DNA of 64,000 nt, from NCBI RefSeq assembly GCF_008065115.1, contig NZ_CP042913.1, positions 2,764,338 through 2,828,337 on the forward strand, written 5' to 3'. Source of the DNA: Bythopirellula goksoeyrii. Lineage in GTDB: Bacteria; Planctomycetota; Planctomycetia; Pirellulales; Lacipirellulaceae. The position numbers and the translations under genes were made by a program. The stretch's first letter is position 1; the number at the start of each line of letters is the position of its first letter. The notes under the pieces are model-generated. The model searched no databases. It was not told the origin of the DNA and saw only the letters and a list, made by a program, of their open reading frames with translations. Positions 1 through 64,000 of the stretch are shown here, in pieces.

Positions 1-1116
1 TTGTTCGTTCAGCTTGTTCCTCGTTTGCTGAAAATTGATTGGCAAGTGGAGATCAATCGCTCTGATGCAGGCAACGGCAATCCAGTCGTCGATTCCGCTT
101 GGCTGCGGATTACCAATCCTCAGCTCGAAGGTAAGACGATCGGCGAAGTCGAGGCGACCTCAATGTCCGGAGCAGTTATTTCGCGTGTCATTGACAAGTA
201 TGTGGCCATGCCCCCGCAAGCGAGAACACGATTGTGCCTCAACCAATATGTGCGTGTGGTAGGCTCGGAGGAGGAGATCAAGAAACTGGAGTTGCTCTTA
301 GGGCCTCGGGAGGCGGGGTTCAAAGAACCTCGTTCCGTAATTTCTTCCGCTACTTTGATCGTCACCGAAGAAAACATCTGCGGGAAAAGTCTCAGGCACC
401 TCCAGTTTCGCGAGCTCTATGGTTTGACGATTTCTCGGATCTGGAGAGACGACTTTGAGTTTGTGCCCCAGGGTCATACGACCCTTGAATTCGGCGACGA
501 AGTGCGGTTGGTGGGCGATGTGGCGGACCTTGCTAGGATCGAGCCTATCCTCGGCCACAAAGCCCAGCGACTAAATGAAACCCAGTTTCTGCCGTTTGCC
601 ATCGGGTTACTGGCCGGTGTTGTGCTGGGAAATATTCCAATCAGCCTATCGCCGGCAATTTCCTTTCAGCTCGGCATGGCTGGTGGACCACTCACTGCCG
701 GCCTAGTTGTGGGACATTTTGGAAGAATATCGAAAATGAATTTTCGCATGCCGGTAGCCGCCCGGCGGTTCGTCAATGATTTGGGCCTGATCTTGTTCCT
801 AGGTGGAGCAGGCTCCGAGGCCGGTGCAAGTTTCTGGCAAGTGGTGCAGAGTCAAGGTGGAAGTCTCCTACTGGCCTCCGCAATCGTCACGCTCGTACCT
901 TTGGTTGCCGCTTGGGGATTGGCAAGGCATGTCTTCGGCTGGGATGCGCTCAATTGTCTCGGCGCCGTTTGCGGTGCGATGACCAGCACCCCGGGTCTGG
1001 GTGCCGTCACTCGTGTCGCTGATTCCTCCGCGGCCTCCACTGCCTACGTGGCCGTCTATCCGGTGGCCCTACTTGCTGTGACTTTTCTGGCACCCTTACT
1101 GGGGAGTCTACTGTAA
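1..1116 (+). CDS. AspT/YidE-type membrane transporter, 3' part
   Basis: The frame is open from the first base, so this is the C-terminal 371 residues of a longer protein (family members are usually about 550 residues). Residues about 30-100 and 115-190 look like two RCK_C (TrkA-C) regulatory domains in tandem. They are followed by about five hydrophobic segments from residue 195 to the end, rich in Gly and Ala (GLLAGVVLG, MTSTPGLGAV). This order, soluble RCK_C pair then a second membrane half, is that of the aspartate:alanine exchanger/YidE-YbjL family of inner-membrane transporters. The substrate cannot be told. The N-terminal membrane half and the true start lie outside the window; the TTG at base 1 should not be taken as the start. 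Confidence 0.85.
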   Translation: MFVQLVPRLLKIDWQVEINRSDAGNGNPVVDSAWLRITNPQLEGKTIGEVEATSMSGAVISRVIDKYVAMPPQARTRLCLNQYVRVVGSEEEIKKLELLLGPREAGFKEPRSVISSATLIVTEENICGKSLRHLQFRELYGLTISRIWRDDFEFVPQGHTTLEFGDEVRLVGDVADLARIEPILGHKAQRLNETQFLPFAIGLLAGVVLGNIPISLSPAISFQLGMAGGPLTAGLVVGHFGRISKMNFRMPVAARRFVNDLGLILFLGGAGSEAGASFWQVVQSQGGSLLLASAIVTLVPLVAAWGLARHVFGWDALNCLGAVCGAMTSTPGLGAVTRVADSSAASTAYVAVYPVALLAVTFLAPLLGSLL

Positions 1117-1193
1117 CGGACTCGCAGTAAGTGGTTAGAAATCGAAGATTTTCATTTGCACTCCTTCACTGATTAGCCCCCCATCCCAAATTC

Positions 1194-3308
1194 TCATGCC
1201 ACATAGCAGAGCATAGAATGGTGCGTCACTTGCAAGCTTCCCCGAGCAGGCAGTTCCGGCCCATCGGCCTTGGGATAAACGTCCAGAGGCGCGGCGGCCG
1301 ACGTGTCGAAAAACAACTTCCAGGGCAGACGTCGCAGTTCGCTGGGAATCTGGAATTTCTGTTCCGACGGCCCTGGGTGCAACAACAGCATCACGTTGCG
1401 GGCGATGGGAGTTTCGAGACCTGTCGTACTGAACACACAAATCAAACTCTGGGTAGCATGGCTCCAGTCCATCGCGTCTCCCCCGGGGCTGTACCAACTC
1501 ACATCGGGGAGGTCACCCGCTTTGTGAGGTTTGCCCGTGAGGAAGGTTGCTCGGCGGACCGTCGGCTGCGCCTTACGGAATGCGATCACGGCTTCGCAGA
1601 AACGGAGCATCTCGGAATTGCGTTCGACGAGTTTCCAGTCGAACCAACTCAGGTTGTTATCCTGACAATAGGCATTGTTATTGCCCCGCTGGGTCCGCAA
1701 AACCTCATCGCCAGACACAATCATCGGGGTTCCATGACTCAAGAGCAGCGAAGCCATCAGGTTTTTCGCCTGTCGCAGACGAAGTTCGACGATGGCTTTG
1801 CGTCGCGTCGGACCTTCCACGCCATAATTGGAACTGTAGTTGTTATTGTCCCCGTCGCGGTTGTCCTCTTTGTTGGCCTGGTTGTGCTTTTGCTCGTAGC
1901 TGACGAGATCATTGAGCGTATAACCATCATGCGACGTGATAAAATTGATGCTGTGGTAAGGATCGCGTCCGCTATGCTCATAGAGATCGCTGGAGCCGGA
2001 GAGGCGCGTAGCCATGCTGCCGGTTACTGCCGAGTCGCCCCGCCAATAGCGGCGAATATCGTCGCGGTACCTACCATTCCACTCGGCCCACCGCCCCTTG
2101 GCAAATGAGCCGACTTGGTAGGCCCCTGCGGCGTCCCAAGCCTCGGCGATAATTTTCGTATCAGCCAGCATGGGATCTTCAGCGATGATCTCAACCATCG
2201 GTGTATTGGGCATGAGTTCCCCATTGCGATCGCGGCTGAGAATCGACGCGAGGTCAAACCGAAAACCATCAATATGGTAGTTGTGAACCCAGTGGCGGAG
2301 ACAATGAAAGATCATTTCCCGGCAGATCGGATGATTGCCATTGAGCGTGTTGCCGCAGCCGGAGTAGTTCTTGTACGTGCCGTCATCATTGAGCATGTAG
2401 TAGACATCATTCTGCAGCCCCTTGAAGTTGAGCGTGGGGCCCATGTGATTGCCTTCGGCAGTGTGATTGAAGACCACATCGAGAATCACTTCGATCCCGG
2501 CGGAATGAAGTGCCTGGACCATTTCCTTGAACTGACGAACCTGATCGCCCGGCTTGTCTCCTGCCATGTAGCCGCGGTGGGGAGAGAAGAATGCCATCGA
2601 GTCGTATCCCCAGTAGTTCTGGCGTTCTGGCTTGTTGCCAAAGGGATCGAGGATCGGAAATTCATGGATCGGCATCAGTTCGACGGCAGTAATTCCCAGA
2701 GATTTCAGATAGGGGATTTTTTCGATCACACCCAAGTAGGATCCAGCGTTCTTGACGTCACGCGAAGCTCCCTTGGTAAAACCCTTCACATGCATTTCGT
2801 AAATGACTGTTTCAGAAAGGGGGATCTTCAAGTGGCGATCCCCTTGCCAATCGAATTGGTCTTCCACCACGACACAGCGAGGGGGACGAACCACTCCATC
2901 CGTAGAGGACTGGAAGTCTCCTGCAAGCGCTCGAGCATAAGGATCGATTAAGCGGGCACGTGGATCGAAGCGAAGTCCTTCTTCAGGAGTGAAGGGACCA
3001 TCCGCTTGGAAGTGATACAATTGGCCTGCCTTGAGGCCTGGGACGAAGACGCTCCAGATGTCGCCCCAGCGATCCGTAGCCGGGTTGAGTTCCACGACTC
3101 GATACGGCTCTCGGTCAGAAGTCCTACGGTAGAGCAGAATCCGCATCGCGGTGGCAGAGCGACTATAAACTGCGAATTGCACCCCTGCTTCCTGGAGGAT
3201 GGCTCCGTAGGGAAGCGGGTAGTGAAACTGCATGTGTTTGTGCAAAGCAGGCATGGCGAACCGGGTGCCGTTCAGGGTGGGAAGCGTAGGGGTCGTAAGA
3301 CTCAGCAT
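1194..3308 (-). CDS. glgX: glycogen debranching enzyme, GH13 with CBM48
   Basis: This is a 704-residue isoamylase-type enzyme that would hydrolyse alpha-1,6 branch points of glycogen in the cytoplasm. An N-terminal CBM48-like domain (about residues 30-120) precedes the GH13 barrel. The catalytic residues are visible: nucleophile Asp in DGFRFDLAS near residue 352, acid Glu in IIAEAWDAAG near 388, and Asp in ITSHDGYT near 459. The barrel motif DVVFNHTAEG is also present. Three ATG starts are possible (3308, 3254, 3233) and none has a strong ribosome site, so the first 25 residues are uncertain. It stands alone; no glgA, glgB or glgP is nearby. Two long plus-strand reading frames opposite it are shadows. 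Confidence 0.95.
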   Translation of the reverse strand: MLSLTTPTLPTLNGTRFAMPALHKHMQFHYPLPYGAILQEAGVQFAVYSRSATAMRILLYRRTSDREPYRVVELNPATDRWGDIWSVFVPGLKAGQLYHFQADGPFTPEEGLRFDPRARLIDPYARALAGDFQSSTDGVVRPPRCVVVEDQFDWQGDRHLKIPLSETVIYEMHVKGFTKGASRDVKNAGSYLGVIEKIPYLKSLGITAVELMPIHEFPILDPFGNKPERQNYWGYDSMAFFSPHRGYMAGDKPGDQVRQFKEMVQALHSAGIEVILDVVFNHTAEGNHMGPTLNFKGLQNDVYYMLNDDGTYKNYSGCGNTLNGNHPICREMIFHCLRHWVHNYHIDGFRFDLASILSRDRNGELMPNTPMVEIIAEDPMLADTKIIAEAWDAAGAYQVGSFAKGRWAEWNGRYRDDIRRYWRGDSAVTGSMATRLSGSSDLYEHSGRDPYHSINFITSHDGYTLNDLVSYEQKHNQANKEDNRDGDNNNYSSNYGVEGPTRRKAIVELRLRQAKNLMASLLLSHGTPMIVSGDEVLRTQRGNNNAYCQDNNLSWFDWKLVERNSEMLRFCEAVIAFRKAQPTVRRATFLTGKPHKAGDLPDVSWYSPGGDAMDWSHATQSLICVFSTTGLETPIARNVMLLLHPGPSEQKFQIPSELRRLPWKLFFDTSAAAPLDVYPKADGPELPARGSLQVTHHSMLCYVA

Positions 3309-3453
3309 GTTGGATGACTCTCAGTGGTGGACATTGGCGTGTGATGAGATTCCCGTCTCTAAATACAAAAACCGATTCGCATTTGGTGTGCGAACGGCGA
3401 TGCCATAGTCCTTCGACTATTGTCTCCTAGTTACATGAGGTGAGAGATAAAGC

Positions 3454-3552
3454 ATGGCAGACCTTCGTTGCCTGCTATGTTTGTTGTTACCCCTGTTGCC
3501 GGGTAAGGTGGTTTGTGCGGAGCATTACTCGGAAGCGCATCACTCGCATTAG
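3454..3552 (+). CDS. possible tiny exported peptide (weak)
   Basis: In the 436-base gap between glgX and purM there is a 32-codon ORF starting ATG after a purine-rich GGTGAGAGATAA stretch. It reads as a short charged N-terminus, a Leu-rich core (CLLCLLLPLLPG) and VCA followed by a His-rich tail, which resembles a signal peptide. It stops early. A neighbouring frame continues with a Tyr/Pro-rich stretch (QYRPYNTATPEGPSERYL), so it could be a small exported protein broken by a frameshift, or chance. No homolog is recognised. Confidence 0.25.
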   Translation: MADLRCLLCLLLPLLPGKVVCAEHYSEAHHSH

Positions 3553-3679
3553 CTTTACCACTCAGTACAGACCCTACAACACAGCAACTCCAGAGGGGCC
3601 AAGTGAGAGATATCTGAGGGCGGATAACCGGTACGGCCAGCATGGTTGATTGATGCACTCTTTGATCGTGATACGGTCG

Positions 3680-3709
3680 TTGACACTCCCAGTCGGCCAA
3701 CCGTAGAAT
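3680..3709 (+). promoter_or_regulatory. sigma70-like promoter of purM
   Basis: TTGACA at 3680-3685 and TAGAAT at 3704-3709 are separated by 18 bases and lie 35 bases upstream of the purM ATG. The -10 box is the left half of an inverted repeat, TAGAAT-tgccc-ATTCTA (3704-3720), which could be an operator. This is a sequence match only. Confidence 0.5.
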
Positions 3710-3744
3710 TGCCCATTCTACCTGTGGAAAACTAGATAAATTCT

Positions 3745-4806
3745 ATGTCAAAAATAACCTACCGTGATGCGGGCGTCGACCTCGAAACCTATCAAGAATC
3801 GATGGCCCGATTGCCGGCATTGATGAAGAGGACGCACTGTCCTCGTGTATTGCCCTGGAAAAATGGATTCGCGGGGTTGTTCACACTCGATTTCTCTGGA
3901 GGCCTCTTTTCGCGCAATTACAAGGATCCTGTCCTCGTGTCGTGTACCGACGGAGTCGGTACCAAGCTCAAGGTGGCCCAACTGACGGGTCAGCACGATA
4001 CCGTGGGAATCGATTTGGTTGGCATGTGTGTCAACGATGCTCTTTGTTGTGGCGCAGAACCCCTATTTTTTCTTGATTACGTCGCCATGGCCGAGGATAA
4101 TCCTCAACTCCTCGAAGACATCGTCAGTGGGATCAGCCGGGGCTGTATGGAAAGCGACATGGCTCTCGTCGGCGGCGAGACGGCTATCATGCCTGACCTC
4201 TATCAATCGGGAGATTACGACTTGGCAGGTTTCTGTGTGGGCATCGTGGAGCGTTCGCGAATGCTCGACGGTAGTGCCCTCGCACCTGGAGATGTGGTCA
4301 TCGGCATCGAGTCGTCGGGGATTCATTCAAACGGGTTCAGCCTGGTACGCAAGATCGTGTTCGAACATGCGGGACTAACGGTTGACGACGAGGCTGAGGG
4401 TTGTGATGGCACGGTCGGTGATATCCTATTGCGACCTACGCAACTCTATGTGAGAGCGCTGCGTGATGTGCTCAACCACTACAAAGTGAAATCGGTGGTG
4501 CATGGCATCGCTCATATCACCGGTGGTGGACTCCACGAAAACTTGGCTAGGATTTTCAATCCTCGCGTCGATGCCGAAATCGTCCGCGATAGTTGGCCTA
4601 TCCCGCCGGTGTTTGAGTGGCTGCAGCGACTGGGCGATGTAGACGACGATGAAATGTTCCGCGTGTTCAACATGGGAATCGGCATGGCTGTCGTCGTGAG
4701 CGAATACTACGCCGAGAGCGTCCAAGGACAACTTGCCTCGCACGGCTTGGCGAGTTGGCAGATTGGCCGCATCGTCGAGGGGTCAGGCGAATGCCGCTGG
4801 GTGTAG
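3745..4806 (+). CDS. purM: phosphoribosylformylglycinamidine cyclo-ligase
   Basis: The 353-residue protein is a full-length AIR synthetase. It closes the imidazole ring of FGAM with ATP in step five of purine synthesis in the cytoplasm. The family motif [13 protein letters not shown] is near residue 70, [11 protein letters not shown] near 90, and the conserved GGETAIMP near 140; the C-terminal AIRS_C domain contains [11 protein letters not shown]. The ATG at 3745 gives the expected N-terminus. No clear Shine-Dalgarno site is seen. It is a single gene behind its own promoter, convergent with the DsbD-like gene 24 bases downstream. Confidence 0.97.
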
Positions 4807-4830
4807 AATACGATTCTACCAGCTATTTCC

Positions 4831-6900
4831 TTACCGTAATCCCGCACCTGGGCTGCTCGCCGCACCGTACCCCTGAGCGGCGTTGGCCATGCCTTGTTTC
4901 GTTTCACCGGTCAGAGATGGACCCGCTCGGCGAAGTTCCTCAGTCAATCCGGCAATCGTGTACGTGCCGGGGATTAGAGTAGGTTTCGTCGGGTTCTGTG
5001 CCGAGTAGATTGCCAAGAGGGGAATCTGTTGGGTACCCAGCTCTTGTAACTTCTTGTTGACTTCTGGCGAGGAGTCCTGATGCGTCCAGTCGGCAACGAG
5101 GGTATAGATGTCGTTATCGCGGAAGACGGTTGCCATCTCATCCGTTTTCAGGACGGTCTTTTCCATGAATTTGCAAGTAGGGCACCAGTCTGCTGTGAAA
5201 TCGATAAGCACGGTCTTCCCATGCTCCAACAACCATTGCAGCTTTTTCTCGCTGTAGGGTTGCCATGGTTCTTGGCGTACTGAGTACTCGCCGGTACCTT
5301 CGGAGATTAGTTGCTCGAACCTTGCATCGGCAAGTCGGTTGGCATCTCGCGTATGGCGATATTCCAAAATCGGAGCTAGCCAATAGAACGCCGTAAGTCC
5401 GATGAGTGTGCCGATGGCAATCCCTTCGCCAAGGGCGTTCCAGCGGCGATTGCTGGGGGCCGTCAAAGGGACTCGGCCAATCCACCAGCATACCAGCCAG
5501 ATACCAAACAAGAACGCGACAGTAGGAATCACATAGTGCGGCTTGAGCAACGTCAGCAAATAAACCACGGTGCCGATCAGCACGAATCCCATCAGTTGCT
5601 TGAAGGTATTCATCCATTCCCCCGGTTTGGGGAGGAACCGGATTAGCTGAGGGAACGCACCGATCAGGATGTAGGGACTAGCCATTCCCAATCCGATGGT
5701 GAAGAAAATCGCCATGATTTGCCAGGGGCTCCGACCAAGCACTCCAACTAATGCCGTCCCCATGAAGGGACCCGTGCAAGGAGTTGCCAGGAGTGTGGTA
5801 ATCGTTCCTTTGGCGAACGCACCCTCGTAGCCTTCCTTGCGACCAAATTCGGTAACCTTGCTTGTGCCGATAAAGCCGGGAATCGGTATCTCCCATATTC
5901 CCAAGAAACTTAGCCCCATGGCGAAGATGACGGCCGCCATCGCGATGTTGAACTCGGGGTACTGGAACAATTGTCCCCAACCCAGACCAAAGACGATCGA
6001 GAGAACTGCCAGCAGCAAGAACACGCTAATCACGCCAATGGCATACCACAGGTTTAGCGCAAATATCTTCCAGCGATCTTGCCCGGCTTGCTCAATAAAT
6101 GCAAAGACTTTAAGTCCTATGACAGGCAGTACGCATGGCATCACATTAAGCACCAATCCACCAAGAAATGCCAAGCCTAAGAGGTGAATGAAAGAGCCGC
6201 TTTCACCGGATTCCACGACTACAGGTGCTGTGGCCCCAGGTTGCTCGGAGAAGAGTTTACCTGTTGAAGTCAATGGAGGAGATGAAGCCTTCACGTCAGC
6301 AGCCGAGTCAAATCTCACTCCTGCGGGCAGTGGGAGACCTTCTCCCAGCTGGGCTTGAAACTGTTGATTGAAAGGAACACACGTCTGAGGATTGCAGGCT
6401 TGGCCGACAACCTTGCCGACAATCTCCAGCTTTGCAGGATCGGTACCTTGTGCCAGTTCGATCGGAGCAAACCATGTTACGGTTTTGGCATGCTCTCGGA
6501 TCTGCAGACCTTTCCAGATCTCGTCGTCGATATGCGTATCAGGCGCAGTGGTCGGGTGCCAACTCCCTAGGAGTCGCACCTCAGGATTGGCAGAAAGTTC
6601 AATCGCCGCAGCTAAGGGGCCGCCTCCGCCGTCGGGAAGCGATCCTTGGTCGAGTGCATAGACATGAAAGCCTTCGCCAATTTCAGCCGTCACAAAGAGA
6701 ATGGCCGGTCGACCAGCTTCTGCTGGTGTAAATTCCGCGGTCACAGTGACGGGGTCTTTACTGGCGCTCAGCCCGCCTCCGACATCACCAAAAGTGTCAG
6801 GGAACTCGAATTGGGCGTTGGCGAAACTCCCCCATGCCATCAACAGCATGCTCAGCAAGCTGACGAGGCGACGCGAAGACAAGTTTTGAACTTCAGACAT
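4831..6900 (-). CDS. dsbD: DsbD-type thiol:disulfide interchange protein
   Basis: The protein has about 690 residues and would carry electrons from cytoplasmic thioredoxin across the inner membrane to periplasmic thiols. After a signal-like N-terminus comes the DsbD alpha domain with CNPQTC near residue 168. Next is the eight-helix beta domain with the paired cysteines in MPCVLP (about 257) and ATPCTGP (about 375). A C-terminal thioredoxin domain has DWCPTC near 573. All three redox pairs are intact. The ORF is open to 6978, but ATG 6900 is preceded by AAAGGAAA at good spacing and begins the membrane-targeting segment, so it is preferred. Copper-tolerance DsbD-like proteins share this layout. 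Confidence 0.93.
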   Translation of the reverse strand: MSEVQNLSSRRLVSLLSMLLMAWGSFANAQFEFPDTFGDVGGGLSASKDPVTVTAEFTPAEAGRPAILFVTAEIGEGFHVYALDQGSLPDGGGGPLAAAIELSANPEVRLLGSWHPTTAPDTHIDDEIWKGLQIREHAKTVTWFAPIELAQGTDPAKLEIVGKVVGQACNPQTCVPFNQQFQAQLGEGLPLPAGVRFDSAADVKASSPPLTSTGKLFSEQPGATAPVVVESGESGSFIHLLGLAFLGGLVLNVMPCVLPVIGLKVFAFIEQAGQDRWKIFALNLWYAIGVISVFLLLAVLSIVFGLGWGQLFQYPEFNIAMAAVIFAMGLSFLGIWEIPIPGFIGTSKVTEFGRKEGYEGAFAKGTITTLLATPCTGPFMGTALVGVLGRSPWQIMAIFFTIGLGMASPYILIGAFPQLIRFLPKPGEWMNTFKQLMGFVLIGTVVYLLTLLKPHYVIPTVAFLFGIWLVCWWIGRVPLTAPSNRRWNALGEGIAIGTLIGLTAFYWLAPILEYRHTRDANRLADARFEQLISEGTGEYSVRQEPWQPYSEKKLQWLLEHGKTVLIDFTADWCPTCKFMEKTVLKTDEMATVFRDNDIYTLVADWTHQDSSPEVNKKLQELGTQQIPLLAIYSAQNPTKPTLIPGTYTIAGLTEELRRAGPSLTGETKQGMANAAQGYGAASSPGAGLR

Positions 6901-7356
6901 CCGGTAAGTTTCCTTTGTGACGCGGGGAGTTACCCATACATCCTGTATGAGTAGAAGCGGGATTCTACCAACGGACAAAAAACCCGGTCAATGTCGCTCT
7001 GGTTGCCGATGGATTGCCCAGAATGCCTAGGACCTGGTGACATCTATTAAAGCGGTGTGAATCGAATCGTCTCACATACTGAGTTGCTCAGCACTTTGGA
7101 CGGGGTAACACTTATAATATACCCGTTTTGTCCAAGTTTCATGTCCGGCTGGGAACCGTTTGCCCGAATTCAATCGTTCTGCAATTGCAATCTCAGCAGG
7201 GGATTCAGCTATTCTGGGTGACCAGCATGATTTGCTAGCATTTGTCTGAGTTGATGGCGAAATACGATTTTTCCAGCATCACTCTGAGTGATCAGGACAG
7301 TTGCGGTCACGCACCGCTATGATTTAGACTCTTGCCCCTCGGACAGTATCAATAAT
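6901..7356. other. intergenic stretch, no gene seen
   Basis: These 456 bases lie between the dsbD start and the end of the HD gene. I see no ORF with a ribosome site and no strong hairpin. The only local structure is a weak inverted pair, GGGTAA...TACCC, around 7100-7120. Confidence 0.5.
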
Positions 7357-8688
7357 TCAGCCCGTTAGTTCCGCGGCTTCGGCGATCAACTCGGGTAAGC
7401 GAGGCAAGGACTGCAAATCTTCGGCTACCCGGGGGTGGGCAAAGACGCGGACTCTTTTTACATAGTCGTCGAATTGTTCACGGGCCAGGGTTTTCACGAC
7501 GGGAGAAATGTCTCCGAGACGGCGGTAGCAATGTTCCTTGGGGAAGTGGACGTCGATTTGAAACTCTACTTCCAGCTTTACCGGGGGAGCATCGAAGAGG
7601 ACTTCGTGGGGGGCGACGATTCGTGACATGGCGGTGCTTGCCAGGCCTGCGAAATTTTCAGCGCAGCGAACTAGCCAGGGATATGGCTTGCGGGCTAGGC
7701 GTTGATAGAGTTGGGGCTCCTGGAAAAGGCTGTATTGTGTCACGCGCTTGTAGAGACGGCGCACAGGACCAAACAGTCCGTCGAGTAGTTCACGGGCAGG
7801 CCCGTCGTCGGCCGCAGCAAATAAGGCGTCGATGAGAGGGCGCTCGGTTAAGCGAAACACCGTGTCGGTGTCGAGCATCGGATGCAGCATCACGAAAGCG
7901 CGTTGGAGCATTGCCGTCGCGGACCGCACGGCGTGGTGCCAATAGACTTCGCTGAACATCACATAGCGGGCAAAGACCATCATCTCGGCGGCAGTTTTTC
8001 CTTTGTCGGTGATCGCCAATCCATCGCCAGATTCATTCAGACAGAGGGATTGAATCAAGCGAGTTTGATCGAAATTGCGACCGTAGGGGACACCGGCATG
8101 CAAGCTATCGCGCATCAGGTAGTCGAGTTTGTCGACATCGATGGGACCGGAAAGGAGGCTCTGGAGGATGCGGCTCGGTCGGTCTTTTGGTTTTCCCGAG
8201 AGCAGTTCTACCACTTCACGAGGCTGGATGTCCCATTCGTCGCGCAACGTGTCGGAGAGATCCCCTTCAAGCAAGAAACTGTTGGCAAACAACTCGTGGC
8301 TGGGGACCTGGGGCAGTGAAACGTCTTCAATGGGATGGCAGAATGGCCAATGCCCTAGGTCGTGGAGCAAGGCGGCGATAAGAAAACGCTCTGCATGGTG
8401 AGGAGTGATCGCGGCGGCGAAGCGGGGATCGTCGGCCAGCCGATCCAGAAACAGCAGGGCCATGCGATAGACGCCGAGCGAATGTTCGAACCGTGTGTGA
8501 TTGGCAGCCGGATACACCAAAGCTACCAAGCCAAGCTGGCTGATCTGGCCCAAACGGCGAAACTCTGGGCTGTCGATCAGTTGCTTTACCCGGTCGGTGA
8601 GCGGCACGTCCAATTCGGGCGGTATTCGCACCAAACCATGGCCGCTACGCAAGGCCGCTACTTCGGGGATCTCGCGCAGAGTATCCAT
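7357..8688 (-). CDS. HD-domain phosphohydrolase (SAMHD1/dGTPase-like)
   Basis: This 443-residue cytoplasmic protein has the metal-binding HD signature in order: HTRFEHSLG near residue 64, HDLGHWPFCH near 109, and the distal Asp in DVDKLDYLMRD near 187. The spacing and the EHSLGVYRM and HAGVPYGRNFD stretches place it with the YdhJ/SAMHD1-like HD superfamily, which cleaves nucleotides or deoxynucleoside triphosphates. The actual substrate cannot be told. It starts at ATG 8688, ten bases after the stop of the zinc-ribbon gene upstream, so the two are probably co-transcribed. Confidence 0.9.
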   Translation of the reverse strand: MDTLREIPEVAALRSGHGLVRIPPELDVPLTDRVKQLIDSPEFRRLGQISQLGLVALVYPAANHTRFEHSLGVYRMALLFLDRLADDPRFAAAITPHHAERFLIAALLHDLGHWPFCHPIEDVSLPQVPSHELFANSFLLEGDLSDTLRDEWDIQPREVVELLSGKPKDRPSRILQSLLSGPIDVDKLDYLMRDSLHAGVPYGRNFDQTRLIQSLCLNESGDGLAITDKGKTAAEMMVFARYVMFSEVYWHHAVRSATAMLQRAFVMLHPMLDTDTVFRLTERPLIDALFAAADDGPARELLDGLFGPVRRLYKRVTQYSLFQEPQLYQRLARKPYPWLVRCAENFAGLASTAMSRIVAPHEVLFDAPPVKLEVEFQIDVHFPKEHCYRRLGDISPVVKTLAREQFDDYVKRVRVFAHPRVAEDLQSLPRLPELIAEAAELTG

Positions 8689-8698
8689 GGCTGCTGCT

Positions 8699-9406
8699 TT
8701 AATCTTTCATCCCAGGTAGGAACGGCAAGCTCATGACGAATCGAAGCAGGATCGTAACGAGAAAGTACAAAGCGTAGTGAAAAAATGCCGAGATAGGTTC
8801 CAAATCAAAGGAGACATAAGCGGCAAAGGTTCCGATGCCCATCACCAACCCGCAGAGGATGGAGAGATGCAGCATTTCGAGACCTTCTTTGAACGCATCG
8901 TCGCCGAATACGTTCCAGCCGACATAGACATAGACTCCCCAGAGCAAGGCATAAACGAGCCCACAGGCAATCGAGCGAATCACGACGTCGGTACCTTGGT
9001 AGATGCCGAGTTCATCGTCGCGAAGGAATGAATAGCCGGCATATGCCAGCGGAGGGCCGAGAAGGATAGCACCCCCTGCTAAAATCCAGTTTAGTACCCC
9101 CGGATCGAGTTCACTTCGTCCAATTAGCCAGGCGATTGCGACGCTGAGCAGAATGAGCCCTGCGACCATGACAAAGATGTTTGTACTGAACTTTGTCTCT
9201 TTGCGCTTGATCGGTTTGAGAACATTGCGGCCCTTGGCGTCTTTAGCACCTGCTTCCAACTCCGGGGCATGAATGATGACTTCATCCCCCTTCTCAGGAA
9301 TCTTGATCTCTCCTTTGCACTTCGGACAGGCACCGGCCTTTCCAGCGTGTTGGTCGCCAACACTAAAACGCGTATGACAACCGGGGCAGATGACTTGGAT
9401 AGGCAT
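8699..9406 (-). CDS. zinc-ribbon membrane protein of unknown function
   Basis: The 235-residue protein starts with an MJ0042-like zinc ribbon: CPGCHTRFSV and CPKCKGEIKIP within residues 8-40. A charged linker (about 45-75) is followed by about five hydrophobic helices. This soluble ribbon plus membrane C-terminus is common in planctomycetes, but its role is not known to me. It sits between the double-ACT gene and the HD gene on the same strand, and may form one transcript with them. Confidence 0.85.
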   Translation of the reverse strand: MPIQVICPGCHTRFSVGDQHAGKAGACPKCKGEIKIPEKGDEVIIHAPELEAGAKDAKGRNVLKPIKRKETKFSTNIFVMVAGLILLSVAIAWLIGRSELDPGVLNWILAGGAILLGPPLAYAGYSFLRDDELGIYQGTDVVIRSIACGLVYALLWGVYVYVGWNVFGDDAFKEGLEMLHLSILCGLVMGIGTFAAYVSFDLEPISAFFHYALYFLVTILLRFVMSLPFLPGMKD

Positions 9407-9467
9407 GTCGGAGGTAGTGGTTAGTGGTCAGTGGGCAGTGGTGAGATATTAAGAAAAATCCACTACA

Positions 9468-9968
9468 TCAATCGGTTTCTTTGAGATCATCTTCATTGAT
9501 CGTTTTGAAACCTTTGGACGCCAGTGTTTCGTTGGCCAAATCGATATTGTCCACCATCAAGGCCACGACAGGGCAACCTCGCGGTCGAGTTAACAAGGGG
9601 TACACCTGAGAAATGTTGATCTCTGCTTGAAGCAGGGCTGTGCAAACCTGCAACAGAGGTTGAGGGCTGTCTGGCAATTCGACGCCGATGAGATCGGACT
9701 CGATGATGGCCAATCCCGCACGCTCCAACACATCGCGGCCTTGTTCAGGATCACTCAGCAAGAATCTCACAACCGCACATTCTGCGGAATCAGAAATCGT
9801 AAGGGCTACGATTCGGACATGGCTTCCCTCAAATCGCCGCACCACCTCGAGAAGTTGGCCGACGCGATTTTCGAGGAAAACGGTAAATTGCCTTATGGAA
9901 GGGTAGTCTCGTCCTCGCAGGGTCGAAAATCCGATTCCCGAGCCACCACCAGTGCTCACGGAACTCAT
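9468..9968 (-). CDS. double ACT-domain protein
   Basis: The 166-residue protein contains two ACT-type ligand-binding folds in tandem. The first starts at IRQFTVFLENRVGQLLEVVRRF (about residues 22-90). The second starts at LLQVCTALLQAEINISQVYPLL (about 100-160). There is no catalytic domain, so it is likely an amino-acid-sensing regulator. It resembles stand-alone ACT proteins and the small subunit of acetolactate synthase in its fold only, and no ilv gene is nearby. ATG 9968 is the only sensible start. Confidence 0.85.
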   Translation of the reverse strand: MSSVSTGGGSGIGFSTLRGRDYPSIRQFTVFLENRVGQLLEVVRRFEGSHVRIVALTISDSAECAVVRFLLSDPEQGRDVLERAGLAIIESDLIGVELPDSPQPLLQVCTALLQAEINISQVYPLLTRPRGCPVVALMVDNIDLANETLASKGFKTINEDDLKETD

Positions 9969-10349
9969 TGAGTAGTCTCCTACAAAAGCGTGTTCCGACG
10001 CTGTCCAGTACGCCGAAAAATCAGCCCCAGGACGCCGAATGTAAGGCCCTGTTTCATTGGATTAAGGCCAGTAAATCCCGGCGTAGTATAAGGTTCTTGT
10101 CATAGTTTTGCAACGTACAGCTATAAGGTAGCAGGGAGCTGAATTACCAAGAACCAATTCGAGCAGGAGGTTCGATAGGACTGGTCATAGAGAATTGGAA
10201 ATTGGCCATTCGAAAGGGTGGAATATCTGACATGTTAGTTCTCCGAAATTAGCGGTAGTTCGTCACCCTGGTGGTCGTATAGGATAGCCCATCTGAACTT
10301 TTGATTGCCGAAACACTCCTAGATCCCGCTTTACCAAGAGCGGTTTGCT
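9969..10349. other. intergenic stretch, no gene seen
   Basis: This 381-base divergent region lies between the ACT gene (minus) and the thioesterase gene (plus) and must hold both promoters. I could not pick a convincing -35/-10 pair. A short minus-strand ORF at 10263-10475 runs into the thioesterase gene and is not supported. Confidence 0.45.
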
Positions 10350-10733
10350 ATGCAACATACGATTGATATTGAAGTTCGCTACTATGAAACTGACGGTCAG
10401 GGGATCGTACACCATGCCAACTACTTCCAGTATTTTGAGCTGGCGCGAATTCAGATGCTCAAGTCGATAGGACATGATTATGCGGAGTTAGAAGAGCAAG
10501 GAATTCTCCTGGTCGTTCACAGTATCTCGGCCAAGTTCATTGCGCCGGCGAAATTTGGCGACACGCTGCAGATTGAAACGACCGTGGAGCGGGCAACTCC
10601 CGCTCGTATTGATCACAGCTACCGAGTTCTGCGTGGCGGAGTCGTCTTGGCCGAAGGGAAGAGTACGATCGCGTGTATCAATCGAGCGGGTGAAATTCAA
10701 CGCATGCCGAGCATCTTGTATCAGGCTCCTTAG
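10350..10733 (+). CDS. YbgC/4HBT acyl-CoA thioesterase
   Basis: This 127-residue hotdog-fold protein has the YbgC-type active-site stretch YYETDGQGIVHHANYFQYFE at residues 10-29. The Asp of TDG is the expected catalytic residue. Family members hydrolyse acyl-CoA thioesters and often associate with the Tol-Pal envelope system, but no tol genes are in this window. The length is normal for the family. It is followed 56 bases later by the DJ-1/PfpI gene on the same strand. Confidence 0.9.
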   Translation: MQHTIDIEVRYYETDGQGIVHHANYFQYFELARIQMLKSIGHDYAELEEQGILLVVHSISAKFIAPAKFGDTLQIETTVERATPARIDHSYRVLRGGVVLAEGKSTIACINRAGEIQRMPSILYQAP

Positions 10734-10789
10734 AGACTTGCGAGAGCTTATTTAAGAGGCCCTAACGAAACCCACCAGGAATGAATTCC

Positions 10790-11365
10790 ATGGCAAGCAA
10801 ACGCATTCTCATGTTGGTCGGCGATTTCGTCGAGGATTACGAGGCGATGGTCCCCCTGCAGATCTTGCAGATGGTCGGTCATCAGGTCGACACCGCAAGT
10901 CCCGACAAGGAGGCGGGTAGTCACGTCGTCACGGCGATCCATGATTTTGAAGGTCAACAAACCTATAGTGAGAAGCGGGGACACAATTTTGCTATTACTG
11001 TCAGCTTTGATGAGGTGACTCCGGATAACTACGATGGCCTCGTAATTCCAGGAGGGCGTTCGCCTGAGTTCTTGCAACTCAACGAGCGAGTGCTCGATAT
11101 CGTAAGGCATTTCGCCGATGGCGCGAAACCAATGGCCGTCACCTGTCACGGGCCTTATCTTTTGACTGCCGCAGGAGTTGTCAGCGGAAAGCGATGCCAG
11201 GCATATCCGTCTCTACGTCCTGAGCTAGAACGTGCGGGGGCGATTTGGGATCCGCCAAGCACGGGACTCGATAGTGTTTGTGTGGATGGCAATCTTGTGA
11301 CGGCACCGGCCTGGCCTGCAAATCCTGCCTGGATGCGAGAGTTTCTGAGGATCTTGGAACAGTAA
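10790..11365 (+). CDS. DJ-1/PfpI family protein
   Basis: This protein of about 190 residues has the class I glutamine-amidotransferase-like flavodoxin fold. The nucleophile elbow is intact: AVTCHGPYLL near residue 120, with Cys followed by His. GLVIPGGRSPEFL carries the conserved upstream loop. Family members include chaperone/deglycase and protease-like proteins; the activity here is unknown. Two in-frame ATGs exist at 10781 and 10790. The second is preferred because AGGA lies nine bases before it. Confidence 0.9.
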   Translation: MASKRILMLVGDFVEDYEAMVPLQILQMVGHQVDTASPDKEAGSHVVTAIHDFEGQQTYSEKRGHNFAITVSFDEVTPDNYDGLVIPGGRSPEFLQLNERVLDIVRHFADGAKPMAVTCHGPYLLTAAGVVSGKRCQAYPSLRPELERAGAIWDPPSTGLDSVCVDGNLVTAPAWPANPAWMREFLRILEQ

Positions 11366-11465
11366 CCGGGGAGAGTATCGCTTCTGCCGAATTTTTTCGA
11401 CCTAGGCGGACCAACTCTTTGGTCTGAGAATCCTGGATGCAGGTGTGCCTCTGGATGTATCCAGA

Positions 11466-11509
11466 ATTGAAAAAGACCTGACATCGGCCTCCGTTACCAA
11501 TGTCAGGTC
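11466..11509 (-). terminator. Rho-independent terminator after the amidotransferase-like gene
   Basis: GACCTGACAT (11475-11484) pairs perfectly with ATGTCAGGTC (11500-11509). Read on the minus strand, the 10-bp stem is followed by TTTTTCAATT. It lies 87 bases past the stop of the minus-strand gene and fits an intrinsic terminator for it. It may also serve the convergent DJ-1 gene, but the U-run is only on the minus transcript. Confidence 0.75.
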
Positions 11510-11595
11510 CTGGGTCGTTAACTCGCATCCTACGAGACGAAGGCCCCGGCCACTTTACGGGGAATAGCGTGGCCCGGGGGAGGTCACTTCTCGTA

Positions 11596-12339
11596 TCAAG
11601 CAACCAAACGAACGGCACCTTGGAATTCGGTAACTCCAAGCAAAAACTCTTCAAAGATTCGTATATCTAGCGCCGAGGCTGTACGTGCTTCGGGATGGAA
11701 CTGAGTTCCCATCGCAAACCAATCGGACATGGTGCTCTCAATCGCCTCGACGATGCCGTCGGGGCAAATCGCTGAGACCTTGAAACCCGGAGCAACTTCG
11801 TCGACCGCCATGTGATGCATGCTGTTGACGCGTAGCTCGCCATCTCCGTAGACACGCTCCATGATAGTGCCTGGCACCAATTCCAAGGTGTGGCGATGAG
11901 CGGGGTCCAGCGGATCTTTGTGTGGTAGGGCAGTCGGACGGTCATCAGGGATGTGCAGCATTAGATTGCCACCCTGAGAAATATTCAACAACTGCATACC
12001 AGCCCCGATGCCGAGCATCGGCATGCGGCGTTCTGAAACCAACCGCATCAGGCAGCGGTCGAAGGATTCTCGACGGGGGTCCTGCAGATTAACCGTGGGA
12101 TGGAGCATCCAGCCATCTCGGCGGGGATCGAGATCAGCACCTCCGACAAGCATCACCCCATCGAGACGGTCGAGAACATTTTCGATATCCTCCGCGCACT
12201 CATACGGGGGGAGAATAACGGGGATCCCTCCTACATTGATGATGGCATCGTAATAACCGGCCGCGACACATGAATAAGCAGGCGTGTCTCCCTTGGCCGA
12301 TCGAAAATCGGCGTTCATGCCAATTACGGGCTTTGTCAT
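11596..12339 (-). CDS. class I glutamine amidotransferase-like (C26) protein without nucleophile Cys
   Basis: This 247-residue protein resembles PuuD-type gamma-glutamyl-GABA hydrolases: KPVIGMNADFRS at the start, GVMLVGGADLDPRR, RHTLELVPGT, VNSMHHMAVD, and TQFHPEAR with the conserved His and Glu. The nucleophile elbow reads MLGIGAGMQLLN where the family has GICRGMQ. The codon at the Cys position is GGG, so the protein should lack the usual hydrolase activity. ATG 12339 is chosen because GGGAG lies nine bases upstream; the ORF upstream of it has no family similarity. A strong terminator follows. It could be a binding or regulatory pseudoenzyme. Confidence 0.88.
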   Translation of the reverse strand: MTKPVIGMNADFRSAKGDTPAYSCVAAGYYDAIINVGGIPVILPPYECAEDIENVLDRLDGVMLVGGADLDPRRDGWMLHPTVNLQDPRRESFDRCLMRLVSERRMPMLGIGAGMQLLNISQGGNLMLHIPDDRPTALPHKDPLDPAHRHTLELVPGTIMERVYGDGELRVNSMHHMAVDEVAPGFKVSAICPDGIVEAIESTMSDWFAMGTQFHPEARTASALDIRIFEEFLLGVTEFQGAVRLVA

Positions 12340-12816
12340 CGCTTCGCACTCCCTTTCTGACGCAATTGCGCCAAGCTGTCCTAATCCGCAACGGAGTTCA
12401 GGCGAGGCAAAAGAAACTGCCGTGGGAGATCTGCCGACGATCCTGTCCGACAAGAAATCCAACAACGCGGCCGCAAGCACTGGGTCGCTGACAGGTATCC
12501 ACGAGAGAAGAGAAGCTTCACACCGCGTCTGTACCTTCCTTGGTACCTGTAAGAATCCAAATCACTCGAAGCCTACTCGGCCATGCGAAGATTTCTCTCC
12601 ACTGCCGAGAGTTGTCCCTATTGCTTCGCTACAAATACTCCTTTGTGGCTGTTTGCCGTTGTCACGCGGCTCGTGAGAGATGCAAGTCGTGGCAGCGAAT
12701 CTAACCGAGTTGGGGAGAAAGACAAGTAAATAATACATCTTGGGCTAAAAAGTGTCTTACAAACACCAGATGCAGTGTTTTGCGCCATCCAGGTCAATTG
12801 TTGTCAAATCCTGTTT
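12340..12816. other. intergenic stretch, no gene seen
   Basis: These 477 bases separate two minus-strand genes. The region holds the promoter of the amidotransferase-like gene and the tail of the CPBP gene. I see short ORFs but none with a ribosome site or recognisable protein features, and no clear terminator. Confidence 0.45.
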
Positions 12817-13542
12817 TCAGGGCGATTGAAAGGCGATTTGATATCCAATCACAAAAATCGCGGCGTCTACTAGTAAATGGCTTAGCCAGGGCCCCAGGAG
12901 TGAACCTGTGCGGTGGTAGAGCCATGCCCACACGCCCCCTCCGACCGCAATGCACAAGGAAAACAGCCAGGTGATCGGAGAGAAAAACCCAAAATAAGTG
13001 CCTAGGACAAGTACGTGATGTGCCATGAACCCAAGCGATGAAACCACAATTGCCGTACTTAGAGAAGTTCGTTCGCTTAGTTGTCCGAACACAAACCATC
13101 GCCAGTAGTATTCTTCGAGCAGCGAATGGATCAAGCTATAAAAAATGCCAATGCCCAAGAAAACGGTGGGAGTTTCTAGATTCATTCCAGCGATTTTCGC
13201 TCTGATCTGATCTTCTGCAGCAATGAAGAATGCGACTTTTTGAAGGAGAAAGTGGTAGCCCAACCACATCGAGGCAGCGACGATCAAGCCAAACACGAGC
13301 CCAATTGGCACGCCTGCCGCAGACCATGGCCATAGCTGGGGGCGGCGTCGTTGAAAGAGCATGACCCAAAGTATGGGGAACAAGAATTGGCCCGTCTTGG
13401 CTATTCCATAAGTGAGTTGTTGCACAAGCGGAGGGGCGCTGGCTGCCAAAATGAAATAAGCCAGCGTTACCACGGTTGGTAGGATCAGTCCGACGACGAT
13501 GGCTATCCAATCTCGTCGGCTTGTATAGGGTTCGCTGTCCAT
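12817..13542 (-). CDS. CPBP-family intramembrane glutamic protease
   Basis: This protein of about 241 residues is mostly membrane helices. It carries the CPBP (Abi, CAAX protease and bacteriocin-processing) signature: LLEEYYWRWFVFG supplies the Glu-Glu...Arg motif, MAHHVLVLG a His, and WLSHLLVDAAIF the last His-x3-Asp motif. Family members cleave membrane proteins or prenylated peptides; the target is unknown. ATG 13542 is preferred over an upstream ATG at 13656, because the longer form would overlap the start of the divergent OleA-like gene. Its ribosome site is weak. Confidence 0.85.
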   Translation of the reverse strand: MDSEPYTSRRDWIAIVVGLILPTVVTLAYFILAASAPPLVQQLTYGIAKTGQFLFPILWVMLFQRRRPQLWPWSAAGVPIGLVFGLIVAASMWLGYHFLLQKVAFFIAAEDQIRAKIAGMNLETPTVFLGIGIFYSLIHSLLEEYYWRWFVFGQLSERTSLSTAIVVSSLGFMAHHVLVLGTYFGFFSPITWLFSLCIAVGGGVWAWLYHRTGSLLGPWLSHLLVDAAIFVIGYQIAFQSP

Positions 13543-13654
13543 CAGTGATTGGCTCTTGCTGGATAAAGTCTGCCGGTTGCCGCACAACTCGGCCCACTGT
13601 ATCGTGAACAAGCGAGGTGACAAGTCCATTGACGGAAAACATCGGTAATACTTC

Positions 13655-14713
13655 ATGCAGTATCAAAGGGTCTGCCTGGAATCGCTAGGCTATACATTGC
13701 CAAATGAGGTGGTGACGACCGACGTGCTGGAACAACAACTAGCTCCAGTCTATCAGCGCCTTCGCCTGCCTGCAGGTCGCCTCGAATTGATGACCGGCAT
13801 CCGCGAACGACGATTTTTTGCCCCAGGTACTACTCCTGGGAGTATCAGTTGCCAAAGCGGAAAACGGGCAATTCTCGCTAGCAATTTTGCCCCGAATCTC
13901 ATCGGAGGACTTGTGCATGGGTCGGTGTGTCGCGATTTTCTTGAACCCGCCACGGCCTGTTCGGTACACCACAGCCTGGGACTTCGGGCCGACTGTCTCC
14001 TTTGTGACGTGTCCAATGCTTGTCTAGGGATTCTTACGGGCATCATTCAATTGGCCAACATGATTGAGTTAGGGCAAATCAAGGCGGGTCTGGTGGTGGG
14101 TACCGAATGTGGTCGACAACTCGTGGAGAACACAGTCGAGCGACTCAATGGAGATCAATCGCTGACTCGCCAGAGCATCAAGCAATTGGTGGCGTCGCTG
14201 ACTATCGGCTCGGGAAGTGTGGCTGTACTTCTGTGCGACGAATCGATCAGCCGTACTAGGAATCGCTTGACTACCGCCACGGTACTGGCTGCCACAGCTC
14301 ACCATGAGCTGTGTCGCAGTGAAGGTCTGGAAACCTTTATGCACACAGATAGTGAGCAACTCATGCAACAAGGGGTGGCTGCCGGAGTGGCGACATTTGA
14401 GAGGTTTCTTTCAGACACCAATTGGGATCGCGAGCAAATCGATAAGACCATTTGTCATCAAGTGGGCGTCGCACATCGAAAACTGCTCTTTCAATCGCTT
14501 GGTTTGGATCCTGGACTCGATTTCTCAACGTTTGAGACCCTTGGTAATACCGGCGCCGCGGCATTGCCGCTTACCTTGGCAAGGGCTGCCGAGGCGGGGC
14601 ACATCGCCAGTGGTGATCGGGTGGCATTGATGGGCATCGGATCGGGGATTAATTGCCAGATGTTGGCGGTTGAGTGGAACGAGACGCAGGTGCGAGGTGG
14701 CAGCGAGGAGTGA
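13655..14713 (+). CDS. OleA-like thiolase (FabH-fold, long-chain beta-ketoacid synthase)
   Basis: This 352-residue thiolase-fold protein has the full Cys-His-Asn triad: DVSNACLGIL (Cys near 121), ICHQVGVAHRK (His near 268), and ETLGNTGAAAL (Asn near 297). Several stretches match my memory of OleA, which condenses two fatty acyl-CoAs head to head in olefin synthesis, better than FabH: CRDFLEPATAC, HHELCRS, and the C-terminal LMGIGSGINCQML. Some planctomycetes make the polyunsaturated C31:9 alkene through Ole proteins (established knowledge). No oleB, oleC or oleD is in the window. A FabH-like priming synthase for the nearby lipid cluster is the alternative. Confidence 0.88.
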   Translation: MQYQRVCLESLGYTLPNEVVTTDVLEQQLAPVYQRLRLPAGRLELMTGIRERRFFAPGTTPGSISCQSGKRAILASNFAPNLIGGLVHGSVCRDFLEPATACSVHHSLGLRADCLLCDVSNACLGILTGIIQLANMIELGQIKAGLVVGTECGRQLVENTVERLNGDQSLTRQSIKQLVASLTIGSGSVAVLLCDESISRTRNRLTTATVLAATAHHELCRSEGLETFMHTDSEQLMQQGVAAGVATFERFLSDTNWDREQIDKTICHQVGVAHRKLLFQSLGLDPGLDFSTFETLGNTGAAALPLTLARAAEAGHIASGDRVALMGIGSGINCQMLAVEWNETQVRGGSEE

Positions 14714-14760
14714 GCGCTCTGCTGCGCTAGGGCTCCGCATCGAGGTTGACAATGGTCCGT

Positions 14761-16311
14761 CTAGGAAAATGCGATTACCAAACCGACTACCAAAACCACT
14801 AATACGCCGACGGCGATCAATCCATAGACCCAGCCTGGGGTGCCGTAGCGGGGACCGGAGTATCCCGGCGGGCGGAGGGGATCGACTTCACCTGGGAGTG
14901 AGCGTGGAAGGGGTTTTAGTTTTTCCTTCTTCTCCGCCATTTCAAAGGCTTCTTCGACCAGCGAGACTCGTGGCTTGTCGGAGACGGTTTCTGCCATTGC
15001 CGCCGAGATATCGTCGGTTATGCTCTCGCTGGTGGAGGCGAAATCTTCGGATTCTTCGGGTTCGGCTTCTTCTTCGATCGGGGCCAAGCCGATGTCTTCT
15101 TCCGGTTGCTTATCTTCAGGCGGTGAGAGGAGCTTCTTGGCAGACTTGCCGGGAGCAGAACTGCCACCGGAATCGCTGCCTCGGTTGATGGATTGGGCGA
15201 ATCGGCGGAAGACGTCGCTGCCAACGCCACCCTTCGAGTCGAGATTCTTGCCGCTGTCTCCCACATCTCGGCCGCGGTCCGCCAGCCATTCTGCTAGTCG
15301 ATTGACGACGTCGTCTGCTGTCTGATACCGATCGGCTGGCTTCTTAGCCATCATCGTTTCACAGATGTGCAGTAGAATCGGGGGAGCGTCAGGCCGATCC
15401 TTTAAGATGCTGGGGGCTATCTCGACTTGATGCTTGAGTAGGCGTTCGGAAATGGAACCCTCTGGGAAAGGAGGGTGGCCTGTCAGCAGGAAGTAGAGGG
15501 TGCAACCAAGGCTGTAAATATCCGATCTAGAGTCCGCCTTGTGGCTATTAAGTGCTTGTTCCGGTGCGAGATAGTCGGCCGTTCCAAGGACGTTCTCATT
15601 GTTATCGAGAGTGAGTGAGGCTTCGTCGTCGATCAATCTTGCCAACCCTAGGTCGAGCAATTTGACGACCCCATTTTTGTCGACGAGACAATTGGCAGGT
15701 TTGATATCGCGATGCACGAGTCCCATCTCATGGGCATGCGACAACCCACGAGCCACTTGGGCGATGTAGTCAGCAGCCAACAGATAATCAAGCGGCCCCT
15801 TTTCCTTGACCAATTGGTGTAAGTCTTGCCCCTCGACGTACTCCATCACGATGTAGTGTTGGCCTTCGTGTTCGTCGATGTCATAAGTATGGATGATGTT
15901 AGGATCGTCGAGCTTTGCCGCTGCTCGAGCTTCGATTCGAAAGCGATCGAGGTAAGTTGAATCGGCGACTTTACCCTTCGGAAGCACTTTGATTGCCCTA
16001 CGTGCCCGCATCAAGATATGCTCAGCGAGGTAAACGCTGCTCATACCTCCCTTGCCGAGCATGCGGAGCAATTTGTATTTGCCGAGAAGGAATCCCCGAT
16101 GCTTGCCGGCGAGCAGTTTTTCGGATTGCCAGTTGGTGAGCAATTCCGCTTCGACCAAGGCCTTGGCTAGGGCTTCTTGAGTTTCGGGTAGCTTCCCGCC
16201 ATTCTCTTTGCGCAGCTTGGCTAGGAAACGCTCCAACTGTTCTTCTTCAACCAGTTGGCTGCGTTTTACTAGATCAACAAAATTCTGATTCTGAGCCACT
16301 ACTTTGGTCAT
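14761..16311 (-). CDS. Hanks-type Ser/Thr protein kinase with C-terminal membrane anchor
   Basis: This 516-residue kinase begins with a Leu/Gln-rich helical region of about 75 residues. The kinase domain follows (about 75-350): glycine loop LGKGGMSSVYLA, Lys in RRAIKVLPKG, catalytic loop VHRDIKPANCLV near 202, DLG in place of DFG, and APEQAL. An acidic, Ser-rich stretch (about 370-460) leads to a single membrane helix, GWVYGLIAVGVLVVLVVGLVIA, at the very C-terminus. The catalytic domain is therefore cytoplasmic with almost nothing outside. This is typical of planctomycete kinases. The substrate is unknown. Confidence 0.93.
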   Translation of the reverse strand: MTKVVAQNQNFVDLVKRSQLVEEEQLERFLAKLRKENGGKLPETQEALAKALVEAELLTNWQSEKLLAGKHRGFLLGKYKLLRMLGKGGMSSVYLAEHILMRARRAIKVLPKGKVADSTYLDRFRIEARAAAKLDDPNIIHTYDIDEHEGQHYIVMEYVEGQDLHQLVKEKGPLDYLLAADYIAQVARGLSHAHEMGLVHRDIKPANCLVDKNGVVKLLDLGLARLIDDEASLTLDNNENVLGTADYLAPEQALNSHKADSRSDIYSLGCTLYFLLTGHPPFPEGSISERLLKHQVEIAPSILKDRPDAPPILLHICETMMAKKPADRYQTADDVVNRLAEWLADRGRDVGDSGKNLDSKGGVGSDVFRRFAQSINRGSDSGGSSAPGKSAKKLLSPPEDKQPEEDIGLAPIEEEAEPEESEDFASTSESITDDISAAMAETVSDKPRVSLVEEAFEMAEKKEKLKPLPRSLPGEVDPLRPPGYSGPRYGTPGWVYGLIAVGVLVVLVVGLVIAFS

Positions 16312-16661
16312 GAAAGAATCTGTAGGCCCGCCTGCGCTGCTCGAGGTGTCATGGGGAATTTGGCCACTGTAATATTATTCAGTAAGCGCACCCGCCCAAA
16401 GACCTTTTGAGCAAAGGCCGCCAAGAAAAGTTCTCTGCTTTCCATTGGAGTCGGTGCGGGAAACAGCAATCCGTTTCGGTCCTTTCCATAATCCTAAAAG
16501 TTCCCGGGGGGACTCCGCCTCTGCCTCTAGAATATCATGCAGTGGTCATAACTACCAGAATCGAATTCACCGAACACCCTTATTTATTAGGGTTTTCATG
16601 CATTTGTCTGCATAATCTTCACAATACGAACGAGACAGTTGAGGCACTCTATCAAGTATCT
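16312..16661. other. intergenic stretch between kinase and lipid cluster
   Basis: These 350 bases must contain the kinase promoter and the end of the lipid-cluster transcript. A weak hairpin (ACCCT...AGGGT then TTTTC, about 16576-16597) is the only structure seen; its U-run is on the plus strand, so it is not a good terminator for the minus-strand cluster. Confidence 0.4.
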
Positions 16662-17483
16662 CTAGGCTCCTGACGAGTTTGTCCCCAGGAAGCCGGCAAT
16701 CAGACGCTGGTCAAAGTAGTTCACTTCCATGCCCGCATCGATCACTAGCCGCTGGGCATTGATCCCGCTTGATTTTGGGCTAAGTAGAAAAGCTACGGTA
16801 GCTGCTACTTCGGCAGTTTGAACGGCCCTACCCCGGAGTGTTGCCCGCTCGGCATAGAGATACGAGTCAACGTAGCCGGGGATTCCAGCCGAAGCAGAGG
16901 TCTTTAAGAGCCCTGGTGCTACGGCGTTGAACCGGACCTCGGAGAAGTTGCTGAACGATTTCGCCAAGAAGGCTAGGCTCGAATCGAGGGCAGCCTTTAC
17001 GGGGGCCATGAAGCCGTAGTTCTCGCTGGCCATCCGGGTGGTGGAGATGGAGACCGTCACGACCGACGCTTGGGGAGTGAGCAAATCCTTGAAGGCGTTC
17101 GAGATGGCCACTAAAGAGAAGCACGAGATGTCGAGGGCCCGCAGGAATTGCTCCTTATTGGTTTCGTGAAACGGCTTGGGACCCTCGGAGTAATCGCCAA
17201 ACGCGATCGAATGGACAATACCATCGAGTCGTTCGAATCGTGCGGAAAGCTCATGTGCTAGGGCTTCGATTTGCTCGGGAAACTCCACGTCGCAGACGAA
17301 GATGGGGAGGTCACCGGCGAGTTTGGCCACCGATTCACGCCGCTCCGGTGAGCGGACCACCAAGGCTACTTCGACACCCGCGTCCCCAAGCTCCTGCACC
17401 ACATGCCAGGCGACGCTCTTGCGATTGGCCACGCCGAATACGGCGATGCGTTTGCCTTCAAGTTGCAGAAAGTCGGCGGGCAT
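16662..17483 (-). CDS. fabI: enoyl-ACP reductase FabI-like
   Basis: This 273-residue SDR-fold reductase would reduce the enoyl-ACP double bond with NAD(P)[13 protein letters not shown] at residues 17-28 is the FabI nucleotide-binding variant. The active-site pair is [10 protein letters not shown], with Tyr near 156 and Lys near 163, the same spacing and numbering as E. coli FabI. It is the last gene of the cluster and its start overlaps the fabZ stop by one base, so translation is probably coupled. It may serve the dedicated lipid pathway rather than, or as well as, general fatty acid synthesis. Confidence 0.93.
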
Positions 17484-17917
17484 TACTCGGACTCGGGTTT
17501 GGTCAGTGTGCAGGCGAAATCAAACCGAGTGGCGACCTTTCCATCGACCGTTACCCGGGCTTTCATGAAAAAAGCGTTGGAGAGTTGTTCGACGAGGCTG
17601 GTCTCGATGAGGACGGTGTCACCGGGGCGTACCATTTTCTTGAACTGAACGTTATTCGCTCGGGTCGCCACGGGCACTGCCGAAGGATCATCGGCAACGC
17701 GTTTGGACAGCAATACAGCCCCCGCTTGCATGGCCGCCTCGCATAAGAGGACGCCCGGAGTAATCGGGAATTTGGGATAGTGCCCCTGATACCAGAATTC
17801 TTCGCCCGTGAACGTCTTACGGCAGACGATGCGATCTTCCGACTGTTCGACGATTTCGTCAATCAAGAGGAAAGGCTCTCGATGGGGGATGGCTGCTTTG
17901 ATGGCTTCGAGTGACAT
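17483..17917 (-). CDS. fabZ: 3-hydroxyacyl-ACP dehydratase FabZ-like
   Basis: This 144-residue hotdog-fold dehydratase removes water from 3-hydroxyacyl-ACP. The catalytic His lies in [19 protein letters not shown] near residue 46, with the conserved Glu of CEAAMQ near 60. [13 protein letters not shown] at residues 10-22 is the usual N-terminal strand. The length is normal. It overlaps fabI by one base and follows the CrtI-like gene by 11 bases, so it sits inside a tight operon. Confidence 0.94.
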
Positions 17918-17928
17918 AAATGTTGGGA

Positions 17929-19377
17929 CTAATCTGCGATGGAAGCAGCTGGACGTGAGCCTTTGGTCGTGAGCAGGTTGTCGACGTCGCTGGCGACCAT
18001 GCGGCCGTAGTTCATCGCCCCCAACCAGCCGGACATGATAATACCGACACTGCCGGCGTGATAGAGGCCCTCGATTTGCTTGGGGATGTCGAAGCTGACC
18101 CGCAGGCCTTCGAACTTGGTGCCAAAGCTGGCCCCGGCAACATGCTGGGTATAGTGCTTGAAGGTCATCGGCGTAGACGCTTCGGCGTGGTCGATCCGCT
18201 CACGGACGTTGGGCACATACTTGTCGAGGGCGTCGAGCGTGGTCTCGACAAGGTCAAGTTTGCTTTCTGCATAGTCTTCCTCGCTGAGTTCCGCCCAATC
18301 TTCGTAGCGGGCGTTCGTGCTGGAGACAATCAGGCAGCGAGGTCGACCCTCGGGACGGGTACGAGGATAATAAAACGAGTAAGTACGGCTGGTGATATCG
18401 CGACTCAGAAGCAGATCAGTTCGAAACACGGGAGCCGTCGAGCTAAAGAGCAAGTCGCCCGTGGATTCGTCGATCGTGTCATCAGCCTTCAGGGCCATGT
18501 AGACCTGGGTACTGGAGTTGTTGAGCCGAACAGCTTGGGCATCTTCAACAAACTGTGGTTCAAATTTCTCCTCTCCCACGAGCCGGAAAATGGTTTGCTT
18601 GAGGTTGGCGTTGGAGACGACCGCTTTTGTCTTGATAACACGGCCACCGACTTCGACGCCCGTTACGCGACCGCCCTCGCAGTGGATCCGCTCCACATCA
18701 CAGCGAATACGGATATCGACGCTGTTGCGTTTGAGTTCCGCCTCCATGAGGCCGATCAGCCGATCGGTTCCTCCCCGAAAGGTGTAAACCCCTTTGGACA
18801 TGAAATTGGAAAACACGATGCCATAGCTAATCGCGGGATCTTCAAGCGTGCTGCCATTGGCATAGGTAATCGGCTCCATTAGGAGGCGAATCACATCTTC
18901 TCGGCCGGGGAAGAAGCGGTCGAACAACTCGCGAGTCGTGAGGTGCTGATCGTCCTGGAAGTCCATCTTACGGGCCGCATCGAAGAATCCATGCACCGCT
19001 TCTGGTGCCACCTGGAACTGTTCGATCAGCAGCTTGGTGAAATCCTCTCGATTGAACGAAGTAGTGAGCGAGAACATCGGGTTGTCGAACCGGATGTGGT
19101 TGAGCTGCACAATACTGTCGGCAATCTCGCGGGTCCAATACCGCCGGCAACTCTTGACCATGCCATAGGGAAAGCCGTGGAGCGAGATATCAAAGATGTG
19201 CCCGCCTGGGCGCTTAAACCAGGTGGCCATCCCGCCGAGTTTGTAGTGCTGCTCCAGGAGAAGTACCCGGTAACCGGTCGCCCCGAGCATATTGGCCGCC
19301 GTCATACCGGCCAGGCCACTGCCGATGACGATCACGTCGTATTCATCTTGGGCGTCTTTAAGGAAATCTTTGGGCAT
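17929..19377 (-). CDS. CrtI/phytoene-desaturase-like FAD oxidoreductase A
   Basis: This protein of about 482 residues has an N-terminal FAD-binding motif, [18 protein letters not shown], and ends in the CrtI-type C-terminal motif [21 protein letters not shown]. The fold matches phytoene desaturases, carotenoid isomerases and retinol saturases, which add or remove hydrogen across conjugated double bonds. No carotenoid gene (crtB, crtE) is nearby; the neighbours are fabZ, fabI, acp and fabF, so an acyl substrate is inferred. ATG 19377 (MPKDFLK) is chosen because the upstream 23 codons lack family character. Confidence 0.9.
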
Positions 19378-19456
19378 GGAGTGGGTAATTTGTAGAGGTC
19401 CATTTTCTTCGCATTCTAACCCGGCGCGGAATAGGACGCAAACCACTTGCTATCGG

Positions 19457-20113
19457 CTATGGCCCAATCCAAATAACTAACGTCTCGGCATTCTCAGCAG
19501 TCTGATTTATGACCGACGTATTATCTACCTGTTGTTCGATGCCATGCCGCACACACAGCAGCAAAACTGGTTCGTCCGCATTCATGTGAGTAACGCGTTC
19601 AAATCCTGCATCACTGGATTGGATGTTCTTTGGTAGCTCTTGATACCAATCTTCTCCAGGCCTGAGTTGCATGGTGCCACGAATCTCATTCTTGGTAGCA
19701 TAGCGAATCCACCACTTGCCACCATAGTCTTCAACTGAGAGCTCAAACGAAAAGTGACCAGGTTCCAGCTTGCCAAGAATGCGACGTTGAGGATGGTTAT
19801 TCTCTAGCCAATCATTCAAGTCACCGGGCAAAATCTCTCCAAAAGAACCTTCCGAGACATAGAGTTGATATGAACTCGAAGTTGGAAGGCATAGTTCCCA
19901 TCTCCAGCAACTGCCAGTTATCGTCTTGCGGCGTTGGACATGAAGCAACGATGGATCATCAACATAGAACTGTCCAAGTTCCTTTTTCAATTCTCGGACA
20001 GTGTCTCTTAGCGGGATTACTTCTCGACTATTTTGCCATAGGGCAGTTCCAAGTGCTACGATGGTCATGATTAAAAGCAGAGTGAGCAGCTTTATTCGCG
20101 GGCGAAGTTTCAT
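19457..20113 (-). CDS. unknown protein with N-terminal membrane anchor
   Basis: This 218-residue protein starts with basic residues and a hydrophobic helix (KLLTLLLIMTIVALGTALW). A mostly soluble domain with Trp-rich strands follows. ATG 20113 has GGAG ten bases upstream; the ORF is open to 20206 but that would overlap the next gene. I do not recognise it. It sits with the following small gene between the two CrtI-like genes, in a stretch that reads AT-richer than its flanks. Confidence 0.7.
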   Translation of the reverse strand: MKLRPRIKLLTLLLIMTIVALGTALWQNSREVIPLRDTVRELKKELGQFYVDDPSLLHVQRRKTITGSCWRWELCLPTSSSYQLYVSEGSFGEILPGDLNDWLENNHPQRRILGKLEPGHFSFELSVEDYGGKWWIRYATKNEIRGTMQLRPGEDWYQELPKNIQSSDAGFERVTHMNADEPVLLLCVRHGIEQQVDNTSVINQTAENAETLVIWIGP

Positions 20114-20195
20114 GCCCTGAATTCTCCGGGATTTCCCGAACTTGAGTTTCAATATGACGAGAAAGGCACACAAGCACAAATCGTGATCGGAATGC

Positions 20196-20414
20196 CTATT
20201 TTCCATTCACGCTTGCGTTAGGGATCACACAACTGACATTGATGATCGAAATCACTGCGTTCCGCTTCACGCCCTCATCATCGTAGAGGATGCCCGCCGT
20301 GTAGTCACCGACAATAATGAATTCCGGTTTCTCGACGAAGTACTCCCTACCGTCATTCATGCGAATTTGTAAAGGGCACTCGGCTATCAACTCTCGAAGT
20401 TCTGAGTTTTCCAT
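20196..20414 (-). CDS. small unknown protein, 72 residues
   Basis: This 72-residue protein starts at ATG 20414 just after AGGAGG (four bases between), the strongest ribosome site in this region. It reads MENSELRELIAECPLQIRMN and looks like a small beta-rich domain (REYFVEKPEFIIVGDYTAGIL). It somewhat resembles small planctomycete proteins that sit alone between genes. No function can be assigned. It precedes the membrane-anchored unknown gene by 82 bases. Confidence 0.65.
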   Translation of the reverse strand: MENSELRELIAECPLQIRMNDGREYFVEKPEFIIVGDYTAGILYDDEGVKRNAVISIINVSCVIPNASVNGK

Positions 20415-20504
20415 GAAACCTCCTGAGGACAAAAGGCGACTCTTGAAGATCGTTATATTCTACAATACCGAATGGCGAAAATCTACGGCGAGGCGGCGAT
20501 GGTC

Positions 20505-20532
20505 GGGGGCGAGGACGCCCCGGCTCGCTAGT
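20505..20532. repeat. GC-rich hairpin repeat, copy 1
   Basis: GGGGGCGAGGACGCCCCGGC is followed by TCGCTAGT. The stretch is nearly identical to 22282-22310. It can fold as GGGCG...CGCCC. In this copy the stop codon of FAD oxidoreductase B lies inside the repeat. Confidence 0.7.
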
Positions 20533-21910
20533 CGCGCAGGCAGTGTTGATTCGCCATCGAGATGCCGCTCATGATGCTGCCAATGATGCCGACGAAGCCT
20601 TGGTCCGTGCCACAGATGAACAAGTTTGGCAAGTGCGTGCGGCCGTCGAGTTGTTTGTCGGGGGCACCGTAGATCGCGCCGTAGTCGTGGCCGGTGAAGC
20701 GGACGATTGTGGTGGGAGTAAACATATCGGTATCGAGTACACGACTGCGATAGTCGGGCACAAACCGCACGGCGGAATCGGTGATGCGGTCGTACCAACG
20801 GAGTTTTTCGAGGCGATAGGTATCTTCGTCGAGACCTTGCCAGTAGTTGAAATTGGCGAGGGCTGTGATGCGCATCGTGCCGCAGATTTTCTCGGACTCG
20901 GCAGCGTAGTCAAAATTGTTGGGGCTGCAGATGACGCCGCTGCGCACGTCGCACGGTTCGGAGGGAACGGTCCAATGGAAAGTGTCACTGTCGTTAAAGA
21001 AAGTAATTGTCGAGCGGTGGCCCAAGTCACGTGGCTGCTGGTCAAGCGACGCGATGGTTTCGCAAAACGTGAGTCGTCCGGAAGAGCGTGGGGTGACGGG
21101 TTGGCCATCGTCACAGAGTCGCATCGTTTCGTGCCAGCCAGCGGAGGAGAGTACCCGCCGACCGGCAAAGTGTTCGCCATTTTCGAGTATCACGCCCGTA
21201 GTCTGGCCATTTTCGACGACGATCTCTTTCACCCCTGCCCGGAGTTTCAGTTCGCCCCCTAGACCACGGAATTTGCGCACCAGTTGTTTGAGAATCAGTC
21301 GTACTCCGGCGTGGGGACGACCCAGTCCCTCAAGAAAGATGCTGCGGAACATGATAGAGAATTGGCCCCAGTCCATGTCGTGCTCACGGGCTGAGCCGTA
21401 AAACATCAAGGGGCAGAAAAGCATCTCTACCAATAGCGGCTCGGAGATGAACTCGGCGACTCGCTCCCGAGCAGAGATTTCTTGGTGTGTTTGGTCGAGA
21501 TCGTCGTACTCGACAATCGCGTCGATGAGCTGATTGAAGTTTGCCGCCTGCTCTGGGAATTCGCTGGCAACCTCGGATCGCAAATGATCGATTTCATTGT
21601 CGAATCGCAAACGCACTCCGGGAAAGACGACTTCGGAGCCTAGCTGTGGCGATATTTGCAACTCGTCCCAGGGGATTTTGAGTTGCCGCAGGAGGCGCGC
21701 GAGGGGTCCTTTTTTGGTTCCCTTTGGCGTAAAATTGGTGAGCGCGTGCAGGCCGACGTCGTAATCACGTCCGCGTAGGCGGTAGAAGGAATTCAGCCCA
21801 CCGATCGTAGTGTGACGCTCAAGAATGCAGACCCGCTGGTCGTAATAGGCAAGTCGAATCCCCGCCGCCAAACCCGACATTCCTGCGCCGATAATGATCG
21901 TATCATACAT
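20528..21910 (-). CDS. CrtISO/CrtI-like FAD oxidoreductase B
   Basis: This 460-residue flavoprotein has the dinucleotide-binding motif TIIIGAGMSGLAAGIRL at residues 4-20, followed by ILERHTTIGG. The C-terminal GTDQGFVGIIGSIMSGISMAN is the CrtI/CrtISO signature. It differs clearly from oxidoreductase A in the same cluster, so the two are probably sequential or partner enzymes rather than recent duplicates. It starts 63 bases after the acp stop. The likely chemistry is desaturation, saturation or isomerisation of a conjugated acyl chain; the substrate is inferred from context only. Confidence 0.9.
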   Translation of the reverse strand: MYDTIIIGAGMSGLAAGIRLAYYDQRVCILERHTTIGGLNSFYRLRGRDYDVGLHALTNFTPKGTKKGPLARLLRQLKIPWDELQISPQLGSEVVFPGVRLRFDNEIDHLRSEVASEFPEQAANFNQLIDAIVEYDDLDQTHQEISARERVAEFISEPLLVEMLFCPLMFYGSAREHDMDWGQFSIMFRSIFLEGLGRPHAGVRLILKQLVRKFRGLGGELKLRAGVKEIVVENGQTTGVILENGEHFAGRRVLSSAGWHETMRLCDDGQPVTPRSSGRLTFCETIASLDQQPRDLGHRSTITFFNDSDTFHWTVPSEPCDVRSGVICSPNNFDYAAESEKICGTMRITALANFNYWQGLDEDTYRLEKLRWYDRITDSAVRFVPDYRSRVLDTDMFTPTTIVRFTGHDYGAIYGAPDKQLDGRTHLPNLFICGTDQGFVGIIGSIMSGISMANQHCLRD

Positions 21911-21973
21911 TGCGAGGATTCATGAAGAAGCAAGCTACATGTCATTCCGCAATCCGAATTCCGCAATCCGAAT

Positions 21974-22237
21974 TCATTTGGCTTTTTCTACGTCCTTCAA
22001 AATGGGCTTGAGATAGGTGACGGTGGAATCCATGCTGGCCAGATTGAGGTAGTCGTCCTCGGGGATTTGGATGCGGTGGCGCTTGCGGAGTTCCATCACG
22101 ATATCTAGAAAATCCATGCTGTCGAGTTCTAGTTGCTCGCGGAAGTTTTTCGAATCGTCGAGATCCGACAAGTCTTCGTCTGGGGCAATGTTCTCGAGAA
22201 TATCGAGGACTTCTTCTCTGATTTCTTCTGCGTTCAT
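21974..22237 (-). CDS. dedicated acyl carrier protein
   Basis: This 87-residue acidic helical protein has the phosphopantetheine site LELDSMDFLDIVMEL, with Ser near residue 40. The sequence differs from the usual housekeeping ACP motif (DSLD). This and its position between fabF and the CrtI-like genes suggest a pathway-specific carrier. The length is normal for a discrete ACP. Confidence 0.92.
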   Translation of the reverse strand: MNAEEIREEVLDILENIAPDEDLSDLDDSKNFREQLELDSMDFLDIVMELRKRHRIQIPEDDYLNLASMDSTVTYLKPILKDVEKAK

Positions 22238-22281
22238 AGGGTTATTAGCTCCGCTAGATTGATAGTTATTCGTAGTAAGAA

Positions 22282-22310
22282 CGGGGGCGGGGACGCCCCG
22301 GCTCGCTAGT
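22282..22310. repeat. GC-rich hairpin repeat, copy 2
   Basis: CGGGGGCGGGGACGCCCC is followed by GGCTCGCTAGT, matching 20505-20532 with one or two changes. It lies just past the fabF stop on the minus strand. Both copies follow stop codons within the same cluster, so they may be processing or attenuation hairpins, or dispersed repeats. Confidence 0.7.
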
Positions 22311-22315
22311 GTTCG

Positions 22316-23560
22316 TTAAACATTCTTGATGATTACGACTGAGTTGATACCCAGCATACCAAATGAGTTGTTGAGGATGTAAGTCACCCCCTTTTTCGTG
22401 CGGGGTTCGCCCAGAATGAGTCCCGGCAAGGCACATTCTGGATCGAGGTTGTCTACGTTGATCGTATGATGACAGAAATCGTCCTCAAAGGATGGCAAAT
22501 TGCCGGCCAATTCCAGCGATCCGGCAGCTCCCATCGCATGGCCGATGAAGCTCTTCGTGTTGTTGATGAGCGTGTTTGCTGAATCGCCGAAAACGTTCCT
22601 CAGTGCGACACACTCCTGGATGTCACCGCTGGTGGTTGCTGTGGCGTGGGTACTGACGATATCGATCTGGTCGGCGTTGATTTGGGCACGTTTAAGGGCC
22701 AGATTCATGCAGCGTGCCTGCTGCTGGGGATTGGGGAGGACAAAATCGCTGGCATCACTGGTCATCGCATGGCCGACCAATTCGCCGTAGATCTTAGCGT
22801 CCCGCTTGGCGGCATCGCTGTAACGCTCCAGAATGAAGAGGCTGCCCCCCTCGGCGACAACGATGCCATTGCGGTCGAGGTCGAAGGGTCGGCTCGCCTT
22901 GGTTGGGTCTCCATTTTCGGCGAGAGCACCCTGGCTGGCAAAGCCGGCAAAAATTCCAAAGGTACGAATGCTTTCAGAGACGCCCCCCGCAATTGCCAGG
23001 TCACACTCGCCCAGTTGCAGCATTTGCGCGCCTTGGATGAGACCGGCATTGCCCGCCGCACAGGCGGCGCCGATAGTATAGTGCGGACCGGTGATCCCCA
23101 TATTCAAGGTGACTTCGCCGGCGGGGTTGTTGGCTACGGTGCGGGGATTGTGATGATGGGACCAAACCTTCGTGTCGTAGTCGAAGGCCTTGATCTCGTT
23201 GATCTCATTCTCTGTTTCGACGTTACCGTGCTCAGTCACGCCGATATAGACACCAACACGCTCGGGGTCGATCTTGCTCCACTCAAGACCAGAATCGGCA
23301 ACCGCCTGATTGGCGCAATAAATTGACACACTGCCAGCTCGGGTGCCGCGGCGAAGCTCTTTGCGTTTCTGGTAGAGCAGCTCGTCGAAATGACACTCGC
23401 CTGCCAGAGTGTCCCCAACGTAACGAATATGATAGTTGTCGACACCGCTTTTGCCGGCCAAGAGCGCAGCACGAAAGTCGGCCAAGTTGTCACCGTTGGG
23501 GGCAGTCAGCCCGATGCCGGTGATCACGATTCGCTGGTCATCCACTGCACTACGGATCAT
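22316..23560 (-). CDS. beta-ketoacyl-ACP synthase II-like (FabF)
   Basis: This 414-residue condensing enzyme has the KAS II triad: Cys in GAACAAGNAG near residue 167, His in STHATATTSGD near 304, and His in SFIGHAMGAAGS near 338. Lys of NNTKSF, needed in KAS enzymes, is also present. The usual THGTST reads THATAT, which suggests a divergent subfamily. It is the first gene of the cluster and would elongate the acyl chain on the dedicated ACP. No partner chain-length-factor gene is present. Confidence 0.93.
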   Translation of the reverse strand: MIRSAVDDQRIVITGIGLTAPNGDNLADFRAALLAGKSGVDNYHIRYVGDTLAGECHFDELLYQKRKELRRGTRAGSVSIYCANQAVADSGLEWSKIDPERVGVYIGVTEHGNVETENEINEIKAFDYDTKVWSHHHNPRTVANNPAGEVTLNMGITGPHYTIGAACAAGNAGLIQGAQMLQLGECDLAIAGGVSESIRTFGIFAGFASQGALAENGDPTKASRPFDLDRNGIVVAEGGSLFILERYSDAAKRDAKIYGELVGHAMTSDASDFVLPNPQQQARCMNLALKRAQINADQIDIVSTHATATTSGDIQECVALRNVFGDSANTLINNTKSFIGHAMGAAGSLELAGNLPSFEDDFCHHTINVDNLDPECALPGLILGEPRTKKGVTYILNNSFGMLGINSVVIIKNV

Positions 23561-23703
23561 GAGGGTATGTATTGATAGTTCGCGATATACCGCGATTGAA
23601 TGATAATTTGACGAAAATGGGAACTTGTGAGCCTACCCCCGAACGGTATAAATGACAACCCGCACGATCCATCGGCATTGCGCCAACGGCTACTATGTAA
23701 TAG

Positions 23704-24987
23704 CTAGTCTGGCAGGCCTAAATGTTGGCGGAAGGCCTTCCGTTGCTGCTCTCGTCCTTGTGAGTCGGTTATTGCGTTCCACTCGGTTTCGGCGTGCGCG
23801 AGAGCGTCGGGAATTGATTTGCTCGCCAGCGCATCATTGAGTGCTGCGAGGTAATTGTCGATACCGGGCAGCCGAGGGGCAAGGTAGGCATCTCGCTTGG
23901 AGAGAGATTCGGTTAGCCAAGCAGCATTTTCTTCGGCACTCTGGGCGGGTAGCCATTTTGACGCTTGCGACACTTGAGAACTACGAAACCACAATGTCGC
24001 CTTGCTGCGCTGGCTAAGTCGACCTCCCGTATTGCCACTGACGAGCCAGGGAAGCAACTTAAATGCTGAAGCGGCGTTTCGAGACGATGTCGTCACACTC
24101 ACCAGTCGACCTGAGAATCCGAGAATCACCGGTGCGGCATCGCTTGTAGTTTTCTCCCAGCGATCGAGACTTGCGTTGAACATTTCCACAGAAGCTAGAA
24201 GGGGTGTCAGTTTATCGGCCAACAGCTTATCGCGGGGGGGAAGGGTCACCTGGCAGGATGATTCTTCACTTGTCTGGCCCTCTCCGTCCTTAATGTGGAT
24301 CTGTTCCAGTGCACGCATCATCTGCGGCTCATCGAGCTGAGCATCCATCGACTCGGGCTCAAAAAACAAAGTGGCCCGGTCAACTGGCGGAGTCGCAGAG
24401 ACAACACGTGCGATGAATTCTGCGGCAAGCGGAAATTCGTTTTCTGCATTGGTCGATCCGCGTAAGACATTAGGAGAATCATCCAGTTGCTCCCAAGTCC
24501 TTGGTAAGTTGTCAGGGACCACACCGTGCCATCCCAGGACCAAAGGCATTTCACCCAAAGGCACTCCCCAAACTTCACCTCCGAGGCGCATACATTGGTC
24601 TCTCAGCACAGGTAGTAGATCGCTGTAGTCTAGATCCGTGTCGTTGAGAACAGATTGGCGAACGGGCCGAAGCCATTGTCGGGACACGAGCGCTCCCAAT
24701 TGTCGTGAAGGATAAATCACGACATCCGCTGTAAGAGTTTCAGCACTGAGGATCTCTGCAAGCGAAATGGTTTCAACCGCCAATTCTCCGCCACTTCGCT
24801 CGCTCCATTCGCCACTCAACAACTGGATCCCCTTTGCCAGATCGGGATCGTCAACCACTAACAGAGTCAGCTTGACCGCTGCCCGTGGGCTCACCGTAGG
24901 GATCTCAGCTTCGTCAGTAACGTGGGTTTGCTCTCGGCAACCGAAAGAAAAAAAGCAAATCAGTGCTAGGAAAACGGGGCGTATCAT
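23704..24987 (-). CDS. extracellular solute-binding lipoprotein, orphan
   Basis: The protein has about 427 residues. It opens with a lipoprotein signal peptide, MIRPVFLALICFFSFGC, and the lipobox Cys is near residue 17. The rest resembles family 1 ABC solute-binding proteins (VDDPDLAKGIQLL, TADVVIYPSRQLGALV, EVWGVPLGEMPLVLGWHG). No permease or ATPase gene is nearby, so it may work with a distant transporter or have another role. ATG 24987 is chosen because it begins the signal peptide. It is divergent from the xylulokinase gene, with a 123-base shared promoter region. Confidence 0.85.
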   Translation of the reverse strand: MIRPVFLALICFFSFGCREQTHVTDEAEIPTVSPRAAVKLTLLVVDDPDLAKGIQLLSGEWSERSGGELAVETISLAEILSAETLTADVVIYPSRQLGALVSRQWLRPVRQSVLNDTDLDYSDLLPVLRDQCMRLGGEVWGVPLGEMPLVLGWHGVVPDNLPRTWEQLDDSPNVLRGSTNAENEFPLAAEFIARVVSATPPVDRATLFFEPESMDAQLDEPQMMRALEQIHIKDGEGQTSEESSCQVTLPPRDKLLADKLTPLLASVEMFNASLDRWEKTTSDAAPVILGFSGRLVSVTTSSRNAASAFKLLPWLVSGNTGGRLSQRSKATLWFRSSQVSQASKWLPAQSAEENAAWLTESLSKRDAYLAPRLPGIDNYLAALNDALASKSIPDALAHAETEWNAITDSQGREQQRKAFRQHLGLPD

Positions 24988-25110
24988 GTGTAGATTAGTG
25001 GCTCTAGGTAGGTGGGATTGAGTGTGTTCCACTTCGTCATTCTAGCTGTAGTTGGTGGCCTAGTGTATCTCATCATCCAATAACTTACTCCCACAGGAAA
25101 AAACATTCGC

Positions 25111-26616
25111 ATGAGCAATTGCATCGGAATCGACGTTGGCACATCGGGCACCAAGGCGCTGGTGATTAGTCCCAAAGGCAAGATCTTAGCGGAAGCTTCG
25201 GCGAGTTATCCATGTCATCATCCTCAACCGCTGTGGAGTGAGCAAGACCCCGAAGATTGGTGGCAAGCGACGATCAAAGTCGTGCGAGCCGTCATAAAGA
25301 AGGCAAAACTAAAAGCTGGTGATGTTAAGGCAATCGGCCTCTCAGGCCAGATGCATGGTTCGGTTTTTCTGGATAAATCTGACAAAGTGATTCGCCCCGC
25401 CATCTTGTGGAATGATCAGCGGACTGCGGCAGAATGTGAAGAAATCGAAAAGCGAGCTGGTGGGCGAAAGGCACTGATAAAACTTGTAGCGAATCCGGCG
25501 CTAACGGGATTTACTGCACCGAAAATTATATGGTTGCGAAATAAGGAACCTAAGAACTTTGCTCGACTGGCAAAGGTACTCTTGCCCAAGGACGAGATTC
25601 GTCGCCGTCTGACCGGCGAGTATGCTACGGAAGTGAGCGATGCCAGCGGAATGTTGCTATTAGATGTTGTGAAGCGGAAATGGTCTAAACCCTTGCTCGC
25701 CAAGTTGGAACTCGACGAGAAATTGCTCGGCACCTGCTACGAATCGGAGGAGATCACCGGGAAACTCACGGATACCACGGCAAAGCTGCTGGGACTTTCC
25801 ACGGATTGTGTTGTGGTCGGCGGGGCAGGGGACTGTGCCGCGGGGGCGGTGGGCAACGGAATCGTGAAGAGTGGACTGTTAAACACATCGCTAGGGACTT
25901 CCGGCGTGGTGTTTGTTCACAGCGACCAACCGCAATTTGATCCTGAAGGACGGCTGCATACTTTCTGCCATGCGGTTCGTGGGAAGTGGCACTTGATGGG
26001 GGTAACGCTAAGTGCGGCTGGTTCGCTGCAATGGTTTCACGATAACGTGTGTGCCGTGGGCACCAAGGGAAAACCTTCCTATGAACAGCTCACCAAGGAA
26101 GCCGCCGACAAGCCTGCCGGTGCGGATGGTTTACAATTCCTGCCCTATCTAGCGGGGGAACGAACGCCGCATCTCGACCCGAATGCCCGGGGCGCGTTCA
26201 TTGGACTTACGCAGAGCCACACGCGAGGACATCTCACCCGCGCGATCATGGAAGGCGTCACTTATTCTCTGCGAGACAGTTACGCCATTATGAGCGATCT
26301 TGGGGTGCCGGTGAAACAGATCCGCGCCTCAGGTGGCGGAGCGAAGAATCCCTTCTGGCGGCAAATGCAAGCCGACATTCTAGGCAAGCCAGTTTCTGCC
26401 ATGGTCGCCGACGAAGGGGCTGCTTACGGGGTGGCACTGCTGGCGGCCGTGGGTGCGGGTCACTACAAGAACATCACCGAGGCCTGTGCGGCGACGATCA
26501 AGACGGCGGATGAAACTAAGCCGAACGCCAAAAATCGCAAAGTGTACGATCAGGCTTTCCCTGTGTATCAGGGCTTGTACCGTGCCTTGAAGGGGGAGTT
26601 TGTGAAGCTGGGGTAG
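25111..26616 (+). CDS. xylB: xylulokinase (FGGY family)
   Basis: The 501-residue sugar kinase has the actin-like ATPase fold. IGIDVGTSGTKALV at residues 5-18 is the phosphate-1 loop, AIGLSGQMHGSVFLD near 75 is the XylB substrate motif, and GGGAKNPFWRQMQAD near 410 is the adenosine motif. It would phosphorylate D-xylulose in the cytoplasm. No xylose isomerase gene is in the window. The divergent solute-binding protein may supply a sugar, but this is only a guess from position. Confidence 0.93.
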   Translation: MSNCIGIDVGTSGTKALVISPKGKILAEASASYPCHHPQPLWSEQDPEDWWQATIKVVRAVIKKAKLKAGDVKAIGLSGQMHGSVFLDKSDKVIRPAILWNDQRTAAECEEIEKRAGGRKALIKLVANPALTGFTAPKIIWLRNKEPKNFARLAKVLLPKDEIRRRLTGEYATEVSDASGMLLLDVVKRKWSKPLLAKLELDEKLLGTCYESEEITGKLTDTTAKLLGLSTDCVVVGGAGDCAAGAVGNGIVKSGLLNTSLGTSGVVFVHSDQPQFDPEGRLHTFCHAVRGKWHLMGVTLSAAGSLQWFHDNVCAVGTKGKPSYEQLTKEAADKPAGADGLQFLPYLAGERTPHLDPNARGAFIGLTQSHTRGHLTRAIMEGVTYSLRDSYAIMSDLGVPVKQIRASGGGAKNPFWRQMQADILGKPVSAMVADEGAAYGVALLAAVGAGHYKNITEACAATIKTADETKPNAKNRKVYDQAFPVYQGLYRALKGEFVKLG

Positions 26617-26685
26617 AGGACTTTGCCGGTAGCCGTGGTTCGCGTTGCGAACCAACCTTAGCCGTGTCTCAACGAGTCACACGCC

Positions 26686-27612
26686 CTACTTAAAGAGTTC
26701 AACATTTTCCTTGTCGAAGTCCGCGTCGGTGAAGCCATTGTTTAGCTTGATATTGACGTAGGTGTAGGCTTCTTCCAGTGGTGGTTCGCCGCCCGGTTGT
26801 TCTGGCCACATGTACGAAGCGTAGCGGATGGGCAGTTTCAGTTCGTTGTCGATGAAGAGTTCGGCCTTGTAGAAGCGGAAGTTCTGTCGAGGAATGGGAT
26901 GGACGACCTCGATCAGCGTGGCAGCGCGACCATTGATGACGCTCTGCTTCGTTTGTACTTCGCATTCGCCAAACTGAGTATCGTTTGTGGCAACGTCGAT
27001 TAGCTCGGTTACCAAGTTTCGTACGCCCAACTTATAGATGGGATATTTCTGGCCATTCATGGCGAGGCGACCATCGGGATCCAACTCAAACTTTCCTAGG
27101 CGTTTCTTGAAACCGCAATCACGGGCGACGAGCAGACCCTTGGTATTATTTGGCCCGGCGTTGTAGAGGCACTCCCGACCCTTATGAGGTTGAAGGAAGA
27201 ACATATAGACCGCGAAGGGCTGATGGCGAACCTTGATAAATGCGACCTCTTTGGGCATCAGTTCGCCATTTATTCGCTCTTCTTTGATCAGCATGGCGCT
27301 GTAGTCGGCAATCGTTGTATCTATTCGAACCAAGCCCTCTTGAGCAACACGCATCGCCGGCATCAAGGGATGCTCACCTGGCCTGAGCTCCAAATTGAGT
27401 GGGGCTTGAGCGGCAGGGGGGGTGATACGCGAGGCCATTTGAGGGGGCTGGGCAACAGCTTCCTCATGAGCCACCCTAAAAATTGGCTCGACCAATTGGC
27501 CGTCCTGCTGAACTTGCGAAAAAGCGGTGGAACTACTGAGGATGGCTACAACGAGAGACGCGAGGCCACGAGTGGCAGCCGCTGGCAGGAATTCGGATAG
27601 ACCGCTACGCAT
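26686..27612 (-). CDS. DUF1571-like exported protein
   Basis: This protein of about 308 residues starts with a basic stretch and a hydrophobic segment (ATRGLASLVVAILSSSTAFS), so it is probably exported. The central region (VKVRHQPFAVYMFFL-like strands, GRECLYNAGPN, then LTIRYASYMWPE-like strands toward the end) matches my memory of DUF1571 proteins, common in planctomycetes and of lipoprotein-carrier-like shape. The function is unknown. ATG 27612 has GGAGA about ten bases upstream. Confidence 0.82.
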   Translation of the reverse strand: MRSGLSEFLPAAATRGLASLVVAILSSSTAFSQVQQDGQLVEPIFRVAHEEAVAQPPQMASRITPPAAQAPLNLELRPGEHPLMPAMRVAQEGLVRIDTTIADYSAMLIKEERINGELMPKEVAFIKVRHQPFAVYMFFLQPHKGRECLYNAGPNNTKGLLVARDCGFKKRLGKFELDPDGRLAMNGQKYPIYKLGVRNLVTELIDVATNDTQFGECEVQTKQSVINGRAATLIEVVHPIPRQNFRFYKAELFIDNELKLPIRYASYMWPEQPGGEPPLEEAYTYVNIKLNNGFTDADFDKENVELFK

Positions 27613-27817
27613 GATATTATTTCTCCAGTAAGAATGCTGGCCGGACTTCTTAACTATCGCCCTGAGTGGAAAATTCAATTACAATTTTCGGGCGAATCGG
27701 TATGGTTTACTTAACCCGATCCTCCAGTGCCCATCCGCCCTGACGCTAGTGACTCCAGAACGGTAGGCGAGGGATCTTAGGGGCAGCGGGAAGCTGAGAA
27801 AAGAGGAATTTGTACTA

Positions 27818-28486
27818 ATGGGATCTGCTGCACTTGTGATACAAACTATCGTTTCGATGCCGTTTGATGAGAATTCTTATGTGCTATCACTCCCAGGGCA
27901 GAGTGAGTGTGTGATAGTCGATCCAGGCTTTGATCCGCAGGAGATTGTGGCTGTACTGGCCGAGAAGCAGCTATCTCCCGTGGCAATCCTTTGTACTCAC
28001 GGGCACTCGGACCACATTGCTGGCAATGGCCATTTGAAAGAACTCTGGCCGGACTGTCCTTTGGTGATTGGCCACGGCGATGCTGGCAAATTGACCGATC
28101 CCGTGGGGAACCTCTCGGCGGGTTTTGGGTTCAACCTTGTGAGCCCCGCCGCAGATCAGACCGTCAAGGAGGGAGACGTGCTAGATCTAGCCGGTATGAA
28201 ACTCCTGGTGCGGGAAACGCCGGGGCATTCATCGGGGCACGTCGTTTTCGTGATCGAAGATTCTCAACCACCGATCGTCATTGGTGGAGACGTGCTATTT
28301 TCTGGAAGCATTGGCCGCACGGATTTCCCTGATGGAAGTTTCGAAGATTTGAAGCAGGCGATTCACGAAAAGCTATTCATCCTCCCAGATGAGACATTGG
28401 TTCTCTCAGGCCATGGACCGACGACGACTATCGGAGAAGAGAAACGAACGAATCCGTTCGTAGGATTAGGCGAACCGAATGTGTGA
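27818..28486 (+). CDS. MBL-fold hydrolase (glyoxalase II-like)
   Basis: This 222-residue metallo-beta-lactamase fold protein has THGHSDHIAGN near residue 60, TPGHSSGHVVF with the third His near 145, the bridging Asp in IGGDVLFSGSIGRTD, and the last His in LSGHGPTT. This set is that of small glyoxalase II/YcbL-like thioester hydrolases. The substrate is unknown. GAGGAAT lies nine bases before the ATG. It converges with the histidine kinase gene, 23 bases away. Confidence 0.93.
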   Translation: MGSAALVIQTIVSMPFDENSYVLSLPGQSECVIVDPGFDPQEIVAVLAEKQLSPVAILCTHGHSDHIAGNGHLKELWPDCPLVIGHGDAGKLTDPVGNLSAGFGFNLVSPAADQTVKEGDVLDLAGMKLLVRETPGHSSGHVVFVIEDSQPPIVIGGDVLFSGSIGRTDFPDGSFEDLKQAIHEKLFILPDETLVLSGHGPTTTIGEEKRTNPFVGLGEPNV

Positions 28487-28509
28487 ACTGGCGATTAAGA
28501 TTGTCTCTT

Positions 28510-30285
28510 CTACTCACTCACCAGTTTATCCATGCCTTCCAATTCGGCCTCAAAATCGGCCACTTGTTCTTTGGTGGGTTGATTAGCGGGCAATTCCAGA
28601 GTGAAGGAACTTCCTTTACCAGGTGTGCTATCAACGAGGATTTGACCGCCATGTTCTTCCAGGATCTTGCGACTAACGGGCAATCCAAGACCCGTGCCGC
28701 GGCCTCCCTTGCGAGAAACGAAAACATGAAAAATTGCGTCCAGGTCATCAGGCGAAATTCCAGCGCCATTATCGGTGACTACCAAACGGGCAGTTTTCTC
28801 AGTGGGATCGAAACTGGTTGTGACCGTCACTTGCGGTCCGTCCGATTCTTCACTGGCATCAATCGCATTGGTGACAACGTTTAGGAGCGCACGGTGCATG
28901 GCTTCGAAATCAAATAATAAGAGTGGCATTGCCTCATCGTATTCAGCGGCTAGCGACACTTTCGTTTCTTCTGCGTGGACCTGCATTAGCTCAACGACGT
29001 CTTTTACAAGTTCGTTGAGATCGCCAACCCGAGGCTCTGGTTCGCGTTCTTTGCTGAAAGTGAGCATGTCCATCACCAGGGCAGAGATCCGTTCCTGGTT
29101 GCGTTCTACAATTCCCCAGCCTTTGCGAATGGTCTCGACAGCCTTATCGGCCGCTGCATCGACGTCGGTATTTTCAGCGAGAAGTTTTTCATGGTCGGCG
29201 AGTCCTAGTTCGATGAGATAACTGCCGCCACGTACTCCTTGCAAGATGTTTTTGATGTGATGCGACAAGGATGCGATCGTTTGACCCACCGCGGCGAGAC
29301 GTTCGGCTTGGAGCATGGCTTTGTAGTAGGACGTGTCCTCAACCGCCAACGCTGCTTGGTGCGCGATGGCGATCATCAATCGCAGGTGTTCTTCGGTGAA
29401 TTGATCGATTTTTCCCGCGTTGAGCAACATTCTTTGCGGGGTAATCACAGTATCAATGTAGATCACGCCTACGACATTGTACCGACCTTGCATAGGAACA
29501 CAGATAGCTTCACGAACCCCCAAGCTGACAATGCTTTGAGTGGGATCCCAGCGTTTGTCATCACGCGCATTGCTCGTGAGTACGCCTTCGGTATGTTCCA
29601 CGACATAGTCGAGAATCGTTTTGCTAATCGAAATCTTATCGTCGGTTCGAACGCCTCGCCGATGGCGTCGGACTTTCGGTACTAACTTGTCCGCGTCGGT
29701 ATCATAGAGCATGATGCAGCCACGATCGGCATCGACCCAGTCGAAAATCATTTCCATGATACGAGCGAGCAATTGGTCGATGTCCATTGTATGGCTGACC
29801 GCCAATGCAGTGCGATACATGATCTGCAAGTTGCTGCGAGCGCGTGCGATCCAAGGGCTTGAAGAGTCGCTCGCATCTGGCAAAAGCCAATCGCTTCCAC
29901 TGGAGTGACTCAGTGCAGCGACAATGCGCGAACCATCATTGGAGTCGGCTCGCGGTATGATGTCTACTTTGTCAGCAATATCTTCGTAGCTATTCTCGAC
30001 AAAACCCGTATAGAGCAAAAGTGATCTGCCAAATTGCAACTGGTCGCCGCTCACCAGTTCACGATCAGTTGCGTGTTGCCCATTGATAAAAGTACCGTTT
30101 GAACTGCTGAGATCACGTAGTACGTAGACGTCACCACGGCGCACCAATTCCGCATGTTCACGCGACACTTCGGTATCGTGGAGACGTATCGAATTTGCCT
30201 GCGTGCGACCAACTGTGTGGACTGCGTCTTCCAATTGGAAGCGCGTTCCCTGGTCACGACCGCGAATTACAAACAACGACGGCAC
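28510..30285 (-). CDS. FHA-GAF sensor histidine kinase
   Basis: This protein of about 591 residues has an FHA domain at residues 1-95 (FVIRGRDQGTRFQL, TVGRTQANSIRL, SREHAEL, SSNGTFING), a GAF domain (about 150-310), a dimerisation helix with SLSHHIKNILQGV (phospho-acceptor His), and an ATPase domain (NAIDA, DNGAGISPDD, GRGTGLGLPVSRKI). No membrane segment is seen, so it is cytoplasmic. No response regulator is adjacent. The frame is open to ATG 30417, but the extra 44 residues lack domain character. GTG 30285 begins exactly at the FHA domain with GGAG upstream, and is preferred. Confidence 0.88.
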   Translation of the reverse strand: MPSLFVIRGRDQGTRFQLEDAVHTVGRTQANSIRLHDTEVSREHAELVRRGDVYVLRDLSSSNGTFINGQHATDRELVSGDQLQFGRSLLLYTGFVENSYEDIADKVDIIPRADSNDGSRIVAALSHSSGSDWLLPDASDSSSPWIARARSNLQIMYRTALAVSHTMDIDQLLARIMEMIFDWVDADRGCIMLYDTDADKLVPKVRRHRRGVRTDDKISISKTILDYVVEHTEGVLTSNARDDKRWDPTQSIVSLGVREAICVPMQGRYNVVGVIYIDTVITPQRMLLNAGKIDQFTEEHLRLMIAIAHQAALAVEDTSYYKAMLQAERLAAVGQTIASLSHHIKNILQGVRGGSYLIELGLADHEKLLAENTDVDAAADKAVETIRKGWGIVERNQERISALVMDMLTFSKEREPEPRVGDLNELVKDVVELMQVHAEETKVSLAAEYDEAMPLLLFDFEAMHRALLNVVTNAIDASEESDGPQVTVTTSFDPTEKTARLVVTDNGAGISPDDLDAIFHVFVSRKGGRGTGLGLPVSRKILEEHGGQILVDSTPGKGSSFTLELPANQPTKEQVADFEAELEGMDKLVSE

Positions 30286-30687
30286 TGCCCTAAGTTCTCC
30301 AAGAAAAATTGCTGCCCAGTGAGTAAGATAAGCTAAACTAAGCTCCGTAAGACTCAAAATGGTATTACGTGTCCTTAGTGGCTCATGCTGGAATTGTCCT
30401 GAAGGTGCGCCTATCACCCTCAGTTTTTAATTCCATACAACACTTTGATTTTAGGGAGCATCGGGCCAGAGTGGTAGGGTTTGAATGCCAAAACTCTAGT
30501 AGGGAAAGGACTTAGATTCGGTTAGTAGGTTCCGAGTACAACGACTGGGGGGTCCTTGCGGGAGTGCTCATGGCCATTTCGATGAAAATGGAATCGCAGG
30601 CCGGTGCTCTGTAGGACATTGGTACTATGGCTTCCTCCGCTGGCTGCCAGAAATCAGCTTTTGATCTAATCAGGCTATCTAACCACA

Positions 30688-30717
30688 AATTCCTTGCTTG
30701 CTAGCAAGCAAGAAATT
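30688..30717. promoter_or_regulatory. long palindrome in the ompH upstream region
   Basis: CTTGCTTGCTAGCAAGCAAG (30693-30712) is a perfect 20-base palindrome. After one mismatch the arms extend by four more pairs to 30688 and 30717. It lies in the 631-base divergent gap between the histidine kinase and ompH, where no terminator is expected. A binding site for a dimeric regulator is the simplest reading. I saw no convincing gene in the rest of this gap. Confidence 0.5.
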
Positions 30718-30916
30718 AAGGAATAATCACCGGCGATTTGCAGTATTTCGGTGGATCGGATCGAGCGCAGAAATGCTCTTTACGGCTGAGAGAGTTCTCG
30801 GCACAATACGCCCCGCAAATTTACCTGCCGCCCCTCCCGCTTGCCGGGCGTCGTGCCCATGGGTGGTATTTCCTAACGTCGGTCAAGGATGACCCCAATC
30901 AGCAAGGAGTGCTGAC

Positions 30917-31552
30917 GTGAAAGCCCTGTACTTATTCTCAATTGTTTCGCTTAGTCTCGCTGCTCTGTCCAACCAAGCTATGTCCCAAGAAGCGGGGCCG
31001 AGTGCAAATTCAGCTCGATATGGATATGGCGTTGTCGATGTAACCTACATCTTCAAGCATTATCAACGATTTACCACTTCGATGGATAACATGAAGAAGG
31101 CCATGGAATCGGCAGATGGCCAACTCAAGAGCGAGCGAGATACCATCGCCGAGAAAGAGCAAGTTCGTACGCAATACAACCCGGGCGCGCCTGAATTCAA
31201 GCAGATCGACGAAGAAATTGCCCGACTCAAAGCGGAATTTCAATTGAAGGCTGGCAAAATTCGCCGGGACTTCCTTGAGAGGGAAGCTCAGGTCTACTAC
31301 TCGACCTATCAAGAAGTAAGCAACGCGGTTCAGTATTATGCCCAACAACACAATATCGGCATGGTGTTGCGATTTAATGGGGATGCGATTGATCCCAATA
31401 ATCGCGAAGATATCTTGCGGGCAATAAACAAGCCTGTAGTCTTCCAAAATAATGTGGACATCACACCCGATATTTTGGCTCTCTTGAATCGGGGTGGAAC
31501 TCCTGGTGGGACTTTGCCCGCTGCTAGTGCTGGTGGCGGTACCCTGAAGTAA
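30917..31552 (+). CDS. OmpH/Skp-like periplasmic chaperone
   Basis: This 211-residue protein has a signal peptide (YLFSIVSLSLAALSNQAMSQ), then YGVVDVTYIFKHY, then a long charged helical region typical of the Skp coiled-coil arms. A C-terminal Gly/Ala-rich tail follows. Skp chaperones hold outer-membrane proteins in the periplasm. It uses GTG 30917, with AAGGAG at good spacing. It heads the envelope operon with lpxC, lpxA and an oxidoreductase gene. bamA, lpxD and fabZ, often next to skp, are absent here. Confidence 0.9.
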   Translation: MKALYLFSIVSLSLAALSNQAMSQEAGPSANSARYGYGVVDVTYIFKHYQRFTTSMDNMKKAMESADGQLKSERDTIAEKEQVRTQYNPGAPEFKQIDEEIARLKAEFQLKAGKIRRDFLEREAQVYYSTYQEVSNAVQYYAQQHNIGMVLRFNGDAIDPNNREDILRAINKPVVFQNNVDITPDILALLNRGGTPGGTLPAASAGGGTLK

Positions 31553-31637
31553 CTATTCGTGAGAGTTCGACCGCCCATTCGTGAGGCGGTCGAACGGTTT
31601 CCTGTTTCTGTCACCACGTTGTTCGTAGATACCTGTC

Positions 31638-32510
31638 ATGACTCCTGCACGTCTACAACGCACGATTTGCCAACCCATTGCCGTTTTCGGCTTTGGTTAT
31701 TGGAGTGGAAATGATGTGCGGGTTGAGTTCCGGCCAGCTCCTGCAGGGAGTGGAATCACGTTTGTTCGAGATGACTTGGGCCCTCACGCACGAGTTCCAG
31801 CCAAAGCGGAATACCGCATTGAAGTCCCTCGACGCACATGTTTGAAAAAAGACAACGTGCAGGTTGATATGGTCGAACATATTCTGGCAGCCTTAGCTGG
31901 CATGCAGATCGACAACTGCGAAGTGGGAGTCGATCAATGCGAAATGCCAGGATGCGACGGATCGGCTATGGCGTTCGTCGCTGCCTTGGAAACTGTTGGT
32001 TCTACATCTCAAGAAACTGCGGTACAGCAACTCGTTGTCACTCAACCTATGCGGCTTGCCGAGGGTGATGGTTGGATAGAAGCGAAACCATCGCCAGAAG
32101 AATCTTATCGAGTAGCCTTTACTTTGGACTACCCACAAGACTCCTCGATTGGTTTTCAACAGGCGGACTTGGAAGTAACTCCGGACCGGTTTTTTGAAGA
32201 GGTCGCTTCGTGTAGGACATTTATTCTGAAGCGAGAAGCGGATGAGTTGCTAGGGCGAGGGTATTGCAAACGAGTTAGCACTCGCGACTTGTTGATCTTC
32301 GACGAACAAGGCCCTGTGAATAACAAACTTCGGTTTCCGAATGAATGTGCGCGACATAAAGCGTTGGACTTGATTGGAGATATGGCATTGACGGGATGCG
32401 AGATCGTTGGAAGCATTGCCGCATATCGAAGCGGGCATCAGTTGAACGCGAAGTTCGCTCAGCAATTGTCGGCACGTTTTGATCAATCCATGTTGAGAGC
32501 GACTGCGTAA
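31638..32510 (+). CDS. lpxC: UDP-3-O-acyl-N-acetylglucosamine deacetylase
   Basis: The 290-residue protein is a complete LpxC, the committed zinc enzyme of lipid A synthesis. Zinc ligands are visible: His in MVEHILAALAGMQIDN near residue 80, and His and Asp in RHKALDLIGDM near 240. The catalytic His is in SGHQLNAK near 265. SCRTFILKREADELLGRGY carries the conserved hydrophobic-passage region. It is not fused to FabZ, unlike in some phyla. It is part of the ompH-lpxC-lpxA run. Confidence 0.95.
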   Translation: MTPARLQRTICQPIAVFGFGYWSGNDVRVEFRPAPAGSGITFVRDDLGPHARVPAKAEYRIEVPRRTCLKKDNVQVDMVEHILAALAGMQIDNCEVGVDQCEMPGCDGSAMAFVAALETVGSTSQETAVQQLVVTQPMRLAEGDGWIEAKPSPEESYRVAFTLDYPQDSSIGFQQADLEVTPDRFFEEVASCRTFILKREADELLGRGYCKRVSTRDLLIFDEQGPVNNKLRFPNECARHKALDLIGDMALTGCEIVGSIAAYRSGHQLNAKFAQQLSARFDQSMLRATA

Positions 32511-32568
32511 ACAGGCGGCAACCTTCGAAATTTGAATTTCCAGTAGGCCGAACTATGAGAATTGAGCA

Positions 32569-33375
32569 ATGGCAATAACTATCGCTGCAAACGCCTGGAT
32601 CGATCCACGGGCTGAAGTCGACAAGGAAGTCGAAATCGGGCCGTTCTGTATGATCGGACCTGGAGCAAAGATTGGTCGGGGAACCCGCTTGCTCAACAAT
32701 GTGACCGTTATGGGGGATGTCACCATCGGCCGCAATAACTTGATCTATCCCAACGTTGTTCTGGGAGCTGAACCGCAAGATGTCAGCTATACGGGCGGTG
32801 ACACTTGTGTCGAGATTGGCGAAGGAAACACGTTTCGAGAAGGGGTGACCGTCAATCGGGGCACTGAAAAAGAGGACGGGATCACCCGGATCGGAAACAA
32901 GAACTTCTTTATGGGAAATGTCCATATCGCCCATGATTGCAAGCTTGGTGACCACATCATCATTGCCAACGGAAGCTTGCTAGCCGGACATGTCCATGTT
33001 GAGGACTATGCCTCGATCTCAGGTGGATGTGCCATTCACCACTTTGTTACGGTTGGCAAGTACAGCTTTCTAGCGGGGCTCAGTCGAGCTTTGCACGATG
33101 TTCCGCCGTATATGCTCGCCGAGGGAATTGCCGCGCATCCCCGCTGCATCAATATCGTGGCACTCAAACGTCGAGATTTTTCCTCTGATGCGATCAATAG
33201 TCTAGCCGCCGCCCATCGGCTGCTTTACCGCTCTAAGGTCGGTTTGACACATGCCAGGGAAATCCTCCGCACCAACAACCAGGAAACTCCCGAGGTCCAA
33301 CACTTGCTGAGCTTCATCGATAATCAGCAGGAAGGGAAGCACGGTCGGGGCCGAGAACTGAGGAGAGCAGCGTGA
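32569..33375 (+). CDS. lpxA: acyl-ACP--UDP-N-acetylglucosamine O-acyltransferase
   Basis: The 268-residue left-handed beta-helix protein has hexapeptide repeats from residue 10 to 180. The catalytic His lies in MGNVHIAHDCKLGDH near residue 125. Conserved GCAIHHFVTVGKYSFLAG and DVPPY follow, as in E. coli LpxA. A helical C-terminal domain is present. It adds the first acyl chain of lipid A. Its TGA overlaps the GTG of the next gene, which suggests translational coupling with the oxidoreductase. Confidence 0.96.
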   Translation: MAITIAANAWIDPRAEVDKEVEIGPFCMIGPGAKIGRGTRLLNNVTVMGDVTIGRNNLIYPNVVLGAEPQDVSYTGGDTCVEIGEGNTFREGVTVNRGTEKEDGITRIGNKNFFMGNVHIAHDCKLGDHIIIANGSLLAGHVHVEDYASISGGCAIHHFVTVGKYSFLAGLSRALHDVPPYMLAEGIAAHPRCINIVALKRRDFSSDAINSLAAAHRLLYRSKVGLTHAREILRTNNQETPEVQHLLSFIDNQQEGKHGRGRELRRAA

Positions 33376-34490
33376 GTCGTCTTCGACTAGCCATCGTTGG
33401 AGCAGGGCATCTAGGCAAGTTTCATGCACGCCTAGCCGCTTCGCTACCCGATGCGCGCCTGGTGGCTGTCGTCGATCCAATAGAGAACGCACGCAACCAA
33501 TTGGCTTCCGAGACGGGTGCCAAGCCACTCGACAATATCCAAGACCTCTTTGGGCTGGTCGACGCTGCGATTGTTGCTACGCCAACTTTTTCACACAGTG
33601 ATGTTGCCCGCGAATTGCTCACGGGGGGCATCCATGTGCTGGTTGAGAAGCCCATCACTTCGACTGTGGAACAGGCGAATGAGTTGGTCCAACTAGCACA
33701 GAAGCAGCAACTGGTTCTCCAGGTTGGCCATATCGAGAGATTCAATCCTGCTTGGAAGGCTGTCAGAAAGCGTCTGCACAACCCAAAATACATCACCGCC
33801 CGACGACTAAGTTCCTATTCGTTTAGGTCAACGGACGTCGGTGTCGTACACGATCTGATGATTCACGATATCGATGCAGTGCTCAGCATGGTGAATTCGC
33901 CAATTACCCGAGTTGAAGCCGTGGGGATTTCTGTCCTCGGCAATTCGGAAGACATGGTTGATGCTCGCTTACATTTCTCATCAGGTTGCATTGCCAATCT
34001 CACCGCGTCGCGTGTCAGTCACACGGCAGAGCGCTCCATGCAAGTATTTACTGATGAGTGCTGTGCAACCGTAGATTTTGGAGCACGAGAAGCCAGGATC
34101 GTAGAGCCGACTGCTGAGATTCTTTCCCGGCAGTTCCAGGTGGATATGCTCAGCGTTGATCAGAAGTCGAGACTTCGAGAGCAGTTGTTCGCTGAACTGC
34201 TTGTCAATAGTGAGGTGGCCGTTGAAGATTCGAACGCAATGCTCGACGAGCAGCTGGACTTTGCACGTGCAATCCGCACCAGCACCGATCCCTTGGTCAC
34301 AGGTGCCGATGGTCGCGATGCCTTGGTCGTAGCCGAGTCGATTCTGCAACAGGTTCATGCCCACCAATGGGATGGAATTGCAGGAAATCGCCGAGGGCCA
34401 ATGGCCCAGCCTCAGGGCGATTCAGTGCTGGAAATCGACGACTACTGGTCGGAAGATGATACGGTTATCCTGCGTCGCAAAGCGGGTTAG
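33372..34490 (+). CDS. Gfo/Idh/MocA-family oxidoreductase, GnnA candidate
   Basis: This 372-residue NAD(P)-dependent oxidoreductase has the Rossmann motif LAIVGAGHLGKFHARL at residues 5-20, the EKPITST motif near 95, and a conserved helix with VHDLMIHDIDAVL near 160. It starts with GTG overlapping the lpxA stop by four bases. In bacteria that make 3-amino-substituted lipid A, gnnA (a Gfo/Idh/MocA dehydrogenase of UDP-GlcNAc) sits beside lpxA, so this could be GnnA. The partner aminotransferase gnnB is not in the window, so that assignment is an inference. Confidence 0.9.
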   Translation: MSRLRLAIVGAGHLGKFHARLAASLPDARLVAVVDPIENARNQLASETGAKPLDNIQDLFGLVDAAIVATPTFSHSDVARELLTGGIHVLVEKPITSTVEQANELVQLAQKQQLVLQVGHIERFNPAWKAVRKRLHNPKYITARRLSSYSFRSTDVGVVHDLMIHDIDAVLSMVNSPITRVEAVGISVLGNSEDMVDARLHFSSGCIANLTASRVSHTAERSMQVFTDECCATVDFGAREARIVEPTAEILSRQFQVDMLSVDQKSRLREQLFAELLVNSEVAVEDSNAMLDEQLDFARAIRTSTDPLVTGADGRDALVVAESILQQVHAHQWDGIAGNRRGPMAQPQGDSVLEIDDYWSEDDTVILRRKAG

Positions 34491-34527
34491 TGCAGGGGGC
34501 CTGCCTGCAATAGTGATACCAAGTCAC

Positions 34528-35415
34528 TCATTTGGGTTTCCGGGCGAGTCGTTCGTCAGCTTTCAGGAGCCGTTCTTCCATCCGTGAGACATGATGCATT
34601 ACGCTCGAATCGCCTGCGAACCCTAAGATTCGGCGGTCGACTTCATGCTCTTGCGATACGATGCGTCCTTTTTCAATGTCAAATCGCACGGTCCCTTTAG
34701 TCAATCGCTCGATAAGATTCGATTCAACGAATGCATTCACCGGTGTCAGAATCTGATATTCGACGGTGATTGTGGCGATTCCGTGCTTAACCGATTCAAG
34801 TGTACAAACCCGGCGGGTGCGAACTTGGATCGAGGCACCGCTTTTCGTTTCGGCGGGGACATCGTAGGACTCGTCCCACTGCTCGCCAATGGCGACCGGC
34901 TCTTCTGGCAGCCGCAAGGTGATAGGCATGTCGTCAGTAACAGGCGGTTGGGGATGTTTTTCTTCGCGGGAAATGATATCTCCTGTGGGAGAAATACGAA
35001 CTACGGACAGGGGTACTCCCACCGCTCGAGCTACCTGCTCAAACCCAGCAGGAGGGCTTGTGTCGCGTTCGCTATCAAATTCGACCAGTGCTCGATTGGG
35101 GACCCGATTGCTCATCCGTACCACTTCGACCAAATGCACAAACTCCATCTCGCCGTTTGGCAGTACGTCGGTCACCTTCCATGCCTTGATTGATTCGCTT
35201 TTGGTCTCAGCTTGCTGGGTGGTACCTTCCATGGTGCTACGAATATCGGCCGTGTGGTCAACGCGATATCGAAGCACTTCTCCCAACTCAAACTTGTAGG
35301 CGAGAGTATAAGTTTCGCCTGAATCAGCGGATTCAACTGCTGCGATCGCGAAATTTCCGACAAGGGAAATAGTAGACAACAGCAGAACGATATGGGGAGT
35401 TTTTAAGTTGGGCAT
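34528..35415 (-). CDS. exported protein of unknown function (DUF6263-like)
   Basis: This 295-residue protein has a signal peptide (IVLLLSTISLVGNFAIAA) and then a beta-rich domain beginning YKFELGEVLRYRV. The repeated motif of strands and the closing GRIVSQEHEVDRR region resemble exported DUF6263-type proteins as I remember them. No catalytic residue is evident. It follows nadK by 84 bases on the minus strand, with a strong hairpin in between. Confidence 0.8.
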   Translation of the reverse strand: MPNLKTPHIVLLLSTISLVGNFAIAAVESADSGETYTLAYKFELGEVLRYRVDHTADIRSTMEGTTQQAETKSESIKAWKVTDVLPNGEMEFVHLVEVVRMSNRVPNRALVEFDSERDTSPPAGFEQVARAVGVPLSVVRISPTGDIISREEKHPQPPVTDDMPITLRLPEEPVAIGEQWDESYDVPAETKSGASIQVRTRRVCTLESVKHGIATITVEYQILTPVNAFVESNLIERLTKGTVRFDIEKGRIVSQEHEVDRRILGFAGDSSVMHHVSRMEERLLKADERLARKPK

Positions 35416-35455
35416 CCTTGCACCTCAGGAAATAGTGGTCAGGGTCAGTAGTTGG

Positions 35456-35484
35456 TGGTCAGTAGTGCAACTGACTACTGACCA
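35456..35484. terminator. hairpin between nadK and the exported-protein gene
   Basis: TGGTCAGTAGT (35456-35466) pairs perfectly with ACTACTGACCA (35474-35484) across a 7-base loop. It lies 16 bases past the nadK stop. No U-run follows on either strand, so it may be a processing signal or a dispersed repeat. The core resembles GGTCAGT-rich intergenic stretches at 9414-9446 and 45671-45693. Confidence 0.5.
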
Positions 35485-35499
35485 CAGACGACTGACAAC

Positions 35500-36369
35500 T
35501 TAATCATCACGCGGTAGGCGGCCACCCCATCCCAGCTTCTCGCGAAGCGTGCGGTAGTAGCCGTATCCGGCAATTTCGACGAGTTGAAACTGCGCCTTGC
35601 TGCGAGTGATGCGTATCCGGTCGTTGGCGGTCGGCTGACAAAGAACTTTGCCATCCACTACCAGGGACGTTCCCTCATGGGGCTGGGGAACGACCAATTC
35701 AAACACTCGCTCGGCGGAATCGACTACAGGTCGATTCGTGAGCGTGTGTGGGCTGATCGGCGAAATGACGAATGCCTGCAAATCTTTTCGCAGGATTGGC
35801 CCCCCCGCCGACAGGCTGTGAGCCGTCGAGCCTACGGGTGTGCTGACGATCAAGCCGTCGCAACTATAAGTGGTTACTAATTCAGAGTCAACGTAAAGCT
35901 GCACTTCGAGAATCTTGAACGGAGCCCCTGCTAGCACTGAAACCTCATTGAGTCCCAGGGCTTGGTGAACAGTTTTCCCCTTAGAAATGACTTCGCATTC
36001 GAACATCAAGTGTGAAATCACCCGATACTCCCCCGCCGCCACTTGGGGCAACAACAAAGGCAGTAGCTCGGGTTGCAGATCGGCCAGAAATCCAAGGTGC
36101 CCCAGGTTCACTCCCAGAATCGGCAACTGCTGGTAGCCCAATCGGTGGGCGGCACGAAGCATTGAACCATCACCACCGAGCACAATCGCAAAATCAATTT
36201 CCTCGGTGGGCAAGTCGCCGCCAATGTCCTCCAATGCAACCACATCCACATGTTGCTCGACCAGTGGTCGCAGCTTGACCGCCTGCTCATTGAGATGCGG
36301 ACGGCTCTCATCCACGAGCATCAACACCCGTTGACGCGTTGATTTCGATTTTCTAGCAACGGCTGACAT
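35500..36369 (-). CDS. nadK: NAD kinase
   Basis: This 289-residue protein phosphorylates NAD to NADP. The diagnostic motif VLGGDGSMLRAAHRLG is near residue 65, GLNEVSVL near 150 carries the conserved Asn-Glu, and VSTPVGSTAHSLSAGGP near 180 is the third family motif. The length is normal. It sits 51 bases downstream of dxs on the same strand, in a run with isoprenoid and DNA-repair genes. Confidence 0.95.
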   Translation of the reverse strand: MSAVARKSKSTRQRVLMLVDESRPHLNEQAVKLRPLVEQHVDVVALEDIGGDLPTEEIDFAIVLGGDGSMLRAAHRLGYQQLPILGVNLGHLGFLADLQPELLPLLLPQVAAGEYRVISHLMFECEVISKGKTVHQALGLNEVSVLAGAPFKILEVQLYVDSELVTTYSCDGLIVSTPVGSTAHSLSAGGPILRKDLQAFVISPISPHTLTNRPVVDSAERVFELVVPQPHEGTSLVVDGKVLCQPTANDRIRITRSKAQFQLVEIAGYGYYRTLREKLGWGGRLPRDD

Positions 36370-36419
36370 GCTACTAGCATAACAACGGGGCTGGGTGCCG
36401 ACGAGAGCATAGCAACTAT

Positions 36420-38333
36420 CTACGGTTGAAGCTGCTCAAACGGCTTTGATGAGGTATTTACCAATTCCCGGCACGTCCGCAAAATCCCCTCAACATCCAA
36501 CCCCAGATCGGCCAGGAGTTCCTCACGCTCGCCATGCTCGACATAGAAATCCGGGATGCCTAGACGGCGGAGGTGGCTCGTTTCCACCCCTGCGTCAGCG
36601 GTAGCTTCGAGTACTGCGCTACCAAAGCCACCCGCCAAGGCGGCCTCTTCGACAGTTACCACGAAGCTGCATTCACGGACTGCTTGCAAGATCACTTCGC
36701 TATCTAAAGGTTTGAGAAAACGTGCATTGATGACGCGCATTTCAATGCCTTCCTCATGCAAACGGTTGGCCACCTCCAGACAACGACTGGCCAGTGGACC
36801 GTAGCTGATAAGGCAACCATCCATGCCAGCCCGCAAAACTTCACTCTTGCCTAACTCGATAGGTGAAACCTCACGTGGAATTTCCATCGCAGTCGCCTTG
36901 GGATAGCGGATCGCACAGGGTCCGTCGTACTGCAGTGCAAAATCGAGCATCGCCGGCAAGTCCAGGGCATCGCCGGGGCTCATGATTACCATGTTCGGGA
37001 ACACCCGGAGATAGCCCAGGTCGAATACGCCGTGGTGGGTGGGCCCATCCGGACCCGCGAGCCCCCCCCGGTCCAGCATGAATGTGACGGGAAGATTCTG
37101 TAGAGCGACTTCCTGGAAAATGTGGTCGTAGGCCCGTTGCAGAAATGTACTGTAGATATCGACGATGGGCCGCATCCCTACCTTTGCCTGGCCCGCAGCA
37201 AAAGCGACCGTATGGGCCTCACAGATACCGGTGTCGAAAAAGCGATCGGGAAACTTATCGCGAATCTTCTCCAGTTTGTTGCCCTGGCACATGGCGGCCG
37301 TCATCACGGTTACTTTGGGATTAGCATGCATTTGCGCCTCAATGGCCTCGGAAGCGACGTGGGTAAATGCCCGTGACGTGCTTTTCTTGAGAATTACCTT
37401 GCGTTCTTCGCGTTTCTCAAACTGCGGCGGTGCATGGTATAACACGGGGTCTTCTTCCGCGGGCTGAAACCCGTGTCCCTTTTCAGTAACGACATGCAAC
37501 AAGACCGGGCCATCGCCCCGTTGGACCATCCTCAAGTATTTTCGCAACAGGCCAATGTTATGTCCGTCGATGGGGCCGACATAGCGGAAGCCCATGTCCT
37601 CGAACATCATGCCACCGCTGAGCCCAGCTTTGGCGGCCTCTTTCAACTGGACCAGAAATCGCTCAGTCGGATCGCCGAACAAGGGCACGCGGCCGAGTAT
37701 CTTCGCAACCTCATCCTTGAATCCACTGTACATCGGGTTCATCCGTAGTCGGTCCAGATAGTCGGCCATCCCCCCGACGCGGGGGCAGATCGACATCCGA
37801 TTGTCGTTGAGGATTACCAGCAGTTTGTCACTCTGCCTCCTGGCGTTGTTGAGCGCCTCAAATACAACTCCCGAGGGAAATGCTCCATCACCAATGACAG
37901 CCACTGAGAAGCGTCCCTCTTCGGGGCGCAATAAGTCGTCCCCACTTGCCAGCCCCAAGGCTGTTGAGACGCTGGACCCAGCGTGGCCCGTCATGAATAG
38001 GTCGTACTCACTCTCGGAGGGGTTGGGGTAGCCCATGAGCCCCCCCTTGGTTCGCATCGACTGAAATTGACCGTAGCGACCTGTGAGCAGTTTATGAGGG
38101 TAAATTTGGTGTCCCGTGTCCCAGATGAGCCGATCACGGCGGAAGTCGAATGTGGTGTGCAAGGCAATGCACAATTCGACGACCCCTAGATTGGAAGCAA
38201 AATGGGCACTGCGACATGCGATCAAATTACAAAGCACATCGCGGATTTCAACGGCCAGCCGTTCCAACTGAGGCAGCGAAAGCTTCTCCAGGTCGCTCGG
38301 CTCGGTGATCGTGGGGAGGATTTCGGGGGTCAC
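36420..38333 (-). CDS. dxs: 1-deoxy-D-xylulose-5-phosphate synthase
   Basis: The 637-residue TPP enzyme makes DXP from pyruvate and glyceraldehyde 3-phosphate, the first step of the MEP isoprenoid pathway. GHQIYPHKLLTGR near residue 75 carries a catalytic His, and VIGDGAFPSGVVFEAL with ILNDNRMSI forms the TPP/metal site (about 150-180). The transketolase pyrimidine domain and C-terminal domain follow (DRGGLAGPDGPTHHG near 425). GTG 38333 overlaps the ispA stop by four bases, indicating translational coupling. Confidence 0.96.
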   Translation of the reverse strand: MTPEILPTITEPSDLEKLSLPQLERLAVEIRDVLCNLIACRSAHFASNLGVVELCIALHTTFDFRRDRLIWDTGHQIYPHKLLTGRYGQFQSMRTKGGLMGYPNPSESEYDLFMTGHAGSSVSTALGLASGDDLLRPEEGRFSVAVIGDGAFPSGVVFEALNNARRQSDKLLVILNDNRMSICPRVGGMADYLDRLRMNPMYSGFKDEVAKILGRVPLFGDPTERFLVQLKEAAKAGLSGGMMFEDMGFRYVGPIDGHNIGLLRKYLRMVQRGDGPVLLHVVTEKGHGFQPAEEDPVLYHAPPQFEKREERKVILKKSTSRAFTHVASEAIEAQMHANPKVTVMTAAMCQGNKLEKIRDKFPDRFFDTGICEAHTVAFAAGQAKVGMRPIVDIYSTFLQRAYDHIFQEVALQNLPVTFMLDRGGLAGPDGPTHHGVFDLGYLRVFPNMVIMSPGDALDLPAMLDFALQYDGPCAIRYPKATAMEIPREVSPIELGKSEVLRAGMDGCLISYGPLASRCLEVANRLHEEGIEMRVINARFLKPLDSEVILQAVRECSFVVTVEEAALAGGFGSAVLEATADAGVETSHLRRLGIPDFYVEHGEREELLADLGLDVEGILRTCRELVNTSSKPFEQLQP

Positions 38334-39226
38334 GTATTTCGTTGCCTCACAAAGAGCGCCAGTTCGCGCAAGGGACCAGCCCGATCACCAAAGATTCCAA
38401 GGGATACGGACGCATTTTCGATAAGTTTTTCTGCCAAGGCCTGGCTTGATTCAATTCCCAGAATTGCCGGATAGGTATTTTTCCCCTTGTGGGCGTCTTT
38501 GCCAAGTCGCTTGCCCATATGGTCTTCTGAGCCCGAGACATCCAACAGATCGTCGATCACCTGGAAAGCAAGCCCCAGGTTGTCGCCGTAATCGTCCAAC
38601 GCTGCCAGTTGTCCGTCGGAAGCGTCGGCAATCATGGCTCCCAGCCGGAGCGACACTCGGAACAAGGCCCCGGTCTTTCGCCGATGAATTGCCTCCAACT
38701 CAGCGAGCGAACATTGCTGAAACTCGCTCGCAAGATCTGCCGCCTGTCCTCCAACGAGCATAGTGGCTCCTACTGCCCGACCCAATTCGCAGCAGCATCG
38801 TGCGGCACACTCTGGCGGTTGGACATCCCTAGCCAGGATTTCAAAAGCACGGGCTTGGAGGGCGTCTCCTACCAAGGTAGCAGTCGCTTCGTCGAATTGC
38901 TTGTGACAAGTAGGCCGCCCTCGGCGGAGATCGTCGTCGTCCATCGCCGGCAGATCATCATGCACCAAAGAATAGGCATGAATCATCTCAACGGCAACTG
39001 CTGCCGGCATTGCGGCTTGAGTGTCCCCGTCACAGAGTTCACATGCCATTAATACCAACTGGGGTCGCAGTCGCTTGCCAGGCGCGAGCAGGCTGTATTG
39101 CATGGCCTCGCGCAATCGATCGGGGCAATCTGCATCGAACTGAACTGCGGCGCTAAGGGCGGCTTCAATCTCGTGGAGATAATTGCTAAGTCCTGGTGGT
39201 GTCGTCGAAAGGCTCATCTCATTCAT
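38330..39226 (-). CDS. ispA: polyprenyl (farnesyl/geranylgeranyl) diphosphate synthase
   Basis: This protein of about 298 residues is an all-helical prenyltransferase. The first Asp-rich motif is VHDDLPAMDDDDLRRG and the second is FQVIDDLLDVSG. It joins IPP to allylic diphosphates in the cytoplasm. The product length (C15 or C20) cannot be told. ATG 39226, one base past the xseB stop, is preferred over the longer frame reaching 39376, which would lie inside xseB; ATG 39217 is also possible. xseB-ispA-dxs is a widely conserved order. Confidence 0.94.
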   Translation of the reverse strand: MNEMSLSTTPPGLSNYLHEIEAALSAAVQFDADCPDRLREAMQYSLLAPGKRLRPQLVLMACELCDGDTQAAMPAAVAVEMIHAYSLVHDDLPAMDDDDLRRGRPTCHKQFDEATATLVGDALQARAFEILARDVQPPECAARCCCELGRAVGATMLVGGQAADLASEFQQCSLAELEAIHRRKTGALFRVSLRLGAMIADASDGQLAALDDYGDNLGLAFQVIDDLLDVSGSEDHMGKRLGKDAHKGKNTYPAILGIESSQALAEKLIENASVSLGIFGDRAGPLRELALFVRQRNT

Positions 39227-39227
39227 T

Positions 39228-39581
39228 CTAGAAGAGCGAGGAGTCGTCGTCCACTTCACTCGCAGAGCGGCGTTTCGCAGTGGAACTTCGCCGGCGGCTG
39301 CGAGATTCCCCCTTTGTGACCAAAGATTCCTCTTCATCGGCATCGAAAGATTCTGACCTAGCGTTTCCGTCGGCATCGATCCCGGTCACGAGAGCAATGC
39401 GTCGCTCGGCACTGCGGAGTAGTTCGTTGCACTGCTTGAGATGCCGCATGCCGGACTCATAGTGTTCGAGCGACTCCTCAAGCCCGAGCTTGCCGCTTTC
39501 TAGCTTGCCGACAATCGCTTCGAGTTCTTTGAGCGACTGCTCAAATACCGGTTGTTCTTGCTTTGGTTTTTTCTTGGCCAA
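39228..39581 (-). CDS. xseB: exodeoxyribonuclease VII small subunit
   Basis: This 117-residue protein has the XseB helical hairpin: FEQSLKELEAIVGKLESG, then LGLEESLEHYESGMRHLKQC. It partners XseA in degrading single-stranded DNA. The C-terminal 45 residues are a charged, Ser/Arg/Asp-rich tail not found in short XseB proteins. It follows xseA by 13 bases and runs directly into ispA. Confidence 0.94.
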   Translation of the reverse strand: MAKKKPKQEQPVFEQSLKELEAIVGKLESGKLGLEESLEHYESGMRHLKQCNELLRSAERRIALVTGIDADGNARSESFDADEEESLVTKGESRSRRRSSTAKRRSASEVDDDSSLF

Positions 39582-39594
39582 TGCTTGCGTCCTT

Positions 39595-40857
39595 TTACTT
39601 GGAATTTGACGAAGTTGTCAGTGAGTCTTTCACCTCATTCACTGTACTGATAACCGCACCTTCGGCCAGCCGTGTAACAACCGCTTGTCCCTTTTTCAGT
39701 TGCTTTGCCGAAGTAATGAGCCGCTTGGTCGCTTGATCTTGGGTAAGGCTGTAGCCGCGCCCCAAAACTGCCAATGGGCTGAGTGAACTTAGCTTGCCGC
39801 TGAGAGTAGTTAGGTGGCTCTCTTGATCACGAAGTGAGGACTTGATGGCAGTTTGCAAACGTAGAGAACACTCATCTACTTGTCGACTGAGGTTTTGGAT
39901 GCCGTCCTCGGGACGAGCCAGGGCAGGGCGGCTGGCGAGGCTATCCAGTCGTTGACGCCAAGCCGTTACCTGATTCGAAAAAGCTCTCTCGATACGAGTG
40001 CTGATAGACTGCACCATTTGGGTCACATCTTGGGCCGATGGAACGACACGTTCGGCAGCTTCACTTGGTGTAAGCGCCCGTACATCGGCAGCGAAGTCGG
40101 CCAATGTCACGTCGATCTCGTGGCCGACTGCCGAGACGGTTGGGATATTAGATGTTGCAATTGCCCGGACAACCGCTTCCTCATTGAAGCACCACAGGTC
40201 TTCCAAGCTGCCGCCGCCACGACCGACTACCAATACATCGAGGGCAGGCTCAACACGATTTGCTAACTGGATACCAGCCGCGATTTCTGCCGCGGCGCCA
40301 CCTCCTTGAACCCGCGCGGGAAAGATCAATACTTCCACCCCCCGCCAGCGCCGCTGAAGCACTTCCAGAAAATCACGAATGGCGGCCCCCGTCGGACTGG
40401 TGACAAACCCTATCCGCCGGGGAAACTTCGGCAAAGCGCGTTTGCGATACGCATCAAACAGCCCCTCGGCAGCAAGTTTCTCACGCAGCTTGCGTAGCGC
40501 TAATTCCAGTGCCCCGACTCCGCGTGGCTGGACTTCATCCACCACGAGTTGATAACTCCCCCGCGGCGGATAGACATCCAAGTGTCCCCGACAGACGATT
40601 TCCAGACCGTCAGCCAGCTCAAACTTGAGCCTGACCGCCGTGCCGCGCCAAATCACAGCGCGCAATTGGGCCGTATCGTCTTTAAGTGTGAAATAGCAAT
40701 GCCCTGACTGAGGGCGTGAGAAATTCGAAAGTTCCCCGGCAACCCAAACCGATGAGAATCGTGATTCGATGACCCCCTTCAACTGCGCAGTAAGCTGCGA
40801 TACCGACATGATTTTTTCGTCGGTCGTGCTTTCAGAAGTAAGCGAATCTGTGGGCAT
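39595..40857 (-). CDS. xseA: exodeoxyribonuclease VII large subunit
   Basis: The 420-residue protein has an N-terminal OB-fold (SVSQLTAQLKGVIESRFSSVWVAGELSNFS), then the nuclease domain with GFVTSPTGAAIRDFL and VLVVGRGGGSLEDLWCFNEE. NIPTVSAVGHEIDVTLADFAAD carries conserved His and Asp residues. The C-terminal coiled-coil is present. It is the first gene of the xseA-xseB-ispA-dxs-nadK run. Confidence 0.96.
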   Translation of the reverse strand: MPTDSLTSESTTDEKIMSVSQLTAQLKGVIESRFSSVWVAGELSNFSRPQSGHCYFTLKDDTAQLRAVIWRGTAVRLKFELADGLEIVCRGHLDVYPPRGSYQLVVDEVQPRGVGALELALRKLREKLAAEGLFDAYRKRALPKFPRRIGFVTSPTGAAIRDFLEVLQRRWRGVEVLIFPARVQGGGAAAEIAAGIQLANRVEPALDVLVVGRGGGSLEDLWCFNEEAVVRAIATSNIPTVSAVGHEIDVTLADFAADVRALTPSEAAERVVPSAQDVTQMVQSISTRIERAFSNQVTAWRQRLDSLASRPALARPEDGIQNLSRQVDECSLRLQTAIKSSLRDQESHLTTLSGKLSSLSPLAVLGRGYSLTQDQATKRLITSAKQLKKGQAVVTRLAEGAVISTVNEVKDSLTTSSNSK

Positions 40858-40961
40858 GGATAGGCAGAATGATAAAGGGACTGGCAGATGTGCCGCCCCA
40901 TTCTAACGCAAGCCGGAGAATCTGCTACCACGCCCCAATTGGCCAAAAGTGAAGAATATCA

Positions 40962-41058
40962 TTGGAGTCCAGCCTTCAGGCTGCTTGCCTATCAGGTGGG
41001 TTCAACTTCCCTGCCTTCGCACTTATTGGTAGGAGGCAAGTTAAAGCTTGAACTCCAA
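40962..41058. repeat. MITE-like imperfect inverted repeat, 97 bp
   Basis: The left end, TTGGAGTCCAGCCTTCAGG, and the right end, AAGCTTGAACTCCAA, are inverted copies. The inner parts also pair (CTTGCCT with AGGCAAG). It lies in the 298-base gap downstream of the PEP-CTERM gene and upstream of xseA. It has no coding capacity. The terminal sequence is like dispersed hairpin elements I remember from planctomycete genomes. Confidence 0.6.
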
Positions 41059-41155
41059 CGCTCACCCCAGAGCGAAGTCTGGAGCGGGCGATTGGAGAGC
41101 AAGTACTAGTCGTGTCGCGACAAGCGGCAATCGCCGAGCTACTCGACGACCTCAA

Positions 41156-42004
41156 CTAGCGTCTACGCACCGGCAGGCAGAAGCCAGCAGCGGCGAGGAT
41201 CACCAGCACGGCGCTGGTTGGCTCAGGTACTAAAGAGCCCGGGTTACCGACATCCCCAAGAGCCGATGTGTACGAACCGAATCCATCACCGACTGACGAA
41301 AACACCCACTGGGTTACGTCATTCGCGCCCAAGACCGCTGGAGAACTTGGATTGCCACTTATTTCCTGAGTGCGGATGGAACCAGGAAAATCCGTGTCCC
41401 CGTAGTTAAGGCGATCAACAAGGCTGTCATCAGCAGCGTAGATGTTGATCTCGTCAGCACGGCCGATGTTGCCACCATTTGCTAGGGCATAATCACCGAT
41501 AACCTTAACTGCAGGATTCAAGTTCCAATTGAGCCGAAAATCAGCTTCAGGCGCTTCGGTCAGAACGACAGATTCACCGACCCCGATCGTGCCGAAGACG
41601 CTGATATCAAACGGCGGGACATAGCCGGTGCCGAAGTTGTTGTCGTCGAAGGACCAGCCCGTGACATCTACAGGCTGATTGGAGAGGTTGGTGAATTCGA
41701 TGAATTCATCCCCACCGCCATACATGTACTCGGTGATAACAAGGCTAGGCACGGCAGGCAGCGTTCCATCGATAGTGAAGATTCCAGGACTGCTAGTCTG
41801 TCCGCTTATTGATTGGTTCGAATTCTGTACGTCGCCAACGGTGGAGAGGGTCCACGCGAAGGGATCATCCTGGGCCGCGCCCGCTGCGGATACCCATCCA
41901 CTTGCACCCTGGGTGCGGATGGAACCAGGGAAATCCTCATCTCCATACACGAGTTGATCAACGATGCTGCTACCAGCATCGAACAGAGAAGAAAGGACAG
42001 GCAC
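41156..42004 (-). pseudogene. lamin-tail / PEP-CTERM surface protein, 5' end missing
   Basis: The C-terminus is a PEP-CTERM sorting signal (VPEPTSAVLVILAAAGFC then VRRR), read by exosortase in the inner membrane. A lamin-tail-like domain is central (VITEYMYGGGDEFIEFTNLSNQ). Two related segments, YGDEDFPGSIRTQ near the start and YGDTDFPGSIRTQ later, are an internal repeat. There is no signal peptide. The frame's first codons are read from the AAAGGACAGGCACAATTT repeat, so the gene was probably cut by the repeat/RAYT element. The lost 5' part was not found on the other side of the element. Confidence 0.75.
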
Positions 42005-42040
42005 AATTTATAAGGAGAAGAAAGGACAGGCACAATTTAG
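41985..42040. repeat. left-end RAYT repeats, two tandem copies
   Basis: AGAAGAAAGGACAGGCACAA is followed by TTTA and appears twice in a row with a 29-base period. The core AAAGGACAGGCACAATTT is the inverted match of AATTGCGCCTGTCCTTTT at 43341-43358 and 43633-43650, so the transposase gene is bracketed by inverted ends. Confidence 0.8.
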
Positions 42041-42117
42041 AAAGTCATAACTTGACATCAACCAAATCGCGGATAGTATACGGGCGTACACATCCCCTGC
42101 TTTTGTGAGGTTTGGCC

Positions 42118-43155
42118 ATGACTCTCGCCCGTCGTCAGCTAGTTGATCTGGAGCTAACCCGTTACTACCACTGCATTTCCCGCTGCGTACGCCGGGCTTT
42201 TCTCTGCGGTGAGGGCCATGAGCACCGCAAGGCGTGGCTCGAAGAGCGACTCGAAATCCTGGCCGAAAACTTTGCCATAGCGGTCTGTGGCTTCAGTGTC
42301 ATGGACAACCATCTGCACCTGCTGGTGCGTATTGACCCCCAAACGGCTGCCAGGTGGTCCGATGAGGAAGTGGTACGGCGATGGCTCGGCGTCTATCCGC
42401 CCCGTACGCTCGACATGCAGGATGCGCAACTCGTCCGGCAATATGTCCACCACGAACTGCAAGACCCGGAAAGGGTCGCCACCTACCGCGATCGCCTGCA
42501 GAATCTGGGCTGGTTCATGAAGGCCCTCAAGGAACCGTTGGCCCGGCTGGCCAATAAAGAAGACCACTGCAAGGGGACCTTTTGGGAAGGTCGCTACAAG
42601 TCGATCGCCATTCTCGATGAAGAGGCGCTCCTGGCCACTTGTGCGTACATCGATCTCAACCCGGTGGCAGCCGGAGTGGCGGCCACCCCCGAAACCAGCC
42701 AACATACCTCGATTCGCCAGCGGGTCTGCTATGCCAGAGAAAAGGGAAAAATCCCCGCACTCTCAGAGGCAGCCCACGGCTCGGTGGCTGGTTCTTGGGC
42801 CATCGGCCTGTTGGAGGCAGACCACTGGCTCTGTCCCATCGAAGACCTGCGCAAGAAAGGTGGACCTCGGGAAGGGATGATCGAAGGTTTTTCCCTGGGG
42901 AGCTATCTGCTGTTGGTCGACTATACCAGTCGGTTGTGCCGTCAGGGCAAGGCACGACTTTCTGAGGAAGTGGCCGACATCTTCGACCGACTCGGCACGA
43001 GCCGGCAATTGTGGGAGCAGCGGTTTCACAGGCTACTGTGCAAGTCCCGTTTGCTGGGCAACTACTTTGCCACGGACGCGGCACGGTTACAAAGGGTCGC
43101 CACTCGCCGAGGCGTGCACCACGTCGACAACGCTATCCGCCTGGCAACGACCTAG
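42118..43155 (+). CDS. REP-associated tyrosine transposase (RAYT, Y1_Tnp)
   Basis: The 345-residue protein has the HUH motif NHLHLLVRI near residue 65, the opening RYYHCISRCVRRAFLCG, and CAYIDLNPVAAGV near 185, where the Tyr is the likely catalytic residue. Members nick single-stranded DNA at REP hairpins. It is intact. ATG 42118 has GAGG seven bases upstream; the longer TTG start at 42112 is not needed. It is flanked by inverted copies of a short repeat, as expected for a RAYT that recognises its own ends. Confidence 0.9.
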   Translation: MTLARRQLVDLELTRYYHCISRCVRRAFLCGEGHEHRKAWLEERLEILAENFAIAVCGFSVMDNHLHLLVRIDPQTAARWSDEEVVRRWLGVYPPRTLDMQDAQLVRQYVHHELQDPERVATYRDRLQNLGWFMKALKEPLARLANKEDHCKGTFWEGRYKSIAILDEEALLATCAYIDLNPVAAGVAATPETSQHTSIRQRVCYAREKGKIPALSEAAHGSVAGSWAIGLLEADHWLCPIEDLRKKGGPREGMIEGFSLGSYLLLVDYTSRLCRQGKARLSEEVADIFDRLGTSRQLWEQRFHRLLCKSRLLGNYFATDAARLQRVATRRGVHHVDNAIRLATT

Positions 43156-43363
43156 CTGGTCGATCTTCCAGGCCCAATTCTCTGCCCCGCTCGCCAAGCT
43201 TGTGAAGTAACCGTGCTCACGTCTTGTACCTCCTTCCTGGGAGATAGCGAACTAAGTCATCTCGCTCGCCATTCGCGAGCGAAACACCGCCAAGCGGGCT
43301 TCACATAGCGCAAGTAGGAAGTAGTTTGTACCCGCTCTTCAATTGCGCCTGTCCTTTTGCTTT
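43072..43363. repeat. 292-bp tandem repeat, unit 1
   Basis: This starts within the last 28 codons of the RAYT gene and ends at the inverted end repeat (AATTGCGCCTGTCCTTTT). Unit 2 (43364-43654) follows directly with a constant 292-base offset. The noncoding part has a run of TCGCTCGCCATTCGCGAGCG, a hairpin-forming stretch. Confidence 0.8.
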
Positions 43364-43654
43364 ACGGACGCGACACGGTTACAAAGGGTCGCCAGTCGTC
43401 GAGGCGTGCACCATGTCGACAATGCCATCCGGCTGGCAACGGCCTAGCCGGTCGATCTTCCAAACCCAATTCTCTGCCACGCTTGCCAAGCTTGTGAAGA
43501 AACTGCGCTAACATCGCGCACTTTCTTCCTCTGACACGGCGAACCGAGCCATCTCGCTCGCTATTCGAAAGCGAAACACTACCAAGCGGGCTTCACATAG
43601 CGCAAGTAGGAAGGAGATGGTACCCGCTCTTCAATTGCGCCTGTCCTTTTGCTT
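43364..43654 (+). pseudogene. 292-bp tandem repeat, unit 2, with 3' remnant of a second RAYT
   Basis: Bases 43364-43447 read as the last 27 codons plus stop of a RAYT gene (TDATRLQRVASRRGVHHVDN). They differ from unit 1 at about eight bases, five of them silent. The rest repeats the downstream noncoding sequence and ends with another AATTGCGCCTGTCCTTTT. The silent bias suggests this was once part of a working second RAYT copy rather than a fresh slippage product. Confidence 0.75.
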
Positions 43655-44807
43655 CCAGAAGAGTAATTTTCTGAGATCAAACCAACATACCCGTGCCAAA
43701 CCGCGGAACTTGGCAGGAGTTGAGGTTTCTAGCGTCGGCCGATTAAACCGAGGGACTTTGGCGGAACTCCTGCCTTTTGATGCCTTTATTGTCAATACCG
43801 AACCATTCCCCATTGGAAGGAAAAGCCACTATACCTTCTATCTTGCATTTGAGCTGGAAGAGTTTAAGTTAATACTTGTTGTGTTAAAACTATTCCTTCA
43901 ACACATAGGTTCTAATAGTGCTTTCAACCTATTTCTGTCGACTCTATTAAATGAGTATTCGGTCCCATTAAATCCATCTAGGTATGCTAAAAATCTTTTG
44001 AAGGATCAAATCCGTACGAGTCAGTCGAAGTGGTCGGTCTTCTTAATACTATTTGGTCTTGCGATCATTGCTTCGGCAGCAGCCTTGCCACGTGACTTCG
44101 CCGTTATGCAGGCGACCAGTCAAGATGTGTCACATTGGGAAGTAGCAACGGCATCTTTTTTCCAACGCTTACTTCTTTCGACTATCGGTATTTGTCTGGG
44201 GATCATGCTTGGCGAGAAGTTTGCACTCGGCGTGCCATATTTGAACGCCACTCTATCAAGAGAAATGAGGCTTAAGCAGATCTGGTTAGCAGCGTTAGTA
44301 CCTTCTGTTGCTTGGGGAATCGGAATCGGTGTCGTCTTCTCTTTCACAGATCCTTGGCTCATGAAGGTACTCATGCCTGAGTGGACAGATAATGCCACTC
44401 GTGCGGTAGAAGCCTTGGAACATATCGCTCCATGGAAATATCTCCTGTCATCTTTTTCAGCAGGGGTGACCGAGGAGCTATTCTTTCGGTTCGGCCTTAT
44501 GACACTGATCGCTTGGTTGGGAGTCCAGCTTACTCATGGTCGATTGCCTATAGTGGTAGTACTTTGGTCGGCCAACCTCTTAGTGGCATTTGTTTTTGGC
44601 CTTATTCATTTAAGGAATGTAGTCGCACTTGGCATTTCGGTTAGTCCCGGCATTTTTTTCTATGTCGTGCTCTGGAATGGCATTGCCGCAGCCGTCTTCG
44701 GATGGTTTTACTGGCGGCGAGGTTTGGAATCCGCAATCATCTGTCACATCTCGGCGGATATATATATCAAGGTGATAGTCCCGTTTCTCGTGGCAACTAT
44801 AAACTGA
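43617..44807 (+). CDS. CPBP-family intramembrane protease, start uncertain
   Basis: The C-terminal 260 residues are membrane helices with the CPBP signature: GVTEELFFRFGLM (Glu-Glu...Arg) near residue 285, FGLIHLRNV, and ICHISADIYIKV. The first 20 or so residues are encoded by the end of repeat unit 2, so ATG 43617 may be an acquired start. No better ATG lies before the membrane region; TTG starts are possible. The gene reads AT-richer than its neighbours and lies between two copies of the RAYT-type repeat, so it may be part of the mobile region. Confidence 0.75.
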   Translation: MVPALQLRLSFCFQKSNFLRSNQHTRAKPRNLAGVEVSSVGRLNRGTLAELLPFDAFIVNTEPFPIGRKSHYTFYLAFELEEFKLILVVLKLFLQHIGSNSAFNLFLSTLLNEYSVPLNPSRYAKNLLKDQIRTSQSKWSVFLILFGLAIIASAAALPRDFAVMQATSQDVSHWEVATASFFQRLLLSTIGICLGIMLGEKFALGVPYLNATLSREMRLKQIWLAALVPSVAWGIGIGVVFSFTDPWLMKVLMPEWTDNATRAVEALEHIAPWKYLLSSFSAGVTEELFFRFGLMTLIAWLGVQLTHGRLPIVVVLWSANLLVAFVFGLIHLRNVVALGISVSPGIFFYVVLWNGIAAAVFGWFYWRRGLESAIICHISADIYIKVIVPFLVATIN

Positions 44808-44844
44808 GTTTACGTGAGCGTTTTTCTAGGATGAGTTGACGGAC

Positions 44845-44974
44845 AAAAAGGACAGGCATAATTTGCTGGTTCTGAAACAGACTGCGGATTCCAAGTTGTT
44901 TCCTAGCAATCACTTGCGGTCGCGATCAGGAATTTCTTGCTATTGGTATGGCCAAATTGTGCCTGTCCTTTTTG
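44845..44974. mobile_element. 130-bp non-autonomous element with RAYT-type ends
   Basis: AAAAAGGACAGGCATAATTT at the left and AAATTGTGCCTGTCCTTTTT at the right are inverted copies of the same repeat that brackets the RAYT gene. The interior of about 90 bases has no coding capacity. It fits a REPIN/MITE mobilised by the neighbouring RAYT. Confidence 0.7.
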
Positions 44975-45999
44975 TTTCCGGGAAGAAATCCCCCTAGCGA
45001 CAACAATAGCCCCGGCGCGGTTGAGAATTTCGTCAACATCATTTCAAGAGCGTCGATCCATAGTGGTATCCGCAGGGTCTCTGCCGTCTCTGCGCCTCGT
45101 GCTACTGTTGGCTTGCCAATAGTGTTTGAATCTGGAGACAAATGCCGGAACTGCGCACGGCTTGTTCCGGCCTACGCGTCACAAGCTCCCCGCTTCTGAC
45201 TTGCGGCTAGCAACTAGCGCCTTCCCAAAGTGGCACAAAAATCGTTGTGGAATTTCTCCCCGGCATCCTGATAATGGTACGTGCGATAAGTAATAGGGAC
45301 GCACCAGCGCTCGCAAAGTGTTACGGGTTTGCTCGCGCGAGGTTTGCGCGCTGCTTGAATTTGGCACTTTGAGCGAGTTGGCAGCGACTAGTTTAGCGGA
45401 ATTGTTTTTCAAAAACTCCACAAAACCCAGAAGGAGGCGTTTTCGCAAGTCGCTACTCCACAACGATTTGTGACAACTTGTGACCCTCGAAATGATTTAT
45501 TTATTTTTTGGATTTTCGGTTTCCAAGAACCGGAGCGCGACAACACCACCCCCATCGGTGCGCAGGTGTGAGATAGAATCAACCAGTTTGCACAGTCCGA
45601 ACAACAATGGAATGGCCAAACCTTCAATGCCCAATCAAGGATTCGCCTTGGCGGATGACTAATCGCGAACCACTGACCACTGACAACTGACCCAATCCTC
45701 CGCTCTTTGACAATTTACCACTTTCGCATAGCTCGGTGACACCGCTTCCGCGTGTGCCAGCGGCTGAGAGTAACCTCCGCGCGAAGCGTATGCCGGCACG
45801 CGCGGAGGGTTTTGTGTAACAATACTATTGGCAAATCTTGCTCTAGCCGCAAGAAAACGGGGGTTCCCCTCCGAGTTTTGTATTTTGTTTTTTGATTTTC
45901 ACTTCCTGTGAGCGACGAAACTCCCGCTGCGTTTGCGCTGGATCTCAAACAAGACATGTTGGCTCTGAGCGGTGACATTCCCACTCTGAGAACTGCCGA
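44975..45999. other. about 1 kb without a convincing gene
   Basis: Only short frames are present. A 94-residue minus-strand frame (45179-45463) has no ribosome site and no recognisable domain. The region contains a CTGACCACTGACAACTGACC stretch (45674-45693) like other intergenic spots in this window, then a boxA-like GCTCTTTGACAATTT (45702-45716) and a GC-rich hairpin (see next entry). It looks like decayed accessory DNA. Confidence 0.5.
45774..45814 (+). terminator. GC-rich hairpin, possible terminator of a small RNA
   Basis: CCTCCGCGCG (45774-45783) pairs perfectly with CGCGCGGAGG (45799-45808), followed on the plus strand by GTTTTGTG. No plus-strand protein gene lies upstream, but a boxA-like motif is 60 bases earlier, so a transcript of about 110 bases is conceivable. 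Confidence 0.4.
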
Positions 46000-46332
46000 T
46001 CAACCCGTAAGATCCAGCGAACTGCCGCTGATTCCTTTGGGATCCTTTGACTGCCGTTCCTTGAGTGCCGCGTTTTCCTCGTCGGTTTCGGCTTGTTTCT
46101 GCTCGGCAGCTTTTTCCCAGAACCTGCGCCCGTCGGCATCGCGCTCGGAGGTGCCTTGGTCTTCGTCGGTGGTCCCAATCCCTGCTGCCTTTTCGGCGCT
46201 GTCTTCTGTCGAAACTTGGCGCTGCTGAGCACTGGAATCCCGTTGGCTTCGTTCGGTTTCGCTACCCGATGTCTGCGAAAGCGGTGCACCCGCCGCGCTG
46301 CCTATCAGGCCACCCATTGGTCCTACATTCAT
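46000..46332 (-). CDS. small conserved planctomycete protein, unknown
   Basis: This 110-residue, highly charged protein begins MNVGPMGGLIGSAAGAPLSQ and continues with Glu/Ser/Gln-rich helices (DRDADGRRFWE-like stretch near 65) and a C-terminal SGSSLDLTG. I remember close relatives of the MNVGPMGG start and DADGRR segment in many planctomycetes, always small and uncharacterised. It is probably disordered or coiled-coil. It follows the AsmA-like gene by 102 bases on the same strand. Confidence 0.8.
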   Translation of the reverse strand: MNVGPMGGLIGSAAGAPLSQTSGSETERSQRDSSAQQRQVSTEDSAEKAAGIGTTDEDQGTSERDADGRRFWEKAAEQKQAETDEENAALKERQSKDPKGISGSSLDLTG

Positions 46333-46433
46333 GTCGAGGCTCCTTTGATGGTCGAGAGCTAAGAGTCGAGAGTCAAAAGCCAGGCTAGACTGCTGGCTCT
46401 CGACTCTCGACGCTAGACTCCCAGCTATCCCCC

Positions 46434-49400
46434 TTATTTCGGCGGTTCGATTCGTCCCGCCTGCCGAAGTGTCGAAGTACCTGTCGTCGTATCGAGATCG
46501 TCTTGGATTTGCTGAATAAGTTGGTTAATACCGGGCAACGGCTGAGTGTGGATTTGTGGGTTGCTCATCGTGCCATCGACGTACATCTTCATCATGGATT
46601 GCCCGGCGCGGTCCAGAAAATTCTTCACGAAGGGGAGACGCAGATCGTTACGTCCCACGACGCCATGGAAGACCAGATTGAGTTGCTGATCGAAGTTTGT
46701 CGTACCCTGTCCGTACAGGCTTACGGCATCTCCCAGGAAGTCAAATTGGTCGAGATAAATATGCGGTCCGTCGATACGGAACTTCAGCTGACTTTGATTG
46801 AACGCAGTTGTATCCGGTGTGCCATGGCGGAGTACCTTCAACATTCCTACCAACAAGGGAAGTTCGTAGATGTTTGCTTCTGTGATTTGGACATCGCCAT
46901 CTCCCACCAATGAGAGACGCGATCTACCCGAACCGCGAAGATTAAAGCTGGCGGCCACTTTTCCGTTGAATGCCTGCTGCCCGCGGAAACGTTCGACCAT
47001 CATTCGCATCAGGATAGCATCGGTGAGTGTGGCCTCGACTCCATATTTGGGCAAGTCTTCGAAAGTGACCCATCCGTCCGCCGCGAGCCGGCCGTCGTAG
47101 ACTCGGGCCGTCAAATGTCGGACTGGTAACCCTTGCTTTTCGCAAGCCCACCGTCCTACTAGGCAGTTCACATCATCAATCCACAAGGGCCCCTGGACAT
47201 CGACAAACTGCACGTTTTGATAGACAACAGAATCGAGATCAAGTTCTCCGGATTCTTCGCAATTTTTGCCATCACAAAAACCACGCAACCTCACTGAGCC
47301 GTGGATGTTTTGCAGATCGATTCCCGCCTGCATGCTCGCTTCGGTACAATCGAGTTGCATGTCCCATTGCGAGGCAACGACGGCATTTGGATCGGCACTC
47401 TTAGAGAAGCTGACGACGGCGTTGCTAATACCGAAGTTATTGCCTTCGATCCGAATTTGTTCCGCAAGTTTCTGCAGTCGAGGTGGCAAGGCTACGATGA
47501 GATCGCGTCGGGGCATGAGGCGATCGGCCGTCATGCCCTCCAGTTGCATGTGCCAACTTCCATCTTCACGAAACTCACCACTACCGTTGGTACGCAAGGT
47601 AGTTCGTCCGTGCTGAGCCCGGATTTCGTTCAATAGCACTTTGCCATCTTGGTAGGTAATAGTACCAGCCACTCCATCCATTAGATAAGGAAAGAACTCG
47701 GGTTGAATGCTGGCCGAATCAGGTCGAGGCTGGACGGCAACGCGGATCGAAGGCTTGGCCAGGCCGGTCTCATGGAAGATTTCAGCAACAAGATCCACGC
47801 GCCCACGGGGGCGCATTTCCTTCCAAGCTTTTTGTACCTGGGGAGGCAGAGCGCGCAGAAGATCATCGTCGAAGGGAATTTCTTTGCCGATGAATTGCAA
47901 CGAAAGCTCGTTGCCTGCATCGCTTGGGTTGAGCGTCCCCTGACATTGGACATTACGTGAACCCCCTGAAACGAGATTGCTAAAAGTCCAGCGGTTGTCT
48001 TCGGCCTGAATGACTCCGCGGATTCCACTCAAGGGATAGGGAAATTTGTCATAATTGACCCGACAGCTCACAAGCTCCAGGTTAAGAGAGGAATAGGGTT
48101 TGAGTTGGCCCGGCAAGGTTCGATCAATCCGCCAGCGGACATTGAATCTCCCCTCGGGGTGCATCGATTGAATTACGTCTTTGGTCTTGCCCGGCAAGGC
48201 ATTGACCATGCGGTCTTCGATTTCGACATTCTCACCGACGATTTCAAGCCACCCCAACGCCCCAGGCTGCGGATCGAACACTTGACCCGTGAACTTCAGG
48301 GGCTGTCCTCCCCCGTATCCCACCAAATCGATGTTCAGAATGGCAGGTTGAGTCACTCCGGATGGCACATAGTTCAAGGTGCCTGAGCCATCGCTAACTC
48401 GGTAGGCAAATTTGTCCGATTCAAACGACAGATTGCGGCCGGTAAGAGTTACCGTTGGCCGCCAGTTCACTCCATCGAATGTGAGCTGCAAGTCTGCGTC
48501 TACGGTGCCAGTAGGTTTGTATTTGTGCCATTCGGCCTGTAGCTGAGCTGGAAGTGACTTTAGAAGCGCTTTATCGAGAGAAACGTTCTCCGCCCGTAGA
48601 GCCATGCTCAACGGTGCCGTGATCTGCCAGCCCTTTCGCTCCAACTGCAGGGCGACCCCAGCAGACCCGCAGTTACAACGCAGGCCATCGACGAAAGTCG
48701 TTTCTCCGTGAACGCGGATTTCACAGGAGAGATCGGTAAGAGGTCTGGAGAGTTGATGATGCTCCAGTCTGCCGTCACTTAGTGCGAGCTTGGCCGAGAC
48801 TTTTGGTAGAGCTTTTCCAGTTAGTTCGTGCTCAACGGAAAAGTTGCCTGTGACAGAGCCTTGAAGCTGAACTTCTTCCGCCTTTGGCCCTAGGATGACT
48901 CCACTCCACGAGAGAAGTTCTTTCGTTAGCTTTAAATCAACGAGACTTCCGGACAACTCCAGCTTTTGTTGTCTAAAGTCGCATTTCGCTTCAAACTCGG
49001 CTTGGCGAACAAGTGGACCTCCCAAGGTTCCCTTAATCTCAAATCTACCCAAGCAAGCCATTGGTTCGGGTGATGGATTGGCAACCGAGGGTAGAGTACT
49101 CGTTGGTGCAACGGTTTCAGCTTGAATGTTAAGGTCCACGTCTCGAAGCGAGAGCGGCGCAGCCGTTGGGTGCATCTGGTCGACTAGCGTAAGACGAGCA
49201 TCTTCAATGACAATCTGGGGAGGTTTATTGCCACAGCTTGGCGGAGGCCAGAGCGATTCCAAGTTCCAACTGCCATCCAATTCTCGCGATGCCCACAGCT
49301 CGGGATGGCGAACCAGAATTCGTCTAATCTGCGGAGCTCCTCGGACTAATTGACTCAGCTCGACGTCACATTCCAGCAGCATTTCGTCGACTACGAGAAG

Positions 49401-49649
49401 ATTGCTCTGCAGCTGATTACTAGAAGTTTCGGAGATCACGAGATTGTGAATCGCAATTCCTTGATTCTCGACGAGGCGGGCAGCACCTACGCTGACATTC
49501 AAATGGGGGAATTGACTCGACAAGAGTTCTTGCACATGAAAACGAATCTCACTGTCCATCCGTGTGTAGAGATACGCCCCTCCAGCCACTACGGCGACCA
49601 CGAAAAAGATCACGCCGAGCTTAAAGAAATACCAGCAGGTGTTAATCAA
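46434..49649 (-). CDS. AsmA-like giant envelope protein
   Basis: This 1071-residue protein has one N-terminal membrane helix (FKLGVIFFVVAVVAGGAYLY, about residues 9-28) and then a long beta-rich region. The C-terminal 150 residues (LVGMLKVLRHGTPDTTAFNQ then LGDAVSLYGQGTTNFDQQLNL) match the AsmA-like C-terminal domain. Such proteins form periplasm-spanning grooves for lipid transport (AsmA/YhdP/TamB group, established for some members). It is probably inner-membrane anchored with the bulk in the periplasm. Given the LPS genes in this window, an envelope-lipid role is likely. Confidence 0.88.
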   Translation of the reverse strand: MINTCWYFFKLGVIFFVVAVVAGGAYLYTRMDSEIRFHVQELLSSQFPHLNVSVGAARLVENQGIAIHNLVISETSSNQLQSNLLVVDEMLLECDVELSQLVRGAPQIRRILVRHPELWASRELDGSWNLESLWPPPSCGNKPPQIVIEDARLTLVDQMHPTAAPLSLRDVDLNIQAETVAPTSTLPSVANPSPEPMACLGRFEIKGTLGGPLVRQAEFEAKCDFRQQKLELSGSLVDLKLTKELLSWSGVILGPKAEEVQLQGSVTGNFSVEHELTGKALPKVSAKLALSDGRLEHHQLSRPLTDLSCEIRVHGETTFVDGLRCNCGSAGVALQLERKGWQITAPLSMALRAENVSLDKALLKSLPAQLQAEWHKYKPTGTVDADLQLTFDGVNWRPTVTLTGRNLSFESDKFAYRVSDGSGTLNYVPSGVTQPAILNIDLVGYGGGQPLKFTGQVFDPQPGALGWLEIVGENVEIEDRMVNALPGKTKDVIQSMHPEGRFNVRWRIDRTLPGQLKPYSSLNLELVSCRVNYDKFPYPLSGIRGVIQAEDNRWTFSNLVSGGSRNVQCQGTLNPSDAGNELSLQFIGKEIPFDDDLLRALPPQVQKAWKEMRPRGRVDLVAEIFHETGLAKPSIRVAVQPRPDSASIQPEFFPYLMDGVAGTITYQDGKVLLNEIRAQHGRTTLRTNGSGEFREDGSWHMQLEGMTADRLMPRRDLIVALPPRLQKLAEQIRIEGNNFGISNAVVSFSKSADPNAVVASQWDMQLDCTEASMQAGIDLQNIHGSVRLRGFCDGKNCEESGELDLDSVVYQNVQFVDVQGPLWIDDVNCLVGRWACEKQGLPVRHLTARVYDGRLAADGWVTFEDLPKYGVEATLTDAILMRMMVERFRGQQAFNGKVAASFNLRGSGRSRLSLVGDGDVQITEANIYELPLLVGMLKVLRHGTPDTTAFNQSQLKFRIDGPHIYLDQFDFLGDAVSLYGQGTTNFDQQLNLVFHGVVGRNDLRLPFVKNFLDRAGQSMMKMYVDGTMSNPQIHTQPLPGINQLIQQIQDDLDTTTGTSTLRQAGRIEPPK

Positions 49650-49860
49650 CCAACTAAGGATGATTCCATTCCTTCAATGAAGTTTTTGTACATGGAAGAT
49701 GCGCAGCACCACACTATGGCGCCCAGGGATTGTGCCCGGCTAACTTCGCAGCTTTCCACGTTTGCGCATTTTGGGAGCGGAATACTAGATAGAGGGCCAA
49801 GAACCGGTCAATACTGCTGCCTAGCCATTGGCTGCCAGAAAGAGCGCTGCGACAGCAATG

Positions 49861-50886
49861 CTACCACTCAAGGAGAAGCAGATCGTTGGCAGACTGTGCT
49901 CTCACATTTCCCGGCAAGCTGAGCACTGCCGCGCTAGAATCGCCTTGAACAAGACTTGCTAGCTTACACCACCACTGGAAGTTCATCTCCTGTTCGGCCA
50001 AGCCAGCTTCACGCCAGGCTATACGCAATGCCTCACGAACCAGCAGTGGAGGGTGGTTTACCAAAGCAGAGGATTTTAATTTCATACTGTTTGAGCCAGC
50101 TTGAGCGTTGGTTTTCAGCCCATCGAGACTAGTAGTTAGGAGCTTTCTCGCTTCGGCTTCAATGTAAGATTGAACTTCGCTCGCTTGTTCCGACAATCGC
50201 AGCAAGGCTTGGTCGATGTTCAGGCCGTAGTCACAGCGAAGTTTCGGCAACAGTTCGTTCCGCAGTCGATTGCGAGTAAAACGGCAGTCTTCGTTGCTCA
50301 GGTCAGTGCAATAAGATTGCTCTCGATCAGATAAATAAGCCAAGATTTCTTCGCGAGTACAGGTGAGCAGTGGTCGGATCAACGTCAGTGTTGGAGTGAG
50401 GACGCGCGATCGATTGATGCCACCGATTCCTCGGAGTCCCGTTCCTCTTAGCAAGCGAAACAGGATCGTTTCGACCTGATCGTTCTGAGTGTGGGCAAGT
50501 GCGAGGAAACGAGCTCCATGTCGCTCGGCGGCCTGAGTGAGCAGAGCATATCGTTCTTGTCGGGCCGCTGCCTCGATCCCGTCACCTTCTGTCTCGGCTC
50601 GTCCTGCAACATCCCCTTGAAGTGCTTCGAAAGGAATGCCCAGCTTATTGCAAAGCTCTTCGACCCAAGCCTGTTCGAGATCGGAGTCAGCCCCCCGCAA
50701 GTGATGGTTGACATGGAATACGGCCAGATTTCCATCGCCGCCTAACTCCTTCTTGATCTGAACTAAGGAAAGCAACAAAGCCACGCTGTCGGCACCCCCT
50801 GATACGGCAATGCCGACATTCACATCCAGCCAGTTGGCTGGGGGCCAGAGTGTCGTTAACTTCTGGGCAAGTTCTGGGGGATTCAC
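49861..50886 (-). CDS. tilS: tRNA(Ile)-lysidine synthetase
   Basis: The 341-residue PP-loop ATPase modifies C34 of tRNA-Ile(CAU) to lysidine. The motif VGIAVSGGADSVALLL lies near residue 30, FHVNHHLRGADSD near 60, and LALAHTQNDQVETILFRLLRGTG near 135. It uses GTG 50886. It has the N-terminal catalytic and a shorter central domain; the C-terminal domain of E. coli TilS (432 residues) appears reduced. No rRNA or hpt gene, a frequent neighbour, is adjacent. Confidence 0.94.
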   Translation of the reverse strand: MNPPELAQKLTTLWPPANWLDVNVGIAVSGGADSVALLLSLVQIKKELGGDGNLAVFHVNHHLRGADSDLEQAWVEELCNKLGIPFEALQGDVAGRAETEGDGIEAAARQERYALLTQAAERHGARFLALAHTQNDQVETILFRLLRGTGLRGIGGINRSRVLTPTLTLIRPLLTCTREEILAYLSDREQSYCTDLSNEDCRFTRNRLRNELLPKLRCDYGLNIDQALLRLSEQASEVQSYIEAEARKLLTTSLDGLKTNAQAGSNSMKLKSSALVNHPPLLVREALRIAWREAGLAEQEMNFQWWCKLASLVQGDSSAAVLSLPGNVRAQSANDLLLLEW

Positions 50887-51289
50887 GTAGGGTCTCTATC
50901 AAAGGCCTTGAAACTGTGAAACTAATAGTGTACCTCCGCAGCTTGGAATAAATCCACCTTTTCCCAATCCTTAAACTCATTCCTAGCTTGCGTAATTCTG
51001 CTGGATTGAACCCTTTGGATCTCGACCTAAGCTGCTTCCAGGCTTGCACTTGCTTACCTTTCTGATATTATACGGGGCAGTCTTCCAGCTGCTGGAGAAG
51101 TTGTCCTTCGAAGGCTGTAGTTTGGAAGATATTAGAGTGTATGAATGATACGCGTGTTGGAACCGGGTATGTCTGCAATGGCAGTCGGCACCAGAGCGTT
51201 GTGTGTTTGTGAAGTTCTTGAAGGGTGCGTCAAGAGTCCTGAACTCTTGAACACTCGATTGACTTGTGGTAATCCAATTCTTGGTTGAC

Positions 51290-51604
51290 ATGCTCGATCT
51301 TTACCTGATCTCTTTGTTCTCCCTTGTGCTTGGTGCAGTTGGTATCGCCCTTTGCTGGCGGTTCCCTCGTGCTCTGCGTCAGGTAGTTCGTGTGATGTCT
51401 TTTGAAGACTGCTCAATTGCTGCAGGTTCCTGGCTGGATAGCAGAGTGCTCGTTCATTCGCTATTGTCGTGGTGCCATGCAAACCGTCCTCCTCCTGGAG
51501 TGGTGCCGGTTGTTTGCTCCTTGCCAGTGAACGCCAGCTGCAAGCGGATGGTCAAACCGGAAGAAATCTGGGCACGATACCCCGAAGGTATCAACCTCGA
51601 GTAA
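51290..51604 (+). CDS. possible small membrane protein (weak)
   Basis: In the 918-base gap between tilS and rny there is a 104-codon frame with a hydrophobic start (MLDLYLISLFSLVLGAVGIA) and then WRFPRALRQVV. It ends shortly before a hairpin. No ribosome site is evident, and no family is recognised. It could equally be the leader of the rny transcript. The rest of the gap shows nothing else. Confidence 0.3.
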   Translation: MLDLYLISLFSLVLGAVGIALCWRFPRALRQVVRVMSFEDCSIAAGSWLDSRVLVHSLLSWCHANRPPPGVVPVVCSLPVNASCKRMVKPEEIWARYPEGINLE

Positions 51605-51619
51605 ATGTGGATGCTGTCA

Positions 51620-51646
51620 TTGGTGAGCGGCCTAGCTGCTCACCAA
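51620..51646. terminator. hairpin upstream of rny
   Basis: TTGGTGAGC (51620-51628) pairs with GCTCACCAA (51638-51646), without a U-run. A second, smaller hairpin CTCCTGT-TTG-ACAGGAG lies at 51735-51751. Either may be a leader structure of the rny transcript. Confidence 0.4.
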
Positions 51647-51804
51647 CGACTCTTCAAGAATCTTTCTTACACGCAGAGATTACGTCAGCTCAAGTCTGAC
51701 GTTGTTTCAGCTCTCTTGCTCCCCAGCTAGGCAGCTCCTGTTTGACAGGAGAACTCCGTTCCGTCGCAGTTTGGCCTCGAAGGCGGTTATCAAGAAAGTA
51801 TTCG

Positions 51805-53409
51805 ATGACATCCAATTTGATAAACAGTATACCAACAGTTGACTTTGTCTTGGCGGCACTCACGGACGGCATGCAATTACTCGCCATTCTAGTGGCCGCA
51901 TTGATGGGCATGGGACTTGTGAAGGTCTTTGACTATCTGCGCAAGCGGGATGCTGACAAAGAGGCGGCCCAAATCATAGAGAGGGCAGAGCTGGAGGCGA
52001 AATCTCTCCGCAAAGAAGCAGCTATCGAGGCCAAGGAGCTTGCACTTCAAGAGAAAGATCGCTTGGAGCGGGAGAACAACGAGATTCGAAATACGCTTCA
52101 CGAACGTGAACGACATCTCGACAAGCAAGAAGATGCGATAACTCAGCGTAGCGATCAGCTTCTTAAGCAGGAAAAGATGGTCGAGAACAATCAGCGCCGC
52201 CTCGTCGAAAAACTCGATGACGCCACTCGACGACAGAAGGAATTGGACGACCTGCTGAATCTCGAGCGGCAAACGATGCACCAACTCAGCGGCCTCAGCC
52301 CGCAGGAAGCCGAGGATCGCCTTCTCAAGCGACTTGAGCAAGAGTTGTCTCGTGAGCAAGGGGCTCTGATTCTCAAGCATGAAAAGCAACTTGCAGAAAC
52401 CTGCGACAAGAAGGCGAAGGAACTTCTGATTACATCGGTGCAGCGATTTGCTGCCGCTCACACAGCCGAAGCTACCACCAGCACAGTGGACATCCCCAAT
52501 GACGAAATGAAGGGCCGCATTATCGGTCGCGAAGGCCGCAACATCCGTGCGCTCGAGAAAGCGACCGGCGTTGACGTGATTATCGACGATACACCTGGTG
52601 TTGTGATTGTTAGTGCCTTCGATCCCGTACGTAGAGAAATCGCCCGCATCTCACTCAATAAGTTGATCGCAGACGGCCGTATCCATCCGACCCGGATCGA
52701 GGAGCTGGTAGCCGAAACGGAAAAAGAGATTGAAGGTGAAATCCGCAAGCATGGGGAAGAAGCGATGCAAGAGGCCCAAGTCTTTGGACTCCACAATCGT
52801 GTCATTGACCTGCTAGGCCGCCTCAAATACCGCACGAGTTACAGCCAAAACGTCCTCAGGCACTCGATTGAAGTTGCATTTATCACTGGAATGCTGGCCG
52901 AGGAAATGGGGATGGATGGCGAGCTGGCTCGCCGTGCTGGCCTGCTCCACGATATTGGAAAAGCCGCCGACCACGATCTGGAAGGGGGGCACCCAAAAAT
53001 TGGTGCCGATCTACTGAAACGTTACGGTGAAGTCCCCGAGGTAGTGCATGCCGCTTTAGGTCATCACGACGATATTCGTCCCGACATGCCCTACACAGTG
53101 TTGTGTGCTGCCGCCGACGCATGCAGTGCCTCGCGACCGGGTGCTCGAAGAGAGACCCTGGATAGGTACATCAAACGGATGCAAGAGTTGGAGTCCATCG
53201 CGACAGGATTTTCTGGCGTACGCCAAGCCTTTGCGATCCAAGCCGGGCGTGAAGTCCGCGTGATTGCGAGTTCATCCGATACGACCGATGAATCTTCCGC
53301 CAAGATTTGCCGCGACATTGCCAAGGCGTTTGAAGAGCAACTCACCTATCCCGGCGAAATCAAAGTGACTCTTATCCGCGAGACCCGGGTCACCGAGATT
53401 GCCCATTGA
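51805..53409 (+). CDS. rny: ribonuclease Y
   Basis: This 534-residue membrane-anchored endoribonuclease initiates mRNA decay. After a hydrophobic N-terminus ([17 protein letters not shown]) comes a long coiled coil (about residues 40-190). A KH domain follows ([17 protein letters not shown]), then an HD domain with [15 protein letters not shown] and ALGHHDDI. The C-terminal segment is complete. ATG 51805 starts the family-like N-terminus; the longer frame to 51742 runs over a hairpin. It is followed by the ymdB-like gene, a conserved pairing. Confidence 0.96.
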
Positions 53410-53468
53410 TCAGAAGGAACAATTCCTCCTTTCCAATCTCCCTGTTTCCTCATTCAGGTTAAACTTCC

Positions 53469-54293
53469 GTGCGACTGCTTTTCATTGGTGATATCGTAGG
53501 CAGCCCTGGTCGCGAGATGGTCACTCGCGGCGTAGCTGGACTCGTCCAGCGACACCAGTTGGACTTAGTCATCGCTAATGCGGAAAATGCGGCCGGGGGA
53601 TCGGGAATCACGCCTCAGATCTACCGAAAACTGGTGAAGGCTGGTGTCGATGCGATTACCTTGGGTGACCATGTCTATCGTCGAAAAGAGATCTACTCGG
53701 TACTTGATAGTGAAGACAACATCGTGCGGCCTGCCAATTTGCCTGACGAAGCCCGCGGACGACGCTGGACGGTTGTCGAGGCCAGAGATGGAACGCAAGT
53801 GGGAATTTGCTGCTTTCTAGGCCAGCTCTTTATGAAACCCATCGACAACCCGTGGGGTGTAGCTGACCGAGTGCTCGCTGAATTGCCTTCAGAAGTCAAA
53901 GTACGGTTTGTCGATTTTCATGCCGAGGCTACGAGCGAGGCTCAGTTAATGGGACGCTACCTCGATGGCCGTGTTTCGGCTGTGCTGGGAACCCATACTC
54001 ATGTTCCCACAGCGGACGAATGCCTCCTGCCTGGCGGTACGGCCTTCCAATGCGATGTCGGTATGACGGGGCCTCACGACGGCATTCTGGGACGTAGGGC
54101 CGACCGTGTGATGGAAACTATGCTCACGGCAAATCCCACTCAGTTCGACGTGGCAACCGGCGATATGCGACTTAATGGAACTATCGTCGACGTGGATCCA
54201 GAAACGGGTATGGCTACGGCAGTTGAGCGCCTCTGCGTCCTCGAATCGGAACTTTCTGATCTTGAGTCGCTAGCATCGGCCACATCGGGCTAG
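53469..54293 (+). CDS. ymdB: YmdB-like metallophosphoesterase (TIGR00282)
   Basis: The 274-residue protein matches the YmdB phosphodiesterase family: LLFIGDIVGSPGREMV at residues 3-18, NAENAAGGSGITP, ITLGDHVYRRKEI, FHAEATSEAQLMGRYLDG, and GTHTHVPTADECLLPGG with the metal-binding His residues. Members hydrolyse cyclic nucleotides such as cAMP in vitro. It uses GTG 53469. It sits 59 bases past rny, as in many bacteria. The usual family Asn in the HxN/D motif reads DHVYR here. Confidence 0.93.
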   Translation: MRLLFIGDIVGSPGREMVTRGVAGLVQRHQLDLVIANAENAAGGSGITPQIYRKLVKAGVDAITLGDHVYRRKEIYSVLDSEDNIVRPANLPDEARGRRWTVVEARDGTQVGICCFLGQLFMKPIDNPWGVADRVLAELPSEVKVRFVDFHAEATSEAQLMGRYLDGRVSAVLGTHTHVPTADECLLPGGTAFQCDVGMTGPHDGILGRRADRVMETMLTANPTQFDVATGDMRLNGTIVDVDPETGMATAVERLCVLESELSDLESLASATSG

Positions 54294-54376
54294 CATTGCA
54301 GGGAGTCTCGCATTTTCTGCCTTGAACAAACTGGGCAGCTCAGCTATCGTTCCTCCGCGCTGTATGGTGCATTGAG

Positions 54377-54814
54377 ATGGTTTACGCTGCCATGAAGTCA
54401 GAATCGCTCACAGCTGTTGCTCGCGTGATTCTGGCGGCCATCGGCCTGAGTGGACTAGTTTTATGCGCGGCAGCCTGCAACTTGGAGCCTGACCCAAGAG
54501 GGTTTGGCACTCACGAACAATTAGGACTTACCCCTTGCAGCTTTTATCAATGGACCGGCCGTACCTGTCCCAGCTGTGGGGCGACGACTGCCTGGGCCCA
54601 TGTACTGCGCGGCGATATGGCCGAGGGATTGTCGGCCAACCTGGCGGCAACATTGCTTTGCTTGGCGACGTTAATCGCTGTGCCATGGCTGCTGCTGTCG
54701 GCTTGCTTCGGACGTTGGTTGTGGTGGAAACCGAGGGAATGGGACGTGCTGCTCGCAGGCAGCGCACTTTTGGTCGTTGCGATACTGGACTGGCTGCGAC
54801 GGATATTAAGTTAG
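54377..54814 (+). CDS. DUF2752 membrane protein
   Basis: The 145-residue protein has three membrane segments and the DUF2752 signature: FYQWTGRTCPSCGATTAW near residue 55, where the CPxCGxT pair may bind metal. The function is unknown. Two ATG starts, 54377 and 54392, are possible. It lies just downstream of ymdB, on the same strand. Confidence 0.88.
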   Translation: MVYAAMKSESLTAVARVILAAIGLSGLVLCAAACNLEPDPRGFGTHEQLGLTPCSFYQWTGRTCPSCGATTAWAHVLRGDMAEGLSANLAATLLCLATLIAVPWLLLSACFGRWLWWKPREWDVLLAGSALLVVAILDWLRRILS

Positions 54815-54933
54815 CTTGAAGACAAACTAAGCTGGAGGCACACTTGCCTTCGCGCTTCGCGTTGCGACCTGACTAGGAAACTTATAGCCAGCCTCATTGA
54901 TGAGGCGGCACTTATCAAAACAAGGAAAGCAAG

Positions 54934-55629
54934 ATGGATCGCTCTTTCCCTCAACAAAGTTCTTCTCACCAAATTGTAGCTCGGTATGCACGCTGCTGGG
55001 GAGTTACTCTCTTAGCTTTGGCGATGGTGTCAACCACAGGTTGCATTCATTCGATCCTTGCCACAGGGATTTATCTCTGGCAGGGAGGCAATGTTGTCCC
55101 AGCTCAGTGCAGTGAACTTGAGGAGCAGCGCGTGATCGTGATTTGCCGCCCTCCCGCTTCGAATGAGTACCGCCACGCGGGAGCCTCAAGAAACGTCGGA
55201 AAGCGGATTAGCAGTCTATTAGCAGAAAATGTGGTCGACATCGATGTCGTCAGCCCAAGAGAAGTTGACAACTGGGTTGATAAGCAGGATTGGGAGAACT
55301 ACAAAGACCTTGGTCGCGCAGTAAAAGCTGATAAGATTGTCTATGTCGAGCTCGATAATTTCGATCTCTACAAGGGCACGACGCTCTATCAAGGCAACGC
55401 CGAAGTGCATGTCACCGTTTATGACATGAACCAGAAGGGCAAAGAAGTCTTTAGTCGCGACCTGGGCCAGGTACTGTTCCCTCGTAACAGTGGGATTCCC
55501 TCAGCGGACAAACCGGTCCAGGAATTCGAACGTCAGTTCGTTGAGGTAGTCGCTACCCAGACAGCCAGCCTGTTCTACAAACATGATCCCAATGTCGATT
55601 TCGCCATGGATGCGATTGCGAACCGCTAA
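54934..55629 (+). CDS. lipoprotein of unknown function
   Basis: The 231-residue protein has a signal ending in a lipobox (LLALAMVSTTGC, Cys near residue 37). The mature part is alpha/beta with VIVICRPPASNEYRHA and KADKIVYVELDNFDLYKG. AAGGAAAG lies six bases before the ATG. I remember similar proteins in planctomycetes but not a function. It is probably outer-membrane or periplasm attached. Confidence 0.82.
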   Translation: MDRSFPQQSSSHQIVARYARCWGVTLLALAMVSTTGCIHSILATGIYLWQGGNVVPAQCSELEEQRVIVICRPPASNEYRHAGASRNVGKRISSLLAENVVDIDVVSPREVDNWVDKQDWENYKDLGRAVKADKIVYVELDNFDLYKGTTLYQGNAEVHVTVYDMNQKGKEVFSRDLGQVLFPRNSGIPSADKPVQEFERQFVEVVATQTASLFYKHDPNVDFAMDAIANR

Positions 55630-55743
55630 ATGGGCTTCGTTCGATAGCGGGCGTGCCAGATTTTTGGTGTCATTTTGCTTCTCAGTGCGTTAGAATAGAG
55701 AATATCACTTCTTCTAACTCCTGACTCCTGAATGAGGGATGGC

Positions 55744-56694
55744 ATGGCATCTCGCAGATATTCGTGCGGCTTCTTCTTTCTAACACTGCTTGGACTGATA
55801 GTATCTCAAGCTGTCGCTCAACCAAGTGGCAGAAATGTTCGCGCACCTGATCCGGAGGATATCGTCCTTACGACTAAGGATGATGTTCGCATAGGAGCTA
55901 CCTACTACCGCAGTACCATGGGCAGGGAAGCCGTGCCCATCATATTGATTCACGACTACAAGGAAAGCCGCACAGTTTTCAACACTCTAGCGCGCGCCCT
56001 CCAATCTCCCAGTGATCCACGACTGGATTCGCACGCAGTTCTCACGATCGATCTACGCGGTCACGGATCTAGTACTGCAGCCGTTGACCGAACCGGCGGC
56101 ACTGTGACTATCGATCCAGCTCGATTCAAACCTGCTGATTACGGAGATATGGTACGCTTGGATATGGAGGCCGTACGGAAGTTCTTGGTCGAGAAAAACG
56201 ATGCTCAAGAACTGAATCTTAACAAACTCTGCTTGATTGGCACTGGCATGGGGGCAAACGTCGCAACAATCTGGGCTGCGGTCGATTGGTCCGCCCCGCC
56301 CCTAGCACAGCGCAAGCAAGGGCAAGATGTCAAAGCATTGGTCTTAGTCTCACCTATCTGGCGTCAGAAAGGACTTCCCTTGGTTGATGCACTCAAACAA
56401 CCTGATGTAGCTGAAAGAATTTCCATAATGCTCGTGTATGGCAGCGAGGATACTCTAGCTTCGAAAGACGCTCAAACTGTGTACAAGAACTTTGAGCGAT
56501 ACCATCCCGAACCACCCATCGAGCGCGTTCGTGAACTAAAGGACCTCTATGAATATCCTTTGCCCACCACGCTCCAGGGAACAAAACTATTGATTGATCC
56601 ACGGTTCAAAATGCTTGCGGCGCTTGATACTTTTTTGAAAGCGAGGCTCTCAGACAAGAACTTCAAATGGGTTGCTCGTCGCGTAGATGAGTAA
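55744..56694 (+). CDS. alpha/beta-hydrolase fold protein without nucleophile Ser
   Basis: This protein of about 316 residues has a signal-like N-terminus (FFFLTLLGLIVSQAVAQ) and the hydrolase fold: VPIILIHDYKESRTVFN, LTIDLRGHGSST. The nucleophile elbow reads LIGTGMGANVATIW, so the expected Ser of G-x-S-x-G is Gly (codon GGC). LVYGSEDTLASK may hold the acid. It is therefore probably a non-hydrolytic exported protein. ATG 55744 has AGGG five bases upstream; ATG 55732 is the alternative. Confidence 0.85.
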   Translation: MASRRYSCGFFFLTLLGLIVSQAVAQPSGRNVRAPDPEDIVLTTKDDVRIGATYYRSTMGREAVPIILIHDYKESRTVFNTLARALQSPSDPRLDSHAVLTIDLRGHGSSTAAVDRTGGTVTIDPARFKPADYGDMVRLDMEAVRKFLVEKNDAQELNLNKLCLIGTGMGANVATIWAAVDWSAPPLAQRKQGQDVKALVLVSPIWRQKGLPLVDALKQPDVAERISIMLVYGSEDTLASKDAQTVYKNFERYHPEPPIERVRELKDLYEYPLPTTLQGTKLLIDPRFKMLAALDTFLKARLSDKNFKWVARRVDE

Positions 56695-56708
56695 ACTCTC
56701 ATAGTTAT

Positions 56709-56841
56709 TGAGGGTGTCCGGGATTTTGACCTACTACATTCAAGGGCAAAGCGAATTGTCATCCCGAGGTACTCCGAGGGATCTAGCCAGATTTCTCGGA
56801 GTACCTCGAAATGACGGAAAACGATTTCCCGGACACCCTCA
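56709..56841. mobile_element. 133-bp MITE with perfect 15-bp inverted ends
   Basis: TGAGGGTGTCCGGGA (56709-56723) is the exact inverse of TCCCGGACACCCTCA (56827-56841). Inside, CGAGGTACTCCGAG (56765-56778) pairs with CTCGGAGTACCTCG (56795-56808), with GTCAT and ATGAC around it. There is no coding capacity. It lies between the convergent hydrolase and LysM genes. Confidence 0.75.
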
Positions 56842-56847
56842 GTTAAC

Positions 56848-57465
56848 TCAATCAACTGGCCGGGATTCCTGAGCGGGGATTCTTAATTCCACGCCTATCG
56901 GAAGTAAGTACGGATTGCTCAATTGATCTCGATTGAGATCGAAGATTTCTAGCCCTCTACCTGGGTCATCCAAGTATCGCTCAGCCAGTCTCTCGAGAGT
57001 GTCGCCGTTGCATACGACGTGTAAGACCTCTTGAGGCCAATCATCTGGCGTGTTGGAGCCGCTCTCTATTTCGGCCACGCTGTAGGCAGGTCGAGCAACT
57101 CCAGAAGTTGCTCCGATGTCCGGTGAGGAATCGTCCTCATGAGAAACTATAGGATGTGACTGCATGGCAGGATGATTTGCTAGATCGAAGCTTTCCAAAG
57201 CTTGGTTGGATGGTGGCTCGGGAGAATCATTCGTGCTAGCCATTCTGGCAGATACGTGGGCGGGTGCTACCGGGACATCCAGTTCGTGAGGCTCAGAACC
57301 GGAAGAATCCATGGTAATGGGGTCTCCGTTAATCGCTCGTGGAAAATCATCAACATTATGCGCAGAAGAATCAGAAGACTCCTGCGTCTGGCGAAAAGGC
57401 CATGACAGTACAATCCCGAGAGTTAGGATGGCAATGGCAGTCAGTAGTTTGCGGGATCGACTCAC
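56848..57465 (-). CDS. LysM-domain anchored protein
   Basis: This 205-residue protein has an N-terminal membrane helix (LTAIAILTLGIVLSW), a low-complexity Pro/Ser/Asp-rich stretch (about 30-145), and a C-terminal LysM domain (VVCNGDTLERLAERYL then LYLLPIGVELRIP-like end). LysM binds peptidoglycan or similar glycans, so it is likely an envelope protein. It uses GTG 57465. It follows secDF by 177 bases on the same strand. Confidence 0.85.
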   Translation of the reverse strand: MSRSRKLLTAIAILTLGIVLSWPFRQTQESSDSSAHNVDDFPRAINGDPITMDSSGSEPHELDVPVAPAHVSARMASTNDSPEPPSNQALESFDLANHPAMQSHPIVSHEDDSSPDIGATSGVARPAYSVAEIESGSNTPDDWPQEVLHVVCNGDTLERLAERYLDDPGRGLEIFDLNRDQLSNPYLLPIGVELRIPAQESRPVD

Positions 57466-57642
57466 GAGAATGCAATCGTCGTATGAGTAATGCAGAATTG
57501 AATGAGGAACGTTTCCCCAATTCAGCTTCGGACTACTCTGGGACGGCAGTTGAGGCTCAATCCTCTAGTGCGCGATATACGGACCGCAGGGATTCGACAT
57601 TTCCGATCCGGCAAAGTTTGCAGGCATTCTAAGCCACAGACT

Positions 57643-60600
57643 CTAGCTCGATGATGCCGTAGCCATGGACTCTTTGGAAACGCGGGAATTTGACTTTGCA
57701 CTACTCTCCGCCTCGTTAGGGCTCATCCAAAGGAGAATCGGAGCCGCAATGAATACTGTAGAGTAGGTTCCTGCAACGATTCCAATCAACAAGGAGAATG
57801 CGAATCCGTGAATTCCATCACCACCCAAAATGTAAAGCAAAATTACCGACAGCAAAGTGGTGAATGAGGTCAGGATTGTCCGGGAGAGCGTTTGATTAAT
57901 ACTCAGATTGATCATGTCTCGAGTAAGATAAGGGCTCTTGCCCTTTACCTCCCTTATGCGATCAAATATTACAATGGTGTCGTTGAGGGAATAGCCGATG
58001 ATTGTCAGTAGTGCTGCTACGATGGTAAGGCTAATCTGAAACTTTTCGATCATGAGTATCTGTGCCAGCCCTGGGATCGCTGAAACGATTGCGGCACTAA
58101 GGGCAATCATTCCTATCGAAACCAACACATCATGAATCAGAGCAATCACAGCAGCCACACCGTAATAGATTTTCTGAAACCGAAACCAAATATAGGCGAT
58201 AATACCAACCAAACTGACAAAAACGGCTGCAAAGGCCTTCGTGCGCAGATCGTCTGCCACGCGACCTCCAATCTTATTAGCGAGGGGAAAGACGGGCTGA
58301 TTATTGGTTGCTTTTTCCAACTCAGAAAATACACTCTCTGATTCCTCCACAGGAAGCGCCAGTTTAACATTCCACTTGACGAAGCGGCGGGCGCTTCCAG
58401 GCTGATATTCTGGGTTGTCGACGGAAAAGGCGACTGAGCCATGCCCTGTTGCGGCAAGCGCATCTTGGAGGAGTTGACTCGCGGTTTCTTGATTCACACC
58501 GGCATCTTCGTCCCCGTCGCTTCCAAAAACTATCTCGGCACTTGTGCCCGACGCAAAGGGATCGGCAATCACGGAAGGACTCGTATCAATAGAGGCATCG
58601 CCATCACCCGATGTCTCTGTCGTTTCTTCTGCATCATCACTTGCCTTGGAGCTGGCGTCTTCGCCTTCTGCTGACTCGTCTGTCTGAAAGTTAACCAGAT
58701 TCACCTGCGATCTTGCAGGGGCAGTAGTCGAACTCGTTTGTTTGCCTAGTGGCTTGATGTTGGAGGCCGTTACCTGATACGTCTGTAAACGCTCTCCAAA
58801 AGTATCCTGAAGAATCTGTTGTACAGCCTCGACATCCTGCTCTACAGAATTGATAGTGAAGCGGGAGTTCGTCGTGCCAACTTCAACAAGAGAGATATTC
58901 TTATCGTTCAGCTCGGTCTTTTCGAGCATCTTTTTAACCTCAGAAAACGGCATTTTGCTGTCATCTCTGAGAACCATCGTCACCGAGCTGCCACCGGTAA
59001 AATCGATATTCAACAAATCGTTGCCTCGATCGATCACTGAGAATAAACCGATAGCAATGAGAACCACGGAACAGACGATTGCTAATCCGCGTTTGCCCAT
59101 AAAGTCAAAATTTGTTTGACCAATCATCTGGACCATACTCAACTTTTTAAGGTTGTTAGTGCGTTCGGCGACGTCGAAGATGAGCCGCGAGAGAAAGATC
59201 GCCGAATACATACTCATCACGATCCCGATGATCAATGTAACACCAAAGCCTTTAACATTATCGGGAGCTATTTTGTAGATTGCCACAGCCGTAATAAGAT
59301 TCGTCAGATTCGCATCAACGATTGTTGACATGGCTTTTGAAAACCCATTGCGAATAGCCATGCGGAGGGCAGCCCCTCGAGCACGTTCTTCTCGAATCCG
59401 CTCGAAGATCAGCACGTTGGCATCCACGGACATACCGACCGTCAGAACCAATCCAGCGAGCCCCGGCAGAGTGAAGGCAGCGTGCAGCAAGACCATCACG
59501 CCCAGTATCAGTAACAGGTTGGCTCCTAGTGCCAAGCAAGCAACAAGTCCCGCAAAGCGGTAATAAAACAACATGAAGATCATCACGATCACCAAGGAAG
59601 CCAAGATCGCCGTGCGGCCCATGCGGACCGTCTCGACGCCAATGGTCGGGCTGATGACTTCGCGGCTAATCGGATCTTTGTTAAGCGATGCTGGCAAACT
59701 ACCTGAGTTCAAAATGTCGACCACGAAGTCGACTTCTTCCTTGTCGTTGATTCCGGTAATACGCCCTGAGGAGGTAATTTTGGAGTTAATTGCCGGAGCC
59801 GAAAGTAACTTGCCATCGAGGATAATGCCGAGATAGTACTTTTGTCCCGAAGGATTGGGAACGTGCTGCCCAGAAAGCCGCCCGAATCGGAAAGCCCCTT
59901 GATCGTCAAAGTTGAATCGAACTTCGGGCTGGCCGGTTTCATCGAATCCCGCGGCGGCCTTCTGCAAGTATTCTCCTGTCACGTCATAGCCATCGTTCAT
60001 AAGCACCAAGGCTTGCGGGATTTTTCCAGCCATTCGTTTTACGAACCGATCGTCTGGCCTGTCGAACGGCCCTAACTTCTCGTCGTAGATCATCCATTCT
60101 GCGACCTTGCGGCCACCCATGCGGACCTCGTTTTCACCAGGTGGGAGTGCCTCAGCCAGTTCGATAATCTTCTTGTTCTCTGCAAAAACGGGGGAAGCAG
60201 TAATACGAAATTCCAAGGCTCCAGCCGTATAGACCTTCCGCTCGATGTAGTCGAGTTCCGCAGGACTCGCCTTAGGGATAATGATCTCGATTTGGTCCGG
60301 TCCATATTCACGGATTGAGACTTCCTTGGTACCGCTGGGGTCGACGCGCTCTCCGAGGGCAGCGATTAGTTGGCGAACCAAGGTGCTGCGAGAGGAGACT
60401 GATTGGCCACCTTGCGAATCCTCGTCGTCATCCATGCCTGCCGTATCTTGCAGTTCGTAGATCAGCGTAATACCACCACTCAGGTCGGGCCCATACTTAA
60501 CCTCTCCTTCGTAAATCACCACGGCCGCTGCCAGCAAGGAGCCTATTGCCACAGCAAATTTCCAACCGTAATCCGGCATCCGCCACCGCCGAGCCAAGTA

Positions 60601-60894
60601 ATTGCCGATGAGGACAGGAACTACGAACAAAGCTATTACAATCGCCAGGAGTACGAAACCTGATATCGGAGCCTGACCTTCGACCGGAGTGGAAGTTGTC
60701 GTACGCGGCACTTCCAAAGTCCCCGTTTCAGTCTCTGCTGCACCTGCAATTTCGGCGGTAGAATCGTCCTGTCCCAACGCAGGAATGCTTGACACGCCTA
60801 CCAGCAACGTAGTTGCCAGGATGGCCGAGAGGGGCAAACTATAACTGCGCAATGTTCCGCCGGTTTGAACGTTTGTCATCTTTGAGTTTTCCAT
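57643..60894 (-). CDS. secDF: SecDF fusion, preprotein translocase
   Basis: This protein of about 1083 residues fuses SecD and SecF, RND-type proteins that use the proton gradient to help pull proteins through SecYEG. The SecD part has LSGGITLIYELQ near residue 140 and the helices with GLVLTVGMSVDANVLIFERIREE. The SecF part begins near residue 590 (GKRGLAIVCSVVLIAIG, LLNIDFTGGSSV) and ends with GYSLNDTIVIFDRIRE. An acidic, Ser/Asp/Glu-rich insert (about residues 730-800) lies in the SecF periplasmic domain. ATG 60894 or 60879 is likely; the ORF is open to 60975 inside yajC. Confidence 0.95.
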   Translation of the reverse strand: MENSKMTNVQTGGTLRSYSLPLSAILATTLLVGVSSIPALGQDDSTAEIAGAAETETGTLEVPRTTTSTPVEGQAPISGFVLLAIVIALFVVPVLIGNYLARRWRMPDYGWKFAVAIGSLLAAAVVIYEGEVKYGPDLSGGITLIYELQDTAGMDDDEDSQGGQSVSSRSTLVRQLIAALGERVDPSGTKEVSIREYGPDQIEIIIPKASPAELDYIERKVYTAGALEFRITASPVFAENKKIIELAEALPPGENEVRMGGRKVAEWMIYDEKLGPFDRPDDRFVKRMAGKIPQALVLMNDGYDVTGEYLQKAAAGFDETGQPEVRFNFDDQGAFRFGRLSGQHVPNPSGQKYYLGIILDGKLLSAPAINSKITSSGRITGINDKEEVDFVVDILNSGSLPASLNKDPISREVISPTIGVETVRMGRTAILASLVIVMIFMLFYYRFAGLVACLALGANLLLILGVMVLLHAAFTLPGLAGLVLTVGMSVDANVLIFERIREERARGAALRMAIRNGFSKAMSTIVDANLTNLITAVAIYKIAPDNVKGFGVTLIIGIVMSMYSAIFLSRLIFDVAERTNNLKKLSMVQMIGQTNFDFMGKRGLAIVCSVVLIAIGLFSVIDRGNDLLNIDFTGGSSVTMVLRDDSKMPFSEVKKMLEKTELNDKNISLVEVGTTNSRFTINSVEQDVEAVQQILQDTFGERLQTYQVTASNIKPLGKQTSSTTAPARSQVNLVNFQTDESAEGEDASSKASDDAEETTETSGDGDASIDTSPSVIADPFASGTSAEIVFGSDGDEDAGVNQETASQLLQDALAATGHGSVAFSVDNPEYQPGSARRFVKWNVKLALPVEESESVFSELEKATNNQPVFPLANKIGGRVADDLRTKAFAAVFVSLVGIIAYIWFRFQKIYYGVAAVIALIHDVLVSIGMIALSAAIVSAIPGLAQILMIEKFQISLTIVAALLTIIGYSLNDTIVIFDRIREVKGKSPYLTRDMINLSINQTLSRTILTSFTTLLSVILLYILGGDGIHGFAFSLLIGIVAGTYSTVFIAAPILLWMSPNEAESSAKSNSRVSKESMATASSS

Positions 60895-60949
60895 TCTAAC
60901 TATTTCATTTATTGAGAGCCGTATCTGGCCATTCGTAGACCAGCTTCCT

Positions 60950-61324
60950 TTATGAGCCCTCAGTTTTGTTTTCATCTGTTACTACCCGGGCGATGGCCGA
61001 GAGACTCACTCTCAACTTCGCACCAGACGATTCGTCAACACGTAGCGTCACTTCCTCACGATCACGTTGGACGTTAGTCACAACACCGTGAATTCCACCT
61101 ATTGTGACAACGCGATCCTTCTCCTTGAGATTGCTGACCAACTCCTGCATGGCCCTCTCTTTATTCTTTTGCGGGCGCAGAATCAGGAAGTAAAAGAACA
61201 CCATGATTGCGATTAACCCCGGGAGCATACTTCCTAACCCAGGTGGTTCGGGCGCGGCGTCTTGAGCGAAAACAAGCCCGCTTGCTGCCAGCAGACTGGC
61301 AATCTGAAACTGAAAAAAGATCAT
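60950..61324 (-). CDS. yajC: preprotein translocase subunit YajC
   Basis: This protein of about 124 residues has one membrane helix (PGLIAIMVFFYFLILRPQKN) and the YajC soluble domain (KEKDRVVTIGGIHGVVTNV). The PQ-K motif after the helix is typical. It joins SecDF in the holotranslocase. It lies between tgt and secDF, the common order tgt-yajC-secDF. ATG 61324 begins the hydrophobic N-terminus, and a TTG at 61336 is less likely. Confidence 0.95.
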   Translation of the reverse strand: MIFFQFQIASLLAASGLVFAQDAAPEPPGLGSMLPGLIAIMVFFYFLILRPQKNKERAMQELVSNLKEKDRVVTIGGIHGVVTNVQRDREEVTLRVDESSGAKLRVSLSAIARVVTDENKTEGS

Positions 61325-61480
61325 TGAAACCAACAATTTGAATTACTTGCTATAAAACCGAAATTCTACCTTGCTCACCAGCCATATGCCCTTAATTGAC
61401 ATGAGTTTAGGACCGGAGAACGAATTATCATAAATCGTAGCGCCAGAAGGAACAAGGGCGTCCGGTCGTCCTCTGCGGGG

Positions 61481-61525
61481 CAGGCCTCTAGCCTCGCTTT
61501 GTTCATGACGGGCTGGAGGCCTGCT
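61481..61525 (-). terminator. hairpin downstream of tgt
   Basis: GCAGGCCTCTAGCC (61481-61494) pairs with GGCTGGAGGCCTGC (61512-61525), with one mismatch. It lies 15 bases past the tgt stop on the minus strand and before yajC. No U-run is seen, so it may be a processing hairpin or a dispersed repeat rather than a terminator. Confidence 0.5.
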
Positions 61526-61539
61526 CTACGTGGGAAGAC

Positions 61540-62667
<1,128 letters not shown>

Positions 62668-62681
62668 CGTTACAGAGTGGC

Positions 62682-64000
62682 TCAATCTCCACGCAACTTC
62701 AAGTTGGCCTGGGTGAGTTTCTCACGGACCTCATTGAGGCTCGTAACTCCGAAATTCTTGCATTCTAAGAGATCATCACCCGTGCGACGAACCAGTTCGC
62801 CAATAGTTGAGAGTCCCAATCGCACCATGCACTTGCGGGCACGTACAGAAAGATTCAGGTCGGCAATGGGTCGATCCAGCAGAGCACGTTCGTCGTCGCT
62901 GAGGACTTCGGGATCATACGTTGGCTCCTCTTCTTTCCATGTCGCGGCAAACTGACCAAGTTCGAGTCCCTTGGAAGAAAGCATTTCCCGAATCTCAACA
63001 AGCGAAGTCTCGCCAAAATTCTTACTTGCCAACAGTTCTTGCTCGGAAGTCTCGCACAGATCGCCGAGGGTCATAATCCCCATTTTCTGCAAGCAATTGC
63101 GACTTCGGACCGACAGTTCAAAGTCGCTCACCGGCACGCTCAACATCTGAGCCATGCGATCTTGTCGACGCCGCGCTTCCTCATCGTAATACATATCGCG
63201 CGAAGCATCGGCATCCTTGAAGTAGAGTCGGGCGCGAGGATGGTCGGGATAAGTATCCAGGATTCGTTGGTAGCACTGCTTGGAGCGTTCAAAGTGCTCG
63301 ATATCTTCGTAGAGCAATCCGAGATTTAGCAACGTACCGACATGCGTGGGAAACTGGGCGGCTGCCCGTTCGTAAAGTTGACGAGCGTAGTCATCATTGC
63401 CATGACGATCATTCTCCATCGCCAAGCCAAAGAGTGCTCCCGAATGGGTGTTGTCGGATTCGACAGCTCTCTCTAAGAGGGCCACTACTTCCTCGGGGTT
63501 TCCACCCGTTGCAGAGACTGTCGCAGAACGTTGGTAAAGATAATCGGCCGTTTGCTCGATTGCTCCCGAAAGATTGTCAAGTATCAACATGGCATCTTGG
63601 GGCTTACCGCAATAGCGAAGTGCCTCACTCTTGGCCAGGGCAACATCGTCGCGATTATAGCCAGCTCGTTCGGAAGACTCGAAAGCAGTGAAGGCTTCTT
63701 CATATTTGTCGAGTGCCATCAATGCTTTGCCAAGATAGAAGTGCGTCAGCGCGCCCCCATCGGCACTCCGCAGAGTCCCAACTGCGTCGGAGTAGCGACC
63801 AAGCAGGTATTGGCAAACTCCCAGACGCACCGAAGCGGCTGGAGTGCGAGTTTCCTGCTGTTGCATTTCTCCTACTGCGTCCCGCAACAGACGGAAGTTA
63901 TTGTAATCCGATGAGATCGCTTTCACGATCTGTTTGATTTCATTGGGTCCAAAGGTGCTGTTCGAGAGAACAATTTGTTTGAGATCGATATCGAGGACTT
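62682..64000 (-). CDS. TPR protein with two RNA-polymerase alpha-CTD-like domains, 5' partial
   Basis: The frame is open to the right edge, so the start is outside the window. The visible 439 residues begin with TPR repeats ([20 protein letters not shown], then several others to about residue 270). Two helix-hairpin-helix domains like the C-terminal domain of RNA polymerase alpha follow ([20 protein letters not shown] and [20 protein letters not shown], each ending in LL-KNFG-TSL-E-RE-L). The domains could bind DNA or RNA polymerase. The frame stops inside the 5' end of the tgt ORF. I remember this fusion in planctomycetes; its role is unknown. Confidence 0.9.

Follow-up and report, generated by a model that had tools for sequence, protein, structure and literature searches.

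A six-gene type II fatty-acid cassette with two CrtI-family flavoenzymes, a probable acyl-chain supplier for OleABCD hydrocarbon synthesis in Planctomycetota

In a 64,000-nucleotide stretch of the Bythopirellula goksoeyrii genome (hereafter the window) we find a six-gene cassette that is probably a dedicated acyl-chain factory, built from discrete type II proteins, for the OleABCD pathway, with a product that is probably polyunsaturated. That the cassette supplies Ole is well supported by inference, and a polyunsaturated chain is plausible; a polyene product resembling C31:9, and the chemistry of the paired FAD enzymes, we infer. A sequence-only reading of the same DNA had proposed a polyunsaturated or cyclic chain and called the product unclear; we can narrow this to an acyl chain destined for hydrocarbon synthesis by OleABCD, and nothing that we observed speaks to a cyclic one. 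The features concerned are as follows.

22316..23560, minus strand: fabF-like beta-ketoacyl-ACP synthase, 414 aa, first gene of the cassette (Pfam PF00109 ketoacyl-synt, 131.5 bits)
21974..22237, minus strand: dedicated acyl carrier protein, 87 aa (PF00550 PP-binding, 33.9 bits), attachment Ser in DSMD
20528..21910, minus strand: CrtISO-like FAD enzyme, 460 aa (Pfam PF01593 Amino_oxidase, 48.8 bits)
19457..20432, minus strand: two small ORFs, 249 aa (19457-20206) and 78 aa (20196-20432), in the ~1.1 kb between the FAD genes
17929..19377, minus strand: CrtI-like FAD enzyme, 482 aa from ATG (ORF from GTG 19446; PF01593 Amino_oxidase, 72.1 bits)
17483..17917, minus strand: fabZ-like 3-hydroxyacyl-ACP dehydratase, 144 aa (PF07977 FabA-like, 72.2 bits)
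16662..17483, minus strand: fabI-like enoyl-ACP reductase, 273 aa (PF13561, 198.8 bits)
13655..14713, plus strand: oleA-like head-to-head acyl condensing enzyme, 352 aa (NF006720, 437.3 bits, cut-off 285)

The six genes that the sequence-only reading had placed on a single strand are all present as ORFs at these positions, with an 11-base gap between crtI and fabZ and a 1-base overlap between fabZ and fabI. Translation of crtI most likely starts at the ATG at 19377, matching the MPKDFL opening of its relatives in three other loci (L073, L074 and L076); the frame from the GTG at 19446 is 23 residues longer. The motifs THATAT in FabF and DSMD in the ACP, which had been described as divergent, are both there, but prove to be traits of the family rather than defects: the Ser-Met of DSMD occurs in all 63 alignment rows with letters at that site (15 of the 78 rows have a gap). 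Catalytic residues are likewise retained in FabF (Cys, His, Lys, His; 61/61 cassette rows), FabZ (active-site His and Glu; 85/85) and FabI (Tyr and Lys; 65/65), certain genomes being present twice among the rows for these four proteins. Against NCBIfam, FabF scores 316.4 bits, under the fabF cut-off of 493.75; FabZ reaches 112.4 bits with PRK00006 (cut-off 113), and FabI at most 170.4 bits with the FabI models, under cut-off. The two small ORFs between the FAD genes are probably a strain-specific insertion outside the system: neither has a match above score thresholds in 40 relative regions, the 249-aa ORF has no Pfam or NCBIfam match at 0.001, and in Bythopirellula polymerisocia (L113) the FAD genes lie just 107 bases apart.

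The proposal that these genes make a dedicated acyl chain on their own carrier is supported by the intact catalytic residues and by further fabF and acp copies at 5.29 Mb in the same genome, apart from the cassette. Because these separate copies exist, the fab genes are not the sole ones in the genome, a point that had been singled out for checking, and we rejected a housekeeping fatty-acid synthase. The same 5.29-Mb fatty-acid region (L064) encodes a relative of FabG, the ketoreductase missing from the window's cassette; fabG is found in 9 of 41 regions (the window and 40 relatives), eight of the nine having it inserted between crtI and fabZ.

The link to Ole begins within the window, where oleA lies 1.9 kb past fabI on the opposite strand, beyond the coordinates covered by the sequence-only reading, which missed it; its protein aligns at 456 bits with the OleA encoded next to the cassette in L073. 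Elsewhere in the genome, oleC and oleD lie at 2.00 Mb, and at 2.01 Mb there is a relative (48% identity, 8e-93) of an alpha/beta hydrolase taken as OleB. This putative OleB was picked from another locus (L231) by position and alpha/beta-hydrolase family, and scores under the cut-offs of the NCBIfam haloalkane dehalogenase models. Another OleB candidate, the 324-aa product of a gene lying between oleC and oleD in L074, was discarded: it does not look like a hydrolase and matched only 4 loci including its own.

The order of the six genes recurs far more often than chance would allow. crtI has all five partners in its neighbourhood in 19 of the 41 regions and in 22 of 80 named loci, among them Bythopirellula (L113) and Botrimarina (L132), and many genomes place crtISO and crtI inside the run of fatty-acid synthase genes, with acp on one side and fabZ on the other. 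None of the five is nearby in 9 regions and 27 loci, some of these being truncated at the end of a contig. One or more ole genes accompany crtI in 17/41 regions and 22/80 loci. Some relatives carry everything in a single run, oleA-oleB-oleC-oleD-fabF-acp-crtISO-crtI-fabZ-fabI (L228), and L231 reads fabF-acp-crtISO-crtI-fabG-fabZ-fabI-oleA-(oleB)-oleC, its genes separated by short gaps or overlapping slightly. Among the 65 genomes with both positions (the crtISO position having been added for G032 and G215), crtI and oleC share a contig in 37, within 10 kb in 25 and within 30 kb in 28; nine of the 37, including the window genome, have them more than 780 kb apart, and in the other 28 of the 65 they fall on different contigs, which speaks neither for nor against linkage.

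Across 294 Planctomycetota genomes, the CrtI-like family (43-78% identity to the window protein, the window itself aside) and the CrtISO-like family (at 1e-40) each occur in 66, and 65 of the 67 genomes having either have both. Named isolates carrying the CrtI family include Bythopirellula, Botrimarina, Stieleria and Rhodopirellula; the FAD enzymes returned by plasmid searches were all distant (22-55% identity, with the upper values confined to short stretches). By a single protein search at 1e-70, a few of whose matches were checked against OleC models, oleC is found in 66 of the 67 genomes, the exception being an 80% complete assembly. PfaD, the enoyl reductase that marks the PUFA synthase (Pfa), occurs in 43/294 genomes and never together with the cassette FAD families (0/294); it is absent from the window genome and from all 67 cassette genomes. 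The 110 oleC genomes thus divide into 66 with the cassette, 42 with PfaD, one with a PfaA-type synthase (G141) and one, 93% complete, with neither supplier (G076), so that 109 have exactly one supplier type if G141 is counted by PfaA. The window genome does encode a 3715-aa polyketide synthase scoring just over the PfaA cut-off (1012.7 versus 1010.1), with PfaD absent; the cassette itself lacks the pairing of PfaD with a multidomain PfaA at one locus by which a PUFA synthase is recognized.

The phylogeny of OleC follows the same division. In a tree of 79 of the 110 oleC genomes (44 with the cassette, 34 with Pfa, G141 again counted by PfaA, and G076), one branch (100/99) separates cassette from Pfa rows even in the mixed families f4 and f49, and the OleC of G076 falls on the Pfa side. 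Since the tree requires only one change of label, we rejected a history of many independent exchanges between Pfa and cassette; the single branch indicates instead that the mutual exclusivity reflects two matched systems with few transfers, and implies that Fisher values for co-occurrence overstate independence. These patterns also bear on whether the chain is destined for another lipid, such as a membrane lipid, its linkage to ole genes being incidental. Such a destination would fit the unlinked oleC, oleD and OleB relative of the window genome, as well as the Rhodopirellula loci in which crtI has no partner nearby (L162, L172 and L175); yet oleC accompanies the FAD families almost without exception and its phylogeny tracks supplier type, and we consider it improbable.

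We examined the relationships of the two FAD enzymes by phylogeny and structure. The CrtI-like and CrtISO-like families each form their own clade (100/100), separate from carotenoid CrtI, in two trees: a first that 4 of 16 carotenoid rows entered, its filter being too strict, and a second with 15 of the 16, three long outgroup rows left out and one misread 1005-residue row (L253) on a very long branch. The two families are neighbours on both trees, a placement that carries a long-branch warning and from which nothing can be inferred. A grouping with carotenoid desaturases, which the sequence-only reading had asked to have checked, is therefore not what the trees recover. The enzymes might still be thought a carotenoid desaturase and isomerase that happen to lie beside unrelated fab genes, and both do match CrtD, CrtISO and crtI_fam models weakly; with crtI_fam (TIGR02734), however, they reach only 81.6 and 56.2 bits against a cut-off of 238.1, a crtI_fam search of the window genome at 1e-60 gave no match, and the gene order joins them to fab and ole genes. 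No NCBIfam cut-off was reached by the CrtI-like protein among the matches listed (25 of 74), or by the CrtISO-like protein with any of 21 models. On model scores, genome search and trees we set a carotenoid role aside as very hard to credit.

We are equally sceptical of the ladderane connection that had been drawn for these genes, in which a polyunsaturated chain would be built for cyclization as proposed in anammox bacteria. A common logic of fabF, acp, fabZ and phytoene-desaturase-like genes, described in the accessible part of PMC2649909, is shared by kuste3603-3608 (PMC4790861) and by the anammox-type locus L220, whose FAD gene passes a loose crtISO profile threshold and so counts as a relative. 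The anammox-type FAD enzymes are nonetheless distant (~24-28% identity to the window CrtI) and form a clade of their own; in L220 a B12-binding radical-SAM gene adjoins the FAD gene, with two ORFs nearby that look ketosynthase-like by eye, whereas a Pfam scan of 13 window ORFs gave no radical-SAM match, in line with the sequence-only reading. Moreover, 15 of the 17 genomes that match crtI weakly (families f45 and f76) carry a hydrazine-synthase alpha domain, and none of the 17 is among the 110 oleC genomes. Together these observations strongly disfavour a ladderane product, to which we assign hardly any likelihood.

For the preferred role in hydrocarbon synthesis, the genes suggest the following scheme. 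FabF, FabZ and FabI would build the chain on the cassette's own ACP, with ketoreduction by a FabG that is part of the cassette in some lineages and here presumably comes from elsewhere in the genome. The two CrtI-family flavoenzymes would insert double bonds, set cis/trans geometry, or both, though they could saturate rather than desaturate. The role of each is putative, as is the passage of acyl-ACP to OleA, which would join two such chains; OleB, OleC and OleD would then complete a long-chain hydrocarbon, the likeliest candidate being a polyene that resembles C31:9. That compound was reportedly obtained from Planctomyces maris by Sukovich et al. in 2010. Rattray et al. cite a C31:9 hydrocarbon from planctomycetes (PMC2649909, accessible part). 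Among Ole-bearing Planctomycetota, the cassette would fill the place of Pfa.

Long hydrocarbon chains are substrates of CrtI-family enzymes, CrtI itself acting on phytoene. The cassette might feed Ole with something other than a PUFA-type chain (a conjugated polyene, or one that is trans-unsaturated or otherwise modified), or the FAD pair might act after condensation, on the hydrocarbon. In keeping with this, the AlphaFold2 models of the CrtI-like (pLDDT 84.5) and CrtISO-like (pLDDT 85.7) proteins both find their best PDB match in the carotenoid desaturase 4rep (TM 0.72 each), and linkage and co-occurrence speak for supply to Ole, not for the identity of the product. Set against it are the position of crtISO and crtI inside the fatty-acid synthase run and the complementarity of cassette and PfaD, which suggests a similar product; on balance we regard such alternatives as unlikely.

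Our searches of the accessible literature listed no description of this cassette. It may represent a third PUFA machinery beside desaturase/elongase systems and PUFA synthases, a discrete type II synthase working with a dedicated ACP and a CrtI-family pair that installs or isomerizes double bonds, co-inherited with its own Ole lineage, a proposal that we regard as evenly balanced. If it is right, a multidomain synthase is not needed for such chains, and the machinery is widespread in Planctomycetota. How bacteria might come by polyunsaturated chains without oxygen-dependent desaturases or PUFA synthase is a question raised for Desulfotalea and anammox bacteria (PMC2649909, accessible part), and the cassette would be a small, defined gene set for doing so, with a known readout in the Ole hydrocarbon, or in a ketone with OleA alone. 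The cassette might account for the polyene hydrocarbons of planctomycetes lacking Pfa, and two large CrtI-like families would acquire a function. A further lesson is that such clusters should not readily be taken for ladderane or carotenoid genes.

The cassette shares features with several known systems. With carotenoid CrtI and CrtISO its flavoenzymes have the fold and FAD motif in common, and differ in clade and gene neighbours. PUFA synthases carry dehydratase domains. They also provide ketosynthase, ACP and enoyl-reductase functions, are often encoded beside ole genes, and in the Pfa-OleABCD systems of Shewanella, Geobacter and some Planctomycetes feed special acyl chains to OleA (accessible parts of PMC6463001 and PMC3098273), in Shewanella most likely from the ACP domains, giving 31:9, and pfaA-E expressed together with oleA in E. 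coli yielded a 31:8 ketone (PMC6463001); Pfa, however, is a multidomain synthase with PfaD, whereas the cassette consists of discrete type II proteins and two CrtI-family flavoenzymes. In Kuenenia and Desulfotalea, too, FASII genes cluster with phytoene-dehydrogenase-like genes for CrtI-like FAD enzymes, an arrangement proposed for PUFA synthesis, and D. psychrophila makes C31:8 and C31:9 hydrocarbons without known PUFA pathways (Rattray et al. 2009; PMC2649909, as far as accessible). The adjacent-numbered DP2405 and DP2406 of D. psychrophila may belong to the cassette families. From these clusters the cassette is set apart in that the sampled anammox-type FAD enzymes form a separate clade, that of L220 standing beside a radical-SAM gene, and in that Kuste3606 is a non-canonical FabF with a substituted active site (PMC2649909, accessible part), while the sole FabF of the cassette retains its Cys, His, Lys and His.

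All six genes that the sequence-only reading had placed on one strand (fabF, acp, genes for a CrtISO-like and a CrtI-like flavoenzyme, fabZ and fabI) were found on the minus strand, and the gaps and motifs it described agree with the sequence. The window lies at 2764338–2828337 of a single 6,473,141-base contig; among the best 80 of 551 matches, the named CrtI closest to the window's is that of Bythopirellula polymerisocia Pla144 (94% identical). The features discussed here, in window positions, are:

13655–14713, plus strand: oleA (NCBIfam 437 bits, cut-off 285)
14761–16311: Ser/Thr kinase, between fabI and oleA
16662–23560, minus strand: the six-gene cassette
19457–20432: two small ORFs inside the cassette, between the flavoenzyme genes

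The two small ORFs look like a recent, strain-specific insertion. Near crtI, 19 loci have a kinase cluster, which shares the strand of crtI in 9 of them.

Had the cassette fab genes been the only copies in the genome, a housekeeping role would have followed; instead, the genome yields 8 ketoacyl-synthase, 10 PP-binding and 4 FabA/Z-type matches, and its top-scoring ketosynthase and carrier protein sit side by side at 5.29 Mb. Every catalytic residue checked in the cassette is kept, while FabF, FabI and ACP score too low to pass the NCBIfam models shown for the standard enzymes, and FabZ narrowly misses the cut-off of one such model (112.4 versus 113). Judged by sequence, the cassette is a divergent, working-looking second fatty-acid synthesis (FAS) module. 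The same genome holds a second odd FAS-like group, comprising a ketosynthase, two FabA-like proteins and an ACP (about 7484–10563 of L062, genome positions 6316000–6335000), and, in L063 (2884000–2903000), a 3715-aa polyketide-type synthase scoring 1012.7 bits against a PfaA cut-off of 1010.1. The latter lies beside a thioester-reductase-like gene; PfaD is absent from this genome, and the synthase may make a long-chain alcohol or a glycolipid.

At 1e-20 the CrtI-like query matched 84 of 294 Planctomycetota genomes, 66 of which, including the window's, form a sharp family whose other members are 43–78% identical to the window protein. The remaining 18 match at 24–28% identity; 17 belong to families f45 and f76 and one is G123. 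Families f45 and f76 are treated here as anammox on the ground that the hydrazine-synthase alpha domain occurs in 15 of the 17, usually within an ORF of some 810–845 aa. That domain (PF18582) is by itself no anammox marker, since it is above cut-off in 57 of 294 genomes, with up to at least 16 matches per genome, many of them in frames longer than 1000 aa. The full set of five partners is found near crtI in 19 of 41 regions (the window and 40 others) and no partner in 9; for the 80 named loci the counts are 22 and 27, several regions being cut by contig ends; fabG is present in 9 of the 41. The named loci are the best 80 of 551 matches, 79 with planctomycete names and one titled 'bacterium'.

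The key clue, overlooked in the sequence-only reading, is the presence of genes for OleABCD, the head-to-head synthesis of hydrocarbons from two acyl chains. Relatives of OleD (28 loci) and OleC (15 loci) are among the conserved neighbours with a median position upstream of the cassette; they score 429 and 569 bits to the NCBIfam OleD and OleC models, under these narrow models' cut-offs. A more inclusive ligase family takes in the OleC relative above its cut-off, and the OleA relative exceeds that of its own family. With oleA in the window, oleC and oleD at 2.00 Mb and, at 2.01 Mb, a gene related to the presumed OleB hydrolase, the window genome seems to have the complete set. In L228 a single strand carries oleA, oleB, oleC, oleD, fabF, acp, crtISO, crtI, fabZ and fabI in succession, oleD and fabF being separated by 632 bases. 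L231 is arranged as fabF, acp, crtISO, crtI, fabG, fabZ, fabI, oleA, oleB, oleC, the genes being set apart by short gaps or overlapping slightly; oleD comes 4.7 kb further along. An ORF adjoining oleC there (L231:5686–7389, minus strand) has a start that, read by eye, looks like a B12-type radical-SAM protein.

We searched the same 294 genomes, some of them incomplete assemblies, for four markers, finding the crtI family in 66, the crtISO family in 66, OleC in 110 and PfaD, the marker of the multidomain polyunsaturated fatty acid (PUFA) synthase Pfa, in 43. Both flavoenzyme families occur in 65 of 67 genomes with either (the exceptions are 80% and 54% complete), and OleC accompanies 66 of these 67 and 42 of the 43 PfaD genomes. 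PfaD and the cassette were found together in none of the 294. Two OleC genomes have neither: G141, which carries PfaA above cut-off, and G076, in which PfaA above cut-off was not found. Counted by family, 10 have the cassette alone, 20 have Pfa alone and 2 are mixed. Fisher tests give extreme values (2e-28 among oleC genomes); because the genomes are related, we rely on the pattern rather than the p-value. Either supplier often adjoins ole: crtI and oleC share a contig in 37 of 65 genomes with both positions (within 10 kb in 25, within 30 kb in 28, beyond 780 kb in 9; crtISO stands in for crtI in G032 and G215), as do PfaD and oleC in 20 of 42 PfaD genomes, 18 of these within 30 kb.

In a tree of 79 OleC sequences, one branch (support 100/99) has the 44 cassette rows on one side and the 34 Pfa rows, together with G076, on the other; OleC of the f4 genomes with Pfa and of the f49 genome with the cassette cluster by supplier, not family. 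There are thus two matched Ole systems, each travelling with its own supplier. This favours functional coupling, yet it leaves the exclusivity dependent on a small number of independent events.

The CrtISO-like and CrtI-like proteins each form one clade (100/100), apart from carotenoid CrtI, with which a grouping would have undone the proposed dedicated acyl-chain role, and also from anammox-type sequences, which speaks against a ladderane-like system. Their structural models (pLDDT 85.7 and 84.5) best match gamma-carotene desaturase 4rep (TM 0.72, 16% identity), a match that settles the fold but not the reaction. A distant CrtISO-like relative (22.8% identity) on a Pseudalkalibacillus plasmid (L258, NZ_CP156675.1) adjoins an ACP, a FabZ-family dehydratase, an enoyl-CoA hydratase and a 3-oxoacyl-ACP synthase III, another FAS-plus-FAD cluster.

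In Shewanella, synthesis of the polyunsaturated hydrocarbon requires Pfa synthase, and the chain that OleA condenses is predicted to be 16:4n-3 and most likely comes off the ACP domains, giving 31:9 after OleBCD (PMC6463001); Shulse and Allen proposed that Pfa-like synthases supply Ole in some Deltaproteobacteria and one planctomycete (PMC3098273). The cassette offers the same kinds of function as Pfa, but as discrete proteins, and differs from ordinary FAS by its flavoenzyme pair, which would make or isomerise double bonds on the ACP-bound chain. For Kuenenia and Desulfotalea, Rattray et al. 2009 put forward an anaerobic route to PUFA that pairs FASII with phytoene-dehydrogenase-like enzymes. 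They detected C31:8 and C31:9 in Desulfotalea and refer to hydrocarbons of this kind in planctomycetes via the Schlesneria and Singulisphaera descriptions; the portions of that paper drawn on here neither tie FASII clusters to ole genes nor describe the cassette (PMC2649909). Javidpour et al. 2016 report that neither of the two desaturase-like enzymes of Kuenenia produced lycopene (PMC4790861). Set against these two studies, the genomes point to the cassette as a new source of chains for an already known hydrocarbon pathway.
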